A stretch of 64,000 nucleotides of DNA from Actinomycetota bacterium (lineage in GTDB: Bacteria > Actinomycetota > Actinomycetes > S36-B12 > UBA5976). Made by a program: the position numbers and the translations under genes. The notes below the pieces were generated by a model, which did no database searches, was not told where the DNA came from, and saw nothing but the letters and a program-made list of their open reading frames with translations. Where the stretch lies: contig WLPX01000002.1 of NCBI GenBank assembly GCA_009698575.1, forward strand, positions 1-64,000. Direction: 5' to 3'. This document shows, piece after piece, positions 1 to 64,000 of the stretch; the first letter of the stretch is position 1, and every line of letters starts with the position of its first letter.

Positions 1-91
1 AATGCTCCCCAGAACCTCTCAGGCATCAGGACTACCTGGAATCAGCAACTCTGAAATGTTCCATGACAGAGGGGGAGGACCGGCAACGGTC
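1..91 (+). promoter_or_regulatory. Glycine riboswitch, 3' part (cut by window edge)
   Basis: The core sequence CTCTCAGGCA (16-25) and the closing GACAGAGGGGGAG (65-77) match the conserved 3' half of a glycine aptamer. TGGAA (37-41) can pair with TTCCA (59-63) as the internal P3b stem. A GACCG-GCAA-CGGTC hairpin (78-91) follows and may belong to the expression platform. The 5' half lies outside the window, so a single or tandem aptamer cannot be told. Its position before gcvP fits glycine-induced expression of glycine cleavage. Confidence 0.85.
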
Positions 92-119
92 TATCCGTCT
101 ATTGTTTTTGAGGAACATC

Positions 120-3002
120 ATGTCAGTGCAAGCACAGCACGATTCATACGCGCAATTTGCTGATCGTCACATCGGCCCAAACAATTCTGATCTTTCCAAG
201 ATTTTGAGTTTTATTGGTTACAGCTCGTTGGACGAGTTGAGCAATGCGGCAGTGCCAACCAACATTCAAAATCAAGCGCCACTTGCGCTAGCACCAGGTG
301 CATCAGAGGCAGAAGTGTTGGCGGAGCTGCGAACGTTTGCAGATGCTAATGAAGTTTTAACTTCCATGATTGGTCTTGGCTACTACGGCACGCATACGCC
401 TGGCGTAATTTTGCGAAACATCACCGAGAACCCAGCCTGGTACACCGCATACACTCCGTACCAACCAGAAATTTCCCAAGGTCGCCTCGAGGCTTTAATC
501 AATTTCCAGACTATGGTCACTGACTTAACTGGATTGGATATAGCAAGCGCATCGCTGCTAGATGAATCCACAGCAGCTGCCGAAGCAATGACATTGCTGC
601 GACGTAATTCAAAGAGTGAGTCAAACGTTTTTGCTGTGGATGCTGATACCCATCCACAGACACTCGCAGTACTAGCTACTCGCGCCGAACCAATTGGAAT
701 TGAATTAGCGCTCATTGATGTTGAAGCGCAAGAGATGCCGGATTGCTTTGGCGTATTGCTAAGTTACCCAGGCAGCAGTGGCAAGGTGCGAGACATATCA
801 ACGAACATTTCTAAGGCACACGAGCTGGGAACTTCCGTCGCCGTTGTAACGGATCTATTGGCGCTAACTGTGCTTAAGTCGCCGGGCGAACTAGGGGCAG
901 ACATTGTCGTTGGCTCATCGCAGCGCTTTGGCGTACCGATGGGATTCGGTGGACCACATGCTGGCTTCATGTCAGTGCGCACTGGATTGGAACGGTCACT
1001 ACCGGGTCGTTTAGTTGGCGTCAGTGTTGATGCTGATGGACACACTGCGTATCGATTAGCCCTACAAACTCGCGAACAACACATTCGTCGTGATAAAGCT
1101 ACGAGCAACATTTGTACTGCTCAGGTTTTATTGGCGGTTATGGCTTCGATGTATGCGGTCTACCACGGTCCGCAGGGACTTACTCAAATTGCATTAAACG
1201 TTCATCGCCGAGCCAATGCATTGGCCGAAGGTCTGGCGCAAGGTGGAGTCAAGGTCAGCGATAACTTCTTTGACACAATTCGCGTTGCGGTTCCAGGAAA
1301 GGCACGCGCAGTGGTAGCCGCAGCTCGCACGCGGGGGATAAGCCTGTGGGAAGTAGATGTGGACACTATCTTGCTAAGTGTCGATGAAACCACTACTGAG
1401 TTAACAGTGGAACAAGTTTGGGCAAGTTTCCAAGATGCCTTGGGTGGTAATTTCCCAGCGAGCTACCTAGTCAGCATGGAGGGGGAGTCCTTAGCAAATG
1501 AATTGCAGCGCACTTCGACTTTCCTAGAACATCCGGTGTTTAATTCTCACCAGAGTGAAACCGCAATGTTGCGTTACATCCGCAAACTTTCCGACAAAGA
1601 CATCGCTCTTGATCGCTCCATGATTCCACTTGGTTCCTGCACCATGAAATTGAATGGCACAACTGAGATGGAATCAATTACTTGGCCAGGGTTTGGCGGC
1701 ATTCATCCATTCGCACCGCTCGACAGTGTTGCTGGATACCTGACGATGATTCGACAGCTTGAAGACTGGCTAGTTGAAGTTACTGGTTACGATGCAATTT
1801 CGTTGCAACCTAATGCTGGTTCGCAAGGGGAGTTCGCTGGACTACTTGCAATTCGTGGATATCACAAGTCACGTGGCGATAGCGCGCGCAAAGTTTGCTT
1901 GATTCCAAGTTCAGCACATGGCACTAACGCTGCCTCAGCTGTGATGGCTGGCATGCGAGTAGTGGTTGTCGGTTGCGATGACTTTGGCAACGTCGACATG
2001 GATGATCTAAAACATAAGATCATGGAAAATGCCGACGAACTTGCGGCACTGATGATCACTTACCCATCGACACATGGTGTCTACGAAGCAACAGTTTCTG
2101 ATATTTGTGCCATGATTCACGATGCTGGTGGCCAGGTCTATGTCGACGGCGCAAATTTAAACGCGTTAGTTGGTTTAGCTAAGCCCGGAAAATTTGGCGC
2201 AGATGTTTCGCACTTGAATTTGCACAAAACTTTTGCAATCCCACACGGTGGCGGTGGACCTGGCGTTGGTCCAGTTGGCGTGCGTGCACACTTGGCACCG
2301 TTCTTACCGTCACATCCATTCCGACCAGAAGCCGGACCAACTGCTCGTGGTTATGCCGATGGTGGGGTAGGAGCAGTCAGTGGGGCACCTTGGGGTAGCG
2401 CAGGCATCCTGCCGATTCCATGGGCTTACATCCGTCTCATGGGCGCCGAAGGATTGACTAAAGCAACACAAGTTGCAGTTGCATCGGCAAATTACATCGC
2501 AAAGAAGTTAAGCGATGACTTCCCAGTACTTTATGTTGGCGGCAATGGGCTAGTGGCTCATGAATGCATTTTGGATTTACGGGGGATCAGCGATGAGTCC
2601 GGCGTAAGTGTTGACGACGTTGCAAAGCGACTAGTCGATTTCGGTTTCCACGCTCCAACGATGTCATTTCCAGTAGCTGGAACTTTGATGGTCGAACCTA
2701 CCGAGAGCGAATCTTTGTTCGAGCTGGATCGATTCATAGCCGCTATGAAGGCCATTAGGCAGGAGATCGCTCAGGTCCAGGCTGGAACTTGGCCAGTTGA
2801 CGACAATCCGCTGTCTAATGCCCCGCACACGGCTCAATTCTTGCTAGGCGACTGGGAACACCCGTACAGCCGAGAATTGGCTGCGTATCCATTGCCAAGC
2901 CTGCGAGAAGCCAAATATTGGCCATCTGTGCGACGTATTGATGGCGCTTACGGCGACCGTAACTTGGTTTGTGCTTGTCCACCGATCTCTGACTTCGCTT
3001 AG
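120..3002 (+). CDS. gcvP: Glycine dehydrogenase (decarboxylating), P protein
   Basis: This is the P protein of the glycine cleavage system. It decarboxylates glycine with pyridoxal phosphate and passes the aminomethyl group to the lipoyl arm of GcvH. The product is about 960 residues, the full length of the fused single-chain form. The PLP lysine is about K703, in an LHKTF motif followed by a glycine-rich loop. The ATG at 120 is chosen because GAGGA at 110-114 is a good ribosome site; the longer frame opening at 63 begins inside the riboswitch. gcvT and gcvH are not in the window, so gcvP appears to have its own riboswitch-controlled unit. Confidence 0.95.
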
Positions 3003-3111
3003 CTAGATTTCGGCTCGCACGGCCCCTTGGTGGCCTTGGAATTGGGGATGTGGCAATCAGGCGATGCCTGGAGATCTGGCTCGTTACGATACTTATTCAG
3101 ATCTTTGTTAA

Positions 3112-3140
3112 TTGACATAATGTATCTTATCGGCTAACGA
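3112..3140 (+). promoter_or_regulatory. Possible rbpA promoter
   Basis: TTGACA (3112-3117) and TAACGA (3135-3140) are separated by 17 bp. Start of transcription would be near 3147, giving a leader of about 137 nt before rbpA. Other weak hexamers such as CATAAT (3116-3121) overlap it, so the choice is uncertain. Nothing else recognisable was seen in 3003-3111. Confidence 0.35.
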
Positions 3141-3205
3141 CACCCAGTGAAAAGGCAATGAATACGCGGTTCTGTCTGAATGGATCTAATGCCTAGTTCA
3201 CATCG

Positions 3206-3240
3206 TCAGGTTTAATTTCGCGCCTCCTGGGTAAACCTGA
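3206..3240 (+). promoter_or_regulatory. Leader hairpin before rbpA
   Basis: TCAGGTTTA (3206-3214) and TAAACCTGA (3232-3240) form a perfect 9-bp stem with a 17-nt loop. The loop contains CCTCC (3223-3227), complementary to GGAGG (3272-3276) in the rbpA ribosome site. This is a plausible translational control element; the function is inferred from complementarity only. Confidence 0.45.
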
Positions 3241-3283
3241 AACATCTGCAGAACGCAGTTAAGCATCCATGGGAGGGAAAATT

Positions 3284-3613
3284 ATGGGTGAATCAATGCG
3301 CGGCTCGCGTCTAGGAACAACGAGCTATGAAGTCGATTCTGGTGAATATGCACCCAGAGCATTAACCACGTATGTCTGTGATCAAGGACATCGAATTACC
3401 ATGCCATTCTCAGTAGAGGCTGACGAGATTCCGACCACCTGGCCCTGTGCCTGTGGAGCCACCGGCATGATGCTGGGAGCCAAACCTGAAGCTCCAGCCG
3501 AACGTAAGCACGTCAGAACGCACTGGGACATGCTCTTGGAGCGTCGGACAATCAAAGACTTAGAAGGCATACTCAAGGAACGCCTCGAAGTCATCCGCGC
3601 AAAGGCTTCTTAA
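3284..3613 (+). CDS. rbpA: RNA polymerase-binding protein RbpA
   Basis: RbpA binds the primary sigma factor and RNA polymerase and stabilises the open complex in actinobacteria. The product is 109 residues. RGSRLG near the N terminus, the core barrel, and the C-terminal RTHWDMLLERR sigma-interaction helix match the mycobacterial/Streptomyces canonical form. Candidate zinc ligands are C32, H36, C55 and C57; the last pair is C-x-C, one residue shorter than in Streptomyces RbpA, so metal binding is uncertain. The ATG at 3284 is chosen because GGGAGGG (3271-3277) lies 6 nt upstream; an in-frame ATG at 3269 overlaps that site. A second paralogue lies at 59105-59437. Confidence 0.92.
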   Translation: MGESMRGSRLGTTSYEVDSGEYAPRALTTYVCDQGHRITMPFSVEADEIPTTWPCACGATGMMLGAKPEAPAERKHVRTHWDMLLERRTIKDLEGILKERLEVIRAKAS

Positions 3614-3629
3614 TCCAATAGTTCTGGAC

Positions 3630-3670
3630 TAGCCACTGCATAGACCGCATGTAGTTCAGTAGCCACTGCA
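3630..3670 (+). repeat. Short direct repeat, 30-bp period
   Basis: TAGCCACTGCA occurs at 3630-3640 and again at 3660-3670, exactly 30 bp apart, directly after rbpA. The second copy abuts the stem at 3670-3747. Function unknown. Confidence 0.6.
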
Positions 3671-3747
3671 AAGTCCTCCAGAAAACAATCCGCTGCTCAA
3701 AAGAGTTGCTTCGCAAATTTTTCGCCTCGGAGTTTTCTGGGGACTTT
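3670..3747 (+). terminator. Terminator-like stem after rbpA
   Basis: AAAGTCC-T-CCAGAAAAC (3670-3686) pairs with GTTTTCTGGGGACTTT (3732-3747): 16 bp with one bulged T. Arm two runs into a T tract at 3745-3749, as expected for intrinsic termination on the plus strand. The 45-nt loop is unusually long and contains the left arm of the 29-bp inverted repeat, so the two structures are mutually exclusive. Confidence 0.5.
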
Positions 3748-3881
3748 TTGTTCCGTCACTTATGGTTTTGAAAGTTGCCTATTCAGATAATTACCGGCAA
3801 TGAAAACATTCCAGTTTATGAATCAGATCTCGACAGGTAGAAAAGTCATGATCGAAAAATTTGCGAAGCAACTCTTTTGAG
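3696..3881. repeat. 29-bp perfect inverted repeat, 128-bp spacer
   Basis: The left arm (3696-3724) and right arm (3853-3881) are exact reverse complements over 29 bp. Each arm also folds alone around TTGC-TTC-GCAA followed by A and five T, so each looks like a small terminator facing the gene that transcribes toward it: rbpA from the left, ppm1 from the right. No transposase or target-site duplication was seen. The region 3614-3927 has no credible gene. Alternatives are a MITE remnant, a REP-like pair, or a structured RNA. Confidence 0.8.
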
Positions 3882-3927
3882 AGCATGAGCTTTTCGTACT
3901 GTCGAATGAGACGCAACCAACACGTAC

Positions 3928-4680
3928 TTAGCTAATGTGAAGAATTCGCTTCAGGTCTGAGAGACGCTTCTTAACTCCCCATTGGGTGACCAACCACAGC
4001 GCCTCTTTAACTATGGCCCCATTCATTTTGGACTCGCCCAATTGCCGCTCTACGAATGTAATTGGCACTTCAGTGATTCTCAAGCCTGCGGTAACTGCGC
4101 GCCAAGCCATGTCGACTTGGAAGCAATAACCCTGGCTTTGCACATTTTCAACTTGCATAGCGTTGATGGCACTCATTCGATAAGCACGAAATCCTCCGGT
4201 GGCATCGTGCAATGGAATGCCTAACCAAAGTCGGGTGTAAAGGTTTCCCCCACGCGAGAGTATTTCGCGGCTCTTAGCCCAGTTCACGACGCTGCCACCA
4301 GTGATCCAGCGCGATCCCAAAACTACATCGTTGTCAGTCATGGCATCCAGGACCTTAGTTAAGTCAGCCGGCCGATGTGAGCCATCAGCATCCATCTCTA
4401 CGACTACTTCGTAGCCTTGTTGACTCGCCCATTCAAACGCCGCCAGGTATGCCGCACCCAAGCCGGCTTTAGATTCGCGATGTAACACATGGATTGCAGA
4501 ATCGTTAGTTCGTAGGCCTTCAGCCACTTCCCCAGTGCCATCTGGCGAGTTATCGTCAGCGATCAGGATGTCAATGCTGGGCTCGGCTGCGCGGACGGCT
4601 GCGACAATAATCGGCAAGCTTTCGCGCTCGTTGTAGGTGGGAATGATGACTAGAGTTTTCCCGATCTCGCGCGTTGCCAT
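3928..4680 (-). CDS. ppm1: Polyprenol monophosphomannose synthase
   Basis: A family 2 glycosyltransferase of 250 residues. It transfers mannose from GDP-mannose to polyprenyl phosphate, giving the donor for extracytoplasmic mannosylation of lipoglycans and proteins. The N-terminal VIIPTYNERE, the ADDNSPDGTG nucleotide region and the DAD metal motif (97-99) are visible. There is no C-terminal membrane domain, as in stand-alone actinobacterial enzymes. It follows lnt by 22 bp; in mycobacteria these two activities are fused in one Ppm1 protein, which supports the assignment. Confidence 0.9.
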   Translation of the reverse strand: MATREIGKTLVIIPTYNERESLPIIVAAVRAAEPSIDILIADDNSPDGTGEVAEGLRTNDSAIHVLHRESKAGLGAAYLAAFEWASQQGYEVVVEMDADGSHRPADLTKVLDAMTDNDVVLGSRWITGGSVVNWAKSREILSRGGNLYTRLWLGIPLHDATGGFRAYRMSAINAMQVENVQSQGYCFQVDMAWRAVTAGLRITEVPITFVERQLGESKMNGAIVKEALWLVTQWGVKKRLSDLKRILHIS

Positions 4681-4702
4681 TAGTTAAGCCTAAACGAAAA
4701 GT

Positions 4703-6154
4703 TTAAGAGTTTTGTCCACGCGTACGTCGATAACAAATTAACAAAACGAGAGCACTAAAGATCAACATCCAGCGTGGATACCTGTTAGTAAATGTTTGGT
4801 CAGAAATCAATTCAACTTCGCCAGTGACGGTAGCTGTTTCAAATTGCCCAGTTTTATGCAACACTTTGCCGTCGTTAGCAATCAAACCGGAAATGCCTGA
4901 AGTACTTGCTACCAAGAATGCGCGTTGGTTTTCAATCGCGCGGAATCTAGTGATGGCAAATTGCTGTTCGGGTTGTGCTGTATTTCCGTAAGTTGCGTTA
5001 TTGGTTTGCACAACCATTACTTGGGCGCCCGTCGCAACTGTTTCATAAATATGATTTGCGTAGGCAACCTCAAAGCAAATCACGTCTCCGATTTGCTTAT
5101 TTGCAATATTGAACACACCTACCGCGTTCCCAGGAACAAAATCATTAGGTATTTGTTCAAAGCGCTTAATGAACCGTGATAAGAATTCACGCAGTGGTAC
5201 GTACTCACCAAATGGCACCAGGTGTCGCTTCACGTACATCTGCCCTGGTCCAGACTCTGCCGTCCACAGAATGCCGGCATTACGCGGACCGACTGCAGTT
5301 GAGCTATCGCCACCAGACAAAGTAGTTGCGCCAATCAATATCGGGATGTCAGTGCTATCCGCCAACTGGGTAATTTCAGTTTGTGCGAGTCCCGGCTGCA
5401 GTGGATCGATGTCCGTGCCACTTTCGGGCCAAACAATTAGATCTGGAGTGGCAGTCTTGCCAGACTCAATGTCGATAAGCAACCTTTTGGTTGCAATGAT
5501 GTGATTATTCAAAACCGCAGTTCGCTGCGTAGATACTTCATTACCGACTCGTGGCACATTTCCTTGCACTGCAGATAACGTAACGGTCTGATCGGAATGC
5601 AAGGTATCCACACTTCGAGCTGCAAGTACACATATGGCAACGATCAGCAGCGATGTAAAGCAACGGTGTTTGACGAGTTTGATCAAAGCAGCAGCACAAA
5701 GAACCACTACCCCACTGACCAGCCCTTGGCCACCAAGTGTGGCAAGTTTGACTAACGGACCATCGAGTTGACTATAGGCAATCAATCCCCAAGGAAACCC
5801 ACCCCATGGAACAGATGACCGTACTGCCTCAAGCACCGCTACCCCAGCAGCTGGTGCTAGGTAGAACCAGCCATTCGAGGAATCAATTGGGACTAGCGCC
5901 AAGAGAAGCCAAGGCAGCGCACACAATATTGCCAAAGCGATCCAGGCATCGACTCCAAGGACACTCACCCACTGGATGTGACATAAAAATAGCGCCAAGG
6001 AGAAAACAGATGAAATCTTAAGTCGTTGCCGCAACAGTTGGCCAGAGAGCTGTTGCAATAACACCGCCAGGCCAATGATTGCGGCCCACCAGTGCATCGG
6101 CGTAAAGGCCCAAGCCGTTAACGCGCCGGCTAAACCCGCAACGAGTAACCTCAC
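4703..6154 (-). CDS. lnt: Apolipoprotein N-acyltransferase
   Basis: A membrane enzyme of 483 residues that adds the third acyl chain to the N-terminal cysteine of lipoproteins. About six hydrophobic segments fill the first 180 residues, and a nitrilase-fold domain follows. The expected E-K-C triad is E244 (in VWPESGTD), K309 (in YVKRHLVPFGEYVP) and C360 (in VICFEVAY). A last hydrophobic segment sits near the C terminus. It lies 9 bp after the M24 peptidase and 22 bp before ppm1. A likely substrate, an FKBP lipoprotein, is encoded in the same run. Confidence 0.9.
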   Translation of the reverse strand: MRLLVAGLAGALTAWAFTPMHWWAAIIGLAVLLQQLSGQLLRQRLKISSVFSLALFLCHIQWVSVLGVDAWIALAILCALPWLLLALVPIDSSNGWFYLAPAAGVAVLEAVRSSVPWGGFPWGLIAYSQLDGPLVKLATLGGQGLVSGVVVLCAAALIKLVKHRCFTSLLIVAICVLAARSVDTLHSDQTVTLSAVQGNVPRVGNEVSTQRTAVLNNHIIATKRLLIDIESGKTATPDLIVWPESGTDIDPLQPGLAQTEITQLADSTDIPILIGATTLSGGDSSTAVGPRNAGILWTAESGPGQMYVKRHLVPFGEYVPLREFLSRFIKRFEQIPNDFVPGNAVGVFNIANKQIGDVICFEVAYANHIYETVATGAQVMVVQTNNATYGNTAQPEQQFAITRFRAIENQRAFLVASTSGISGLIANDGKVLHKTGQFETATVTGEVELISDQTFTNRYPRWMLIFSALVLLICYRRTRGQNS

Positions 6155-6163
6155 GATAAATTC

Positions 6164-7252
6164 CTAGAGAATCACTAGTTCCCGAGTCGTGTTATTAGTG
6201 CTACTAATTCCCGTCTCGGTACATGTGACTATGTCTTCGATGCGGGCGCCGTATTTACCGGCAAAATAAAAGCCTGGCTCAATTGAGAAGGCATGGCCAG
6301 GAACTAGGTTGCGAGTGTTTCCAGAAACTATGTATGGCTCTTCATGGGTTTCCATGCCAATGCCATGTCCGGTGCGATGGATAAATTGCTCACCTAATCC
6401 ACCAGCAATCAAAACGTCGCGCGCCGCAGCATCAACCGATTCACAACTGACACCAGGACGGGCATGATCGCGAGCTGCTTGCTGCGCAGTTAACAAAACT
6501 TGGTAGTGCTCCAAATACTCCGCGGGTGGTTGTCCGCAGACGTACATCCGCGTACAGTCGCTGCAGTAGCCACTTGGCATAGTTCCGCCAATGTCGACCA
6601 CAACTGGGTCTCCGGCTTCAATCACGCGATCGGAAAGCTCATGATGCGGACTAGCGCCATTTGGTCCACTAGCGACTATGACGAAATCGACCCGCGAATG
6701 ACCACTCGCCAAAATTGCTTCCGCAATGTCGCGACCAACTTCGCGCTCAGTTCGTCCAGGGCGTAGCCACTTGTGCATGTTTGAATGCACTTCATCAATT
6801 GCCGCGCCGGCTTCATGTAGGAAGGTAACTTCTTGCGCAGTTTTAACTTCTCGGATATCCGAAAGTAAGGATCCTGCCAGAGCTACTTCTTTTCCAAGTG
6901 CTGACCTGATACCGAATGCTTTTTCAACCCACATCAAATTGTTGACTAACGCCGAGCTCGACTTACCAACGCTTGCCATCAAAATCTGGTACGGGTTTTG
7001 CGTTTCTTGCCAATCAAGCAAATCAATCCCAATTTCTGGTACGCCATGAGCGAGTGCGGAAGGCTTTTCCAGAGTGGGAACAATCATCCAAGACTTGCCA
7101 TCATTTCGGATGGCTAGACAAGTAAGGCGTTCCAACGGCAATGCGTCGTAACCCGTTAGGTAACGTAAATCCGCTCCTGGAGTAACAAATAGTATGTCAT
7201 TTCCAGAATTGGCCAGGCTAGCGGCAACTTTTTTGATGCGGTCTGCGTACAT
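6164..7252 (-). CDS. Xaa-Pro peptidase, M24 family
   Basis: A metallopeptidase of 362 residues that removes residues next to proline. The pita-bread metal ligands can be placed at D220, D232, H296 (in HRTGHGIGMETHEEP), E325 and E339. The N-terminal creatinase-like domain covers about residues 1-130. There is no signal peptide, so it is cytoplasmic. It sits 4 bp after the exonuclease and 9 bp before lnt, the same neighbourhood as the M. tuberculosis helY-region M24 peptidase. Aminopeptidase P versus prolidase cannot be settled from sequence. Confidence 0.88.
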   Translation of the reverse strand: MYADRIKKVAASLANSGNDILFVTPGADLRYLTGYDALPLERLTCLAIRNDGKSWMIVPTLEKPSALAHGVPEIGIDLLDWQETQNPYQILMASVGKSSSALVNNLMWVEKAFGIRSALGKEVALAGSLLSDIREVKTAQEVTFLHEAGAAIDEVHSNMHKWLRPGRTEREVGRDIAEAILASGHSRVDFVIVASGPNGASPHHELSDRVIEAGDPVVVDIGGTMPSGYCSDCTRMYVCGQPPAEYLEHYQVLLTAQQAARDHARPGVSCESVDAAARDVLIAGGLGEQFIHRTGHGIGMETHEEPYIVSGNTRNLVPGHAFSIEPGFYFAGKYGARIEDIVTCTETGISSTNNTTRELVIL

Positions 7253-7256
7253 GTGA

Positions 7257-8189
7257 CTACGCTATCGAACTAATGCCCAGAGTCTTAAGCAGTCTGGCAA
7301 CGTGCTTTTCAATCCCCCAGGCACCTGCTAAGTCCGAGACTGCTGAGTGATCTGTGACCTGAGCTGGAACATTAAGGTGCATTGGCAAACGCGCGGTGGT
7401 TTTTACTCGCACCACTTTGCTAGCCGCGCGAACATATTGTTGACTTTCCAAAACGTTGCGACGTACGGCTGGAGCCAAGGTAATCGACTCATCCTTGGCG
7501 GCAGATATCAATCCGGAAACATTCCCAAAATCAGTTATCAATTTGGCAGCAGTTTTCTCACCAATGCCTTTCACGCCTGGTAAGCCATCGGATGGGTCGC
7601 CGCGCAGTGTCGAGAAATCAACATATTGCTCGCCAGATATTCCATATTTAGCTAGTAAGAAAGCATCATCTACTACCTCTAGGTTCTTGACTCCTTTGGT
7701 AATCGAAATGACGCGGTTCGAATGCTGGTCAGACACCAATTGGTAGAGGTCACGATCTCCCGTGACCACATCGCAATTAGTGCCAGCCTTAGCGACTAAC
7801 GCGCCTAAGACATCGTCTGCTTCATGACCAAGCTGTCCAACCCGTGGCAAGCCGATTGCATCTAGCAACATCGAGATGGCTGTTATCTGCGGTGAGAGCA
7901 AATCCGGAACTTCTTCGGTTGCGGAATCGCCAGCAGTATCTTCAACTCGATGCAATTTATAACTGGGAATTAGATCTACTCGCCACTGCGGACGCCAATC
8001 GTCATCCCAGGCAAAAACCAACTGATTTGGTGGGAACTGTTTTGCAATTGTGCTAACCATGTCCAAAAAACCACGCACTGCTCCTGAAGGCGTGCCATCA
8101 GGAGCCACGATAGATTCCGGAACTGCAAAGAACGCTCGGTAGTAAAGGGTTGCAGTATCAAAATACAAATTACGTTTAGTCTCTACCAC
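7257..8189 (-). CDS. 5'-3' exonuclease / flap endonuclease (PolA-N-like)
   Basis: A stand-alone homologue of the DNA polymerase I 5' nuclease domain, 310 residues. Metal-binding acids appear at D11, D62-64, E123/D125/D126, D145/D147 and D198/D201. The helix-3-turn-helix PGVKGIGEKTAAKLI (about 204-218) binds DNA. Expected role is removal of RNA primers or flaps. It starts at a GTG overlapping the helY stop by 7 bp, with GAGGG upstream, so the two are translationally coupled. Confidence 0.88.
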   Translation of the reverse strand: MVETKRNLYFDTATLYYRAFFAVPESIVAPDGTPSGAVRGFLDMVSTIAKQFPPNQLVFAWDDDWRPQWRVDLIPSYKLHRVEDTAGDSATEEVPDLLSPQITAISMLLDAIGLPRVGQLGHEADDVLGALVAKAGTNCDVVTGDRDLYQLVSDQHSNRVISITKGVKNLEVVDDAFLLAKYGISGEQYVDFSTLRGDPSDGLPGVKGIGEKTAAKLITDFGNVSGLISAAKDESITLAPAVRRNVLESQQYVRAASKVVRVKTTARLPMHLNVPAQVTDHSAVSDLAGAWGIEKHVARLLKTLGISSIA

Positions 8190-10885
8190 GCCACAATCCC
8201 TCGATTGATCAAATCCCCTGCCGATCTTGCAGTCGCAGCAAGTTTGGGATCATCACTTGCTAACGAAATCTGGCCAAGTAAATCGATTACTTGTTTGCTC
8301 CATCTAACGAAATCACCTGGTTGTAAGTCAGTGCTCTTCAACACCTTGGCTATGGACTGACCTCTTGCCCATTTCAATGTCACCCAAACAAAGCCTGGAT
8401 CCATTTCACGCAAACTATCCATGCGATGTTGGCTTTCAATGTCCTTTAATTCGCCCCACTTGTAAACCATTTCGGTCAGCGCTATCCCTAACGATCCTTC
8501 AGGGATGTTTTGGGTATCGCGATCATCGTCTCTACGTGATTCGTAAACCAAAGTACTCACAGCACTGGACATCTGTTCTGCCGTTAGTTCGCGCCAAATT
8601 GAACTTCGTAAACACTCAGCAGTTAATAGATCTAACTCTCCATAAATACGCCCGAGAACCAATCCGGCATCAGTAACAGTGTGCGCATCGCTAGATTTTT
8701 CAAGGTATTTAAGTTCGGTCAAGACTTCACAAATTCGATCGAATTCTTTAGCGATAGAACTGGTTCGCGTTGCGACTCGAGATTCGAGTTTGTCGATCTC
8801 GCGCTGCGTTGAATAGATTCGTTCATGCCATCGAACATGTTCTTCGCGATCGGTGCAGCCATGACAGGCGTGCGCTCGAATTGCTTTGCGCAATCTGGAA
8901 ATCTCGACGTCAATTTTGGAATCCGAAATTTTCTCAGTCGGGACAGCTGGTGGCGCTGACTTTGCAATTACCGACATCTGATCTGCCAGCCAGCTACGAG
9001 TTTTTGGTGATCTGGAATCAAATGTTGCCGGCAATCTGATTTGGCCGATAGTACGACCCTGATCACCAACATCGGTATAGCCAATTCGTTTTACAACTCT
9101 AGTTTGAGACATAACGCGAGGACGAGGATCATCCATGTCCTGTGCCTCATCAATAACTACAAATGGCACACTTGAGCGCCTCGCAGCATCGATCACAATG
9201 ACATCTCCGCGTTGCACCTCATTTAGAAAATTAGTTGCGGTATTTCTGCGTTCTCGCACGCCGTCGCGCTTGGTATCTTTTTCCAGATCACTAAGTTGAC
9301 GACGCAGCGACATATAAGACGCGAAATCTCCTAAGTGACATTCCATTGCCTCTTGATAGCCATCAATGGCATCTTCACTTCGACGCATTTGGGTGGCTAA
9401 GCCAACAACAGAACGATCAGCTTGGAATTGGGCAAAAGATGATTCCAGCAACTCACGCGCTCGATGGGTTCCAAACTTCTCGATCAAATTAATGGCCATG
9501 TTGTAGGAAGGTTTAAAACTAGATTTCAATGGATAAGTTCTGGCGCTCGCTAGCCCAGCCAGTGAATCTGGATCTAATTCGGAGTGCCAAACCACAATTG
9601 CATGGCCTTGGGTATCTATGCCACGTCGACCGGCTCGCCCAGTTAGCTGTGTGTACTCACCAGCAGTAACTGCAGCATGCACTGACCCGTTCCATTTAGT
9701 CAACTTCTCCAGTACAACACTGCGAGCTGGCATGTTAATACCCAGTGCAAGAGTCTCCGTAGCAAAGACAACTTTGACTAAGCCAGCCTGGAAAAGTTGC
9801 TCGACAACTACTTTGAACGCTGGCAACAAACCTGCATGGTGAGCTGCTATCCCTCGTTCTAATCCATCGCACCACGATGCAAACCCCAAAATTCGTAGTT
9901 CTTCGGAACTGGCATCAGGAAAATGGGCATCGACTATGCCGCGGATCTCTAGGCGTTCTTCGGCGGTTGTGACGGATAGGCCACCGGCAAGGCACTGCGA
10001 AACTGCATCATCACAGGCAGCCCGGGAAAAAATGAAAGTAATGCTTGGCAATAAACCAGCGCGGTCTAGTTCTTCAATCACTTCGACGCGCGAGGGCGTA
10101 TATCGACTTCGGAACCGATTGCTACGGCCGTAACCATGGCGGGCGTTTTGCCGATCGTTACGCGCAATTCGTTGCAACTCAGGGCTGACCTTAGTTCGTG
10201 CCTTGTCTACGAATAGATCGTGTAGCTCGTCCCCGACCATTACATGTTGATGCAATGGAATTGGCCGATGTTCTTCGACGATCACTTGCGTTTGGCCTCG
10301 AACCGTTCGCAGCCAATCACCAAACTCTTCAGCGTTACTTACAGTTGCAGAAAGCGCGATCACTGAAACGGAAACAGGTAAGTGAATGATTACTTCTTCC
10401 CACACCGCTCCCCTGGATCGATCAGCCAAGTAATGAACTTCATCCATAACGACGTGGCTGAGCTCACGGATGCCACTTGAGCCTTCATAGAGCATGTTGC
10501 GTAGCACTTCAGTTGTCATAACAACTATCGGAGCATCGCCATTAATGCTGTTATCACCAGTTAGTAGTCCGACATTTTCAGCGCCGTAAAACTCTACGAA
10601 TTCATTAAACTTTTGGTTTGATAGCGCTTTAATTGGCGTGGTATAAAAACAGCGAGATTGCTTGGACAGCGCGGTATAGACCGCAAATTGACCCACTACG
10701 GTCTTGCCCGCACTTGTCGGGGCGGCAACTAAGACCCCAGATCCTTCATCGATAGCTCGACAGGCTTGTACTTGGAAATCATCCAGCGTAAAACTTAGGG
10801 ATTCCTGAAATGAACCAAGTAAACCTTTGGAATCTTTGACCCTAGTTTTTGCAGCTGCATAACGAGCAGCTGGCGAATTGGTCAT
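8183..10885 (-). CDS. helY: Ski2/Mtr4-like DEVH-box helicase HelY
   Basis: A superfamily 2 helicase of 900 residues. Motif I is APTSAGKT (K61), motif II is DEVH (148-151), motif III is ALSATV, and motif VI is QLTGRAGRRG. A C-terminal DSHCT-type region follows. Related proteins unwind RNA or RNA/DNA hybrids; the bacterial substrate is poorly defined. A CHGC pair in the insertion near residue 680 could bind metal. Its place after tatC and the lipid kinase and before the exonuclease repeats the mycobacterial order (tatA-tatC-helY). Confidence 0.9.
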   Translation of the reverse strand: MTNSPAARYAAAKTRVKDSKGLLGSFQESLSFTLDDFQVQACRAIDEGSGVLVAAPTSAGKTVVGQFAVYTALSKQSRCFYTTPIKALSNQKFNEFVEFYGAENVGLLTGDNSINGDAPIVVMTTEVLRNMLYEGSSGIRELSHVVMDEVHYLADRSRGAVWEEVIIHLPVSVSVIALSATVSNAEEFGDWLRTVRGQTQVIVEEHRPIPLHQHVMVGDELHDLFVDKARTKVSPELQRIARNDRQNARHGYGRSNRFRSRYTPSRVEVIEELDRAGLLPSITFIFSRAACDDAVSQCLAGGLSVTTAEERLEIRGIVDAHFPDASSEELRILGFASWCDGLERGIAAHHAGLLPAFKVVVEQLFQAGLVKVVFATETLALGINMPARSVVLEKLTKWNGSVHAAVTAGEYTQLTGRAGRRGIDTQGHAIVVWHSELDPDSLAGLASARTYPLKSSFKPSYNMAINLIEKFGTHRARELLESSFAQFQADRSVVGLATQMRRSEDAIDGYQEAMECHLGDFASYMSLRRQLSDLEKDTKRDGVRERRNTATNFLNEVQRGDVIVIDAARRSSVPFVVIDEAQDMDDPRPRVMSQTRVVKRIGYTDVGDQGRTIGQIRLPATFDSRSPKTRSWLADQMSVIAKSAPPAVPTEKISDSKIDVEISRLRKAIRAHACHGCTDREEHVRWHERIYSTQREIDKLESRVATRTSSIAKEFDRICEVLTELKYLEKSSDAHTVTDAGLVLGRIYGELDLLTAECLRSSIWRELTAEQMSSAVSTLVYESRRDDDRDTQNIPEGSLGIALTEMVYKWGELKDIESQHRMDSLREMDPGFVWVTLKWARGQSIAKVLKSTDLQPGDFVRWSKQVIDLLGQISLASDDPKLAATARSAGDLINRGIVAW

Positions 10886-10894
10886 GGTTACAGA

Positions 10895-11779
10895 TTACGG
10901 CGTTGTTGTTGCCTGCGCTTGCCACACACGCACGCCACCAGGAATCAACATGACTTTGATCGGGCCAACACCCACACGTTCTCCATCGGCATAAACCGGA
11001 AATGATTCACCGCCGAGCGCGATCCCTGAATCACTGTCCTGTCGAACTTTTGGATGTTTCACATGTCCACCCCAGAAAACTTTCGGAAGCACACGAACTA
11101 ACAATCTGCGAGTTACTTGAGCGACGTATGTGATCTCAAACTGTCCATCGCTGGCGTTTGCGGTCGGACAGATTTTCATACCGCCGCCGTACGACGAAGT
11201 GTTACCTACCGCAACCAAAGTGAGTTTCTCGGAGAACTTTGCAGATGACTTTGGCGCAACATCAAAGGCACATACCGACATTTTTGATAACTCGACAAAA
11301 AGGGCAACCAAATACTTCAGGGTTCCTGACGGACCGCGATAGGTATTTGCGCGTTCATTAACTTGCGCATCAAATCCACAGCTGGCTACCCCAAGAAACT
11401 TGTGTTCATTTCCATCCGGGGTTTCTATGATGCCAAAATCGATTTGGTTCCAAGCACCGGACTGCAAAATTTCTAGTCCGGATTTGGGATTCTTGATTTT
11501 TAGGTATCTTGCAAAATCATTTCCAGTCCCCAGCGGAATTACCGCCAAGGAAATTTCGTGGTTGGGAAGTGAATTTAGCGCTAGGTGTACCGTTCCATCG
11601 CCACCGCAGGCAACAACAACCAGATCAAGGTGCTCATGATGCAGTTGCTGAATTTCCGGTCGTAAATCCTGTGCGTTGGTACCTTGCAATACGAGTGCAC
11701 CGTGACTTATTAGGCCTGAGACAATTCGCTTACCTTTGCGTGACTTCCATACGGTTGGCTTAACTAGCAAAGCCAACAT
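10895..11779 (-). CDS. Diacylglycerol/lipid kinase family protein
   Basis: A DagK/YegS-type lipid kinase of 294 residues. GGDGT (59-63) and PLGTGNDFARYL (82-93) mark the nucleotide and catalytic region; the C-terminal half is the beta-sandwich of this family. It probably phosphorylates diacylglycerol or a related lipid at the inner membrane face. The gene lies 2 bp after tatC and 9 bp before helY. Substrate cannot be predicted with certainty. Confidence 0.87.
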   Translation of the reverse strand: MLALLVKPTVWKSRKGKRIVSGLISHGALVLQGTNAQDLRPEIQQLHHEHLDLVVVACGGDGTVHLALNSLPNHEISLAVIPLGTGNDFARYLKIKNPKSGLEILQSGAWNQIDFGIIETPDGNEHKFLGVASCGFDAQVNERANTYRGPSGTLKYLVALFVELSKMSVCAFDVAPKSSAKFSEKLTLVAVGNTSSYGGGMKICPTANASDGQFEITYVAQVTRRLLVRVLPKVFWGGHVKHPKVRQDSDSGIALGGESFPVYADGERVGVGPIKVMLIPGGVRVWQAQATTTP

Positions 11780-11781
11780 CG

Positions 11782-12552
11782 TTAGAGATCTTCCTGGGCA
11801 CGGATTTTAGATCTACGACGATCGTTGAGGATTGCAATGCCAACTGCAGTGAAACTAAGCACGATCATGGGTAACGCAACGAAAGTCATGGCGAGTGGAT
11901 CACCATTTGGAGTGGCTACGGCGCCAAAAACGAAGCTGCCCAGTATCAACCAGCGCCAAGCGGCACGAAGTTTCTCTCCACTTAAAATGCCAGCAAAGTT
12001 AAGGCCGACCAAAATGAGGGGCAACAAGAATCCAATTCCGAAAAACAAAGTCAAGTGCAGGAAAAAACTTAAATAGCTCTCAACACTGGTGACATTCTGT
12101 ACGTCTGTCGGAGTAAATTCAAACAAGATGTCTAGCATCCGTGGCATTACGTAGTACGCAAGCAACACTCCGCTGGCGAACAGTGGCACAGCAATCGCCG
12201 TGAATGCGTAGGCCCACTTGCGTTCCTTACTTTTGAGGCCTGGTGAAACAAAGCGCCAAAGCTGATAAATCCAAATTGGACTCGAGAGCACCACCGCAGC
12301 AGCCAGTGACACTCGCAATTGCAGCGAGAAGCCGCTGGTAACACCTGTGAGTGCGAGTACCGCATTCGATCCAGGTCCTTGTACGTTGTCGTAAGGTGCA
12401 CGAATTAACGCAAATATTGTTGGAAACTGATTCCATACTGCAATTGTGCAAATGATTAGGGCTAGTGCACTGCGTACCAGGCGACGGCGCAATTCGGTGA
12501 AATGCTCCGCCAGCGTCATAGCTCCTAGATTTTGCGCTTCTGTCGAGCTCAT
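11782..12552 (-). CDS. tatC: Twin-arginine translocase subunit TatC
   Basis: The Tat receptor subunit that binds twin-arginine signal peptides, 256 residues. The N-terminal amphipathic LAEHFTELRRRLVRS sequence is the family signature, followed by six hydrophobic segments. A short charged C-terminal tail follows. It starts 9 bp after the tatA stop. A tatB gene was not seen here; many actinobacteria keep tatB elsewhere. Confidence 0.95.
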   Translation of the reverse strand: MSSTEAQNLGAMTLAEHFTELRRRLVRSALALIICTIAVWNQFPTIFALIRAPYDNVQGPGSNAVLALTGVTSGFSLQLRVSLAAAVVLSSPIWIYQLWRFVSPGLKSKERKWAYAFTAIAVPLFASGVLLAYYVMPRMLDILFEFTPTDVQNVTSVESYLSFFLHLTLFFGIGFLLPLILVGLNFAGILSGEKLRAAWRWLILGSFVFGAVATPNGDPLAMTFVALPMIVLSFTAVGIAILNDRRRSKIRAQEDL

Positions 12553-12561
12553 GCCTTTGAA

Positions 12562-12738
12562 TTAGATCTTGTCAGGGGTATTACTTGAGTCATCCTTGTC
12601 GGTGTCCAACTCAGACTTAAAGATCTTGATTGATTTACCAACGCTTTTAGCAGCATCTGGAAGTCGACGGGCACCAAAAAGTACGATGACCAGCAATAGC
12701 AAAATAATTGCCGCTGGCGAGTCAAATAGGGCGCGCAT
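12562..12738 (-). CDS. tatA: Sec-independent translocase protein TatA
   Basis: A small gene of 58 residues. The protein has a short N-terminal stretch, one membrane helix (about 9-21, ending LFGARRLP), then an amphipathic helix (about 28-44) and a charged tail ending DKI. The FGARRLPDAAKS hinge is typical of TatA. It oligomerises to form the Tat pore. TAAGGAG stands just upstream as ribosome site. The 63 bp between it and pafC is the widest gap in the run, so it may be expressed more strongly or separately. Confidence 0.95.
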   Translation of the reverse strand: MRALFDSPAAIILLLLVIVLFGARRLPDAAKSVGKSIKIFKSELDTDKDDSSNTPDKI

Positions 12739-12801
12739 TTTTACTCCTTATTTATGATGTCTCAACGGTATCGCATAACTAAAAGAATAAGGCTGAGTGG
12801 G

Positions 12802-13698
12802 CTATTCCCAGCCCTTTGCCCGTTCAATGACTCCAGCGACTAGATCAGGCGGCCCGACGGCGCGCATTCGACCGCCCGAAGCAAGCACTAGTGAAATCAA
12901 CCAGTCTCGGGAATAAACCTTGAGTTCAACCTCTACGGCGTGCCACATGTATTCCTTGAAACTCAGGATGTCGACTTGATCAAGAGTTCCGTAGTACGCC
13001 TTATCAAGCTCGATTACACCTAGGTAATCTCTAATGGCTTCACGGACTTCAATTGCCTCAGGAATATCAATGGGCTCAGCAGTTGAAGAGATTGCTACAA
13101 CGCGATCAAGTCGAAAGTTTCGCCAAGCCTGCGATGTTCGGCACCAGGCTCTGAGGTAGGTAAAGTCGTCACGCACATACATGGCAACAGGATCCACCTT
13201 TCGCTGTGATACATCATCTTTTGACACCGCAGCATACGAAATCTCGATTGCAACATGTGAAGCTATAGCTTGTTCAACTTCGACAACGACTGCTGCCGAA
13301 ACTGGAGCTGCAACCACGTCTACTAGGTTTTCTGGATTCGGAATCACGGACGCAATCTTGGTGATCAATCCAGCAACCACTTTCACATCTGCCAAGGCAG
13401 GAAACTGCTCCAAGTAATGCAATCCGGCAATTAGTGAAGCTGCTTCGAAACTATTTAGTTTTACTGGTCGATCAAGTGCTTTTGCATCAGTTACGAAGAT
13501 TGATTCAGCATCTTCAAAATCAATGTCTACCAATCCTCCACCATCTTGTGATGGTCCGGTCACAACGAGTTGTCCAATCAGTTCGAGTGCGTGCTTTTCA
13601 CTCACGTCGAACTGCTCAGCAATTTCCTTGAGCGAAGAGCCATTGTTCGCAACTAGCCAAGGTAACAACTCAATCAAAACTTCGAGGTCATTCGCCAT
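12802..13698 (-). CDS. pafC: WYL-domain regulator PafC
   Basis: A 298-residue protein with an N-terminal winged-helix region (about 1-70) and a central WYL domain (about 140-215), then a WCX-type C terminus. In mycobacteria PafB and PafC form a heterodimer that activates the RecA/LexA-independent DNA damage response. Its start overlaps the end of pafB by 11 bp, consistent with coupled translation of the two subunits. Located downstream of the Pup ligase as in the type locus. Confidence 0.9.
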   Translation of the reverse strand: MANDLEVLIELLPWLVANNGSSLKEIAEQFDVSEKHALELIGQLVVTGPSQDGGGLVDIDFEDAESIFVTDAKALDRPVKLNSFEAASLIAGLHYLEQFPALADVKVVAGLITKIASVIPNPENLVDVVAAPVSAAVVVEVEQAIASHVAIEISYAAVSKDDVSQRKVDPVAMYVRDDFTYLRAWCRTSQAWRNFRLDRVVAISSTAEPIDIPEAIEVREAIRDYLGVIELDKAYYGTLDQVDILSFKEYMWHAVEVELKVYSRDWLISLVLASGGRMRAVGPPDLVAGVIERAKGWE

Positions 13699-14644
13699 TG
13701 CTATGCGCCTTCAACGTGGTGACAATTACTCTGGAAACCGCGTCATGCAATGCAATAGGTTCGACTACCCGGACCACATCGCAGGCTCCAGCTATCAATC
13801 CAACTAGTTGCGACTCATGAAAATAAGGAACGGTCAGTTCATCCCATTCACTTCCAATGTTGCATTCACTTGCGAGTAATCGTAGTGACGCACCCCGTCC
13901 AGGGCGCACGAGCAGCTTTGCCTGCAACGTAACAGCCTCGCCACTCTCCCACTGCGCGACAATGTCATGCACTTCAAAGTCTGTCGGAGCTGGTTCCAAA
14001 ATTGCATCTTTGGTGATTGTAATGTCGCCAACAATGCGATCGGTGCGAAAGCTACGTAATTCACCTTTGTCTTGATCAAATCCGATTAAGTACCAATGCC
14101 CAGAATGCAGTAATGCTCGCCAAGGATCTACTGTGCGTCGAACCGGCTTTGCATCTAGGAGGCCAACATAGTCAAATGCAATGGTCTTATTGTCAGTAAT
14201 ACTTTCAAGAATCTCGGTGATGTGGCGTCGACCTTTTGCCAGCGATACCGGTACTACTGGTAAATCATCCGATTCTTGCGCATCGATTCTGCGCACTGCT
14301 TGCTTTGCTGCGGTGCTCAATTGTGCGCTCTGCCACGCACTAGCTGCCAAACTCAAGTAGGTGCGCTCCTGTGCAGTTAGCACGATTTCTGGCATCAACC
14401 AGTCAGATCGATCGATTCGATATCCCAGGACATCATCATGAAATAGATCAACCGGTTTCGTCTCAAGTGGAATCGCCAACTCGCGAAGCGCAGCTTTATC
14501 GCGTTCAAACATTCGCTCGAAAGCGTCGTTTGAATCCCCGTAACCAGGTACGCGATCGCGAATCTGCTCTCGGGTAAGTGGCACTGAGGCATTTAGCAGC
14601 ACGAACAACAGATTGAGCATGCGCTCAGTGCGTGCTTTTGCCAT
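13688..14644 (-). CDS. pafB: WYL-domain regulator PafB
   Basis: A 318-residue partner of PafC. The HTH covers about residues 1-75 (RTERMLNLLFVLLNASVPLT onward), and the WYL domain sits around 150-235. The shared role is transcription activation of DNA repair genes on genotoxic stress, with the WYL domain thought to sense a nucleic acid ligand. It starts 3 bp after an FKBP gene. In other actinobacteria pafB directly follows pafA; here two FKBP genes lie between. Confidence 0.9.
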   Translation of the reverse strand: MAKARTERMLNLLFVLLNASVPLTREQIRDRVPGYGDSNDAFERMFERDKAALRELAIPLETKPVDLFHDDVLGYRIDRSDWLMPEIVLTAQERTYLSLAASAWQSAQLSTAAKQAVRRIDAQESDDLPVVPVSLAKGRRHITEILESITDNKTIAFDYVGLLDAKPVRRTVDPWRALLHSGHWYLIGFDQDKGELRSFRTDRIVGDITITKDAILEPAPTDFEVHDIVAQWESGEAVTLQAKLLVRPGRGASLRLLASECNIGSEWDELTVPYFHESQLVGLIAGACDVVRVVEPIALHDAVSRVIVTTLKAHSNGE

Positions 14645-14647
14645 TAC

Positions 14648-15007
14648 TTAAGAAACTGCTAGCAAGTCGATAATGAAAACTAGAGTCTTACCAGAAAGTC
14701 TGTGACCACTACCTGCTGCGCCATAAGCCAGCTCCGGTGGAATTGTAAGTTTGCGACGACCGCCAACTTTCATACCTGGAATGCCTTCTTGCCAGCCGAC
14801 AATCAGACCCTTGAGACGAAATTCGATGGATTCGCCTCGGTCCCATGAAGAATCAAACTGTTCACCGGTCTCGAAATCAATTCCGGCGTAATGCACGGTA
14901 ACGGTTTGACCAGCACCTGCTTCGTCACCATCACCAATTGAAATGTCAGTGATAACTAATTCAGCTGGGGCTGGACCCTCGGGAAAATCAAACTCTGGCG
15001 GTTGCAT
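14648..15007 (-). CDS. FKBP-type peptidyl-prolyl isomerase, cytoplasmic
   Basis: A single FKBP domain of 119 residues without a signal peptide. Motifs include VTVHYAG, FDSSW, VGWQEGIPGMKVGGRRKLTIP and YGAAG. It should catalyse cis-trans isomerisation of proline bonds in the cytoplasm. It is 20 bp after a second FKBP gene with the same core motifs, suggesting tandem duplication followed by different localisation. Confidence 0.92.
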   Translation of the reverse strand: MQPPEFDFPEGPAPAELVITDISIGDGDEAGAGQTVTVHYAGIDFETGEQFDSSWDRGESIEFRLKGLIVGWQEGIPGMKVGGRRKLTIPPELAYGAAGSGHRLSGKTLVFIIDLLAVS

Positions 15008-15027
15008 ATGTTCCTCTGTCTCTTTGA

Positions 15028-15564
15028 CTATTCAAAACTTACTAGATCTACTACGAAAATTAAGGTCTCGCCCACTTCGATGCCGCTGCCTGGTGGTGGG
15101 TTATTGCCATAGCCAAGTTCAGCTGGAATAACTAGTAGGCGTCGACCACCCACCTGCATGCCAACTAAGCCCTCTTGCCATCCCATGATTACTTGATCCA
15201 AAGGGAATGTAGCTGGCTCACCTCGAGACCATGAACCATCAAACATGGCGCCGGTGGCCGCGCCGTATCCCACATAGTGCGCAGTAACCGTAGCGCCAGC
15301 TGGAACCGCATCGCCTTCGCCAACTACAACGTCAGTGACTTGAAGTTCAGTTACCGGATCACCCGGCTTAATTGTGACAACCGGCTCCACACCTAGTTCT
15401 GCGGATACTTCAACAGCTACTGGCACGCCAGTCAATTCAGGAACTGCAGGCGCGCTATTGACTGCTTCGCTCGAAGTTGAATCTCCAGCAGAACTACTGA
15501 GACTAGAACAACCCGAAAGGGCCAAAACAATAGAAAGAACAATTATTGGGCTTCGTTTCAACAT
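15028..15564 (-). CDS. FKBP-type peptidyl-prolyl isomerase lipoprotein
   Basis: A 178-residue protein with a signal peptide ending in the lipobox LSGC (C19), then a low-complexity Ser/Val/Pro linker and an FKBP domain (about 70-178). Motifs VTAHYVG, FDGSW and MGWQEGLVGMQVGGRRLLVIP are visible. It is probably anchored on the outer membrane leaflet and helps fold exported proteins. Context with Tat and Lnt genes suits an export role. It starts 22 bp after pafA. Confidence 0.92.
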   Translation of the reverse strand: MLKRSPIIVLSIVLALSGCSSLSSSAGDSTSSEAVNSAPAVPELTGVPVAVEVSAELGVEPVVTIKPGDPVTELQVTDVVVGEGDAVPAGATVTAHYVGYGAATGAMFDGSWSRGEPATFPLDQVIMGWQEGLVGMQVGGRRLLVIPAELGYGNNPPPGSGIEVGETLIFVVDLVSFE

Positions 15565-15586
15565 AGCGCAATCTTACAGGAGGCAA

Positions 15587-16978
15587 TCAGGTTGCAATTT
15601 GCATGGACTCTATTAAACGCTCGACTCGTTCATCGACGTTTGCAAACGGATCCTTACACAGAACCGTGCGTTGAGTCTGGTCATTCATCTTCAGGTGTAC
15701 CCAATCGACGCTGATGTCTTTGCCAGCTTCCTGAGCCGCAGCAATAAAATCGCCACGCAATTTAGCGCGCGTTGTCTGTGGTGGCACAGTTTGGGCCTTA
15801 ATGATTTCCTCGTCGGTCGTTACGCGCTTGGCTTTGCCATTCTTTTGTAGCAAGTAGAACAATCCGCGTGCTTGTGAAATATCGTGATACATCAGGTCTA
15901 ATTGAGCGACACGAGGCGACTCAAGATCTAGCCCATGTTTGTCTCGGTACGCATCAAGTAGTTGCAACTTAATTGCCCAGTCAATTTCCTGTGAGATTAA
16001 GGCATGGTTACCAGTCTGAACTGCGGTAAGCGTTCGTTCCCAAAGTTCAAGCGCAATCGCATGCTCTGGGGTGACATTCATGTCCCCGGTTGCAACATAA
16101 GTTTTAACCATGTCCAGGTAGGCCCATTGCATGTCCAATGCGGACATAGTGGAACCTGAATTTAATGTCACCAGTGCTTGCCCAGTTATGTCGTGAGAAA
16201 CATCACGAATCGCGCGAATCGGATTTTCCAAAGTGAAATCGCGCGTCAAGTTTCCAGTTTCTAGCAAGCGCAAGACGAAGTCCATCGATATGACTTTCAA
16301 CAAAGTTGTCATCTCTGACATGTTGGAATCACCAACAATTACGTGCAGTCTCCGAAATGCTTCGGAATCTGCGTGGGGCTCATCTCGAGTATTGATGATG
16401 GGGCGAGAACGCGTTGTGGCACTTGATACGCCCTCCCACATGTGATCAGCCCGCTGCGAGAGTGAATAAATTGTGCCGCGCGGTGTGGTCAATACTTTTC
16501 CGGCGCCGCAGATCAATTGGCGAGTGATCAAAAATGGAAGCAAAGCTTCAATTTGCTCTAGATAATCCTGTCGACGCTTGATCAAGAAGTTTTCATGACA
16601 GCCGTATGAGTTGCCACCAGAGTCAGTGTTGTTTTTAAATAGATAGATTTCACCTTCGATGCCCTCTTCGGCCAACCGATCTTGGGCATCAACAATCAAC
16701 TCTTCTAGAATTCGCTCACCGGCTTTATCCTGCACGATCAAATCGTGAAAATCATCGCACTCAGCTGTTGCGTACTCGGGATGACTGCCAACATCAAGAT
16801 AAAGCCGAGCACCATTAGTAAGGAAGACATTTGAGCTTCTACCCCACGAGACCACACGCTTGAAGAGATAGCGCGCTACTTCATCCGGAGTTAGCCGACG
16901 TTGCCCTTGAAATGTGCAAGTGACACCGAACTCGGTTTCAATTCCGAAAATTCGCTTGTCTAGGCGACCAGAAGACAC
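15587..16978 (-). CDS. pafA: Pup-protein ligase PafA
   Basis: This enzyme phosphorylates the C-terminal glutamate of Pup and joins it to substrate lysines. The product is 463 residues. The N-terminal GIETEFGV (12-19) is the glutamine-synthetase-like nucleotide and metal motif, and the catalytic Asp is D62 in [12 protein letters not shown]. It begins with GTG directly after the pup stop with no intervening base. In proteasome-containing actinobacteria prcB and prcA usually lie near pup; they are absent here. Confidence 0.96.
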
Positions 16979-17158
16979 TTACTGTCCGCCCTTTTGCACG
17001 AAGCCTTTAACGAACTCTTCGGCATTTTCTTCCAGAACTAAGTCAATGGCATCCAGTAGATCAGTGACATCTAAATCCGATGCTGACGCAGTGGGCAAGG
17101 CTAGATCTTCTGCACTATCGCGCTCCGAGCCACCCTTTGCAAATTCGCGTTCCGTCAT
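16979..17158 (-). CDS. pup: Prokaryotic ubiquitin-like protein Pup
   Basis: A 59-residue, acidic, probably disordered protein. The C-terminal half VTDLLDAIDLVLEENAEEFV is the helix that binds the ARC coiled coil. It ends KGGQ, so glutamine must be deamidated to glutamate by Dop before ligation. ATG at 17158 lies 31 bp after dop, with GGGGACATC upstream. The N terminus is shorter than in mycobacteria, but the Dop/PafA recognition region is intact. Confidence 0.97.
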   Translation of the reverse strand: MTEREFAKGGSERDSAEDLALPTASASDLDVTDLLDAIDLVLEENAEEFVKGFVQKGGQ

Positions 17159-17189
17159 GATGTCCCCTTACCAGTTATTTGGATTCAGC

Positions 17190-18710
17190 CTATTCCAGAA
17201 TGTGCGCTGGCGTGAGGTTGGCTAGCAACTGCTCTGCCGAGCTACTCTGCGCAAACAACTGGGCTGTGGCTAGTTCTGTCCCCCCGCGTGCATCTGGCGT
17301 CGAGATTCGCTTAAGTGGAATCTGGTCACCCAAATCCAAAATCACTGAATCCCAAGATGCTGCCGCCACTTGATCAACGTATTTGGAAACACAGTTTCCC
17401 CGAAAATACGCCCGGGTATCAGTTGGTGGGTTGGCAACGGCTTGGGAGATTTGCTCTTCACTAAACATAATTTCCATCTTGCCTTTTTGCTGCAGAACTC
17501 GAGCTAGGCCCTTATCCGGACGCAAATCCGAGAACTGGATATCAATGGCCGCCAACCGAGAATCATTCCAAAGCATCTGTTCGCGGTTGCGATAGCCATT
17601 CATTATGGACAACTTGGTGATCCAATCCACTTCACCAACTAGTGACATGGGATTAGTTTCCAGCGTTTGCAAAATGCGTCCCCATAGTTGCACCACATCA
17701 TGGCTCATCGGATCTTCATCACGAGTAGCCACCAGGAACTCTGCAGCCGATCGTTGGTAGTGCTTTTGCATTTCTAGTGCTGACATTTCAGAACCGTCAC
17801 GCAATCGCTGTTTGGTTTCAAACTTGTAGTCATGACTTACTAGGTGCATGGAGGTCACAGGATCGTAAAGTTCAAAGTCCACCTTCAAAAATTCAGACTC
17901 GATCATGCTGAGCACGATTGCAGTAGCGCCCATCTTTAGATAAGTCATGCGATGTGACATGTTTGCGTCACCAATGATGACGTGCAGCCTGCGGTGCAAA
18001 TCTGGATTGGCATGCGGTTCATCGCGCGTATTAATAATTGGCCTACGTAGTGTGGTCTCGAGCCCCACTTCGGCTTCAAAGAAATCCGCACGCTGCGAAA
18101 TTTGAAATCCAGGTTCAATCACCTCTTGTCCAATTCCAACGCGACCCGCGCCAGCAAAAATACATCGCGTCACAAAAAAAGGTGTGAGGTATTTAACCAA
18201 ATCCAAAAACGGAACTTCGCGGGATACTTGATAGTTCTCATGTGTTCCATAGCTAACGCCTTTGCCGTCAGTGTTGTTCTTGTAAACCGTGATCAATTCG
18301 CCTGTGATTGAACTTACCAACCTGGCACTCTTTTCAATGATGCGATCCCCGGCGTTATCCCACAGCGCGGCGTCGTATGGATTGGTAACTTCCGGCGAGG
18401 CATATTCGGGATGCGCATGGTCTACGTAATACCTAGCGCCATTTGGTAAAACTAGATTCGCTAGTCCGTAATCGTCATCCGTAAGTTGACTAGGGTCCGC
18501 TTCAGCTCTTGACATATCAAAGCCACGAGCATCCCGAAGCGGCGATTCGACATCGTAATCCCATCGCATTCGCCGGATTCGATTTGGCATAACTTCATTG
18601 CCGTAAGCATTAACAACTTGACTGGATAGCAGCATTGGGTTCGCGCTGGAATCTTTGGGATTGGAAATTCCAAATTCGGACTCGATGCCCATGATTCGTC
18701 TAACCGACAT
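17190..18710 (-). CDS. dop: Pup deamidase / depupylase Dop
   Basis: A 506-residue PafA relative that deamidates Pup-Gln to Pup-Glu and also removes Pup from substrates. The N-terminal GIESEFGIS motif (8-16) is followed by an insertion (about 40-80) typical of Dop, and the catalytic Asp is D97 in YYVDHAHPEYASPEV. It lies 9 bp after arc and 31 bp before pup. Because pup here ends in Gln, Dop is required for the pathway. Confidence 0.95.
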   Translation of the reverse strand: MSVRRIMGIESEFGISNPKDSSANPMLLSSQVVNAYGNEVMPNRIRRMRWDYDVESPLRDARGFDMSRAEADPSQLTDDDYGLANLVLPNGARYYVDHAHPEYASPEVTNPYDAALWDNAGDRIIEKSARLVSSITGELITVYKNNTDGKGVSYGTHENYQVSREVPFLDLVKYLTPFFVTRCIFAGAGRVGIGQEVIEPGFQISQRADFFEAEVGLETTLRRPIINTRDEPHANPDLHRRLHVIIGDANMSHRMTYLKMGATAIVLSMIESEFLKVDFELYDPVTSMHLVSHDYKFETKQRLRDGSEMSALEMQKHYQRSAAEFLVATRDEDPMSHDVVQLWGRILQTLETNPMSLVGEVDWITKLSIMNGYRNREQMLWNDSRLAAIDIQFSDLRPDKGLARVLQQKGKMEIMFSEEQISQAVANPPTDTRAYFRGNCVSKYVDQVAAASWDSVILDLGDQIPLKRISTPDARGGTELATAQLFAQSSSAEQLLANLTPAHILE

Positions 18711-18719
18711 GGTTACAAC

Positions 18720-20354
18720 CTAAGCAAAGGGATTAGCTGAAAGCGAGGTATCGATACTGCGTCCTGAATCGTTACCCTTTTTGTCATGTATCAAGGTTCG
18801 CATAAAGACGATGCGGTCACCCTTCTTACCGGAAATGCGAGACCAATCATCTGGATTTGTGGTGTTTGGCAAGTCTTCGTTTTCGTGGAATTCATCTAAG
18901 CATGCCTGCAGCAAATGCTCGATCGTGATTCCTTTTTGACCAACTGTTAAGAAGGACTTAATGGCTGCCTTTTTGGCGCGGCTAACAATGTTCTCGATCA
19001 TGGCGCCGGAACTAAAGTCCTTGAAGTAAAGAACTTCCTTATCGCCGTTGGCATAAGTAACTTCGAGGAATTCATTCTCTGAAGTAGTTGCATACATCTC
19101 TTCCACAACGCGATGGATCATCGCAGTAGTTGTTTTTTGCGGATCATTTCCATGCTCTGCTAAATCTGTTGCGGAAAGTGGCAAATCAGTTGTTAAGTAC
19201 TTAGCGAAGATGTCTATTGCAGCTTGCGCATCAGGGCGTTCGATCTTGATTTTTACATCTAGGCGACCTGGACGCAAAATTGCTGGATCGATCATGTCTT
19301 CACGGTTTGAAGCACCGATAACTATGACGTTCTCTAGACTTTCAACGCCGTCTATCTCACTCAACAGCTGCGGCACGATGGTGTTTTCAACGTCACTTGA
19401 AATACCACTGCCACGAGTACGGAATAAGGAATCCATTTCATCGAAGAAAACAATTACTGGGGTGCCTTCACTGGCTTTTTCGCGAGCTCGCTGGAAGATG
19501 ATGCGAATTTGGCGTTCGGTCTCGCCGACAAACTTATTTAGAAGTTCAGGACCCTTGATGTTTAGGAAGTAACTACGTCCCTCACCAATTCCAGAAATTT
19601 CAGCAACTTTCTTGGCTAGCGAGTTAGCAACTGCTTTAGCAATCAGCGTCTTGCCACATCCTGGCGGGCCGTATAGCAAAATACCCTTAGGTGGCTTCAG
19701 TTCGTATTCGCGGAACAATTCCGGATGTAGGAACGGAAGCTCTACTGCGTCGCGAATCATGTTGATTTGATCGCCCAAGCCACCGATGTCTTCGTAATTA
19801 ATGTCAGGTACTTCTTCTAGAACCAAATCTTCTACTTCAGACTTGGCGATACGTTCGAATGCGTACCCGGCCTTCATGTCGGCCAACAAGCTGTCGCCCG
19901 AGCGCAACGGTACGTCGCGTAATGGTGCTGCCAGATGAATCACGCGCTCTTCGTCACTGCGTCCGGTCACAATCGCGCGTTGACCATCTTCGAGAATCTC
20001 TTGGAAAATTACAATTTCACCCTGGTCTTCAAAAGTTCCAGCAACTACTACATTCATGGACTCGTTAAGAATGACTTCTTGACCAGGGCGCAACTGTTCT
20101 CGATCAACCTCCGGTGCCATAGCGACTCGCATTTTGCGTCCATTAATAGTGACATCGACTAAATCATCAGCTGCAGGTCCTAAGTAGACCGCGTAACCAT
20201 TTGGTGGAGCGCTGAGTCGATCAACTTCTTCTTTAAGTCCAATAATTTGTTCGCGCGCTTCGCGCAAAGTTGCTGTGAGTTTGGCATTTGATTCGGATAA
20301 ATCATCAATTCGGGTGTTCAAGGAGCGCAATTGATCTGCGTTAACTTCGCTCAT
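18720..20354 (-). CDS. arc: Pup-receptor AAA ATPase ARC/Mpa
   Basis: A hexameric AAA unfoldase of 544 residues. The N-terminal coiled coil (about 5-48) recruits Pup; two OB domains (about 55-165) follow. Walker A is GPPGCGKT (229-236) and Walker B is FFDEMD (303-308). The C terminus reads [12 protein letters not shown]: the usual GQYL tail, which docks on the 20S proteasome, is replaced. Together with the lack of prcBA this points to unfolding without proteasomal degradation, as reported for Corynebacterium. It overlaps trmI by 4 bp. Confidence 0.95.
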
Positions 20355-21265
20355 GACGACTCCTCTCCTGCCTCGCTGCTCAACTCTGCAACAGTATCCA
20401 ATTGTCCTTTAGTTGGGCGAATTCGGCGCGTAGGCAAAACCACTCCTGGTGCCAATCGCCTAGCGGTCACCAAAAAGCCCGTGTGGCCTTGCATTCGGTG
20501 ATTTGGGCGCACCGCGAGACCTTCTAAGTGCCAAGGACGTTGGATTAGCTCTTGACCCTCTGGATTCGTCCAACGCTTATCGGTGCGTAGGTCCTCTACG
20601 AATCTCGACATTTGCGTCGTGGTTGCAACATAGGCAATGACTACACCACCTGGTCGTAGCACGCCAGCGATACTGTCAATAGTCTCCCAAGGAGCGAGCA
20701 TGTCTAGCACGATGCGATCAACGCTGGCTTCAGGAAGTTGCGTAACCTTTTCTTGAAGATCACCTAACGTAACTTGCCAGTTGGTCGGCGTATCTCCAAA
20801 AAAGTTTTTGACATTTTTTTGGGCAATTTTTGCGAAATCTTCACGGCGCTCGAAGCTATAGACATATCCATGTTCGCCGACTGCGCGTAGTAGCGAGCAA
20901 GTCAACGCTCCCGAACCAACACCGGCTTCGACGACAACACTGCCTGGATAAATGTCAGCCAGACCGACAATCGCTGCGGCATCCTTTGGATACACAACTG
21001 CAGCACCTCGGGGCATGCTGAGCACGAAGTCCAACAAAAGTGGGCGCAAGGCCAAATACACCATGTTGCCAGATGAAGTAACGATCGATCCTTCGGATAA
21101 CCCGATGAGTTCATCGTGTTTGATGCTGCCGTGATTGGTATGGAATTCTTTACCTAGCTCAAGCAAAATTGTGTGTTTGCGCGATTTAGTATCTGTTAAC
21201 TGCACGCGATCCCCTGCAGCGAACTGCGCTGCCCGTGCCGTGCTGACTACCTCTACAGATTCCAT
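20351..21265 (-). CDS. trmI: tRNA (adenine-58-N1)-methyltransferase
   Basis: A class I methyltransferase of about 304 residues that makes m1A58 in the T loop of tRNA. The N-terminal small domain ([17 protein letters not shown]) and the SAM motif [20 protein letters not shown] are visible, plus the later LDMLAPW motif. The ATG at 21265 is preferred over the upstream 21322 start because the extra 19 residues resemble no family member and AACAAT lies 6 nt upstream, the spacing of a leaderless promoter. It heads the long pupylation-Tat run. Confidence 0.9.
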
Positions 21266-21271
21266 GACTCT

Positions 21272-21277
21272 ATTGTT
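21272..21277 (-). promoter_or_regulatory. Candidate -10 of leaderless trmI transcript
   Basis: AACAAT on the minus strand ends 6 nt before the ATG at 21265, and no Shine-Dalgarno is visible. It would drive the whole pupylation-Tat gene run. Confidence 0.4.
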
Positions 21278-21349
21278 CCAGTTAATTGGATACTTACTTA
21301 CCGAGCCAGATCCAAGGGCCATAAACTAAAGACAAGTTATCGAAATGGG

Positions 21350-22201
21350 GTGTACTGCTTGGAGCTAAACCAAATGTTTCCACGCAACACCACTATCGTC
21401 ATTGCTGCATTTGGCGGCTGGAATGACGCAGCGCAATCAGCAACTGATGCACTAGAACATCTACTAGATGTTTGGCACTCCGAAGAAGTAATTGACCTAC
21501 CGGGTGATGACTACTACGACTATCAATTCAATCGACCTGAGGTAAGCATCGGTCTCGCCGGTGACCGCGAAGTTGCCTGGCCTGGAACGACAATCTTTAA
21601 GGCAACTGCAGACACATTGCCCGATACCACGATCTACCTAATTCACGGAGTAGAGCCGAGTATGCGCTGGAAGCAATTTTGCACAGACATCATGGCGCAA
21701 CTAGAGCTCGGTGAATCCACAGTATTGGTAACACTGGGTGCACTATTAGCAGATGTTGCACACACCCGTGCTATCCCAGTTAGTGGCACAACTAGCAATA
21801 CGCAATTGCAGACCGTGACCGGTTTTGAACCATCGCGCTACGAAGGTCCGACTGGAATTTTGGGAATTTTGCAATCCGAGTTTGAAGTGCAAGGTATTCC
21901 TTCGGTAGCGCTCTGGGCTGCGATTCCGCACTATGTTGCTTCGCCACCTTGTCCAAAAGCCACACTGGCGCTAATTCGTGGCCTAGAAGATTTATTGGAT
22001 ACTTCGATTCCTGTTACCGAATTGGTTGAAGAAGCCAGAGCCTGGCAACTTGGTGTTGAAGAGTTGGCAACTGAGGATGAAGAGATTTCTGAGTACGTGC
22101 GCTCACTCGAAGAATCCCAAGATACTGCTGAGTTACCGGAAGCAACTGGCGAAGCAATCGCACGCGAGTTCGAGCGTTATCTCCGGCGTCGCGAAAACTA
22201 A
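21350..22201 (+). CDS. PAC2 family protein
   Basis: A 283-residue member of the PAC2 family, named after a proteasome assembly chaperone. The family signatures IAAFGGWNDAAQSATDALEHLL and LGALLADVAHTR are present. The molecular role in bacteria is unknown; homologues commonly lie near the actinobacterial pupylation and mshC genes. The start is uncertain: GTG 21350 is given, while ATG 21374 has GGAG (21361-21364) 9 nt upstream and would also give an intact domain. Confidence 0.88.
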   Translation: MYCLELNQMFPRNTTIVIAAFGGWNDAAQSATDALEHLLDVWHSEEVIDLPGDDYYDYQFNRPEVSIGLAGDREVAWPGTTIFKATADTLPDTTIYLIHGVEPSMRWKQFCTDIMAQLELGESTVLVTLGALLADVAHTRAIPVSGTTSNTQLQTVTGFEPSRYEGPTGILGILQSEFEVQGIPSVALWAAIPHYVASPPCPKATLALIRGLEDLLDTSIPVTELVEEARAWQLGVEELATEDEEISEYVRSLEESQDTAELPEATGEAIAREFERYLRRREN

Positions 22202-22238
22202 TCGACTTGCGTTTATCGCGCGGTCAAGATCAACCTCG

Positions 22239-22244
22239 TACACT
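22239..22244 (+). promoter_or_regulatory. Candidate -10 of leaderless mshC transcript
   Basis: TACACT ends exactly 6 nt before the mshC ATG at 22251; no ribosome site is visible in between or upstream. Confidence 0.5.
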
Positions 22245-22250
22245 TAAAAC

Positions 22251-23462
22251 ATGCAATCTTGGTCCCAAGTTTTCGTTCCGCAATTGGCCCTGACGGCGCC
22301 GACTCCGCAGGTATATGACTCTGCATCCCAAGACTTGATTGCGTTACCGGTTGATCGCCCTGGCAATGTCTACGTCTGTGGCATTACGCCGTATGACGCA
22401 ACCCATATGGGACATGCTGCAACGTATGTGGCTTTCGATACGTTGATTCGGATTTGGCGAGCCGCTGGCGTAGCGGTCAATTTCACACAAAACATAACCG
22501 ATGTCGATGATCCGTTGATTGAGCGAGCTATCGCAACTAGCCGTGATTGGCGTGATATAGCCCAGGAGCAAGTAGAGCTGTTCCGGCAGGACATGCAAGC
22601 TTTACGAGTGATTCCACCACAGAATTACATCGGAGTTGTGGAATCGATGTCCTTGATAGAAAACGCCGTCGCAAAGTTGGTGGCGCAAGGCACGGCTTAT
22701 TACGTGGATCAAGATATTTACTATGACGTGAATGACACCGAGCTAATTGGAAAAATCTCGCACTTAACCGAAGCAGAAATGTTTGAAGTATTTGGTCAAC
22801 GCGGTGGTGATCCCCAGCGCCCTGGTAAGCGTCATGCGTTAGATCCAATGTTGTGGCGGGCACGTGCTGGCGCTGATCCGTACTGGCCTTCAGAACTTGG
22901 TGAAGGCAGACCAGGTTGGCACATTGAATGCTCGGCAATCGCTACACATTTTCTATCTGAGCAAATCGATGTACAAGGTGGTGGCAGTGATTTAAAGTTT
23001 CCGCATCATGAAATGAGCGCTGCGCACGCCGAATCCTTAACCGGAAAATCGCCATTTGCAAAAACATACATGCACGCGGGCATGGTCTCGTTAGATGGAC
23101 AAAAAATGAGTAAGTCACTTGGCAATCTGGTATTTGTTTCAAAGTTGCGCGCCGCTGGTACTGACCCAATGACAATCAGGCTTGCTATTTTGGCGCACCA
23201 CTATCGAAGTGATTGGGAATGGTTTGACACTGAGTTGGCCGCAGCTAACGAACGACTTGCATTATGGCGAGCCGCATTTGATATGACCACAGGCGCAGCC
23301 AGCGTTTCAAATGAATTAGTAGCTGCCTTAGCTAATGATCTTGATACTCCTACGGCATTACAAGTGGTGGATCAGTGGGCCACTGCGACGATTGCCGGTG
23401 CTGCTGATGAAGGCACTACTGAAATGAAGACCGCAATAGATGCCTTGCTCGGCATTGTTTAG
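22251..23462 (+). CDS. mshC: Mycothiol ligase MshC
   Basis: A 403-residue relative of cysteinyl-tRNA synthetase. It couples L-cysteine to glucosaminyl-inositol, the step before acetylation in mycothiol synthesis. C43 in VCGITPYDATHMGHA is a zinc ligand for the cysteine substrate, HMGH (52-55) is the HIGH motif and KMSKS (285-289) the ATP loop. The C-terminal anticodon-binding part of true CysRS is missing, as expected for MshC. This shows that the organism makes mycothiol. Confidence 0.95.
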   Translation: MQSWSQVFVPQLALTAPTPQVYDSASQDLIALPVDRPGNVYVCGITPYDATHMGHAATYVAFDTLIRIWRAAGVAVNFTQNITDVDDPLIERAIATSRDWRDIAQEQVELFRQDMQALRVIPPQNYIGVVESMSLIENAVAKLVAQGTAYYVDQDIYYDVNDTELIGKISHLTEAEMFEVFGQRGGDPQRPGKRHALDPMLWRARAGADPYWPSELGEGRPGWHIECSAIATHFLSEQIDVQGGGSDLKFPHHEMSAAHAESLTGKSPFAKTYMHAGMVSLDGQKMSKSLGNLVFVSKLRAAGTDPMTIRLAILAHHYRSDWEWFDTELAAANERLALWRAAFDMTTGAASVSNELVAALANDLDTPTALQVVDQWATATIAGAADEGTTEMKTAIDALLGIV

Positions 23463-23470
23463 GAACTCCC

Positions 23471-24205
23471 TTGAGCGCAGATGAATTGCAAGTAGTAGGT
23501 CAACTAGTTAACGCCTCGAATGCCACTTTGGTTGTAGAAGCGGGCGACCAACGTTTCGTTTACAAGCCCATGTCAGGTGAACGGCCACTCTGGGACTTCC
23601 CTATCAACACTTTGCATTTGCGTGAACGCGCTGCCTTTGTATTGAGTGAATTGCTCCAATGGAACATAGTGCCGGCAACAGTTATTGCAAGTGGCCCATA
23701 TGGTGTCGGCAGTTTGCAAAATTGGGTTGATGCCGAAGTGACTTCAGTAGATGTATTTACGCCAGGTGAAGTTCCTGCGGATTGGCTAACCATAATCAGC
23801 GGCATTGACGAGGACGGCGACGAAGTTACCTTGGCACACGCGAACTTACCTAGATTGCAACAGATAGCAGTTTTCGATGCGTTAATAAATAACGCAGATC
23901 GTAAAGCTGGACACATCTTGACAGCTAACGATGGCACGATCTATGGCATAGACCATGGGGTTACATTCAACGCTGAGGATAAGTTGCGTACGGTTTTATG
24001 GGGCTGGATTGGCGCTGCGATATCAACTGAACTATTACAAGACCTGGCAAACGTGGAAACAAAGATTGATGGTAGCGAATTAACTGTATTGCTTGATGCA
24101 GATGAAATGCTTGCTCTTAAGGATCGCTTAGCGCAACTGTTGGAAAGCAAAACTATGCCAAGTCCTAGTCCGCATTGGCCAGCAGTCCCCTGGCCAGTCT
24201 TCTAA
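23471..24205 (+). CDS. SCO1664 family protein (PI3/4-kinase-like fold)
   Basis: A 244-residue protein of the actinobacterial SCO1664 family. VYKPMSGERPLWDFP resembles the lysine-bearing nucleotide loop of phosphoinositide-type kinases, and NNADRKAGHIL plus YGIDHGVTFN resemble the catalytic and metal loops. Kinase activity is not established for this family. The TTG start has AGGA 6 nt upstream and lies 8 bp after mshC. Its stop abuts the stop of the convergent DUF3090 gene; the three-gene neighbourhood is conserved in actinobacteria. Confidence 0.85.
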   Translation: MSADELQVVGQLVNASNATLVVEAGDQRFVYKPMSGERPLWDFPINTLHLRERAAFVLSELLQWNIVPATVIASGPYGVGSLQNWVDAEVTSVDVFTPGEVPADWLTIISGIDEDGDEVTLAHANLPRLQQIAVFDALINNADRKAGHILTANDGTIYGIDHGVTFNAEDKLRTVLWGWIGAAISTELLQDLANVETKIDGSELTVLLDADEMLALKDRLAQLLESKTMPSPSPHWPAVPWPVF

Positions 24206-24757
24206 CTAACCTCGACGCAAGTACCCGTTCGCACGCGGGCAAATGTGCCCCTGCTGATCAAGTGGTTCCGAACATAGCGGACAAGGTGGCCTGCCAGCTG
24301 AAACCACTGCGTTGGCACGGGTGCAAAATGCAGTAGCCAAGGTGCACTTTAGACGCACGCGCAAGACATCTGGACCTTCATTGGCATCTTCTTCCAATTC
24401 TGGGACATCGTCAAAACTTTCGGTAGCCGCATGAGCCTCAATAATCACCTGTTGCGTCTCGGTATTCCAGCCAAGCGCTAGCGTGCCAACACGAAACTCT
24501 TCTTGAATCGGACTATCAAGTGGCTCGAGATCGGCTGGTCCTCGATAGGCGATGTCAAGACCTTCTGCGCGTGATACCTGATCTAGCAATTCCAGCAAGC
24601 GTTCGGACAACAAACTGACTTGTTGCTTTTCAAGAGAGACGCTTACTACTCGAGAACCAGTTCGCGCTTGCAAAAAGAAAGTACGTTCGCCAGGTGCACC
24701 AACAGTGCCTGCGACAAATCGCTGTGGGTTGTCAAAAGTATGAACAATACGTGCCAC
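24206..24757 (-). CDS. DUF3090 family protein
   Basis: A 183-residue actinobacterial protein of unknown function. The N-terminal RIVHTFDNPQRFVAGTVG is the family signature. The C terminus carries CPLC and HICPRANGYLRRG, a likely zinc knuckle. The GTG start lies 5 bp after the histidine phosphatase gene, so the two are probably co-transcribed. Confidence 0.88.
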   Translation of the reverse strand: MARIVHTFDNPQRFVAGTVGAPGERTFFLQARTGSRVVSVSLEKQQVSLLSERLLELLDQVSRAEGLDIAYRGPADLEPLDSPIQEEFRVGTLALGWNTETQQVIIEAHAATESFDDVPELEEDANEGPDVLRVRLKCTLATAFCTRANAVVSAGRPPCPLCSEPLDQQGHICPRANGYLRRG

Positions 24758-24762
24758 TTGTA

Positions 24763-25440
24763 CTATTCCCTTTCGCTCTCGCCACCGAGTGTGGGTACTT
24801 GGTTAGGTTGCTTGCCTAGTTTGGCAAGCCATGAGTCACCGGTGTCGTTAAGTTTGCCCACAGCTGAACCTGATTTGCTGTAATTGACCACGCTAACAGA
24901 AGTCGGTTCAATCATTATGGATTGGAATTTGCGTAACGGCAGGCCCATTGCATCAGCACAGATTGCTTTGATGATGTCGCCATGAGTCACGGCTGCCCAG
25001 ATTACGTCGTCGCCGTGTTCTTCGGTAAGGCGTGCATCCCATTCTCGAATGGCCGCGCTGGCACGGGCAGACATTTCGTTCATGGATTCACCATCGGGGA
25101 AAATCATTTCATCAGGACGTTGTTGCACAATTGGCCAAAGTTCGTGCACTGCAAGTTCAGCTAATGACTCACCCTGCCAAGATCCGTAGTCACATTCGAT
25201 TATGCGATCTTCGGTAGAGGTTGGAATTCGGTCAGCGAACAAAATTTGGGCAGTCTCGACCGTTCGTTCTAGCGGGCTCACTACGGCGTGCCGAACAGTT
25301 ACTGGTGCCAAGCGAGCTGCCAAAGCAGTTGCCGCTTCGCGACCAACTTCATCTAGAACTACTCCAGGAGTCCGCCCGGCAAGCACGCCATCAGCATTCG
25401 CTTGGGTACGCCCATGGCGGATCAATAACACTGTTCCCAT
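24763..25440 (-). CDS. Histidine phosphatase, MSMEG_4193 family
   Basis: A 225-residue phosphoglycerate-mutase-like protein. LLIRHGRTQAN carries the phosphorylated histidine; AVVSPLERTVETA and VTHGDIIKA hold the other arginine and histidine. The start is placed at ATG 25440 (MGTVLLIRHGRT) rather than TTG 25446. The substrate is unknown. The gene accompanies DUF3090 and the SCO1664-like gene. Confidence 0.88.
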   Translation of the reverse strand: MGTVLLIRHGRTQANADGVLAGRTPGVVLDEVGREAATALAARLAPVTVRHAVVSPLERTVETAQILFADRIPTSTEDRIIECDYGSWQGESLAELAVHELWPIVQQRPDEMIFPDGESMNEMSARASAAIREWDARLTEEHGDDVIWAAVTHGDIIKAICADAMGLPLRKFQSIMIEPTSVSVVNYSKSGSAVGKLNDTGDSWLAKLGKQPNQVPTLGGESERE

Positions 25441-25470
25441 GTTCAAAGACTAACGGCGATTAGGCACGTA

Positions 25471-26304
25471 TCAGGTGGCAGAAAGTACGCCGGTAGCGAG
25501 CAAGCCGAGCAAAACCACACCTAATGAGATCCGATAAATCACGAAGGGCAAGAAGGTTCGAGTTTGTAGGTACTTCATTAATCCCGCGATTACGAGGTAT
25601 CCAACGCCAAATGCAATGACTGTGGCAACTAGCGTAGCTGGCCAATTTACAAATTCATCGGATGAAATATTTCCAGCCTCCAAGGCAGCGGAGGCAAAGA
25701 CTGCAGGGATTGCCAACAGGAACGAGTAGCGCGCAACTACGTCCCGCTTAAAGCCCTGCAGCAATCCTGCCGTGATAGTCGCACCACTACGAGAAACACC
25801 AGGTATCAATGCCAAGGCTTGACCAATGCCAAAGTAAATCGAGCTGCCCCAGCCAAGATCAGTTTGATCTTTAGTGTGACGCGCAAATCTATCCGCTAAC
25901 CCAAGTGCGATACCCATTACGATAAGAGCTCCAGCAACTAACCAAAGATTTCGCGCCGTAGTTTCGATCGCGTCACGAAATAAGATTCCAGCAATCGCTA
26001 TCGGTAGTGTTCCGATGATTACATACCAGCCCATTTTCGCATTGATGTCACTACGCAAATCCTTATTAAGCAGGCTACGCGACCACGAAGAGATGATGCG
26101 AGCTATGTCAGATCGGAAGTAAATTACAACAGCCAACTCGGTGCCGACTTGAGTAACAGCAGTGAACGCAGCTCCAGGATCTGGCCAACCTAGCAATTTG
26201 GAAACGATTAGAGTGTGGGCGGTTGAAGAAATGGGTAGGAACTCAGTAAGTCCCTGCGAGATCCCCAAAATTATTGCTTGAAGCCACGACAACTCGGCAG
26301 TCAT
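25471..26304 (-). CDS. uppP: Undecaprenyl-diphosphatase
   Basis: A membrane enzyme of 277 residues (BacA/UppP) that recycles undecaprenyl pyrophosphate for cell wall synthesis. QGLTEFLPISSTAH near the N terminus and PGVSRSGATI in the middle are the catalytic motifs; about eight hydrophobic segments are visible. ATG 26304 is chosen since AGGAG precedes it, trimming 9 residues from the longest frame. Confidence 0.94.
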   Translation of the reverse strand: MTAELSWLQAIILGISQGLTEFLPISSTAHTLIVSKLLGWPDPGAAFTAVTQVGTELAVVIYFRSDIARIISSWSRSLLNKDLRSDINAKMGWYVIIGTLPIAIAGILFRDAIETTARNLWLVAGALIVMGIALGLADRFARHTKDQTDLGWGSSIYFGIGQALALIPGVSRSGATITAGLLQGFKRDVVARYSFLLAIPAVFASAALEAGNISSDEFVNWPATLVATVIAFGVGYLVIAGLMKYLQTRTFLPFVIYRISLGVVLLGLLATGVLSAT

Positions 26305-26367
26305 AGCTACTCCTAAAAAATCCAAAGACACACGCAGGAAGCAAAACCTATTTCCCTAACCAAACGC

Positions 26368-26373
26368 TAGCGT
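26368..26373 (+). promoter_or_regulatory. Candidate -10 of leaderless aldo/keto reductase transcript
   Basis: TAGCGT ends 6 nt before the ATG at 26380. It lies inside the perfect 10-bp palindrome ACGCTAGCGT (26364-26373), which could be an operator over the -10. Confidence 0.4.
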
Positions 26374-26379
26374 GAACCT

Positions 26380-27330
26380 ATGGAACTGCGGTCGTTGGGC
26401 AATAGCGGACTGCTAGTGTCGCAGTTTTCCTTAGGAACCATGACCTGGGGTCGAGATACCGATGTCCACGAGGCAAGAGATCAATTCAATTTGTACTACG
26501 AAGCTGGTGGGCGTTTTATTGATACTGCCGATGTTTATAGTGAAGGCGTATCTGAGGAAATTGTCGGGGAATTCGTTAAGGATCATCCTGACGTCATAGT
26601 TTCTTCTAAAGCGGGAAGTGTACGTAGCCATAGGCGGCGCGACACCAGTCGAGTTCATCTACTCGCTGCTCTCGACGGTTCCCTCAAGCGCCTTCGTCGT
26701 AGTTACATAGATGTCTGGCACATGCATGCCTGGGATCCGTACACACCATTAGAAGAAACCCTCGCGGCAGCTCATACTGCAATCGAATCTGGTCGCGTTC
26801 GGTATTTAGGTATCTCGAATTACACCGGCTGGCAATTGACGAGCGCAGCGCTAACTTCACAGCATCCTGTTATCAGCGCTCAAATGGAATACTCGCTACT
26901 GCAGCGCGGTATTGAGCGCGAAGTAATTCCTGCAAGTGAGGACTTGGGCGTGGGCATCATGGCTTGGTCACCACTTGGCCGCGGAGTACTAACCGGCAAG
27001 TACCGACATGGCACGCCCGCCGATTCACGAGCAGCGACCACACATTTTTCAGCTTTCATTAGTCCGTATTTAAATGATCGAAGTAGCGCGATAGTGGATG
27101 CTGTCTGCACTGCAGCTGAAGGGTTGGGGTTAACGCCAATCGATGTCGCACTTGCCTGGATCAGTGCTCGTCCGCAAGTTGCTAGCACTGTCGTAGGTGC
27201 CCGCACGGCGGCGCAGTTGCGATTAGTTATCCAGGCTTTCGACGCAACTCTCCCACCAGAAATTCACATTGCACTTGATGAAGTATCAGCCATCGAGCGG
27301 GGTTACCCAGATCATGGTTGGAATCAATGA
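26380..27330 (+). CDS. Aldo/keto reductase
   Basis: A 316-residue NADPH-dependent oxidoreductase with a TIM barrel. The catalytic tetrad can be placed at D48, Y53, K77 and H116. Subfamily features such as LGISNYTGWQL and MAWSPLGRGVLTGKY match the aryl-alcohol dehydrogenase-like/YghZ group. The physiological substrate is unknown. Its stop overlaps the start of the DUF5703 gene (ATGA). Confidence 0.9.
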   Translation: MELRSLGNSGLLVSQFSLGTMTWGRDTDVHEARDQFNLYYEAGGRFIDTADVYSEGVSEEIVGEFVKDHPDVIVSSKAGSVRSHRRRDTSRVHLLAALDGSLKRLRRSYIDVWHMHAWDPYTPLEETLAAAHTAIESGRVRYLGISNYTGWQLTSAALTSQHPVISAQMEYSLLQRGIEREVIPASEDLGVGIMAWSPLGRGVLTGKYRHGTPADSRAATTHFSAFISPYLNDRSSAIVDAVCTAAEGLGLTPIDVALAWISARPQVASTVVGARTAAQLRLVIQAFDATLPPEIHIALDEVSAIERGYPDHGWNQ

Positions 27331-27515
27331 GCGCAGTTTGGGAATACCGGGAAATGAATTTCCATCGGGACGCTAAACGAAACGATGTTAAGTCTTATTT
27401 GACGACTATGGCCGAAATTGAACGTTGGGAATTAGATCGCGTGCACATTACCCAAGACGGCCGACGCTGGGTTCGACTTCGCCGCAAGATTTACCACTTA
27501 CAGCGCACTGCCTAG
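27327..27515 (+). CDS. DUF5703 family protein
   Basis: A small basic protein of 62 residues. WEYREMNFHRDAKRNDVK and the ending WVRLRRKIYHLQRTA match the actinobacterial DUF5703 family, of unknown function. ATG 27327 overlaps the reductase stop as ATGA, so it is coupled to it. Confidence 0.8.
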   Translation: MSAVWEYREMNFHRDAKRNDVKSYLTTMAEIERWELDRVHITQDGRRWVRLRRKIYHLQRTA

Positions 27516-27521
27516 GACCAG

Positions 27522-28841
27522 CTAGAGACTGCGAACGAATCGATCCATTACGCGCGCGCCGAACTTGAGTCCTTCAGTTGGAACCCGCTCATCAACACCA
27601 TGGAACATCGCACTGAAATCCAACTCAGGTGGCAATAGCAGTGGCAAGAATCCGTAACAGGTAATCCCCAGAGTGCTAAATGCTTTAGCATCTGTGCCAC
27701 CACTGACTGTGTATGGCACTGGCGTACCGAACGGATCTTCGGCGCGAATCGCAGCAGCCATGGCATCAATGATTGGGCCTTCAAATGGAGCTTCGAGTGC
27801 AATCCCGTTTACGACATCTTCGAGTACTACGCCAGGTGGCAATAGATTCTCAATGTCTTTAATCAAGTCATCTTCGAAACCTGGTAAGAATCTGCCATCG
27901 ATCATGGCTTCGGCAGCACCAGGAATCACATTGTGCTTGTAGCCGGCATTCAACATAGTTGGATTTGCAGTATTGGATAACGTTGCACCGATAATCCGTG
28001 CAATTGGACCAAGTTGTGCCAATAGCTCTTCAGGATCTTCGGCGCTCAATTCCATACCAAGTGCATCAGATACCGCTTTGATAAAGTCGCGCACGGTTGG
28101 AGTTAGTGCCAAGTCAAATTTGTGATTGCCTACTGCAGCAACGGCTTCAGCCAATTTGGTTACGGCATTGTCGTTATTTAGAAATGAGCCGTGCCCAGCA
28201 GTTCCTTCAGCCTTCATTTTCATCCAGCGAATCCCTTTTTCAGCGGTCTGCACCAGGTATAGACGCACATCATCGCGAAGTGTTAGCGAAAATCCACCGA
28301 CTTCACCTACGGCCTGCGTGACACCTCGGTATAGCTCTGGACGATGCTCAACTAACCAACCAGAACCATGTTCACTGCCAGCTTCCTCGTCCGGCAGAAA
28401 ATCTAAAACAATCGTTCGATCCGGTTGCACTCCATTGCGAGCCCACGATCGCGCAAGCGCCAGAATCATGCCATCGCCATCTTTCATGTCGACAGCGCCA
28501 CGACCCCAGATCATGGCATCGTGTACTTCAGCTGCAAATGGATGGTAAGTCCAATCCTTTGCTTCAGCTGGAACCACGTCGAGATGTCCGTGAATTAACA
28601 GCGCTGGCTTACTCGGATCTTTACCTTCAATCCGGGCGTGCACACCTTGGCGCTTGCTACTGGTGGTTTCATACCGCTCACAATCAATACCAACTTCTTT
28701 GAGTTTGGCTTCGACATATTCGGCGGCCAGAGCTTCGCCGGGTCCGCTGCCATCGCCATAGTTAGACGTATCGATTTGAATCAGATCGCGTACTAGTTCT
28801 ACAACTTCGGAATCAACATCAGCAAGCGGTTCAATTGTCAT
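27522..28841 (-). CDS. M20 family metallopeptidase
   Basis: A zinc peptidase/deacylase of about 439 residues. H86-x-D88 (in HGHLDVVPA), D118 (in WGRGAVDMKDG) and E152/E153 (in LPDEEAGSEHG) are the expected ligands and base. The dimerisation domain is inserted around 180-310. It could be a dipeptidase or an ArgE/DapE-like enzyme. ATG 28841 is preferred to the TTG 28859 start; AAGACT lies 6 nt upstream of it. Confidence 0.88.
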   Translation of the reverse strand: MTIEPLADVDSEVVELVRDLIQIDTSNYGDGSGPGEALAAEYVEAKLKEVGIDCERYETTSSKRQGVHARIEGKDPSKPALLIHGHLDVVPAEAKDWTYHPFAAEVHDAMIWGRGAVDMKDGDGMILALARSWARNGVQPDRTIVLDFLPDEEAGSEHGSGWLVEHRPELYRGVTQAVGEVGGFSLTLRDDVRLYLVQTAEKGIRWMKMKAEGTAGHGSFLNNDNAVTKLAEAVAAVGNHKFDLALTPTVRDFIKAVSDALGMELSAEDPEELLAQLGPIARIIGATLSNTANPTMLNAGYKHNVIPGAAEAMIDGRFLPGFEDDLIKDIENLLPPGVVLEDVVNGIALEAPFEGPIIDAMAAAIRAEDPFGTPVPYTVSGGTDAKAFSTLGITCYGFLPLLLPPELDFSAMFHGVDERVPTEGLKFGARVMDRFVRSL

Positions 28842-28891
28842 GTGGTTAGTCTTTCGCAAACGCTGGCAAATTAACAGTACGTTGGGCGCAT

Positions 28892-28921
28892 TTGAGCCAG
28901 ATACTGATTTGCAGGTATTCT
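28892..28921 (+). promoter_or_regulatory. Likely tRNA-Leu promoter
   Basis: TTGAGC (28892-28897) and TATTCT (28916-28921) are 18 bp apart, about 28 bp upstream of the mature tRNA 5' end. Confidence 0.5.
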
Positions 28922-28949
28922 TACGGGGCTGAGAACACTCAGCACACCG

Positions 28950-29033
28950 GTCCGAGTGGCGGAATTGGCAGACGCGCTAGCTTGAGGTGTTAGTCCCTTC
29001 ACAGGGATGGGGGTTCAAGTCCCCCCTCGGACA
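28950..29033 (+). tRNA. tRNA-Leu (anticodon GAG)
   Basis: The acceptor stem GTCCGAG (28950-28956) pairs with CTCGGAC (29026-29032). The anticodon stem CTAGC/GTTAG closes the loop TTGAGGT with anticodon GAG at 28984-28986. A long variable arm (TCCCT...AGGGA) marks a class II tRNA, and the T arm is GGGGG-TTCAAGT-CCCCC. A is the discriminator; CCA is not encoded. Confidence 0.97.
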
Positions 29034-29075
29034 CATAAGGCTGCGATTCGGCGCAGCAGTTTTAGTGAGGTGGCT

Positions 29076-29969
29076 ATGGCAATCCCAAAGGTCATCCTCT
29101 ACTACGGTTTCACTCCGATCACCGATCCCGCCGCATTGCGACTTTGGCAATATGACCTCTGCGAACTGTTGGGATTGACAGGTCGAATAATCATTTCTGA
29201 ACATGGCATTAATGGAACTCTGGGCGGTGACATTGATTCACTCAAGAAGTACATTCGCAAAACGAAGGCGTATCCAGGATTCAACAAGATTGACTTCAAA
29301 TGGTCCGAAGGTACCGGTCACGATTTCCCCAAATTGACCGTGCGAGTTCGTGATGAAGTTGTATCTTTCGGTGCACCTAACGAGCTGAAAGTTGATGAGA
29401 ACGGAATAGTAGGCGGTGGCATACACCTCTCGCCTAGTCAAGTTAATGAATTAGTCGAAGCTCGCGGTGATGAAGTTGTTTTCTTTGATGGCCGCAATGC
29501 TTATGAAGCCCGAGTGGGCAAGTTTCGTAACGCCATAGTGCCTGATGTTGAGACCACACGGGATTTTGTTTCCGAATTTGAAAGTGGAAAATACGACCAC
29601 TTAAAGACCAAGCCGATAGTTACATATTGCACGGGCGGCATTAGATGCGAAGTGTTGTCTGCAGTGATGAAAAGTCGTGGATTCGAAGAGGTCTACCAGC
29701 TCGAGGGTGGCATCGTGCGTTACGGCGAACAATTCGGTGACGATGGACTTTGGGATGGTTCGCTGTATATATTCGACAACCGAATGAGTATGGAATTCTC
29801 GGACCATACCAAAGTGCTCAGTAACTGTGATGACTGCGGCAAACCAACTAGAGACTTTTACAACCGACACGAATCTCAAGGAAGAAAACTTGCCTTACTG
29901 TGTCAAGAATGTGCAACTAATTCAGGTGCAACTAAGCCCGATACTGGCGACGCAGATCTAGCGGGCTAA
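29076..29969 (+). CDS. trhO: tRNA uridine(34) hydroxylase TrhO
   Basis: A rhodanese-fold enzyme of the YceA/TrhO family, 297 residues, that makes 5-hydroxyuridine at tRNA position 34 with oxygen. The active loop [11 protein letters not shown] holds C185. A C-terminal cysteine cluster (NCDDCGK ... CQEC) may bind zinc. The ATG at 29076 has GAGGTGG upstream; the longer frame would run into the tRNA gene. It lies 42 bp after tRNA-Leu. Confidence 0.92.
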
Positions 29970-29973
29970 TTCA

Positions 29974-30360
29974 TTAGCTGATAGCTGCTATTACATCAAT
30001 CTCAAGTAGCAGGCCCGGAATCGCCAATGCCGTTACTTCGACGGTGGTATCAGCAGGATACGGCTTAGAAAAATACTTTTCCCGACATTCGATAATGGTT
30101 GGAAAATGGCTCATGTCGGTCATGTAGATGTTGACTTTGAAAACCTTAGACAAATCACTACCTGCCGCTGCTAACACTGTCTTTAGATTCGCAAAAACCT
30201 GATGCGCTTGGGCATCGAAATCATTTTCACCAACAATCGATCCATCTGCTCCGAGTGCGGCCTGGCCCGATACATAAACAATGCCGTTGTGTACGGTTGC
30301 CTGCGAGTAATGAAATGGTGAGTCCCAACTGTAGGGACTATCAATGCCAGTGTGTTTCAT
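29974..30360 (-). CDS. RidA family protein
   Basis: A 128-residue YjgF/Rid protein. VYVSGQAALGADG, ANLKTVLAAAG and the C-terminal TTVEVTALAIPGLLLEIDVIA match the family. RidA proteins hydrolyse reactive enamines, but the usual C-terminal arginine motif (RxxV/L) is replaced by ALAIPG-type sequence, so it may belong to another Rid subgroup. A good GAGGAG ribosome site precedes the ATG. Confidence 0.85.
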   Translation of the reverse strand: MKHTGIDSPYSWDSPFHYSQATVHNGIVYVSGQAALGADGSIVGENDFDAQAHQVFANLKTVLAAAGSDLSKVFKVNIYMTDMSHFPTIIECREKYFSKPYPADTTVEVTALAIPGLLLEIDVIAAIS

Positions 30361-30434
30361 TGTTTCTCCTCAACTCGGAAGTTATGCCGATCCTGCCACA
30401 GAATCAAATGAGGGTTGGCTGTTTCCGCAATAAT

Positions 30435-31346
30435 TTAGAGAGTAACTGGGCCAGACTTCTCTAGCGCCCGAAGGTTCGCAATCCGATCTTCGATGGCTGG
30501 ATGCGTTGCGAACAGCTTTGAAGTCATGCGGCTATCCAGTGGCGATTCGATCCAAAGGTGCGCCATTGCATTTGATTTTTGATGCACCACAGTGCTGTCA
30601 GCTGCCAAGGTCTCAAGTGCTCGCCTTAAACCTGTTGGGTTGCGAGTAAACGCGACTGCCGTGGCATCTGCGAGGGCCTCGCGCTTGCGAGAAATGGCCG
30701 CTTTTAGCAAGACCGCCGCAATTGGGGCTAGTAAGGCTGCTACTAGGGCAGCCACCATTACAAACGGATTTGCTCCGTCATTATTGTCTCGCCTACCACC
30801 TCCGAACAAACTGATGCGAATCAAGAAATCACTAAGCAATGCGATAGCACCCGCGGTTGTCGCAGCAACTGCAGATACCAAAGTGTCGCGATTAGCTACG
30901 TGCGCTAATTCGTGAGCCGCAACTCCTTGTAGTTGTTCGCGGTCCATAACTTGCAAGATTCCAGTTGTAAATGCGATTACGGCGTGCTCAGGATCGCGAC
31001 CCGTTGCAAAGGCATTTGGCGCTGCGTCTTCAACTATGGCTACCTTTGGCATTGGGAGCCCAGAAGCAATAGTGATTTCTTGTACGAGGTTGAAAAGTTG
31101 CGGCGCACTATCGTGATCGATTAACTTGGCGCCGGTCATACTAAGCACAATTTTGTCTGAGGAATAGTAAGAACCCCAAACACCAATCAGTGAAATTCCG
31201 ATTGCGAATGGAATGACTCCCAGGCTTGCGTAACCCAAGTACAGTGCCACGGCATAAATGACAAAAGCAGTGAGGCTACCCATCACACCTAATAGCAAGA
31301 GCGTCTTTAACTTATTGCTCTTTTGCTGCTCACGGAAGTTTGACAA
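30435..31346 (-). CDS. htpX: Membrane metalloprotease HtpX
   Basis: A 303-residue M48 protease of the inner membrane. HELAH (145-149) is the zinc site; hydrophobic segments lie at about 14-32, 36-58, 155-175 and 188-210. It degrades misfolded membrane proteins. The TTG start is 8 bp after lemA; a lemA-htpX pair is common in bacteria. Confidence 0.92.
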   Translation of the reverse strand: MSNFREQQKSNKLKTLLLLGVMGSLTAFVIYAVALYLGYASLGVIPFAIGISLIGVWGSYYSSDKIVLSMTGAKLIDHDSAPQLFNLVQEITIASGLPMPKVAIVEDAAPNAFATGRDPEHAVIAFTTGILQVMDREQLQGVAAHELAHVANRDTLVSAVAATTAGAIALLSDFLIRISLFGGGRRDNNDGANPFVMVAALVAALLAPIAAVLLKAAISRKREALADATAVAFTRNPTGLRRALETLAADSTVVHQKSNAMAHLWIESPLDSRMTSKLFATHPAIEDRIANLRALEKSGPVTL

Positions 31347-31354
31347 GTTCGCTC

Positions 31355-31912
31355 TTAGTTAAAGGAAACGTTGGGAACGACGCGCTTACCTGGATCATCG
31401 ACCACATAAAATTCGCGTTCCTTAACATTGGCTGGTCCAGCAAAGAACTTTCCTGGAATGGCGACGATTGCCTCGTTCAGTGAACGTACGTTGTCGTTGT
31501 AATACTGGCGAGCAAAGCCAACCTTATTTTCGGTGCCAGAAAGTTCTTCTTGCAATGACAGAAAATTAGCTGAGGCCTTTAGATCTGGATATGCTTCGGC
31601 TACTGCTAGCAACCCGCGTAACGCTTGAGTCAACATGCCATCTGCTTCGGCTACCGCAGCTACACCTTGCGCGGCAGTAGCCTGTGCTCGAGCTTGGACG
31701 ACCTTTTCAAAAGTATCCTTCTCGTGAGCGGCATATCCCTTCACGGTTTCAACCAAGTTAGGAATCAAATCTCCGCGACGCTGTAGTTGCACTTCGATTT
31801 GGGCAAAACCTTCATCGACAGCGACATTAAGTCGGACTAACTTGTTGTACTGCGCGATGCCAATCACAACGAGTAGCGCGACAATGCCAAGGATTACGTA
31901 TAGAGGTGTCAT
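31355..31912 (-). CDS. LemA family protein
   Basis: A 185-residue protein with one N-terminal membrane segment (about 3-20) and a helical domain starting VRLNVAVDEGFAQIEVQLQRRGDLIPNLVETVKGY, the family signature. The domain probably faces the outside. The exact function is unknown; its pairing with htpX suggests a role in membrane protein quality control. Confidence 0.92.
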   Translation of the reverse strand: MTPLYVILGIVALLVVIGIAQYNKLVRLNVAVDEGFAQIEVQLQRRGDLIPNLVETVKGYAAHEKDTFEKVVQARAQATAAQGVAAVAEADGMLTQALRGLLAVAEAYPDLKASANFLSLQEELSGTENKVGFARQYYNDNVRSLNEAIVAIPGKFFAGPANVKEREFYVVDDPGKRVVPNVSFN

Positions 31913-31940
31913 AGCTAAATATTACCCAGATCGAGCGTCC

Positions 31941-32387
31941 TTAAACCAGACTTGCTCGATGGTCCTCATCATGAGTCAGAATTTGGATAATCAGCGCTGA
32001 TACATCAATTTTTCCAAAAGTCTCGTGTTTGGCGGTGGCATTCCACTGCTCCGCACTCAAATCCTTAATAGCTGTCACAAGTGTGGTGCGCGTGGCCATA
32101 GCTATGGCCGCCACGTCCTGTAATGGTTGAGCTTGAAACTTCGCTTGCGTCTTTGTCGCATCTGGCTCCCACCAAGTGAACTCGGGTGGTGACTGTCCAT
32201 CTGTCTGCGCCTGACACATCTGCTCAATCCGCGGGATCCAAACTTGCTCGTCTACTTGTGAGATGTGTCCCAGTACGACTTGCGGTGCCCACTCCCCGGG
32301 AATCGGCGTGGCACTTTCGGCCGTTCTGATCATTCGATCAATAGACATAATCAGTTCTGCTAAGAGAACTGCCGGTGGCGTGGTCAC
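31941..32387 (-). CDS. DinB-like four-helix protein
   Basis: A 148-residue member of the DinB/YfiT superfamily. A histidine in LGHISQVDEQVW and the C-terminal THDEDHRASL provide the usual metal triad. Relatives include mycothiol- or bacillithiol-dependent transferases, which is notable because mshC is in the window, but the substrate is unknown. The GTG start has no clear ribosome site and lies 33 bp after the HNH gene. Confidence 0.75.
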   Translation of the reverse strand: MTTPPAVLLAELIMSIDRMIRTAESATPIPGEWAPQVVLGHISQVDEQVWIPRIEQMCQAQTDGQSPPEFTWWEPDATKTQAKFQAQPLQDVAAIAMATRTTLVTAIKDLSAEQWNATAKHETFGKIDVSALIIQILTHDEDHRASLV

Positions 32388-32420
32388 AACACAATTCTGT
32401 CGTACTGGAACGATCCATGG

Positions 32421-33194
32421 CTATTTCGGAAGGATCGTGTCTTGGCATTCTGAAGTGCTTAACACCTTGAGCATTGCTACTTTCTCAGATGCAGTTACGT
32501 ATAGCTGATACTTAATCTTGACGGCTACTTGGCGAGCGATGAAGTTACATCGTCCCGGCTTGTAGGGCGGTAGCCAGCTGGCAGCATTGGAGTCACTCTT
32601 TTTCTGATTTAGAGATGCAATAGTCACTACAAGATTTAACGGATCGTTTGCGTATTGCTCCCGTTTATCAGCGCTCCACATATCCGCACCCATCTCCCAA
32701 GCATTCTTGAGCGCAACTACATGATCAATCTGAGCCCCGCTTGGCTGCTCCAGGAATGTATAGGACTCATTGGAATATGGATCGGTCCAAGTACCACCGA
32801 TAACTTTGCAGTTTCCAGAGGCCAACACCACTGTCGTGAAGTCACGTTGCAAAATGTCGTTCCTGGTATCACAGCCATTGTGATCGACATCTTTCCACGC
32901 AGAACCAAACTGGTCACGTGAATAACCCGTACTTGCTGCGCGTCCTCGTTCCATGAGAGTTTGCGCAATCTGGACCGCCGTTGATTCTGTTGTGTTGACT
33001 GGATCAGTAACCTGCGGAGCTGGCAAAGTTGTTGTTGCAACTGGTGACGCTTCCGGTGTTGTCGAAGGAGCAAGTGAAACTACAGATGGCATTGTGGGTT
33101 GCGGTACTGCTGGCTCAACAACGTTTGTGCTGCCACATGATCTAAAGAAGATGATTGCGAGAACGAGCAATAGTAATGGCGTTATGCGTTTCAC
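32421..33194 (-). CDS. Secreted HNH endonuclease family protein (DUF1524-type)
   Basis: A 257-residue exported protein. The N-terminal signal ends FFRSC (C20), a poor lipobox with Arg at -2, so lipid anchoring is doubtful. A Thr/Pro-rich linker (about 25-70) follows. The nuclease region has IDHVVAL (156-162), NDPLNLVV (183-190) and NQKKSDSNAASWLPP, the DUF1524/GmrSD C-terminal pattern. Cysteines at 108, 129 and 216 suit extracellular disulfides. It could scavenge DNA. Its GTG start overlaps the ung stop by 4 bp. Confidence 0.82.
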   Translation of the reverse strand: MKRITPLLLLVLAIIFFRSCGSTNVVEPAVPQPTMPSVVSLAPSTTPEASPVATTTLPAPQVTDPVNTTESTAVQIAQTLMERGRAASTGYSRDQFGSAWKDVDHNGCDTRNDILQRDFTTVVLASGNCKVIGGTWTDPYSNESYTFLEQPSGAQIDHVVALKNAWEMGADMWSADKREQYANDPLNLVVTIASLNQKKSDSNAASWLPPYKPGRCNFIARQVAVKIKYQLYVTASEKVAMLKVLSTSECQDTILPK

Positions 33195-33856
33195 CAGTTG
33201 ATCACCTGATGTCCGTCTGCTGCCAGCATGGCATTTGCTGCACTAAACGGTTTAGAACCAAAGAAGCCACGGTGTGCACTTAGTGGACTCGGGTGAGCTG
33301 AAGAAATAATGCGATCTGGATTGAACAAGTGTGAATAGTTTCGCGCCGCTCTCCCCCAAAGGATTGCTACGACATTTGGATTGTGCTCGGTTACTGATTT
33401 CAGGATTTGATTCACAACTGGCGACCAAGGCCAAGCGGCATGTGCTGCGCTTTGGGCATGCGTTGTTGATAGCGAAGTGTTGAGCAACAAGACTCCTTGA
33501 CTTGCCCAAGACTTCAAATCTGGTGAGGATTGCGCTGCGGTGCCCAAGTCGGAATCAATTTCTTTGAAAATATTTCGCAGAGAACTAGGTAAGGGCGAAG
33601 TAGCTGCAGGCACAGCAAATGCTAAACCAATTGCATGTGCCGAGTTAGGGTACGGATCTTGTCCAAGAATTACGATTCGGACTTGGCTTGGTCCCGTTTG
33701 CAATGAGTTAAAAATCAGCTCTTGAATCGGAACGATTTGGTCTCCAAAGTCAGCCGCAGTGTCTAAGAGCTGATCGAGTTCCAACAAAGTTTGTTGCACT
33801 GGGGACAAAGCATCTTGCCAAGTCTTTGGCACGAATTCCCAGAGCGAACTCAACAT
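33191..33856 (-). CDS. ung: Uracil-DNA glycosylase
   Basis: A family 1 enzyme of 221 residues that removes uracil from DNA. The water-activating motif GQDPYP (65-70, D67) and the HPSPLSAHRGFFG motif (H188) are intact. It starts 3 bp after the DapA-family gene and overlaps the HNH gene by 4 bp. Confidence 0.95.
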   Translation of the reverse strand: MLSSLWEFVPKTWQDALSPVQQTLLELDQLLDTAADFGDQIVPIQELIFNSLQTGPSQVRIVILGQDPYPNSAHAIGLAFAVPAATSPLPSSLRNIFKEIDSDLGTAAQSSPDLKSWASQGVLLLNTSLSTTHAQSAAHAAWPWSPVVNQILKSVTEHNPNVVAILWGRAARNYSHLFNPDRIISSAHPSPLSAHRGFFGSKPFSAANAMLAADGHQVINW

Positions 33857-33859
33857 GGT

Positions 33860-34735
33860 TTAAACCAGGCTTGGTGCCCATTCACCAGCTTGTGCAACTA
33901 GGTCATGCAACGTGTCAACGCCGTCTGCTTCTAGCTGGGCCAACGGACCGCGAGTGGCAGCACATGGCACACCAAGAAGTCCCATAAGTGCCTTGGTCTT
34001 GGCAATGTAGCGACCTGACTCGATGTGTGTGAGCAACGGCAGAACTGCAGCATGAGCAGCCTCGCGGGTGTCTGGATTCATAATTCCAAAGTGTGCCTTT
34101 GGCAACGCATTGGCCATGCCACCAATCCAGCTAGTTACCCCAGCGTTGGCAAATGTCGGACTATCTGCATCGGCGCCACACACTATTTCAATTCGCTTGG
34201 CGTAACGCTTAGTTAGCATCGGAATTCGATCTAGATCACCAGATGCTTCCTTGATTCCAATTACGAATTCATTGTCAGCTAATAGATCAAGCGTTTCTTC
34301 ATCAAACGGCACTCCAGTACGTGCTGGATAGTCATACAAAACTGTCGGTATTTTCGCTGCGGCAATAACTGTCGTAACGTGCGTGGCTAATTCAGTAGCG
34401 GTAGGTAGAACATAAGCTGGAGCTGCAACCATCAGGCCGTCGCATTTGAGTTCTACTGCTAGTTGCGCTTGCTTAACAGCTTCCTTGGTAGACATGCCAC
34501 CAACGCCTGCTAGAACTGGAACTCTGCCATTTACTTGCTTGCGGATCGTGTCAATAACCGTCTGTCGCTCTTCGAACGATAAGGCATAGGCCTCGCCAGT
34601 TGTACCGGCAGCAACAATGCCTGAGAGTCCGTTAGCTAACATCACTTCCACAAGATGAGCGATGCTTTTGGTATCAACAACGCCGCTGCTGTCAAAAGGT
34701 GTGATGAGCGGTACGTGTACGCCACTGAGGTCCAC
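33860..34735 (-). CDS. dapA: Dihydrodipicolinate synthase family protein, probably DapA
   Basis: A 291-residue aldolase. The Schiff-base lysine is K162 in GIKEASGD, TTGE is at 45-48, the catalytic tyrosine is Y134 and R139 lies in YDYPARTG. This fits DapA, which condenses pyruvate with aspartate semialdehyde for lysine and cell-wall diaminopimelate. The YDYP motif and the lack of other lysine genes nearby leave room for another pyruvate aldolase of this family. The GTG start has AGGAG 6 nt upstream. Confidence 0.8.
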   Translation of the reverse strand: MDLSGVHVPLITPFDSSGVVDTKSIAHLVEVMLANGLSGIVAAGTTGEAYALSFEERQTVIDTIRKQVNGRVPVLAGVGGMSTKEAVKQAQLAVELKCDGLMVAAPAYVLPTATELATHVTTVIAAAKIPTVLYDYPARTGVPFDEETLDLLADNEFVIGIKEASGDLDRIPMLTKRYAKRIEIVCGADADSPTFANAGVTSWIGGMANALPKAHFGIMNPDTREAAHAAVLPLLTHIESGRYIAKTKALMGLLGVPCAATRGPLAQLEADGVDTLHDLVAQAGEWAPSLV

Positions 34736-34751
34736 TATGTCTCCTAGCTTG

Positions 34752-34757
34752 TATTCT
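34752..34757 (+). promoter_or_regulatory. Candidate -10 of leaderless trmB transcript
   Basis: TATTCT ends 5 nt before the GTG at 34763. Only 27 bp separate this start from that of the divergent dapA, so no long leader is possible. Confidence 0.45.
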
Positions 34758-34762
34758 TAAAT

Positions 34763-35458
34763 GTGCAGTCACCAATCTACTCGCAAGGTCATGGCGAGCC
34801 GTCACACCCACACATTCGTACGTTTCACGCCCGTGGCGGGCGGATGTCAGCAAAACGAGAATTCGCGTTAAAGCAGTACCTGCCGCACTTAGAGATTTCT
34901 CAGTTAGAGCGCCCGATCGACCTGTGCCACGTGCTTGCCCGAGATGAAATCGTAATTGATCTTGGTTCTGGAATGGGTGATCACACCACTCAACTTGCGG
35001 CTGATAATACGCATCTTGGCGTACTGGCGATTGATGTACACACAGTTGGACTTTGCGAATTGTCCGAATTTGTGGCAATCAACAAGCTTGAAAATGTCCG
35101 AACGCATCACGGTGACGGCTTGGATGTGCTCAACGGTTGGTTACTGCCTGAATCGATCTCCGAGGTACACATCCTGTTCCCGGATCCTTGGCCAAAAGCT
35201 CGACACCATAAACGTCGCTTACTGCAACCCAATGTTGTAGAAAAAATCATTCAAGTTTTAAGACCTGGCGGCGTATTGCGCTTCGTCACAGACGATGCAA
35301 ACTACTACGAACATGCGATGGAAATCCTGTGCGCTAATCAAAGTTTGATTCAGGACGCATCAGCCTGGGATGTTCCCTTGACTACTTACCATCGTCGTGC
35401 ACTGCGATTAGGAAACGTAATTAACAGTATTAGCTTTCGCAAACTAGCGAGCAGCTAG
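34763..35458 (+). CDS. trmB: tRNA (guanine-46-N7)-methyltransferase
   Basis: A class I methyltransferase of 231 residues that makes m7G46 in tRNA. IRTFHARGGRMSAKREFALKQ is the characteristic N terminus; EIVIDLGSGMGDHT binds SAM, and HILFPDPWPKARHHKRRL is the diagnostic motif. The last 15 bp overlap the convergent NUDIX gene. Confidence 0.95.
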   Translation: MQSPIYSQGHGEPSHPHIRTFHARGGRMSAKREFALKQYLPHLEISQLERPIDLCHVLARDEIVIDLGSGMGDHTTQLAADNTHLGVLAIDVHTVGLCELSEFVAINKLENVRTHHGDGLDVLNGWLLPESISEVHILFPDPWPKARHHKRRLLQPNVVEKIIQVLRPGGVLRFVTDDANYYEHAMEILCANQSLIQDASAWDVPLTTYHRRALRLGNVINSISFRKLASS

Positions 35459-35917
35459 CACTTCCTCGATTTTTCCTCGGATAGTCTCCCAAGTCGAAGC
35501 AAAACCGGGATGCAAATCTAAATTTGAAACCTTAGCTAACTCGATCCAGTCAGCTAGTTCAGCCTCTTCATTAGTTTGAAAAGTTGTTTCACCAGGAAGC
35601 AGTGCAATCACAGTGTGGTAATGCCAGTCCGTATGGTCGGTCCACATGTGATCGTGAATTACGGTTACTGAATCTGGATGAATAGAAAGTTCCTCATACA
35701 TCTCGCGTAACGCCGATTCAACTGCATTCTCATGTGAATCTCTAGCTCCACCTGGAATCCCCCAGACTCGGCCACCGTGTGTCCATTCCGCACGAAGCTG
35801 CATAAGTACCGACGTAGTTTCTGGATCAATTAGGACTATGCCCGCTGCCCCGTGTTTACCCCAATGCTTGGAGCCACAGCGACATTCAACCCAGCCGTCA
35901 CCGTCACGTTCTGCCAT
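35444..35917 (-). CDS. NUDIX hydrolase
   Basis: A 157-residue nucleoside-diphosphate-linked hydrolase. The Nudix box runs from GGARDSHENAVESALREMYEE. The N terminus WVECRCGSKHWGKHG carries two cysteines, seen in actinobacterial relatives. ATG 35917 is preferred to TTG 35956, which would overlap the upstream gene. The substrate is unknown. Confidence 0.85.
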   Translation of the reverse strand: MAERDGDGWVECRCGSKHWGKHGAAGIVLIDPETTSVLMQLRAEWTHGGRVWGIPGGARDSHENAVESALREMYEELSIHPDSVTVIHDHMWTDHTDWHYHTVIALLPGETTFQTNEEAELADWIELAKVSNLDLHPGFASTWETIRGKIEEVLAAR

Positions 35918-35930
35918 ATTCGAACGCGCC

Positions 35931-36467
35931 TTACGAAAGTGCGCCAGCGTGCGCAAGCGCTAGCTGTACCAATAGATCTTGCCCACCGGTCATCTCGGCA
36001 CGAACATTTTGAGAAATAGCTTCCGCTGGCGTTAACCAAACTAGATCCAGAGCATCTTGGCTTGGTGCACAATCGCCCTTTACGGGAACGACATAGACAA
36101 GTGAAACGGCATGTTGGCGTGGGTCATGGAAACCCGAGACTTCTGGATCTGGAAAATACTCCGCCACAGTAAACGGCGCGGGGTTGGTCGGAATTTGTGG
36201 CAGCGCTACCCCGCCTAAGTCCTTTTCAATGTGGCGCAATAACGCATCTCTAATTCGCTCGCCATATAAAACTCGCCCGGAGATTACGGCTCTACTAATT
36301 GAGCCATCTGGTCTACCTCGCAGTAGCAGACCGATTTTGGTAACTCGCCCTGCTTCATCCACTCGAACCGGAATCGCATCAACATAGACAATCGGCAATC
36401 GCGCTCTAGCTTGTTCCAGTTCTGCATCCCCTAGCCAGGCAGAAAGCACGTCTGTAATGTCAGTCAC
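35931..36467 (-). CDS. NUDIX family protein, DUF4916-like
   Basis: A 178-residue protein similar to actinobacterial NUDIX-fold proteins of the DUF4916 type. RDALLRHIEKDLGG stands where the Nudix box helix would be, but the canonical GX5EX7REUXEEXGU pattern is degenerate, so hydrolase activity is doubtful. It precedes a canonical NUDIX gene by 13 bp. Confidence 0.72.
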   Translation of the reverse strand: MTDITDVLSAWLGDAELEQARARLPIVYVDAIPVRVDEAGRVTKIGLLLRGRPDGSISRAVISGRVLYGERIRDALLRHIEKDLGGVALPQIPTNPAPFTVAEYFPDPEVSGFHDPRQHAVSLVYVVPVKGDCAPSQDALDLVWLTPAEAISQNVRAEMTGGQDLLVQLALAHAGALS

Positions 36468-36473
36468 CCGTTC

Positions 36474-36479
36474 ATTATG
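36474..36479 (-). promoter_or_regulatory. Candidate -10 of leaderless NUDIX transcript
   Basis: CATAAT on the minus strand ends 6 nt before the GTG at 36467. No ribosome site is visible. Confidence 0.45.
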
Positions 36480-36513
36480 TCAAGAACTCCAAGGTGTCGC
36501 TCATGAGTTGGAC

Positions 36514-37326
36514 TCAGTCGCGTGCTCGGCGACCTTTACTAGGAGTCTTTCCTTGGGCGTACCAGCGTCCGTCCCCGTATTCCACAACCAGTGGAATATT
36601 GAAAGCCTGCGACATAGGTTCACTTGCAATAACTTCGGGAACTGGGCCTTGCGAGCTAACTTGGCCAGATTTAAGTAGCAATGCATGGGTGAAGTTGGGT
36701 GGAATCTCTTCGACGTGATGCGTAACTAACACCAAACTTGGTGCGTTGTGGTCGCCAGCGAGTGTGGCAAGTCGCGCCACTAAATCTTCGCGACCACCTA
36801 CGTCTAAGCCAGCCGCAGGTTCATCAAGAATCAGTAGCTCTGGATCACACATCAACGCTCTAGCAATTTGCACGCGTTTACGCTCACCTTCGGAAAGGTT
36901 GCCGATTCGCCGGTTCGCAAGAGTCGTCAATCCCCAGTCAGAAAGCAATTGGTGTGCGCGATCGCGATCAACTTGCTCGTATCTCTCGCGCCATCGTCCT
37001 GAGATGCCGTAAGCAGAAGTTAGGACGCTATCTAAAACCGTTTCTTGACTGGGTAGCAAGGAGGCTACGGCTGCGCTAGAAATTCCAACCAGTGTACGCA
37101 ATTCGCGAAGATCCGTTTTACCGACTTCGTGGCCGAGGATTCGTGCTCGCCCAGTTGTTGGATGCATGTAGCCGGAACAGATTTGCATCAGAGTAGTTTT
37201 GCCTGCACCATTTGAACCCATGATCACCCAGCGTTGACCAGTGGAAACCTGCCAGGTAACGCGACTTAAGATTTCGTTTGCATCACGGCGTACTGTGACA
37301 TCCTGCAAATCCAAAATCTCAGACAC
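36514..37326 (-). CDS. ABC transporter ATP-binding protein
   Basis: A single ABC ATPase domain of 270 residues. Walker A is GSNGAGKTT, the signature is NLSEGERKRVQIARALM, and Walker B is LLILDEPAAGLD. No permease gene is adjacent, so it may work with a distant membrane subunit or act in the cytosol like the ModF/YheS-type single proteins. Homologues often neighbour serB in actinobacteria. Confidence 0.9.
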   Translation of the reverse strand: MSEILDLQDVTVRRDANEILSRVTWQVSTGQRWVIMGSNGAGKTTLMQICSGYMHPTTGRARILGHEVGKTDLRELRTLVGISSAAVASLLPSQETVLDSVLTSAYGISGRWRERYEQVDRDRAHQLLSDWGLTTLANRRIGNLSEGERKRVQIARALMCDPELLILDEPAAGLDVGGREDLVARLATLAGDHNAPSLVLVTHHVEEIPPNFTHALLLKSGQVSSQGPVPEVIASEPMSQAFNIPLVVEYGDGRWYAQGKTPSKGRRARD

Positions 37327-37332
37327 GTAGCC

Positions 37333-37338
37333 AATCTA
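37333..37338 (-). promoter_or_regulatory. Candidate -10 of leaderless ABC ATPase transcript
   Basis: TAGATT on the minus strand ends 6 nt before the GTG at 37326. Confidence 0.5.
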
Positions 37339-37364
37339 CTGCCTGCTAATCCAAAAGAATCGCG

Positions 37365-37370
37365 TAAGGT
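37365..37370 (+). promoter_or_regulatory. Candidate -10 of leaderless transcript at 37377
   Basis: TAAGGT ends 6 nt before the ATG at 37377. It is back to back with the TAGATT box of the divergent ABC gene, 26 bp away. Confidence 0.5.
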
Positions 37371-37376
37371 AGCCAC

Positions 37377-38078
37377 ATGCCAACCGCACTTTGGGCTCCG
37401 CCAGCGGTCATCATCGCCCTTTGGATTAATTCGGCTCGGAAAAGCGCTGTCACTACAACTGATGCGATAAATGCCTTGGAAACTATCGTTGCGGAGACTA
37501 ACTCGGCCATAAGCCTTGTAGCGGAACTGGGTACTGAACTCAGCGGTGGCCAAGTTGCTCGTCTAGGACTATCTGCACCTGATCCTGTCAGTGTTGGGTT
37601 ACCGATACCTGGTGACCCAGCCGGAGTACCAGCAACAATTCTTTCCCAGATTGAAGCCAGTGCCGGTGTTGTCGCGTTGGACCGAGAGCACCTACTTGTT
37701 CAACACCGCGAAATTGGGTGGCAAATAATCGCTACCCCACATGCCATAGTTCATCAGGATCTTAATTTTGCAAAGACTCAACTGACCAGCGCAATTGCGC
37801 TGGCGGCGAATTTCTTGTCACAATCTGATCTAGTTGGTGATCACTCCAAGATTTCTGAATCATTGCAGAAATTTAGAACTTTGCATTTGCCACCAAATCT
37901 AAATCAAAAGCATGTGGAGTCACTAGAACTTGCTGCACGAGTTCACATCGTGGCAACTGGCGCGATCGCGGACAGCGAAGCAGTCGCATCTCCAAGCCAA
38001 GATCGCATGCGTGTTCAAGTCCTACGAAACCTTGAGAGAGATTGCTTGCAATTACTTCAAGCTGGAGCGATCTGTTAA
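37377..38078 (+). CDS. Uncharacterised protein
   Basis: I do not recognise a characterised family. The 233-residue product begins WAPPAVIIALWINSAR, is mostly Ala/Leu-rich helix, and has no signal peptide, clear membrane segment or catalytic motif. Codon usage resembles the neighbours, so it is likely a real gene. It lies 30 bp upstream of serB in the same direction; both have their own leaderless-type -10 box. Confidence 0.75.
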   Translation: MPTALWAPPAVIIALWINSARKSAVTTTDAINALETIVAETNSAISLVAELGTELSGGQVARLGLSAPDPVSVGLPIPGDPAGVPATILSQIEASAGVVALDREHLLVQHREIGWQIIATPHAIVHQDLNFAKTQLTSAIALAANFLSQSDLVGDHSKISESLQKFRTLHLPPNLNQKHVESLELAARVHIVATGAIADSEAVASPSQDRMRVQVLRNLERDCLQLLQAGAIC

Positions 38079-38096
38079 TAGGAAAAATTCCACCTA

Positions 38097-38102
38097 TAGA
38101 CT
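38097..38102 (+). promoter_or_regulatory. Candidate -10 of leaderless serB transcript
   Basis: TAGACT ends 6 nt before the ATG at 38109. Confidence 0.5.
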
Positions 38103-38108
38103 TTAGCG

Positions 38109-39296
38109 ATGGACGAACTGTTAGTACTTACGGTGAGTGGCCACGATCAACCAGGCACTACAGCTGGTGTCACCAAAATTTTGAGTTCTTATGCCGTAAC
38201 GATCGCCCAAATGCAGCAGATAGTTCTACAGGATGAGCTGGTGTTGGGTCTGACCTTAATTGCTGAAAACCTGGACCATATTGCACAAATGGAAGATGAA
38301 CTTGTAGATTTTCTAAGTTCACGCAACATGTCACTACGGATTGCGACAGTCCCTAAGTCCGAATCAGATGCAAAATTGCAGCGACTCCTTGTTACAGTCC
38401 TTGGCAACCCTCTAACTCCTGCGGCTGTAGCAGCAATTACCGCAACTGTAGCCTCACATGGTGCGAACATCGAGCGCATAAGGCAAGTAGCCGAATTCCC
38501 TGTCACTGCAATTGAATTCCAAATAGCAGGCGTAGCACAGGAGGATTTGCGTGGATCGCTATCTGATGTCGCCCGAACAAATTCAATTGACATAGCTGTG
38601 CAAATGGCAAATCTAGACCGTAGAGGCGTGCAGCTTGTGGTCCTCGATGTAGATTCCACGATCATTCAACAAGAAGTTATTGACTTACTTGCGAGCTATG
38701 CCGGCGTTGAAGCGCAAGTATCTAAGATCACCCATAGAGCCATGAATGGTGAGTTGGATTTCACTCAATCACTCGTACAGCGCGTGGCGCTCCTGAAAGG
38801 ACTACCTGCCAGCAAGCTCAATGATGTTCGTAAAGACATTGTTTTCACGCCGGGTGCAGCAACTCTATGCCGCACTCTGCGCCGACTGGGATTCCATGTC
38901 GCGCTGGTGAGTGGCGGCTTTCTGGAAGTCGTTGAACCCTTAGCTAATGAATTAGGTATTGATGAAGTGAGAGCAAACCGCCTAGAGGTAGTTGACGGCG
39001 TATTAACTGGGAAGTTGATTGGTCCAATTATCGATCGCATTGCAAAAGCTTCTGCTTTGCGAGATTTCGCGGAGAAATACAAGGTTCCTATGAGCCGCAC
39101 TATTGCGGTTGGTGATGGTGCTAATGACCTTGACATGTTGAGTGCTGCCGCATTGGGCATAGCATTCAATGCCAAGCCTTATGTTCGGGAACGAGCTGAT
39201 TCATCGCTAACTTCTCCATTTTTGGACACGATATTATTTGTAATGGGAATTAGTCGAGATGAAATAGAGCAAGCAGACATTCAGCAAACTAACTGA
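38109..39296 (+). CDS. serB: Phosphoserine phosphatase with tandem ACT domains
   Basis: A HAD-type phosphatase of 395 residues for the last step of serine synthesis. Two ACT domains (about 5-75 and 92-165) come first, as in mycobacterial SerB2, and probably bind serine for feedback control. The catalytic motif is DVDST (D180 nucleophile, D182), with VSGGF and GDGANDLDM further on. It converges on fabI with a 4-bp gap. Confidence 0.95.
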   Translation: MDELLVLTVSGHDQPGTTAGVTKILSSYAVTIAQMQQIVLQDELVLGLTLIAENLDHIAQMEDELVDFLSSRNMSLRIATVPKSESDAKLQRLLVTVLGNPLTPAAVAAITATVASHGANIERIRQVAEFPVTAIEFQIAGVAQEDLRGSLSDVARTNSIDIAVQMANLDRRGVQLVVLDVDSTIIQQEVIDLLASYAGVEAQVSKITHRAMNGELDFTQSLVQRVALLKGLPASKLNDVRKDIVFTPGAATLCRTLRRLGFHVALVSGGFLEVVEPLANELGIDEVRANRLEVVDGVLTGKLIGPIIDRIAKASALRDFAEKYKVPMSRTIAVGDGANDLDMLSAAALGIAFNAKPYVRERADSSLTSPFLDTILFVMGISRDEIEQADIQQTN

Positions 39297-39300
39297 TTGC

Positions 39301-40074
39301 TCAAGGACCGCCCTGGCTATGTACGCCACCATCAACGTGGATAATTTCTCCGGTGGTCGCAGGGAACCAATCCGAGAACATTGCAATGCAGGCTTTGGCA
39401 GTTGGAATTGGATCGGAAGTATCCCAACCAATCGGTGCCCGGCGTTGCCACATTGGACCAAACTCATCGAACCCAGGTATTCCCTTTGCGGCCGTGGTGT
39501 AAAGCGGTCCGGCGGCAATTAAATTAACGCGTACATTCTTTGGTCCCAAGTCTCGAGCTAAGTAACGACAGGTCGATTCCAGCGCTGCTTTAGATACGCC
39601 CATCCAGTCGTAAAACGGCCAGGTAACTGTGGCGTCAAAATCCAAGCCAAGTAATTGCCCACCACGTTCTTGCATAAGCGGCAAAGTGGCCATTCCTAAA
39701 GACTTGAAAGAGAATGCTGAAATCTCTAGTGCGACTTTGACGTCATCCCATTCAGTGTTTAGAAAATTGCCGCCGAGTGCAGCTTCGGGAGCGAATGCAA
39801 TTGAGTGTAGGACGCCATCAAGGTGAGGCACATGCTTCTTAACTTCGTCAGCCAAGTTCGCAAGGTCATCTGCATTGGTTATGTCTAGTTGCACAATTGG
39901 CACTTCAGTTGGCAAGCGACCAGCAATTCTCTTTGTTAGCCCTGCTGCTCGACCGAAGCTGGATAGCACGACAGTAGCGCCCTGCTCCTGTGCCAAGCGC
40001 GCAACGTGATACGCGATCGAAGAATCTGTTAACACTCCAGTAATCAGGAGGTTCTTTCCATCAAGAATGCCCAT
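39301..40074 (-). CDS. fabI: Enoyl-ACP reductase (NADH)
   Basis: An InhA/FabI-type short-chain reductase of 257 residues for the last step of each fatty acid elongation cycle. ITGVLTDSSIAYHVA is the cofactor loop and Y155/K162 form the Y-x6-K active site (InhA Y158/K165). It follows fabG by 6 bp, the same order as mabA-inhA in mycobacteria. Confidence 0.94.
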   Translation of the reverse strand: MGILDGKNLLITGVLTDSSIAYHVARLAQEQGATVVLSSFGRAAGLTKRIAGRLPTEVPIVQLDITNADDLANLADEVKKHVPHLDGVLHSIAFAPEAALGGNFLNTEWDDVKVALEISAFSFKSLGMATLPLMQERGGQLLGLDFDATVTWPFYDWMGVSKAALESTCRYLARDLGPKNVRVNLIAAGPLYTTAAKGIPGFDEFGPMWQRRAPIGWDTSDPIPTAKACIAMFSDWFPATTGEIIHVDGGVHSQGGP

Positions 40075-40080
40075 AGCGCT

Positions 40081-40785
40081 CTAGTGTCCCATACCTAATC
40101 CACCATCGACGGGAATGACAGCACCGGTGATGTATTGCGCATCAGTTGAAGCCAAGAATGCGACGACGTCAGCGACCTCCGCTGCCGAACCGTAGCGACC
40201 CAACGGAATGTTTCCAACGATCGCAGCTTTGCGCTCATCACTCAAAACTGCAGTCATGTCAGTATCAATAAACCCTGGCGCTACTACGTTTACGGTTACA
40301 TTGCGAAGACCATGTTCTCTGGCTAGAGATCGTGCCGCACCCACAAGTCCGGCTTTGGACGCCGCATAATTAACTTGCCCAGCTGAACCCATCAAGGCCA
40401 CGACACTAGAAACGAAAATTATGCGACCATTACGTGCTTGAGTCATACTTCGCGAGGCTCGACGAGCAACTCGTAATGCTCCCGTTAGGTTGGTGTTCAA
40501 AACTTCGTCAATGTCCTCATCTGACATTCGTACGAGTAACTTGTCTCGCGTAACCCCAGCATTAGCAATCGCCACCTCAACGGGTCCGAATTTGGCTTCA
40601 ACTTCGACAAAAGCTGCATCTACGCTGGCACTTGTTGTTACATCGCATTGAACAACGTTTAGTCCAGGAACCGCATCACCACTACGACTAGTGACGACAA
40701 CAGTGTCACCTTGAGCCAGGAAGCGTTGAGCGATGGACAGGCCAATTCCACGGTTTCCGCCTGTTATCAACACCACTCTCGACAT
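40081..40785 (-). CDS. fabG: 3-oxoacyl-ACP reductase
   Basis: A short-chain dehydrogenase of 234 residues. TGGNRGIG binds NADPH; S127, Y140 and K144 are the catalytic residues, and NAG is at 75-77. It reduces 3-oxoacyl-ACP in fatty acid synthesis. It is paired with fabI, which supports the FabG role over another SDR function. Confidence 0.93.
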   Translation of the reverse strand: MSRVVLITGGNRGIGLSIAQRFLAQGDTVVVTSRSGDAVPGLNVVQCDVTTSASVDAAFVEVEAKFGPVEVAIANAGVTRDKLLVRMSDEDIDEVLNTNLTGALRVARRASRSMTQARNGRIIFVSSVVALMGSAGQVNYAASKAGLVGAARSLAREHGLRNVTVNVVAPGFIDTDMTAVLSDERKAAIVGNIPLGRYGSAAEVADVVAFLASTDAQYITGAVIPVDGGLGMGH

Positions 40786-40791
40786 GAGACA

Positions 40792-40797
40792 AGGCTA
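40792..40797 (-). promoter_or_regulatory. Candidate -10 of leaderless fabG-fabI transcript
   Basis: TAGCCT on the minus strand ends 6 nt before the ATG at 40785. Confidence 0.5.
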
Positions 40798-40855
40798 CCG
40801 TCTCTAGCAGCTTTGCCATGGCTAGGGTTAGAGAGCCTAGAAAGAATAGATTTTT

Positions 40856-42346
40856 ATGATTTTGATCCCTTCTCCGCTACCGCCGGAAAGTTTGGCCGCT
40901 GTGGCCCTTGATACTGCCACCAAACTTGGCGCATCCGTTGCGCAGTTCCGGATTGCAGCTCATGATTCCCGAGGTGTCTCCCTTCGTGATGGCGAAGTCG
41001 AAAACATCGGGGCTGACACCAGCGTGACAATGAGCGTGCGCGTTGTACATTCAGGGGCTTGGGGTTTTGCCGCTTCAACAGATCTATCTCAGGCAGGCGC
41101 TATCGACACAGCTACTCGAGCAATCAACATGGCAAAACTAAGTTCCTTAGTAACCGTTGACGAAGTTGTTTTAGCGGCCGAGCCAGTTCACGGTAAGCAA
41201 GCCTGGACATTACCAATTGAGATCGACGCATTTGCAAAGAGTGATGATGAAGTAATTGCTTTCTTGCAAAGTTGGAATACCAAGCTGGCAGATTCATCAA
41301 TTGTGAGTCACATCGAAAGCAACGTAGCGATGGGCCGAGATCGAACTTTTTACGCAGATTTGGTCGGTAATGAAATAACTCAGCAGCGCGATCGGATTTC
41401 TGCAGCACTCACTGCAATTCACGTCAGCGATAGTGGCTTTGAAGACATGCGGACTTGCGCCCCACCTGCTGGTAGAGGCTGGGAATACTTAACTGGTAGT
41501 GGCTGGGATTGGGATTCCGAAATAACCCGGCTGCCGCAATTGTTAGATGAAAAGGTTAAGTCGCCTTCTGTAACTCCGGGTGCCTGGGATTTGGTTATTG
41601 ATCCAACAAATTTGTGGCTTACGATTCACGAGTCCATCGGTCACGCTACCGAATTAGACCGAGCCTTGGGTTACGAAGCTAACTACGCAGGAACCTCATT
41701 TGCCACAATAGATAAACTCGGCAGCTTCCAATATGGTTCAGGGATCATGAATGTCACGGGCGATCGCAATGCAGAGCATGGCTTGTCAACCGTAGCTTTT
41801 GATGACGAAGGAGTTGCCAGCCAGCAGTGGGACCTCATTAAGGATGGTGTCCTAGTTGGTTATCAAACTGATCGGTCTATCGCCAGCAAGATTGGAATGC
41901 AGCGGTCAAATGGCTGTGCCTTCGCGGACTCTGCGCTGCATTCACCAATCCAACGCATGCCTAACGTTTCTTTGCAGCCTGGAACCGATAACGCCAGTAC
42001 TGCTGATCTGATTTCAGATGTGAAGCGTGGAATCTACATCGTTGGTGATAAGTCATGGTCCATAGACATGCAACGCTATAACTTCCAATTCACTGGTCAA
42101 CGATTCCACGAGATTCGCGATGGAAAGATTGTGGGCCAACTTAAGGACGTGGCTTACCAAGCTAAGACGCCTGACTTTTGGGGTGCGATGAAACGCTTGG
42201 GTGGTTCCGAGACTTATTTATTGGGTGGCGCTCTTAATTGCGGAAAAGGCCAGCCTGGTCAAGTAGCACCAGTAAGTCATGGCTGTCCAAGTGCGCTCTT
42301 CACCGGCATAAATGTGCTCAATACCCGAAACGAGAGTGCATCATGA
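40856..42346 (+). CDS. tldD: Metalloprotease TldD
   Basis: The catalytic subunit of the TldD/TldE heterodimeric protease, 496 residues. The zinc site is H258-E259-x3-H263 in TIHESIGHATE. In enterobacteria the complex degrades unfolded peptides and matures some RiPPs such as microcin B17. No RiPP-type precursor gene is visible nearby, so a housekeeping role is more likely. Its stop overlaps the tldE start as ATGA. Confidence 0.93.
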   Translation: MILIPSPLPPESLAAVALDTATKLGASVAQFRIAAHDSRGVSLRDGEVENIGADTSVTMSVRVVHSGAWGFAASTDLSQAGAIDTATRAINMAKLSSLVTVDEVVLAAEPVHGKQAWTLPIEIDAFAKSDDEVIAFLQSWNTKLADSSIVSHIESNVAMGRDRTFYADLVGNEITQQRDRISAALTAIHVSDSGFEDMRTCAPPAGRGWEYLTGSGWDWDSEITRLPQLLDEKVKSPSVTPGAWDLVIDPTNLWLTIHESIGHATELDRALGYEANYAGTSFATIDKLGSFQYGSGIMNVTGDRNAEHGLSTVAFDDEGVASQQWDLIKDGVLVGYQTDRSIASKIGMQRSNGCAFADSALHSPIQRMPNVSLQPGTDNASTADLISDVKRGIYIVGDKSWSIDMQRYNFQFTGQRFHEIRDGKIVGQLKDVAYQAKTPDFWGAMKRLGGSETYLLGGALNCGKGQPGQVAPVSHGCPSALFTGINVLNTRNESAS

Positions 42347-43722
42347 CAGCCTTAAACCTGCCCGAGGCAGTCGAGTATGCCCTGGAACAGCTAGGCACTG
42401 ATGGCGGTGTTGTGATCGGTGGCAACAGCGCAACGAATAATTTGCGTTGGGCTAACTCAGCACTTACAACTAATGGTGACTCAGTTGATCAAACACTAGC
42501 TATTTCAGCATTCGTGCCAGTATCTGGCGGAGTTGGCAACGGAATGGCAAGTGGCCAGATCAGAGATCGCCACGACATAGATCTTTTGGTAGCTGCCAGC
42601 AAGGCTGCTGCTAAGTCAGCCGGTCCGGCAGTTGACGCTATGGACCTCGTGGCTGGACCGCAACATGCTGATTTCAGTTCTGCAGCGCAAGATCTAGGCG
42701 TGGCAGAGCTAACTCATGTGAGCTCGGGTCTGGCGGAGATTCTGCAACGTAAAGATCAACAGTTCTTTGGTTATGCCGAGCAATCTCGCGACACGACCTA
42801 CGTCGGTACATCAAGTGGCACCAGAATGCGCTTTGTCGAAGACACCAGCCGGTTTGAACTGTGTGCTAAAAGTTTTGATCGCACGAGCTCTGCTTGGTCG
42901 GGCCAAGGCGGCACCACTTTAGCTAACGTAAATTTGGAAACGCATGCGAACGAAGTCTTGAGCAAACTTGAATATCAGAAAGTAGCAATTGAGATTGCGC
43001 CTGGCCGACACACTGTCGCCTTGTCTCCAAGTGCCGTAGCGGACTTAATGATTTACCTACTTTGGAGCGCTGCAGCACGGGATGCGGCCGAAGGACGTAA
43101 CGCTTTTGCAAACCCACAAGGTGGCACTCGTGTTGGTGAAAAGCTTTCACCTCGCAAACTTTCACTGATCACGGATCCGCATATTCCTGGAATTGAAACG
43201 ATTGATCATGTAATTGCACTCGGGTCCTCGGCGCTTTCAAGTGCATTTGATACTGGCTTAGCGATCCCTCGAGCAAATGTCATCACTGATGGAGTTTTAA
43301 CAGCTTTGGGCAGCAGTCGACATGCAGCAGAAACTGCAAAGCTGCCATTTACACCTTTAACTGACAACATTAGTTTCTCGGATTCAGATGGCTCTGGTTC
43401 ATTGACTGACTTAGCTAGTCGCATGACCGACGGTTTGCTGATTACTTGTTTGTGGTACATCCGCGAAGTTGATCCCCAGAACCTGTTGCTAACCGGACTC
43501 ACGCGTGATGGTGTGTACGTAGTTCGAGACGGTCAGATTGTGGGTGCCGCAAACAACTTCAGGTTCAACGAGTCCCCGATAGATATGTTGAGTCGAGTTA
43601 TTGATGCTGGCGATGCGGCTGCTTGCCTACCTCGAGAATGGGCCGATTGGTTTTCTCGAGCTCAAGTGGCTCCGTTAATGATCGACAAGTTTAATTTGTC
43701 GACTCGCTCTGATGCGGTTTAA
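42343..43722 (+). CDS. tldE: TldE/PmbA family protein
   Basis: The non-catalytic partner of TldD, 459 residues. It has the same fold but lacks the HExxxH motif, and carries GTRVGEKLSPRKLSLITDP and ITCLWYIREVDPQNLLLTGLTRDG signatures. ATG 42343 overlaps the tldD stop; the longer frame from 42238 runs into tldD coding sequence and is not used. It overlaps the convergent dodecin gene by 4 bp. Confidence 0.92.
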   Translation: MTALNLPEAVEYALEQLGTDGGVVIGGNSATNNLRWANSALTTNGDSVDQTLAISAFVPVSGGVGNGMASGQIRDRHDIDLLVAASKAAAKSAGPAVDAMDLVAGPQHADFSSAAQDLGVAELTHVSSGLAEILQRKDQQFFGYAEQSRDTTYVGTSSGTRMRFVEDTSRFELCAKSFDRTSSAWSGQGGTTLANVNLETHANEVLSKLEYQKVAIEIAPGRHTVALSPSAVADLMIYLLWSAAARDAAEGRNAFANPQGGTRVGEKLSPRKLSLITDPHIPGIETIDHVIALGSSALSSAFDTGLAIPRANVITDGVLTALGSSRHAAETAKLPFTPLTDNISFSDSDGSGSLTDLASRMTDGLLITCLWYIREVDPQNLLLTGLTRDGVYVVRDGQIVGAANNFRFNESPIDMLSRVIDAGDAAACLPREWADWFSRAQVAPLMIDKFNLSTRSDAV

Positions 43723-43931
43723 GCATCTTCTAGACGATAACCCAACTTCATTCCGACCTGGATAAACGTAAGATCGCCATCGCGGAGATTGCCACGGATT
43801 TCAGTGATCTCAAACCAGTCAATGTGTCGCGTTGACTCAGAAGCTCGTTTCAAGCCATTTCGGATTGCTTCATCAATACTGACCGGCGATGTGCCAACGA
43901 TTTCAGTTAGAGCGTAAGTGCGTGTGGACAT
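43719..43931 (-). CDS. Dodecin family flavoprotein
   Basis: A 70-residue dodecin. EIVGTSPVSIDEAIRNGLKRAS and WFEITEIRGNL are the flavin-binding signatures; the tryptophan stacks on the isoalloxazine ring. Dodecamers store or buffer flavin or CoA. ATG 43931 has AGGAG just upstream. Confidence 0.92.
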   Translation of the reverse strand: MSTRTYALTEIVGTSPVSIDEAIRNGLKRASESTRHIDWFEITEIRGNLRDGDLTFIQVGMKLGYRLEDA

Positions 43932-44007
43932 CAAGACTCCTGTACGAATGCCAAATTCCTAATAACACCGTAGCCTAGAGGAATCAACTTAAAAGCAGTA
44001 GGTGGCC

Positions 44008-44307
44008 ATGACAAACGAACCTGAGGTATTCAGTATTACTGGAGCCCAGACTTCGCTATCCCAAGATCAATCCGGGCGACAACGTCGCTACCTAATTAGC
44101 ATGGGGTTGCGCACGGCCTGCTTCGTTGGTGGAATTTTGGCTGAAGGCGTGCTGCGTTGGGTACTTATATTTGGAGCCGTTGCTCTGCCGTATTTTGCCG
44201 TCGTGATTGCAAATGCCGGTCGTGAACGAGGCAATTGGTTTGGATCTGGAGACTTTGTGTCCGGTAACACCGATGCCATCGAAGCTCCACCAACAACGCT
44301 TCATTAG
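44008..44307 (+). CDS. DUF3099 membrane protein
   Basis: A 99-residue actinobacterial protein of unknown function. SITGAQTSLSQDQSGRQRRYLISMGLRT is the family signature, followed by two membrane segments (about 35-50 and 52-68) and VIANAGRERG. ATG 44008 is chosen for the AGGTGG site just before it. It precedes surf1 by 10 bp. Confidence 0.87.
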   Translation: MTNEPEVFSITGAQTSLSQDQSGRQRRYLISMGLRTACFVGGILAEGVLRWVLIFGAVALPYFAVVIANAGRERGNWFGSGDFVSGNTDAIEAPPTTLH

Positions 44308-44317
44308 CCTTATAAGC

Positions 44318-45079
44318 GTGTTTAGATTTCTGCTCCAGCCTAAATGGATCGCAGTCACCCTTGTTTGTTTAATCGCACTGCCAGCCTTTCAAGCACTTTC
44401 CGACTGGCAGTGGCGGCGACTCGACCAGCGGCACATCTATAACAAGCAGATTCTTGCCGAGATTGCCAAACCTGAAGTTCCAATCACCGATTTGGTTGAT
44501 CTTGGTTCATACCCTTTGGTGCTAGTTGAAGAGGCACAGTGGCGAACGGTTGAGGCAACGGGTACGTGGCTTGCTGCAGATCAAGTTCTTGTTCGCAAAA
44601 AGAGTCTTGAATCTGATTTGGGATTGTGGGTAGTAACGCCATTGCAACTTACTGACGGCACGATTGTCATGGTGAACAGAGGTTGGACTGCGGCAGCCAA
44701 TTCAGCAGTTGATAGTCCGGTTGTAACAGATTCTCCAACTGGTCAAGTTGAAGTATTGGGCCGAGTGCGAGATGTTGCGCAACGCAAAAAATCAGCGCCT
44801 ACTGACTTGCCAGACGGGCAAGTCGATCAAATAGTTCCGCTGGAAATAGTTGACTCCCCCAAAACCTTGAGCAATGTCTACCTAGAAATGACCGCTAGTC
44901 GGCCGGAATCTCGATCCAATGACATTCGCGAATTGCCGGCGCCAGAAGTAACCGAAGGTCCGCACCGTTCGTACGCAGTCCAATGGATCTTTTTTGAGAT
45001 CATGACTGTGATTGGTTGGGTAGTTTTAGTTCGCAATGAAGTACTCGAACAAAAGAAACAAAAGGTATTAGAGAGCTAA
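44318..45079 (+). CDS. SURF1 family cytochrome oxidase assembly protein
   Basis: A 253-residue membrane protein. An N-terminal membrane helix (about 8-27) is followed by FQALSDWQWRRLDQR, a periplasmic-side domain with VLVRKKSLESDLGLWVVTPLQL and VNRGW, and a C-terminal helix. SURF1 inserts heme a into the aa3-type oxidase, consistent with ctaA and ctaB in the window. The GTG at 44318 follows the DUF3099 stop closely. It overlaps the convergent ABC gene by 4 bp. Confidence 0.9.
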   Translation: MFRFLLQPKWIAVTLVCLIALPAFQALSDWQWRRLDQRHIYNKQILAEIAKPEVPITDLVDLGSYPLVLVEEAQWRTVEATGTWLAADQVLVRKKSLESDLGLWVVTPLQLTDGTIVMVNRGWTAAANSAVDSPVVTDSPTGQVEVLGRVRDVAQRKKSAPTDLPDGQVDQIVPLEIVDSPKTLSNVYLEMTASRPESRSNDIRELPAPEVTEGPHRSYAVQWIFFEIMTVIGWVVLVRNEVLEQKKQKVLES

Positions 45080-46959
45080 TCGGTTGCATTCGATTCATTG
45101 AACTGCAAGCCATAAAGTTCGGCATACAAACCGCCTTGAGCGAGTAGTTCATCATGCGTACCTCGTTGTACTATGCGACCTTCGTCCAAAACTAGAATCT
45201 GATTTGCTTGGCGAATAGTAGATAACCTATGTGCAACCACAATTGAAGTTCTGCCCTGCAATGCGATGGCTAAGGCAGCCTGTACAGCTGCTTCATTCTC
45301 CGAATCAAGATGAGCTGTGGCTTCATCTAGTACTACTACATCGGGTGCTTTAAGCAGTAAGCGAGCAATTGCTATTCGTTGTTTCTCGCCGCCAGAAAGT
45401 CGATGCCCGCGATCCCCAACAACTGTGTCTAAGCCGTCAGGAAGTTCCCTTATCATGTCTTCAATCTGCGCACTGGCACAGGCTTGCCAAATTTGCTCTT
45501 CAGTTGCATCCGTCTTCGCGTACATCAAATTTGCTCGGATTGTGTCGTGATACATGTGCGCATCCTGAGTCACAACTCCAACAATTCGATGCAACGATTC
45601 TTGAGTTGCATCTTTCACATCAATACCTGAGATTCGAACTGTGCCAGTAGTTGCGTCATAGAGCCGCGAGACCAAGGTTGTAATTGTGCTTTTGCCAGCT
45701 CCCGATGGGCCGACTAGCGCAATCATTTCGCCAGGTTGCGCAGCGAAGGTTACATCATGCAAGGTCGATTCACTTATGGTCCGGCTGTCTGGATGGGCAA
45801 CTATCTCCAAACTTGCAAGTGACACTTCTGGTCCAGACGGATAGCGGAATTCAACGTGATCGAATTCCACACTGGTTGGTCCGGCTGCCAACTCTTGGGC
45901 ATTTGCCTTATCTTTGACCATCGGCTCTAGGTCAAGCACCTCAAAGACTCGTTCAAACGAAACAAGTGAAGTCATGATGTCTACTCGAACATTGGCAAGC
46001 GCTGTGATTGGTCCATACAAACGCCCCAGCAATGCGGTGAGCGCAAGCAACGTACCTAGCGTCAATGTGCCATTAATTACCGATACGCCACCCATGCCGT
46101 AAACCAAAGCAGTAGCAAGAGAACCTACTAAAACCATGGCAGTGAAAAAGACACTATTGGACATGGCAATTCGAATACCCATGTGGCGTACCGAATCGGC
46201 CTTCTCGGAAAACATTTTAGATTCCCGTTGTGGCGTGCCAAATATCTTCATCAAGAGTGCGCCTGACACATTGAAGCGTTCCGCCATCTGAGTACTCATG
46301 GCTGAGTTGAAATCAGCTTGTTGCCGAGTTAACGACTGCAATCTGCTACCCATCCAACGCGCAGGAACCATGAATAATGGCAACAACAACAGCGAAGCCA
46401 GTGTTATCTGCCATGACAAAACAAACATCGTGCCGGCGACGACGACGAGGCTAATTACATTGCCAACTACCCCACCCAGTGTTGAAGTAAAAGCACGCTG
46501 TGCACCCATAACATCGCTATTTAGTCTGGAAATTAGGGCACCGGTTTGTGCCCGAGTGAAAAATGCGATCGATTGCAATTGCACGTGATCAAAAACTTGG
46601 GTGCGCATATTGAAGATCAAACCTTCGCCGATTGTGGATTGCATTTGTCGGCTGAGTAGTCCTAAACCTGCGCCCAAAACTGCGGTGCCAGCAATGGCTA
46701 CAGCCATCCAGATCACCATGGTGGAGTCCTTGTTCGGGATGGCCGTATCAACTATTCGTTTGAATAAAAGTGGCTGCGCTACAACCAGCAATGAATCGAC
46801 AACTAACAGCGCAAGGTATGCAGTGATGTAAAACTTGAACTCTCGGGCATAGCTAAATACGCGCTTGAGTGTGCCTGCGGTTAGTTGCTTTTGTTTAACA
46901 GATCGATCGCGAGTAAAACCTTGATAAGCCGCCCATGGGTTCCCACCGTGCAAACTCAT
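45076..46959 (-). CDS. ABC transporter, fused permease and ATPase
   Basis: A 627-residue exporter half-transporter of the ABCB type. Six membrane segments occupy about residues 35-320. The ATPase follows, with Walker A GPSGAGKST (about residue 420), signature LSGGEKQRIAIAR, Walker B VVVLDEATAHLD and the H loop AHRLST. It probably works as a homodimer; lipid or drug export is usual, but the substrate is unknown. AGGTGG precedes the ATG. Confidence 0.93.
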   Translation of the reverse strand: MSLHGGNPWAAYQGFTRDRSVKQKQLTAGTLKRVFSYAREFKFYITAYLALLVVDSLLVVAQPLLFKRIVDTAIPNKDSTMVIWMAVAIAGTAVLGAGLGLLSRQMQSTIGEGLIFNMRTQVFDHVQLQSIAFFTRAQTGALISRLNSDVMGAQRAFTSTLGGVVGNVISLVVVAGTMFVLSWQITLASLLLLPLFMVPARWMGSRLQSLTRQQADFNSAMSTQMAERFNVSGALLMKIFGTPQRESKMFSEKADSVRHMGIRIAMSNSVFFTAMVLVGSLATALVYGMGGVSVINGTLTLGTLLALTALLGRLYGPITALANVRVDIMTSLVSFERVFEVLDLEPMVKDKANAQELAAGPTSVEFDHVEFRYPSGPEVSLASLEIVAHPDSRTISESTLHDVTFAAQPGEMIALVGPSGAGKSTITTLVSRLYDATTGTVRISGIDVKDATQESLHRIVGVVTQDAHMYHDTIRANLMYAKTDATEEQIWQACASAQIEDMIRELPDGLDTVVGDRGHRLSGGEKQRIAIARLLLKAPDVVVLDEATAHLDSENEAAVQAALAIALQGRTSIVVAHRLSTIRQANQILVLDEGRIVQRGTHDELLAQGGLYAELYGLQFNESNATD

Positions 46960-47000
46960 CTAAACCGCCACCTAAATCTCTCTAAGTACCAACTGTATTG

Positions 47001-48599
47001 CTATGCCAGTGCGATCAAATCCAGATAGTCCACATTCCAAAGGTCTTCAACGCCATCGGGCAGTAACAGCACACGCTCCGGCTGCAATGCCGTAACAGCA
47101 CCCTCATCGTGTGTTACCAGCACAACTGAGCCTTCGTATTCACGTAAGGCGTCGAGAATCTCGGCTCGACTAGCTGGATCTAAGTTGTTTGTTGGTTCAT
47201 CTAAGAGCAGAACATTTGCTGCTGAAACTACAAGCATCGCCAAACTAAGTCTGGTTTTTTCACCACCAGAAAGGACGCCAGCTGGTTTCGCCACGGCGTC
47301 GCCAGAAAACAGGAAGGAACCTAGAACACTGCGTACTTGACTGTCATTCATGTCACCAGATGCCGTGAGCATGTTTTCCAGCACGCTACGTTCTGGATCT
47401 AACGTTTCATGCTCCTGTGCGTAGTATCCGATCTTCAAGCCATGACCTGGTTGGATCTCGCCAGTATCAGGTGTATCAACGCCAGCAAGGATTCGCAAGA
47501 GTGTGGTCTTGCCAGCACCGTTGAGACCAAGCACTACCACTTTGCTACCGCGATCAATTGCTAAGTCAACGTCGGTGAAAATTTCCTGCGATCCATAAAC
47601 TCGACTTAGTCCAGTTGCCATTAGCGGCGTCTTGCCACAAGGAGCCGGTGTTGGGAAACGCAATTTTGCGACCCGATCCCCTTGTCGCACGGTCTCTAAG
47701 CCACTCATCAATTTCTCGGCTCGCTTGTACATACTTTGTGCCGCTTTAGCCTTTGAGGCTTTGGCACGCATCCGGTCAGCTTGTGCCTGCAGTACCTGCG
47801 CCTGTCGTTCTGTGTTGGATCGCTCCCGCTTACGGCGCCGTTCATCAGTTTCTCGGGCGTTCAAATATTCTTTCCAGCCCAAGTTATAGATGTCCAAGGT
47901 TTGGCGATTAGCGTCCAAATAGAACACGCGATTTACCGTGGCCTCTAACAGTTCGACATCGTGACTGATGACTACCAACCCGCCTTGATGATTTGCAAGG
48001 AAGGATCGTAACCAAACAATTGAGTCAGCATCCAAGTGGTTTGTTGGCTCATCCAGCAGAAGCGTCTCTGAGCCACTAAACAAAATGCGAGCCAGTTCAA
48101 TTCTGCGTCGTTGGCCACCAGACAACGTGCCCAACGTCTGGGCCAGGACATCAACCGTGAGACCAACACTGGCTGCCAGCGATGCTGCTTCACTTTCAGC
48201 TGCGTAACCACCGGCTGCCTGGAAGGACTCTTCGGCGCTTGCATATTTGCGCATGGCCTTGTCACGGATCTTGTCATCGTCAGCACCCATATCAAGTTCG
48301 CTTTGGCGCATTCGACGGACAAATTCATCAAGCCCTCGAGCACTTAGGATGCGATCCATTGCAACTACGTCAAGATCCCCAGTACGTGGATCTTGCGGCA
48401 GGTATCCAACTGATGCCGATGAAGCAATCTGACCTTTAGCGGGTTGAATTAGGCCCGCAAGGACCTTTGTTAAAGTGGTTTTACCAGCGCCATTGCGTCC
48501 TACGAGACCAACCCGGTCACCATTATCGACACGAAAGGTGGCTCCGCTTAATAGCAATTCGGCGCCCGCGCGTAATTCAACTTCAGTTGCTTGAATCAC
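47001..48599 (-). CDS. ABC-F family ATPase
   Basis: A 532-residue protein with two ABC domains joined by a long charged linker (about 235-310, rich in Arg/Lys/Glu) and no membrane segments. Walker A motifs are GRNGAGKTT and GLNGAGKTT; both LSGG signatures are present. ABC-F proteins act on the ribosome in translation control or antibiotic protection. Which one applies here cannot be told from sequence. The start is GTG. Confidence 0.9.
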   Translation of the reverse strand: MIQATEVELRAGAELLLSGATFRVDNGDRVGLVGRNGAGKTTLTKVLAGLIQPAKGQIASSASVGYLPQDPRTGDLDVVAMDRILSARGLDEFVRRMRQSELDMGADDDKIRDKAMRKYASAEESFQAAGGYAAESEAASLAASVGLTVDVLAQTLGTLSGGQRRRIELARILFSGSETLLLDEPTNHLDADSIVWLRSFLANHQGGLVVISHDVELLEATVNRVFYLDANRQTLDIYNLGWKEYLNARETDERRRKRERSNTERQAQVLQAQADRMRAKASKAKAAQSMYKRAEKLMSGLETVRQGDRVAKLRFPTPAPCGKTPLMATGLSRVYGSQEIFTDVDLAIDRGSKVVVLGLNGAGKTTLLRILAGVDTPDTGEIQPGHGLKIGYYAQEHETLDPERSVLENMLTASGDMNDSQVRSVLGSFLFSGDAVAKPAGVLSGGEKTRLSLAMLVVSAANVLLLDEPTNNLDPASRAEILDALREYEGSVVLVTHDEGAVTALQPERVLLLPDGVEDLWNVDYLDLIALA

Positions 48600-48684
48600 T
48601 TGGGAACTGCGCCTATCTGATGGTTATGGCATCTTTTTGTTAAAAGAAATGTTGCTATGCGACAGTTAATGTTACTGCTTGGGT

Positions 48685-48999
48685 TTAAAGGTTAAAACCA
48701 AGTGCGCGTAGCATTTCGCGACCTTCGTCAGTGATTTTATCTGGACCCCATGGTGGCATCCAAACCCAATTGAGTTTGAAGTCTGAAACATGTCCATCTA
48801 GTGCAGCGCGAGTTTGATCTTCGATGACATCTGTTAGCGGACATGCAGCTGAAGTAAGAGTCATGTCGATGGTTGCGATGTTTCCGTCATCGACGGTGAC
48901 GGCGTATACCAAGCCAAGATCTACTACGTTGATACCCAATTCAGGATCGACAACATCTTTCATTAATTCAAATACGTCATCTTCTTGTAGAACGTCCAT
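48685..48999 (-). CDS. sufT: SufT-type MIP18/DUF59 Fe-S assembly protein
   Basis: A 104-residue DUF59 protein. VVDPELGINVVDLGLVY and LTSAACPLTDVI (with the conserved cysteine) are the signatures. It assists Fe-S cluster delivery. ATG 48999 shares one base with the sufU stop. It ends the suf operon. Confidence 0.92.
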   Translation of the reverse strand: MDVLQEDDVFELMKDVVDPELGINVVDLGLVYAVTVDDGNIATIDMTLTSAACPLTDVIEDQTRAALDGHVSDFKLNWVWMPPWGPDKITDEGREMLRALGFNL

Positions 49000-49442
49000 T
49001 AGCTCTGCTCCTCTATTGCACCGGCTTGAATTGCCGCATCTTTCCACGCCATCCATGCCAGTAAGGCACATTTTACTCGGGCTGGATACTGCGCTACACC
49101 AACTAGCGCTATACCGTCGCCCAGAATGTCTTCATCTGGTTCGACATTTCTCTGCAACATGGCGATTAAGTGTTCAACCGCTTTATCTCCTGCTGCAAAA
49201 TCAAAATTATTAATTTGGTCATACATGATCGATGCGGATGCTTGGCTGATCGAACAGCCTTGATTGTCATACGAAACCGCAATTTTGCCATCAGCAAGCA
49301 CTTGCACCCGCAGTGTGATTTCATCTCCACATGTGGGATTGACGTGATGAACTTCTGATGCAAACTCTGAACTTAGTCCCTTGCCGTGCGGGTGCTTATA
49401 GTGATCCAGGATTATCTCCTGATACATGTTCTCCAATTTCAT
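48999..49442 (-). CDS. sufU: Fe-S assembly sulfurtransferase SufU
   Basis: A 147-residue SufU protein. C38, D40, C63 and C125 are the zinc ligands, which take sulfur from SufS by ligand swapping. The insertion between the second and third cysteines marks SufU rather than IscU. It starts 3 bp after sufS. Confidence 0.95.
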   Translation of the reverse strand: MKLENMYQEIILDHYKHPHGKGLSSEFASEVHHVNPTCGDEITLRVQVLADGKIAVSYDNQGCSISQASASIMYDQINNFDFAAGDKAVEHLIAMLQRNVEPDEDILGDGIALVGVAQYPARVKCALLAWMAWKDAAIQAGAIEEQS

Positions 49443-49445
49443 GAT

Positions 49446-51483
<2,038 letters not shown>

Positions 51484-51485
51484 GA

Positions 51486-51824
51486 CTAACTCCTCGTGCT
51501 TTCGGATAGTGAAACAAAAATCATTGGATCTGTTTGGTTTTCTTCGATTACAACTTTGTACGTTTGCAGATCTGAAGTGGCTGGTGGCCCAGAAGCAGCG
51601 CCGGATCGAAGGTCAAAGGATGATCCGTGCAGCCAGCACTCGATTGAGCATCCTTCGATGTCTCCTTCGGAAAGTGAGACTTCGGAATGTGTGCAAATAT
51701 CGCTAACTGCATAGACCTGGTCAGCAATTTTGGCAAGCAAAATGTCTTGCCCCTCGACAACCACCTTAAATGGCTTCGATTCCTGCAGTTGTGATACGCG
51801 AATCGTTTCAAACATTGTGGACAT
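51486..51824 (-). CDS. Rieske-type ferredoxin of the suf operon
   Basis: A 112-residue Rieske [2Fe-2S] protein. C44-x-H46 and C63-x2-H66 bind the cluster. It sits between sufD and sufC, as in Streptomyces-type suf operons, and overlaps the sufD stop by one base. It may supply electrons for cluster assembly; a dioxygenase-ferredoxin annotation is common but not supported here because no oxygenase is near. Confidence 0.92.
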   Translation of the reverse strand: MSTMFETIRVSQLQESKPFKVVVEGQDILLAKIADQVYAVSDICTHSEVSLSEGDIEGCSIECWLHGSSFDLRSGAASGPPATSDLQTYKVVIEENQTDPMIFVSLSESTRS

Positions 51825-52969
51825 TAGATGTGACCGCCAAGACGCGTTTCGATACTGGTGCGGACTCGATCGTTGATTTCTGGAACTGAAATTTGACCGA
51901 GCAGGTCTTCAAAGAAGCCACGAAGCACTAGCTTGCGCGCTTCGTCCGGAGTGATTCCGCGCGACTGTAAGTAAAACAATTGCTCGTCGTCAAAACGACC
52001 CGTTGTACTTGCGTGCCCGGCTCCGACAATTTCGCCAGTTTCGATCTCAAGATTAGGAACTGAGTCTGCCCGACCGCCACCGCTTAGAACCAAATTGCGA
52101 TTGATTTCGTAGGTGTCAGTTCCAACTGCATTAGCTCGGATTAACACATCACCAACCCAAACTGTGTGTGCATCTTCTCCGTCTAAGGCACCCTTGTAAA
52201 CGACATTGCTACGGCAGTTAGCCTGGCTATGGTCAACGAACAACCGATGCTCAGCATGTTGACCAGCGCTAGCAAAATACAGTCCAAAAAGTTCAGCTTG
52301 GCCACCTGGCGCGGTGTAAACCACGCTCGGCAGAATTCGCACAACTTCTCCACCAAGAGTGATCAACACATGCTTGGCTGATGAATCTCGTCCCAGGGTG
52401 ATTCGATGCTGCGCCAAGTGCACGGCTTTGGCATCCCAATCTTGCAATGAGACAACGCAAATACTCGCGCCATCTGCAACATTGATGTCAATGTTGCCTG
52501 CATAAGTTGCATCACCAATGTGATCTACGATTACAACAGCTTTTGCGAACTTCTCAACGTTGATGTCGAGTTGACCATAAGAGACTGCGCCTGAGCCAAC
52601 TACTGAAACGACAACCGATTCTTCAAGTTGCGCGTCTGCTGAGATCGTTAAGGTTGATACTGAATCAACGTTCGCCCATGCACCAGCGGCGATCTTGTCA
52701 GTGAACCCCTGACGCTCTCCGGTTTTAGCGGAAGTCAGTTCGAATGTTGCACCTGGAACTTTGTTAACAGCGATTGCCACGCCACCAGTGGTTGGCACAT
52801 CACCTTTATGTAAGTCACGAAGTTTTGACATCGGAGTAAAACGAAACTCTTCATCACGACTTGTAGGAGTTGGGAAATCACTTGGATCCAGAGATCGGAT
52901 CACAGGAGTGTGATCCTTCGGTGGAACTATCGCAACTTCGCGTTCAATGTGTTCGGTAGTAGCGGTCAT
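51824..52969 (-). CDS. sufD: Fe-S assembly protein SufD
   Basis: A 381-residue scaffold subunit that pairs with SufB. The C-terminal beta-helix includes RSNVVYKGALDG, NLVLSGGGRADSVPNLEIETGEI and GHASTTGRFDDEQLFYLQSRGI, matching the SufB/SufD core with the conserved histidine in GHAS. It starts 2 bp after sufB. Confidence 0.94.
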   Translation of the reverse strand: MTATTEHIEREVAIVPPKDHTPVIRSLDPSDFPTPTSRDEEFRFTPMSKLRDLHKGDVPTTGGVAIAVNKVPGATFELTSAKTGERQGFTDKIAAGAWANVDSVSTLTISADAQLEESVVVSVVGSGAVSYGQLDINVEKFAKAVVIVDHIGDATYAGNIDINVADGASICVVSLQDWDAKAVHLAQHRITLGRDSSAKHVLITLGGEVVRILPSVVYTAPGGQAELFGLYFASAGQHAEHRLFVDHSQANCRSNVVYKGALDGEDAHTVWVGDVLIRANAVGTDTYEINRNLVLSGGGRADSVPNLEIETGEIVGAGHASTTGRFDDEQLFYLQSRGITPDEARKLVLRGFFEDLLGQISVPEINDRVRTSIETRLGGHI

Positions 52970-52971
52970 CT

Positions 52972-54381
52972 CTAGCCAACCGCTCCTTCCATTTGAAGTT
53001 CAATTAGTCGATTAAGTTCTAGGGCATATTCCATGGGTAGTTCACGTGCAATCGGCTCGATGAATCCGCGCACGATCATAGCCATAGCTTCTGCTTCATC
53101 AAGTCCACGAGACATCAAGTAAAACAACTGATCTTCGGAGACTTTGGAAACTGAGGCTTCGTGACCAAGCGATACGTCATCTTCACGAACATCAACATAC
53201 GGGTATGTATCAGAACGAGATATGTCATCGACTAGTAAAGCATCACAACGAACTGTGCTCTTACTTCCGTAAGCACCGTCAAGTACCTGAACCAGACCAC
53301 GGTAGGACGTACGACCGCCACCGCGAGCCACAGACTTACTGATGATTGATGAGGACGTTAGTGGTGCTGCGTGAACCATCTTGGCTCCAGCGTCCTGATG
53401 CTGTCCTTCGCCAGCAAAAGCCACAGAAAGCGTTTCACCCTTAGCATGTGGACCTTGTAGCCAGATTGCTGGGTATTTCATGGTTACTTTAGACCCGATG
53501 TTTCCATCGACCCATTCCATAGTTGCGCCTTCGTGGGCAACTGCACGCTTGGTTACCAAGTTATAAACATTGTTAGACCAGTTTTGAATTGTGGTGTAAC
53601 GGCAGCGTCCACCCTTTTTAACAATAATTTCCACGACTGCTGAATGCAGTGAATCACTTGAATAAGTTGGCGCAGTGCAACCCTCAACGTAGTGAACGTA
53701 CGCGCCTTCATCAACAATGATCAGAGTACGTTCGAATTGACCCATGTTTTCGGTGTTAATTCGGAAGTATGCCTGTAATGGAATGTCCACGTGAACGCCC
53801 TTTGGCACATAAATGAACGAACCACCGGACCATACTGAAGTGTTCAGAGCGGCAAACTTGTTGTCTCCAACTGGAATCACGGTTGCAAAGTATTCCCGGA
53901 ACAATTCTTCGTGCTCGCGTAAACCTGTATCCGTATCTACGAAAATTACACCTAGTTCTTCTAGGTCCTCGCGAATCTTGTGGTAAACAACTTCGGATTC
54001 GTACTGCGCAGCTACGCCACCGACTAGTCGTTGCTTCTCAGCCTCTGGGATGCCTAGGCGGTCGTAGGTGTTCTTGATGTCTTCCGGCAGTTCATCCCAG
54101 CTAGTTGCTTGCTTCTCAGTGGAACGCACAAAATATTTGATGTTGTCGAAGTCAATCCCTGACAAGTCGCTACCCCAGTTAGGCATCGGCTTTTTCCCAA
54201 ATAGGTTAAATCCTTTTAAGCGTAGGTCAAGCATCCATTGCGGTTCATTCTTTAGGCCCGAGATATTGCGAACCACTTCTTCGTTGATGCCGCGTCGTGC
54301 ATTGCTACCTGCGTGATCACTGTCATGCCATCCGAAATCGTAATTTCCGAGTGCATCTAAATGCTCCTGTTGGGTTGTCAT
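52972..54381 (-). CDS. sufB: Fe-S assembly protein SufB
   Basis: A 469-residue scaffold subunit on which the cluster is built. VYVEGCTAP-type sequence ([12 protein letters not shown]), [23 protein letters not shown] and [22 protein letters not shown] are the family motifs. ATG 54381 overlaps the sufR stop as ATGA; the longer frame is not used. Confidence 0.96.
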
Positions 54382-55046
54382 GCGTTTTCCCTTCGAGTGT
54401 GTGGAACTAATGTCGTACAAACTGCGTTACCTTTTGCGATTGTTGCTAGTCGAGTTACGTGAACTCCAGTGAGTTCCGAAAATGCCTTGGTTTCTGCTTC
54501 ACACATTGCTGGAAATTCGATTGCAATGTCGCCCATTGGGCAATTGTGTTGGCAGATTTGAGTGGAGCCGTAGAGTCCTTCAGTTTCTGTTGCGGCATAG
54601 CCATCTTGATTAAGAGCTTCGATAAGTGCAACCGCGCGTTCTTCAATTGTGCCCAACTCGGTTATCTCGATGTGCCTGGCAACAAAATCACTTGCAACGC
54701 TGGTGGCGAAATCAATTACGGCGCCAGCACCAGAAGTGTTGTTTAGGTATTTAACGGCGCTCAATCCCAAACTCTCTTGCTGTTCTCCAAATCTGGCTCG
54801 GCCAGCTGAAGTCAACATAAATACTCGCGATGGTCTACCGCGACCTCGTTTGGAATCTAAAGCTGCTGGTCCATAAGGTGCTCGTTCACTGGATTCAACT
54901 AAACCTAGGTGCAAAAGTTGATCTAGTTGCTTGCGAACTGCTGCGCCAGATAGTCCTAATGTGTCCGCAATATCTGTTGCGGTAGACGGTCCGGCCTGCA
55001 ACAAAGTACGCGCTACCGTAGCCGCTGCCGTTCCTTCGAATTTCAC
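54378..55046 (-). CDS. sufR: SufR-type Fe-S sensing transcription repressor
   Basis: A winged-helix regulator of about 222 residues. The DNA-binding domain is near residues 10-80, with a basic RGRGRPSR hinge. C165, C169, C182 and C210 are candidate ligands of an Fe-S cluster by which SufR senses cluster status. GTG 55046 is chosen: AACAAT lies 6 nt upstream, and the longer frame from TTG 55103 would start inside a palindrome. It is the first gene of the suf operon. Confidence 0.88.
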
Positions 55047-55052
55047 AACCTT

Positions 55053-55058
55053 ATTGTT
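55053..55058 (-). promoter_or_regulatory. Candidate -10 of leaderless suf operon transcript
   Basis: AACAAT on the minus strand ends 6 nt before the GTG at 55046. Confidence 0.4.
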
Positions 55059-55083
55059 GCGTAAATATCGTAATTCCGCACCT

Positions 55084-55103
55084 TTGGGGTGGTCGGACCC
55101 CAA
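55084..55103. promoter_or_regulatory. Palindromic operator candidate between sufR and ctaA
   Basis: TTGGGGT (55084-55090) and ACCCCAA (55097-55103) form a perfect 7-bp inverted repeat with a 6-bp spacer. Its centre is about 47 bp from both predicted transcription starts (55046 minus, 55140 plus). It may be the SufR site or that of another regulator of Fe-S and heme genes. Confidence 0.55.
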
Positions 55104-55127
55104 TCTGCGCCGTGGTTATTGGACATC

Positions 55128-55133
55128 TAGGCT
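55128..55133 (+). promoter_or_regulatory. Candidate -10 of leaderless ctaA transcript
   Basis: TAGGCT ends 6 nt before the GTG at 55140. The same hexamer and spacing precede ctaB. Confidence 0.5.
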
Positions 55134-55139
55134 GTAAGC

Positions 55140-56060
55140 GTGTCCCCTAGCTCCCTTAAGACCTGGCAACGCAGAACTCTGATTGCGAATTTGCTGGTGC
55201 AAACTGGGATCGTTTTGACCGGCGCAGTAGTTCGACTTACTTCCTCGGGCCTTGGGTGCCCTACCTGGCCGGAATGCGTTGACGGCTCTATCGCACCAAC
55301 TTCCGCGCAAACCCAGTCCTGGCACAAATACGTGGAATTCGGGAATCGCTTACTCACTTTTGTTTTGGTGATTGTTGCGGTGGCAACAATTGCTGCCGTA
55401 CGCAGTCACAACCGACAGCGCTTCGCAAGTGGATTAGCGAAGCGTAGAAGCCTAACCATTCTCGCTGTCGGAACCTTAGCTGGAATTTTTGCGCAAGCAA
55501 TTCTTGGCGGCATCACGGTCCTCACAGGGTTGCACCCATTAACAGTTGCTGCGCACTTCATGCTTTCTATCGGATTGATTACGGTTGCTCAGAATTTATT
55601 GACGAGGGCTCAAGAACCCGATGACGCCCCCGTTAACTTGCAAGTCGTACAACCAATTGACTTCGCAATGAAAATGCATGTGTGGCTAGCTTTACTGGTT
55701 ATTTTCATGGGCACGTTAGTTACAGGATCAGGTCCGCACGCAGGTGACTCAAGTGATGTCGTTCGACTTGGATTTGATCCTCGAACAATTTCATGGCTAC
55801 ACGCAGACATCGTCTTACTATTTGTCGGCCTCACCATTGGATTACTAATTGCACTGCGTGCGACTAATGCACCGAAATTGGTTGTTCGGCAAGCCTGGAT
55901 TGTTCTGGCGATTTGCGTAGCCCAAGGTTTCGTTGGATATACGCAATACTTCACTGGCTTGCCTTGGGCATTGGTGACGGTTCACGTATTAGGCGCATGT
56001 CTACTTTGGATCTATTCAGTACGTCTGTATCTTGCGCGAAACACTCGCGGTCTTAACTAA
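55140..56060 (+). CDS. ctaA: Heme A synthase (COX15/CtaA)
   Basis: A 306-residue membrane protein with about eight hydrophobic segments. GAVVRLTSSGLGCPTWPEC holds the conserved loop cysteines; histidines in WHKYVEFGNRLLTF, HPLTVAAHF, LHADIVLLF and TVHVLGA are heme ligands. It oxidises the C8 methyl of heme O to make heme A. It is convergent with ctaB across a 3-bp gap. Confidence 0.94.
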   Translation: MSPSSLKTWQRRTLIANLLVQTGIVLTGAVVRLTSSGLGCPTWPECVDGSIAPTSAQTQSWHKYVEFGNRLLTFVLVIVAVATIAAVRSHNRQRFASGLAKRRSLTILAVGTLAGIFAQAILGGITVLTGLHPLTVAAHFMLSIGLITVAQNLLTRAQEPDDAPVNLQVVQPIDFAMKMHVWLALLVIFMGTLVTGSGPHAGDSSDVVRLGFDPRTISWLHADIVLLFVGLTIGLLIALRATNAPKLVVRQAWIVLAICVAQGFVGYTQYFTGLPWALVTVHVLGACLLWIYSVRLYLARNTRGLN

Positions 56061-56063
56061 GCG

Positions 56064-56993
56064 TTAGCCAACAAATGGGTCGATACCAATGGCCAAAAAA
56101 ATCAATGACAAATATGTAATTGACCAATGAAAAAGTTTCATTGGCAATAAGTCGAGCGCGTCGTTACGAACTCTAGTTTGCAACGCATATGCCTCGTACA
56201 AAAAAATTGCGCCACTTGCGACTGCAATCAGACTGTAGAGCCAGTTCATGTGACCAATTGGAATCAGCGACAATGAGATCGCAACCATCACCCAAGAATA
56301 TCTAATGATTTGCACGGCAACCTCAGCTGAAGATTTCTCAACAGGCAACATGGGAACTCCGGCAGCGGCGTATTCATCTCGGTAGCTCATGGAAAGCGGC
56401 CAATAATGTGGCGGCGTCCAAAAGAAAACAATCAAGAACAGCACCACTGGCGTCCAAGATAGGGATCCAGTAACCGCGCTCCAGCCAATCAAAACTGGCA
56501 TACAACCAGCTGCGCCGCCCCAAACAATGTTTTGGGTAGTACGACGCTTTAGCAACATGGTGTATCCGAATACGTAAAAGGCGATCGCAAATCCAGCAAG
56601 ACCGGCTGATATGGAGTTCACCGTGATTGCCAAAAACAGAACCGACAGTAGCGATAGCACCAAGCCGAAGATTATGGTGTTTCGTCCACTAATTTGGCCG
56701 GTTGCGGAAGGTCGATTCTCGGTGCGGTGCATCAGCGCATCGATGTCACGATCTAGGTAGCAGTTGAGAACGTTTGCTCCCCCTGCGGCCAACGTGCCAC
56801 CGATAAGAGTCCAGCAAACTAATGCCCAATTTGGGAAACCGTCAGCAGCAAGGAACATGGTCGGGATAGTTGTAACTAGTAACAGCTCAATAATGCGAGG
56901 CTTGGTTAGGACTAGATACGCCCGCCAGGTTGGGGTAATCCACGTAGATGAGTCTTGACCGATATGGCCACTATCTCTGAGGTGGGATGACAC
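56064..56993 (-). CDS. ctaB: Protoheme IX farnesyltransferase
   Basis: A UbiA-family prenyltransferase of 309 residues that makes heme O from heme B. LTKPRIIELLLVTTIPTMFLA and NCYLDRDIDALMHRTENRP carry the Asp-rich motif; about nine hydrophobic segments are visible. With CtaA and SURF1 it supplies heme A to the terminal oxidase. Confidence 0.95.
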   Translation of the reverse strand: MSSHLRDSGHIGQDSSTWITPTWRAYLVLTKPRIIELLLVTTIPTMFLAADGFPNWALVCWTLIGGTLAAGGANVLNCYLDRDIDALMHRTENRPSATGQISGRNTIIFGLVLSLLSVLFLAITVNSISAGLAGFAIAFYVFGYTMLLKRRTTQNIVWGGAAGCMPVLIGWSAVTGSLSWTPVVLFLIVFFWTPPHYWPLSMSYRDEYAAAGVPMLPVEKSSAEVAVQIIRYSWVMVAISLSLIPIGHMNWLYSLIAVASGAIFLYEAYALQTRVRNDALDLLPMKLFHWSITYLSLIFLAIGIDPFVG

Positions 56994-56999
56994 AACTTG

Positions 57000-57005
57000 A
57001 GCCTA
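57000..57005 (-). promoter_or_regulatory. Candidate -10 of leaderless ctaB transcript
   Basis: TAGGCT on the minus strand ends 6 nt before the GTG at 56993, identical to the ctaA box. Confidence 0.5.
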
Positions 57006-57040
57006 CCCGCGCCTTCTGCGCGTCGTGAACACCCACTAGA

Positions 57041-57046
57041 TAACCT
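57041..57046 (+). promoter_or_regulatory. Candidate -10 of leaderless tkt transcript
   Basis: TAACCT ends 6 nt before the GTG at 57053. A CGCGC-N5-GCGCG inverted repeat (57008-57022) lies between this and the divergent ctaB box. Confidence 0.5.
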
Positions 57047-57052
57047 TGGTCT

Positions 57053-59101
57053 GTGACTAAATTGATTTGGACTGACTTAGACGATCGCGCCGTACTTGCT
57101 GCTCGCGGGTTGGCAATGGATAGTGTGCAAAAGGTCGGTAATGGTCATCCCGGCACTGCGATGAGTTTGGCTCCAATGGCTTACCTACTCTTCCAAAAAT
57201 GGCTAAAACATGATCCTGCTGATCCGACTTGGCTGGGTCGCGATCGTTTTGTACTTTCAAATGGCCACAGCAGCATCACGCTCTACATCCAACTTTTCTT
57301 AAGTGGATACGGACTTGAGTTAGAAGATTTGAAATCCTTTAGAACTTGGGAAAGCCGTACTCCTGGGCATCCCGAATACGGCCATACCGCTGGTGTTGAA
57401 GCCACTACCGGACCATTGGGAACTGGATTAGCCACTGCAGTTGGTATGGCAATGGATGCCCGTTACGTTCGCAATCTGCTTGATAGCGAGTCCAAGCCTG
57501 GCGAAAGCCCGTTCGATCATCGAATCTGGGTGATTGCAGGAGACGGTTGCTTGCAGGAAGGTGTTACCTCCGAAGCATCGTCACTTGCCGGACATCAACA
57601 ACTTTCCAACTTAGTAGTCCTTTACGACGACAATCACATCAGCATTGAAGGTGACACTGCGGTTTCATTCTCCGAAGATGTGCTTGCGCGCTATCAGTCG
57701 TATGGCTGGAATGTAAGTCACGTCGACATGAAAGCTGATGGCAGCATCGATGTTGCGAAGTTGGATGCCGCAATTGCCCAAGCGACATCTCAAAATGAGA
57801 AACCGACTTTGATTCGGGTACGAAACATCATTGGTTGGCCAGCTCCAAATTTACAAAATACTGGCAAAGTTCACGGATCTGCATTAGGCGATGTCGAGGT
57901 CGCAGCCACTAAAGAGATCCTGGGTCTAGATCCGCAGCAAAGTTTTGCAGTGCCAACCGAAGTGTTAGCGCATGCTCGCGAGGTTGCACAACGTGGCGCA
58001 GCTGCCCATCAGGACTGGAACGCAATGTTAGCTACATGGGAACAAACCAATCCTGATAACGCCTCACTATTTAGGCGAATGAGCGCGCGCGAGTTTCCAA
58101 ATGACTGGCATAGTGTCATTCCAAAGTTTGAACCAGGTGCATCGGTAGCCACGCGCAAGGCCTCTGGCGACACGATAAATGCAATCGCAAGTGTGCTACC
58201 TGAATTTTGGGGTGGATCAGCAGACCTGGGCGATAGCAACTTAACGACAATTGAGCATTCCGGTTCATTCTTGCCGGCCAGCAGCAGTATGCCTGGCGCA
58301 AATGTTGGTGGCCGAATCATTCACTACGGCATTCGAGAGTTTGCGATGGGTTGCGCGATGAACGGTATGGCACTTGGTGGCTTAACTCGACCATTCGCGG
58401 GAACCTTCTTGGTATTCAGCGACTTCATGCGCGGTGCAGTTCGACTTTCGGCATTAATGAATTTGCCAGTTACATACGTTTGGACACACGACTCAATCGG
58501 ACTGGGCGAAGATGGCCCAACGCATCAACCAGTTGAGCATCTGTGGGCGTTGCGTGCGATTCCTAATCTGAACGTCATTAGGCCAGCGGATGCCAATGAA
58601 ACAGCCACAGCTTGGCGCATTGTGTTGGAATCCAACAAACCAGCAGGCTTGTGTCTGTCGCGCCAGAATCTACCTGTTATAGCTAGTGCTGCTACTAGCG
58701 ATGTGGCGAAGGTTAGTAAAGGCGCATACGTACTCGTTGAAAGTTCCCGCGATCCAGAAGTAATTCTGATTGCAACCGGTTCCGAGGTTTCGCTAGCTCT
58801 AACCGCCCAAGTCACACTAGAAAGTGCTGGCGTCTCTACGCGAGTAGTTTCTGCGCCATGTTTGGAATGGTTTGATGCTCAAAGTGCTGATTACCGCGAG
58901 AGTGTTTTGCCCCATGCTGTAACAGCTCGAGTTTCAGTTGAAGCCGGCATTGCTCAGGGTTGGTGGAAGTACGTGGGTTCCGGTGGAAGATGCATTAGCT
59001 TGGAGCATTTCGGCGCTTCAGCAGGTGCTGAGAAGTTGTATGCCGAGTTTGGAATTACCAGCGACGCAATTGTTGCAGCCGCGCAGGAAATTCTGAATTA
59101 G
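57053..59101 (+). CDS. tkt: Transketolase
   Basis: A thiamine-diphosphate enzyme of 682 residues in the pentose phosphate pathway. NGHPGTAMSLAP, GPLGTGLATAVGMA and the cofactor motif GDGCLQEGVTSEA are in the N-terminal domain; the pyrimidine domain has HDSIGLGEDGPTHQPVEHL. All three domains are complete. No transaldolase gene follows within the window, unlike many actinobacteria; the next gene is convergent. Confidence 0.96.
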   Translation: MTKLIWTDLDDRAVLAARGLAMDSVQKVGNGHPGTAMSLAPMAYLLFQKWLKHDPADPTWLGRDRFVLSNGHSSITLYIQLFLSGYGLELEDLKSFRTWESRTPGHPEYGHTAGVEATTGPLGTGLATAVGMAMDARYVRNLLDSESKPGESPFDHRIWVIAGDGCLQEGVTSEASSLAGHQQLSNLVVLYDDNHISIEGDTAVSFSEDVLARYQSYGWNVSHVDMKADGSIDVAKLDAAIAQATSQNEKPTLIRVRNIIGWPAPNLQNTGKVHGSALGDVEVAATKEILGLDPQQSFAVPTEVLAHAREVAQRGAAAHQDWNAMLATWEQTNPDNASLFRRMSAREFPNDWHSVIPKFEPGASVATRKASGDTINAIASVLPEFWGGSADLGDSNLTTIEHSGSFLPASSSMPGANVGGRIIHYGIREFAMGCAMNGMALGGLTRPFAGTFLVFSDFMRGAVRLSALMNLPVTYVWTHDSIGLGEDGPTHQPVEHLWALRAIPNLNVIRPADANETATAWRIVLESNKPAGLCLSRQNLPVIASAATSDVAKVSKGAYVLVESSRDPEVILIATGSEVSLALTAQVTLESAGVSTRVVSAPCLEWFDAQSADYRESVLPHAVTARVSVEAGIAQGWWKYVGSGGRCISLEHFGASAGAEKLYAEFGITSDAIVAAAQEILN

Positions 59102-59104
59102 TTT

Positions 59105-59437
59105 TTACTTGCCGCGTAACTTAGCAAGGGCCTCGTCCAAAATGCCTTTGCCATCTTTATCGTTACGACGTTCCTTTACATAAGCCAAGTGAGTCTTGTA
59201 TGGCTCAGTCTTTGCAAGTACTGGAGGATTTTCCTTATCGGTACCTGCTGGCAGGCCACACTTTGGACAATCCCACTCTTCTGGAAGTTCTGCATCATGA
59301 GCGAAACTCGGTGTGGTTTCATGACCGGATGCGCAATAAAACGGTAGGTAGATGCGAGGAGCTGCTTCGCCGCGTTCTGCCTCACCCATTGGGCCGGCTC
59401 CGACACGACTGCCGCGAATAGCACTACCACTAGCCAT
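59105..59437 (-). CDS. RbpA-family paralogue next to secG
   Basis: A 110-residue RbpA-type protein. The N-terminal GSAIRGSRVGAGPMGEAERGE and the C-terminal KTHLAYVKERRNDKDGKGILDEAL differ clearly from the copy at 3284. A full zinc set C35, H39, C57, C60 is present. This variant lies beside secG in other actinobacteria and is often annotated as RbpA too; whether it binds the same sigma factors is unknown. AGGAGT precedes the ATG. Confidence 0.88.
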   Translation of the reverse strand: MASGSAIRGSRVGAGPMGEAERGEAAPRIYLPFYCASGHETTPSFAHDAELPEEWDCPKCGLPAGTDKENPPVLAKTEPYKTHLAYVKERRNDKDGKGILDEALAKLRGK

Positions 59438-59455
59438 TTTGTACTCCTGTTTTTC

Positions 59456-59689
59456 TTACGCTGTTTTAATTAAAAGTCCAAGGCCCACAATGGCAGCCGT
59501 CCAAATGAGGGCTAACGCAATTGTGATGCGGTCTAGATTTCGTTCGGCTACTGATGATCCACCAAGTGATGAACTCATGCCGCCACCAAAAAGATCGGAA
59601 AGTCCCCCACCCTTACCTTTATGAAGCAAAACTAAAACAATGAGCAAGATGCTGGTTATAGCTAGGACAACCTGGAATGCTGCAATCAT
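59456..59689 (-). CDS. secG: Preprotein translocase subunit SecG
   Basis: A 77-residue protein with two membrane helices (about 5-22 and 56-73) joined by LHKGKGGGLSDLFGGG, the SecG signature. It assists SecYEG. AAGGTGA precedes the ATG. It follows tpiA by 33 bp, as in most actinobacteria. Confidence 0.95.
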   Translation of the reverse strand: MIAAFQVVLAITSILLIVLVLLHKGKGGGLSDLFGGGMSSSLGGSSVAERNLDRITIALALIWTAAIVGLGLLIKTA

Positions 59690-59722
59690 TTTTTCACCTT
59701 CTGGTTCTGGGGTAGTTCTATT

Positions 59723-60496
59723 CTACGGGTGCATCCGATAGCGACAAACCGAGACAAACTCATCAGGATCTAGGGATGCTCCGCCGACTAATCCCCCATC
59801 AATATCTGCTTCTTTCATTAATGCTGCTACGTTATCGGCCTTCATCGAGCCGCCGTACAGAACGCGCGCTTGATCGGCTGCAGATCCGTGGACGTTACGA
59901 ATCTGGTCCCGGATCGCCCCGCATACTTCCTGAGCGTCAGCCGGAGTCGCTACCTCACCGGTGCCAATGGCCCAAACTGGCTCATACGCAATTACTAAGT
60001 TCGCCACGTCTTTAGAAGAAACGCCCGCAAGTGCTGCGTCCAATTGACGCAAAGTGTGAGAAACCTGTTCGCCAGCGTTACGAACTTCTGATCCTTCACC
60101 GACGCAGACAATCGGAGTGATTCCGTTGCGCAGAGCAGCCTGCACTTTTAGATTTACTGTCTGGTCATTCTCGCCGTGATACTCGCGTCGCTCAGAGTGA
60201 CCAACGATTACAAACGTGCATCCAAGCTTGGCCAACATAGGTCCACTAATCTCGCCGGTGAAAGCACCCTTGTCAGCCTTAGCCAAATCTTGAGCACCAT
60301 ACTTCAGTGCTATCTTGTCGCCGTCAACCAAAGTTTGCACTGATCTGATGTCCGTGAATGGCGGGATCACCGCGATTTCAAGTGCCGCAAAATCTTCAGC
60401 ATTAAATGTGTATGCCAACTTCTGGACTAGTGCAATAGCCTCAATGTGATTGAGGTTCATTTTCCAGTTTCCTGCCATTAATGGGATACGCGCCAT
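59723..60496 (-). CDS. tpiA: Triosephosphate isomerase
   Basis: A 257-residue TIM barrel. K12 (in GNWKMN), H100 (in VGHSERR) and E172 (in [11 protein letters not shown]) are the catalytic residues. It interconverts dihydroxyacetone phosphate and glyceraldehyde 3-phosphate. It starts directly at the pgk stop with no gap. Confidence 0.96.
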
Positions 60497-61693
60497 TTAG
60501 TTGTCCTCCAGGACTGATATGCCAGGCAAGGATTTGCCCTCTAAAAACTCTAAGCTAGCTCCGCCACCGGTGGAGATATGTGAAAACTTAGATTCATCTA
60601 CCTTAAGCAATCTCACAGCTGCCGCTGAGTCTCCGCCGCCTACAACCGTCATGCCAGAATTCTTAGTCATCGCTTCTGCGACTGCTTTAGTTCCGGTTGC
60701 AAACGCCGCCATTTCAAAAACACCCATCGGACCATTCCAAACGATAGTTTTAGCATCGCCAAGCTTTGCTTGGAAAATATCAATAGTTTTTGGGCCAATG
60801 TCTAGACCCATCCAGCCATCGGGGATATCGTCAACTGAAACAATTTGGGTATTTGCATCTGCGGCAAATTTGTCAGCGATCACCACATCTACCGGCAGTA
60901 TGATCTCAACGCCAACTGTTTTAGCAGTCTGCAAAATATTTTTTACGTTCTCAATTTGCTCAGTTTCCAGTAACGAAGATCCAACTGATTTTCCTAAGGC
61001 AGCCAAGAATGTGAAGCACATTCCGCCGCCAATGATTAATCGATCAACATTGGAGATTAAGTTTTCGATCACTTTGAGTTTGTCACTCACTTTGGATCCA
61101 CCTAAAACCACAACGTATGGTCGATCAGGTTGGCCGAGCACCTTTGCAAATACCTCGACTTCGGCTTTCACAAGTAAACCTGCAGCATGTGGCAAAGCAG
61201 CGGCCAGTTCTGTAACAGATGCTTGGTCGCGATGAACTACGCCAAACCCATCGCTTACGTACAGGTCCCCCAACTTTGCCCATTCAGAAGCTAATTCCCG
61301 ACGCTGATCGGTAGCCTTGCTAGTTTCGCGTGGATCAAACCGAACGTTCTCTAGCATGGCTACTTCGCCATCATTTAGGTGTCCAATAACAGTGGCCGCA
61401 CTATCGCCACAGACATCCGATGCGAGTGGAACTTCGCATTTCAGAATTTCACCTAACCGAGTCGCGGCTGGTGCCAATGAATTTTTAGCATCTGGCTCGC
61501 CTTTTGGTCGCCCTAAGTGCGCAAGGATTACAACTCTTGCTCCCCTGCTGCGCAAGTTTTCAATCGTTGGCACGCTGGCACGAATCCGGCCATCATCTGT
61601 GATTTGGCCAGCTTCTAGTGGCACATTTAAATCAGAACGAACGAAAACTACTTTTCCAGCAACATCGAACTGATCTATTCCGCGAATCGACAT
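60497..61693 (-). CDS. pgk: Phosphoglycerate kinase
   Basis: A 398-residue two-domain kinase. [21 protein letters not shown] and MLENVRF bind 3-phosphoglycerate; GPMGVFE and GGGDSAAA are in the nucleotide domain. It lies 3 bp after gap in the glycolytic operon. Confidence 0.96.
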
Positions 61694-61696
61694 GTG

Positions 61697-62713
<1,017 letters not shown>

Positions 62714-62769
62714 TTATTGACGCGTAACAGGTATTAACGCGTGCAGACTATGGATTAAGGACTAACTGC

Positions 62770-63750
62770 CTATTGCTCGAGCATATCAGCCGTTAAGCCC
62801 GCTTCAGTGTTAGGGATGCCCAAGTCAGAGGCACGTTTATCAGCCATCGCCAATAATCTGCGGATCCGTCCAGCAATGGCATCTTTGGTCATTGTTGGGT
62901 CAGCTAGTGCCCCTAGCTCTTCCAAACTTGCCTGTTGGTGCGTGACGCGCAGTTGTCCAGCCTCAAGTAAGTGAGCCGGGATTTCATCACCTAAAATTTC
63001 GATGGCGCGAGCCGCGCGTGCTCCAGCAGCCACAGCCGCACGAGCCGATCGGCGTAAGTTTGCATCATCGAAGTTTGCGAGTCGGTTTGCAGTTGCGCGA
63101 ACTTCACGACGCATCCGACGTTCTTCCCAAGCCAAGACTGATTCATGAGCACCAATTCGAGTAAGCAATGCGCTGATCGCATCGCCATCTCGGATCACAA
63201 CTCGATCTACGCCTCGCACTTCACGGGCTTTCGCAACTATCCCTAGTCGTCGTGCACTACCTACTAACGCCAACGCTGCCTCTGGGCCTGGGCAAGTAAT
63301 TTCAAGTGAAGATGAGCGACCAGGCTCTGTTAATGAACCATGAGCAAGAAACGCACCACGCCAAGCGGCCTCGGCGTCGCACAAACTGGCGGACACAATA
63401 TGTGGCGGCAAACCACGAATTGGACGACCGCCGCTATCGACTAGTCCAACTTGCTTAGCTAAGTGCTCTCCTTCGTTGGCAACGCGTACTAGATAGCGAC
63501 TGCCCTTGCGAATGCCCGCGCCAGATAGCACGGATACTTCGCTCTCGTGTCCAAATATCTCGGCAAGATCTCTGCGCAGGCGGCGGGCAGCTTGACCAGT
63601 ATCTAATTCAGCTTCCACAACAATTTTGCCACCGACGATATGTAAGCCGCCAGCGAATCTAAGCAATGCGGAGACTTCAGCCTTACGACAGCATTTCTTG
63701 GTAACTGCCAAGCGACTCAATTCGTCCTTGACTGCTGCTGTCATTGCCAT
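62770..63750 (-). CDS. whiA: Sporulation/cell division regulator WhiA
   Basis: A 326-residue DNA-binding protein with an N-terminal LAGLIDADG-like domain (about 20-210) and a C-terminal helix-turn-helix (about 225-315, including [30 protein letters not shown]). In Streptomyces it works with WhiB in division control. It overlaps the yvcK end; an alternative ATG at 63744 overlaps the yvcK stop as ATGA. Confidence 0.95.
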
Positions 63751-64000
63751 GAGGTCAGTCTGCCATGAGCGAATATCGAGGTGAACGCCGAGGCTAATAG
63801 AGCTGGATCGTGCTGATCCGCGGGCCCTTGGGGCTTGGCCAGTTTGGCTAGTTCGAGTTTTGCCCCTGCTGCGTTGGCCATTTTGGTCAGCTCTTGGACA
63901 TCACCAACGTGATCTGGGTCAGCAAGTACATAATCCAAATGAAATTCGGGGTAACTATTGGCTAGCACTTCCAGATAGCGGCTGGCGGAGTAGCCGTCAG
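63741..64000 (-). CDS. yvcK: YvcK/CofD-family gluconeogenesis factor, C-terminal part
   Basis: The open frame continues through the right window edge, so only the last 86 codons or so are present. [27 protein letters not shown] and the end [15 protein letters not shown] match the C terminus of the YvcK family, which precedes whiA in most actinobacteria. YvcK binds UDP-sugars and influences cell wall precursor flow. The start is outside the window. Confidence 0.85.

Follow-up and report, generated by a model that had tools for sequence, protein, structure and literature searches.

The 314-bp junction between the convergent genes rbpA and ppm1 in the window (the whole stretch of DNA that was analysed, 64,000 nucleotides) contains two inverted copies of a hairpin of about 78 nt. 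The first-pass annotation had described this unit as a single 29-bp inverted repeat interleaved with a competing stem. The copies are best read as members of a small, previously undescribed family of hairpins at gene ends, restricted to a single genus among the genomes searched, whose function we infer from sequence.

Structure of the junction and its hairpins

The features of the junction and of the flanking genes are as follows.

3269–3613, plus strand: rbpA, RNA polymerase-binding protein (ORF; Pfam RbpA, PF13397, E 3.7e-33); its 3' end borders the junction
3630–3676, plus strand: imperfect tandem repeat adjoining copy a (3630–3646 and 3660–3676, 88%)
3670–3750, plus strand: copy a of the hairpin element, in the sense orientation of rbpA (fold z -6.0; model R1, 106.8 bits, E 1.9e-24, copy a being among the 8 sequences used to build this model)
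3670–3692, plus strand: left arm of copy a, part of the outer stem, which is locus-specific and covaries (alignment and covariation of copies)
3696–3724, plus strand: invariant 29-nt core of copy a (across the 19 copies, 6 of 551 core bases are changed)
3728–3747, plus strand: right arm of copy a (alignment and covariation of copies)
3827–3905, minus strand: copy b of the hairpin element, in the sense orientation of ppm1 and with an outer stem of its own (model R1, E 1.2e-8; fold z -4.2)
3853–3881, minus strand: invariant 29-nt core of copy b, the exact complement of the copy a core
3928–4680, minus strand: ppm1-like glycosyltransferase family 2 gene (ORF; Pfam PF00535, E 3.1e-33), convergent partner of rbpA

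The unusual length of the junction, which had been noticed previously, was confirmed: the remaining convergent junctions of the window measured -36 to +6 bp after correction of the gene calls, with two crude artefacts (27330–27522 and 42346–42923) resolved by smaller or overlapping ORFs before the comparison. A second RbpA-family gene was found in the window on the minus strand (59108–59437; PF13397, E 2.1e-37), and a weaker match to an RbpA paralogue is present in most genomes of the genus.

The exact complementarity of 3696–3724 and 3853–3881 was confirmed, and this pair is the strongest inverted repeat with arms up to 400 bp apart in the whole window (the runner-up has 28 nt and 71%). The stem formed by 3670–3686 and 3732–3747 also exists, but it had been misread as a rival: it is the outer stem of copy a, and the corresponding outer stem of copy b had been overlooked. 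The core, CTCAAAAGAGTTGCTTCGCAAATTTTTCG, of about 29 nt, is located at the apex and is enclosed by an outer stem of about 20 bp that is locus-specific and differs from site to site. The predicted fold of the core includes an internal loop, an AAAGA/UUUUU helix with a G.U pair, a G.A mismatch and a UUGC-UUC-GCAA tip. In all 19 copies, the core lies at the same position inside the long hairpin, and a search of the host genome (G000) did not reveal any core without arms. Exact copies of TTGCTTCGCAA, which is shared with the core, occur elsewhere in this genome, namely on contig C1 and in a tandem array on contig C18 (around 2222–2291; L018/L019) with a 59-bp unit of about ACAGACCCGAGACTCACCGGCTGTGGCACCTTTTCGTTATCGGGTCATTGCTTCGCAAT, where the sequence is unrelated to the element. 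Reading the core as coding (frame QKSCFANFS) was not supported, as several of its few changes would, on inspection, alter residues.

Copy a is predicted to form a bulged hairpin of 31 pairs with a minimum free energy of -32.5 kcal/mol. Compared with shuffled sequences, the z scores of the element strands were -6.0 for copy a and -4.2 for copy b, and those of the opposite strands were -5.3 and -4.2, respectively. A single 29-bp arm, proposed earlier as a stand-alone small hairpin, folds weakly (-2.6 and -1.2 kcal/mol) and no better than shuffles. The earlier statement that the two structures cannot form at once holds, since a transcript with both copies is predicted to pair the cores with each other at equilibrium instead of forming the local hairpins. 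As four of the nine species with the junction element have only one full copy, core–core pairing cannot be a conserved function; a switching RNA based on the long inverted repeat is thus unsupported as a conserved feature, and a single 29-bp stem-loop was rejected as the functional unit for the same reason.

The tandem repeat at 3630–3676 is possibly an older duplication that has lost its hairpin. On the ppm1 side of the G021 junction (L070), the flank of copy b is repeated (CTTCGGCAGTAC and then TTTTCT) without a hairpin, as if a tandem copy had lost its hairpin by deletion, which is a possible parallel.

Distribution, third site and sequence constraint

The covariance model R1 detected the family in 10 of the 23 genomes of the genus (E ≤ 0.05), which are MAGs, some of them incomplete. 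Under stricter filters, the family was found in no other member of the order (166 genomes), and no other genus was positive in the class (395 genomes). A strict pattern scan of the GTDB species genomes gave 11 stretches, several of them from the genomes already analysed here, all in actinobacterial or Nanopelagicales MAG records and all belonging to this genus.

In a tree based on rbpA, ppm1 and gcvP, the nine species that carry the element at this junction (G000, G021, G006, G008, G004, G010, G013, G009 and G022) form one clade that is split from the others with 100% support. At least one intact copy was found between rbpA and ppm1 in each of the nine; the junction is 108–382 bp long with the element and 0–54 bp long in relatives without it. 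Five species have two full copies, copy a in the sense of rbpA and copy b in the sense of ppm1. The species G008, G004, G009 and G022 have one type-a copy in the sense of ppm1, the stem of which begins at or beside the ppm1 stop codon. On the tree, the two layouts are intermingled (two-copy G006 is sister to one-copy G008, support 80) and, therefore, copies have often been lost, gained or inverted. An apparent half of a second copy is retained at the junction of G009. In G008, G004 and G022, a short piece of the coding 3' end of ppm1 is mirrored on the rbpA side (0–11 of 1000 shuffles were as good), and the same test gave nothing in G009; the mirrored piece is compatible with a duplication by template switching. 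The G021 junction is present on two contigs (C88 and C120) with slightly different sequences, which suggests a strain mixture or a duplication.

A search of the host genome with the junction revealed a third copy (copy c) on contig C27, between a nucleoside 2-deoxyribosyltransferase gene and rpsL. This site is occupied in G000, G010 and G020, the last of which is outside the junction clade. Copy c is oriented antisense to the genes on either side and has stem features in common with copy b. Where the deoxyribosyltransferase gene is absent from this site, the element is absent too, and G019 has the gene without the element. An ordinary-looking terminator hairpin occupies the slot in G022, G001 and G008, which have no third copy. 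The deoxyribosyltransferase gene (L002, 1012–1434 in the host contig) precedes rpsL in some species only, and its 3' end in G000 is seemingly duplicated after the stop codon. A candidate half-remnant of the element beside this gene was rejected, as it resembles the duplicated gene end. Across the genus, a long conserved leader with repeated blocks (e.g., CGACACGCCGTCCGCGTGGGTCGG and CTATGCCTAGGGCTTCCCCGTCGGCGCA) was observed upstream of rpsL (L099–L110); it is possibly a ribosomal-protein leader.

Arms that are not conserved in relatives had been named earlier as an observation that would refute the proposal, and this was not the case, as the core is conserved. Whereas the core has changed so little, the spacer between copies a and b diverges beyond alignment even among close relatives: its identity was 36–49% in 9 of 10 species pairs and 65% between G006 and G010, and G000 and G021, with RbpA proteins 97% identical, have spacers that are 47% identical. 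The core is asymmetric in all copies and has never been symmetrised, and no core pair has changed on both sides. The conservation of the core next to a diverging spacer therefore points to a sequence constraint beyond template switching alone.

The outer stems behave differently from the core. Alignment of relatives, as the first-pass annotation had recommended, revealed two-sided changes with pairing kept. Among the 8 type-a sequences, both partners had changed at 8 of the 31 pairs while pairing was retained; none of 500 shuffles reached the covariation score and the number of two-sided pairs, and slid controls were far lower. The alignment of all copies gave 15 such pairs, with the note that it includes 7 reverse-strand matches, was itself fitted to the model and therefore leans towards the structure. 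Outer-stem cells of the forward copies comprised 335 Watson–Crick, 2 G–T, 9 A–C and 20 other combinations, some of the non-paired cells lying in poorly aligned parts of types b and c. The stems thus show no preference for the G–U wobble of the forward RNA. In the intrinsic terminators of Bacillus cereus, G–U is the commonest intermediate and bidirectional terminators are more constrained (PMC5381666). Template switching homogenises the arms of inverted repeats and inverts spacers (PMC8604942), and it corrects the arms of quasipalindromes (PMC7202029, PMC8604942). The near absence of G–T suggests that the palindrome is kept on both strands, by a two-way function, by DNA template switching or by both.

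Putative function and alternative explanations

All 19 copies are located directly downstream of a gene, at three sites only (rbpA, ppm1 or the deoxyribosyltransferase gene before rpsL), and 16 of them are sense to the upstream gene. We tentatively favour the explanation that the element is a palindromic gene-end hairpin working on two strands, with a factor-bound core. A strong hairpin would form in the transcript of either strand, and it may limit read-through from both directions where gene ends lie close together, or define and protect transcript 3' ends. The core would be recognised by a putative protein. Template switching between the arms would help to keep the stems perfect, which may be why the stem changes are Watson–Crick paired with almost no G–U, and it may invert whole copies. 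Several observations are against this explanation: in most copies neither strand has a conserved U-tract, copy c runs antisense to both neighbours, a plain barrier needs no invariant core, and template switching alone could yield the covariation of the arms.

The earlier idea of a paired terminator system stands in so far as paired hairpins are present at the gene ends, each copy at the 3' end of its own gene and sense to it; a stable hairpin at a gene 3' end is also what characterises an intrinsic terminator. The idea fails for the U-tract in most copies. The number of T residues after the stem was 7/8 only in the rbpA-side copies of G000 and G021 and 1–5 in the others, and it was 0–4 on the opposite strand of the other copies. 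Most copies are without a U-tract and are therefore not ordinary intrinsic terminators. The only terminator-like match in this region (3725–3742) was at chance level. Bidirectional intrinsic terminators, e.g., those of Bacillus cereus (PMC5381666), are similar in having a hairpin between convergent genes, two-sided stem changes and strong constraint. However, the element differs from them in its invariant 29-nt core, the near absence of G–U, the lack of a conserved U-tract and the antisense copy near rpsL.

Constraint on the core as sequence, with no core pair changed on both sides, would also be expected of a double-stranded DNA site, in which the dyad TTGC-TTC-GCAA is the operator of a nucleoid protein, a repressor or a roadblock and template switching at a quasipalindrome has produced the arms as a by-product. 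The stems nearly free of wobble states and the variable orientation relative to genes fit this explanation as well. We consider it rather doubtful, given that the core always lies at the same place in a long hairpin and is never armless in this genome, the sites are at gene ends and not at promoters, and the asymmetry of the core has never been symmetrised. Template-switch-corrected quasipalindromes (PMC7202029, PMC8604942) resemble the element in that the arms stay complementary through concerted changes and inversions occur; however, the centre of the element is invariant and remains asymmetric. A small RNA acting in trans or a regulatory RNA acting in cis, processed from 3' UTRs and binding a protein or ligand through the core, would agree with the strong fold, the G.U pair and G.A mismatch conserved in the core and the 16 sense copies, but it is improbable. 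Copy c is antisense to its neighbours, the stems have no G–U preference, and the single sigma-70-like promoter match in 3200–4200 was at chance level and away from the element. No match was found in Rfam 15 at the gathering score; a MIR821 match (E 0.38) was attributed to chance.

Alternatively, the element could be a mobile palindrome of low copy number, similar to REP or MITE sequences, that spreads rarely and has no host function. Junctions of only 0–54 bp in species lacking it, the turnover of copy number, orientation and remnants among close species, and the dispersal of copies implied by the stem features common to copies b and c and by copy c in G020 speak for such an element. This explanation is nevertheless unlikely: the element is retained in all nine clade species, no genome has more than three copies, and the copies have only the core in common. 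Of the MITE/REP proposal made earlier, the small dispersed palindromic family remains. The Y1 (RAYT) transposase PF01797 was found in none of the 23 genomes of the genus, with 5 of 14 controls positive. This result and the lack of an Rfam match speak against mobilisation from within by a REP/RAYT or IS200-type route and against a known RNA. An origin in phages or plasmids was also rejected, as no phage match was found and the sole plasmid match was 21 bp in a Gloeothece transposase gene; two pattern matches in viral contigs were identical to each other, lacked the outer stem and were taken as chance.

MITEs are marked by terminal inverted repeats, target-site duplication and a parent transposase. 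Like MITEs and miniature palindromic repeats, the element is short, non-coding and located in an otherwise tight junction. However, no target-site duplication was seen when empty junctions were compared by eye, near-identical copies are absent, and no parent transposase was identified in the search, which covered Y1. REP/REPIN palindromes are extragenic, lie at gene 3' ends and between convergent ORFs and often form opposed pairs (PMC3733652, PMC3116915, PMC2817692), and the element resembles REP/REPIN–RAYT systems in all these respects. It differs from them in having a maximum of 3 copies (the number in G000) in place of many palindromes, a length of about 78 nt and not 20–40, a conserved apex and no RAYT-type transposase in the genus. 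An unpaired tetranucleotide tag (GTAG or CGTC), which REP palindromes share at one end, was not seen at the stem base of the copies inspected.

A more specific proposal, conceivable on the sequence data and itself doubtful, is that locus-specific hairpins in transcripts of either strand would present the invariant apical core to a sequence-specific factor, which would block converging polymerases or define RNA ends without a U-tract, with the stems kept perfect by DNA template switching. This clade of freshwater actinobacteria would then have a gene-end system of a new kind.

Gene ends often have small palindromes, and usually the stem is conserved and the copies are many. The element reverses this pattern, with three sites, site-specific stems that change on both sides and a near-invariant core, in a genome whose intergenic spaces are very short. 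The combination of co-changing, site-specific stems with a near-invariant core points to selection on the core. Thus, the element is a clean, testable case for the ending of convergent genes and also a test case for template switching that keeps palindromes perfect over species-level time.
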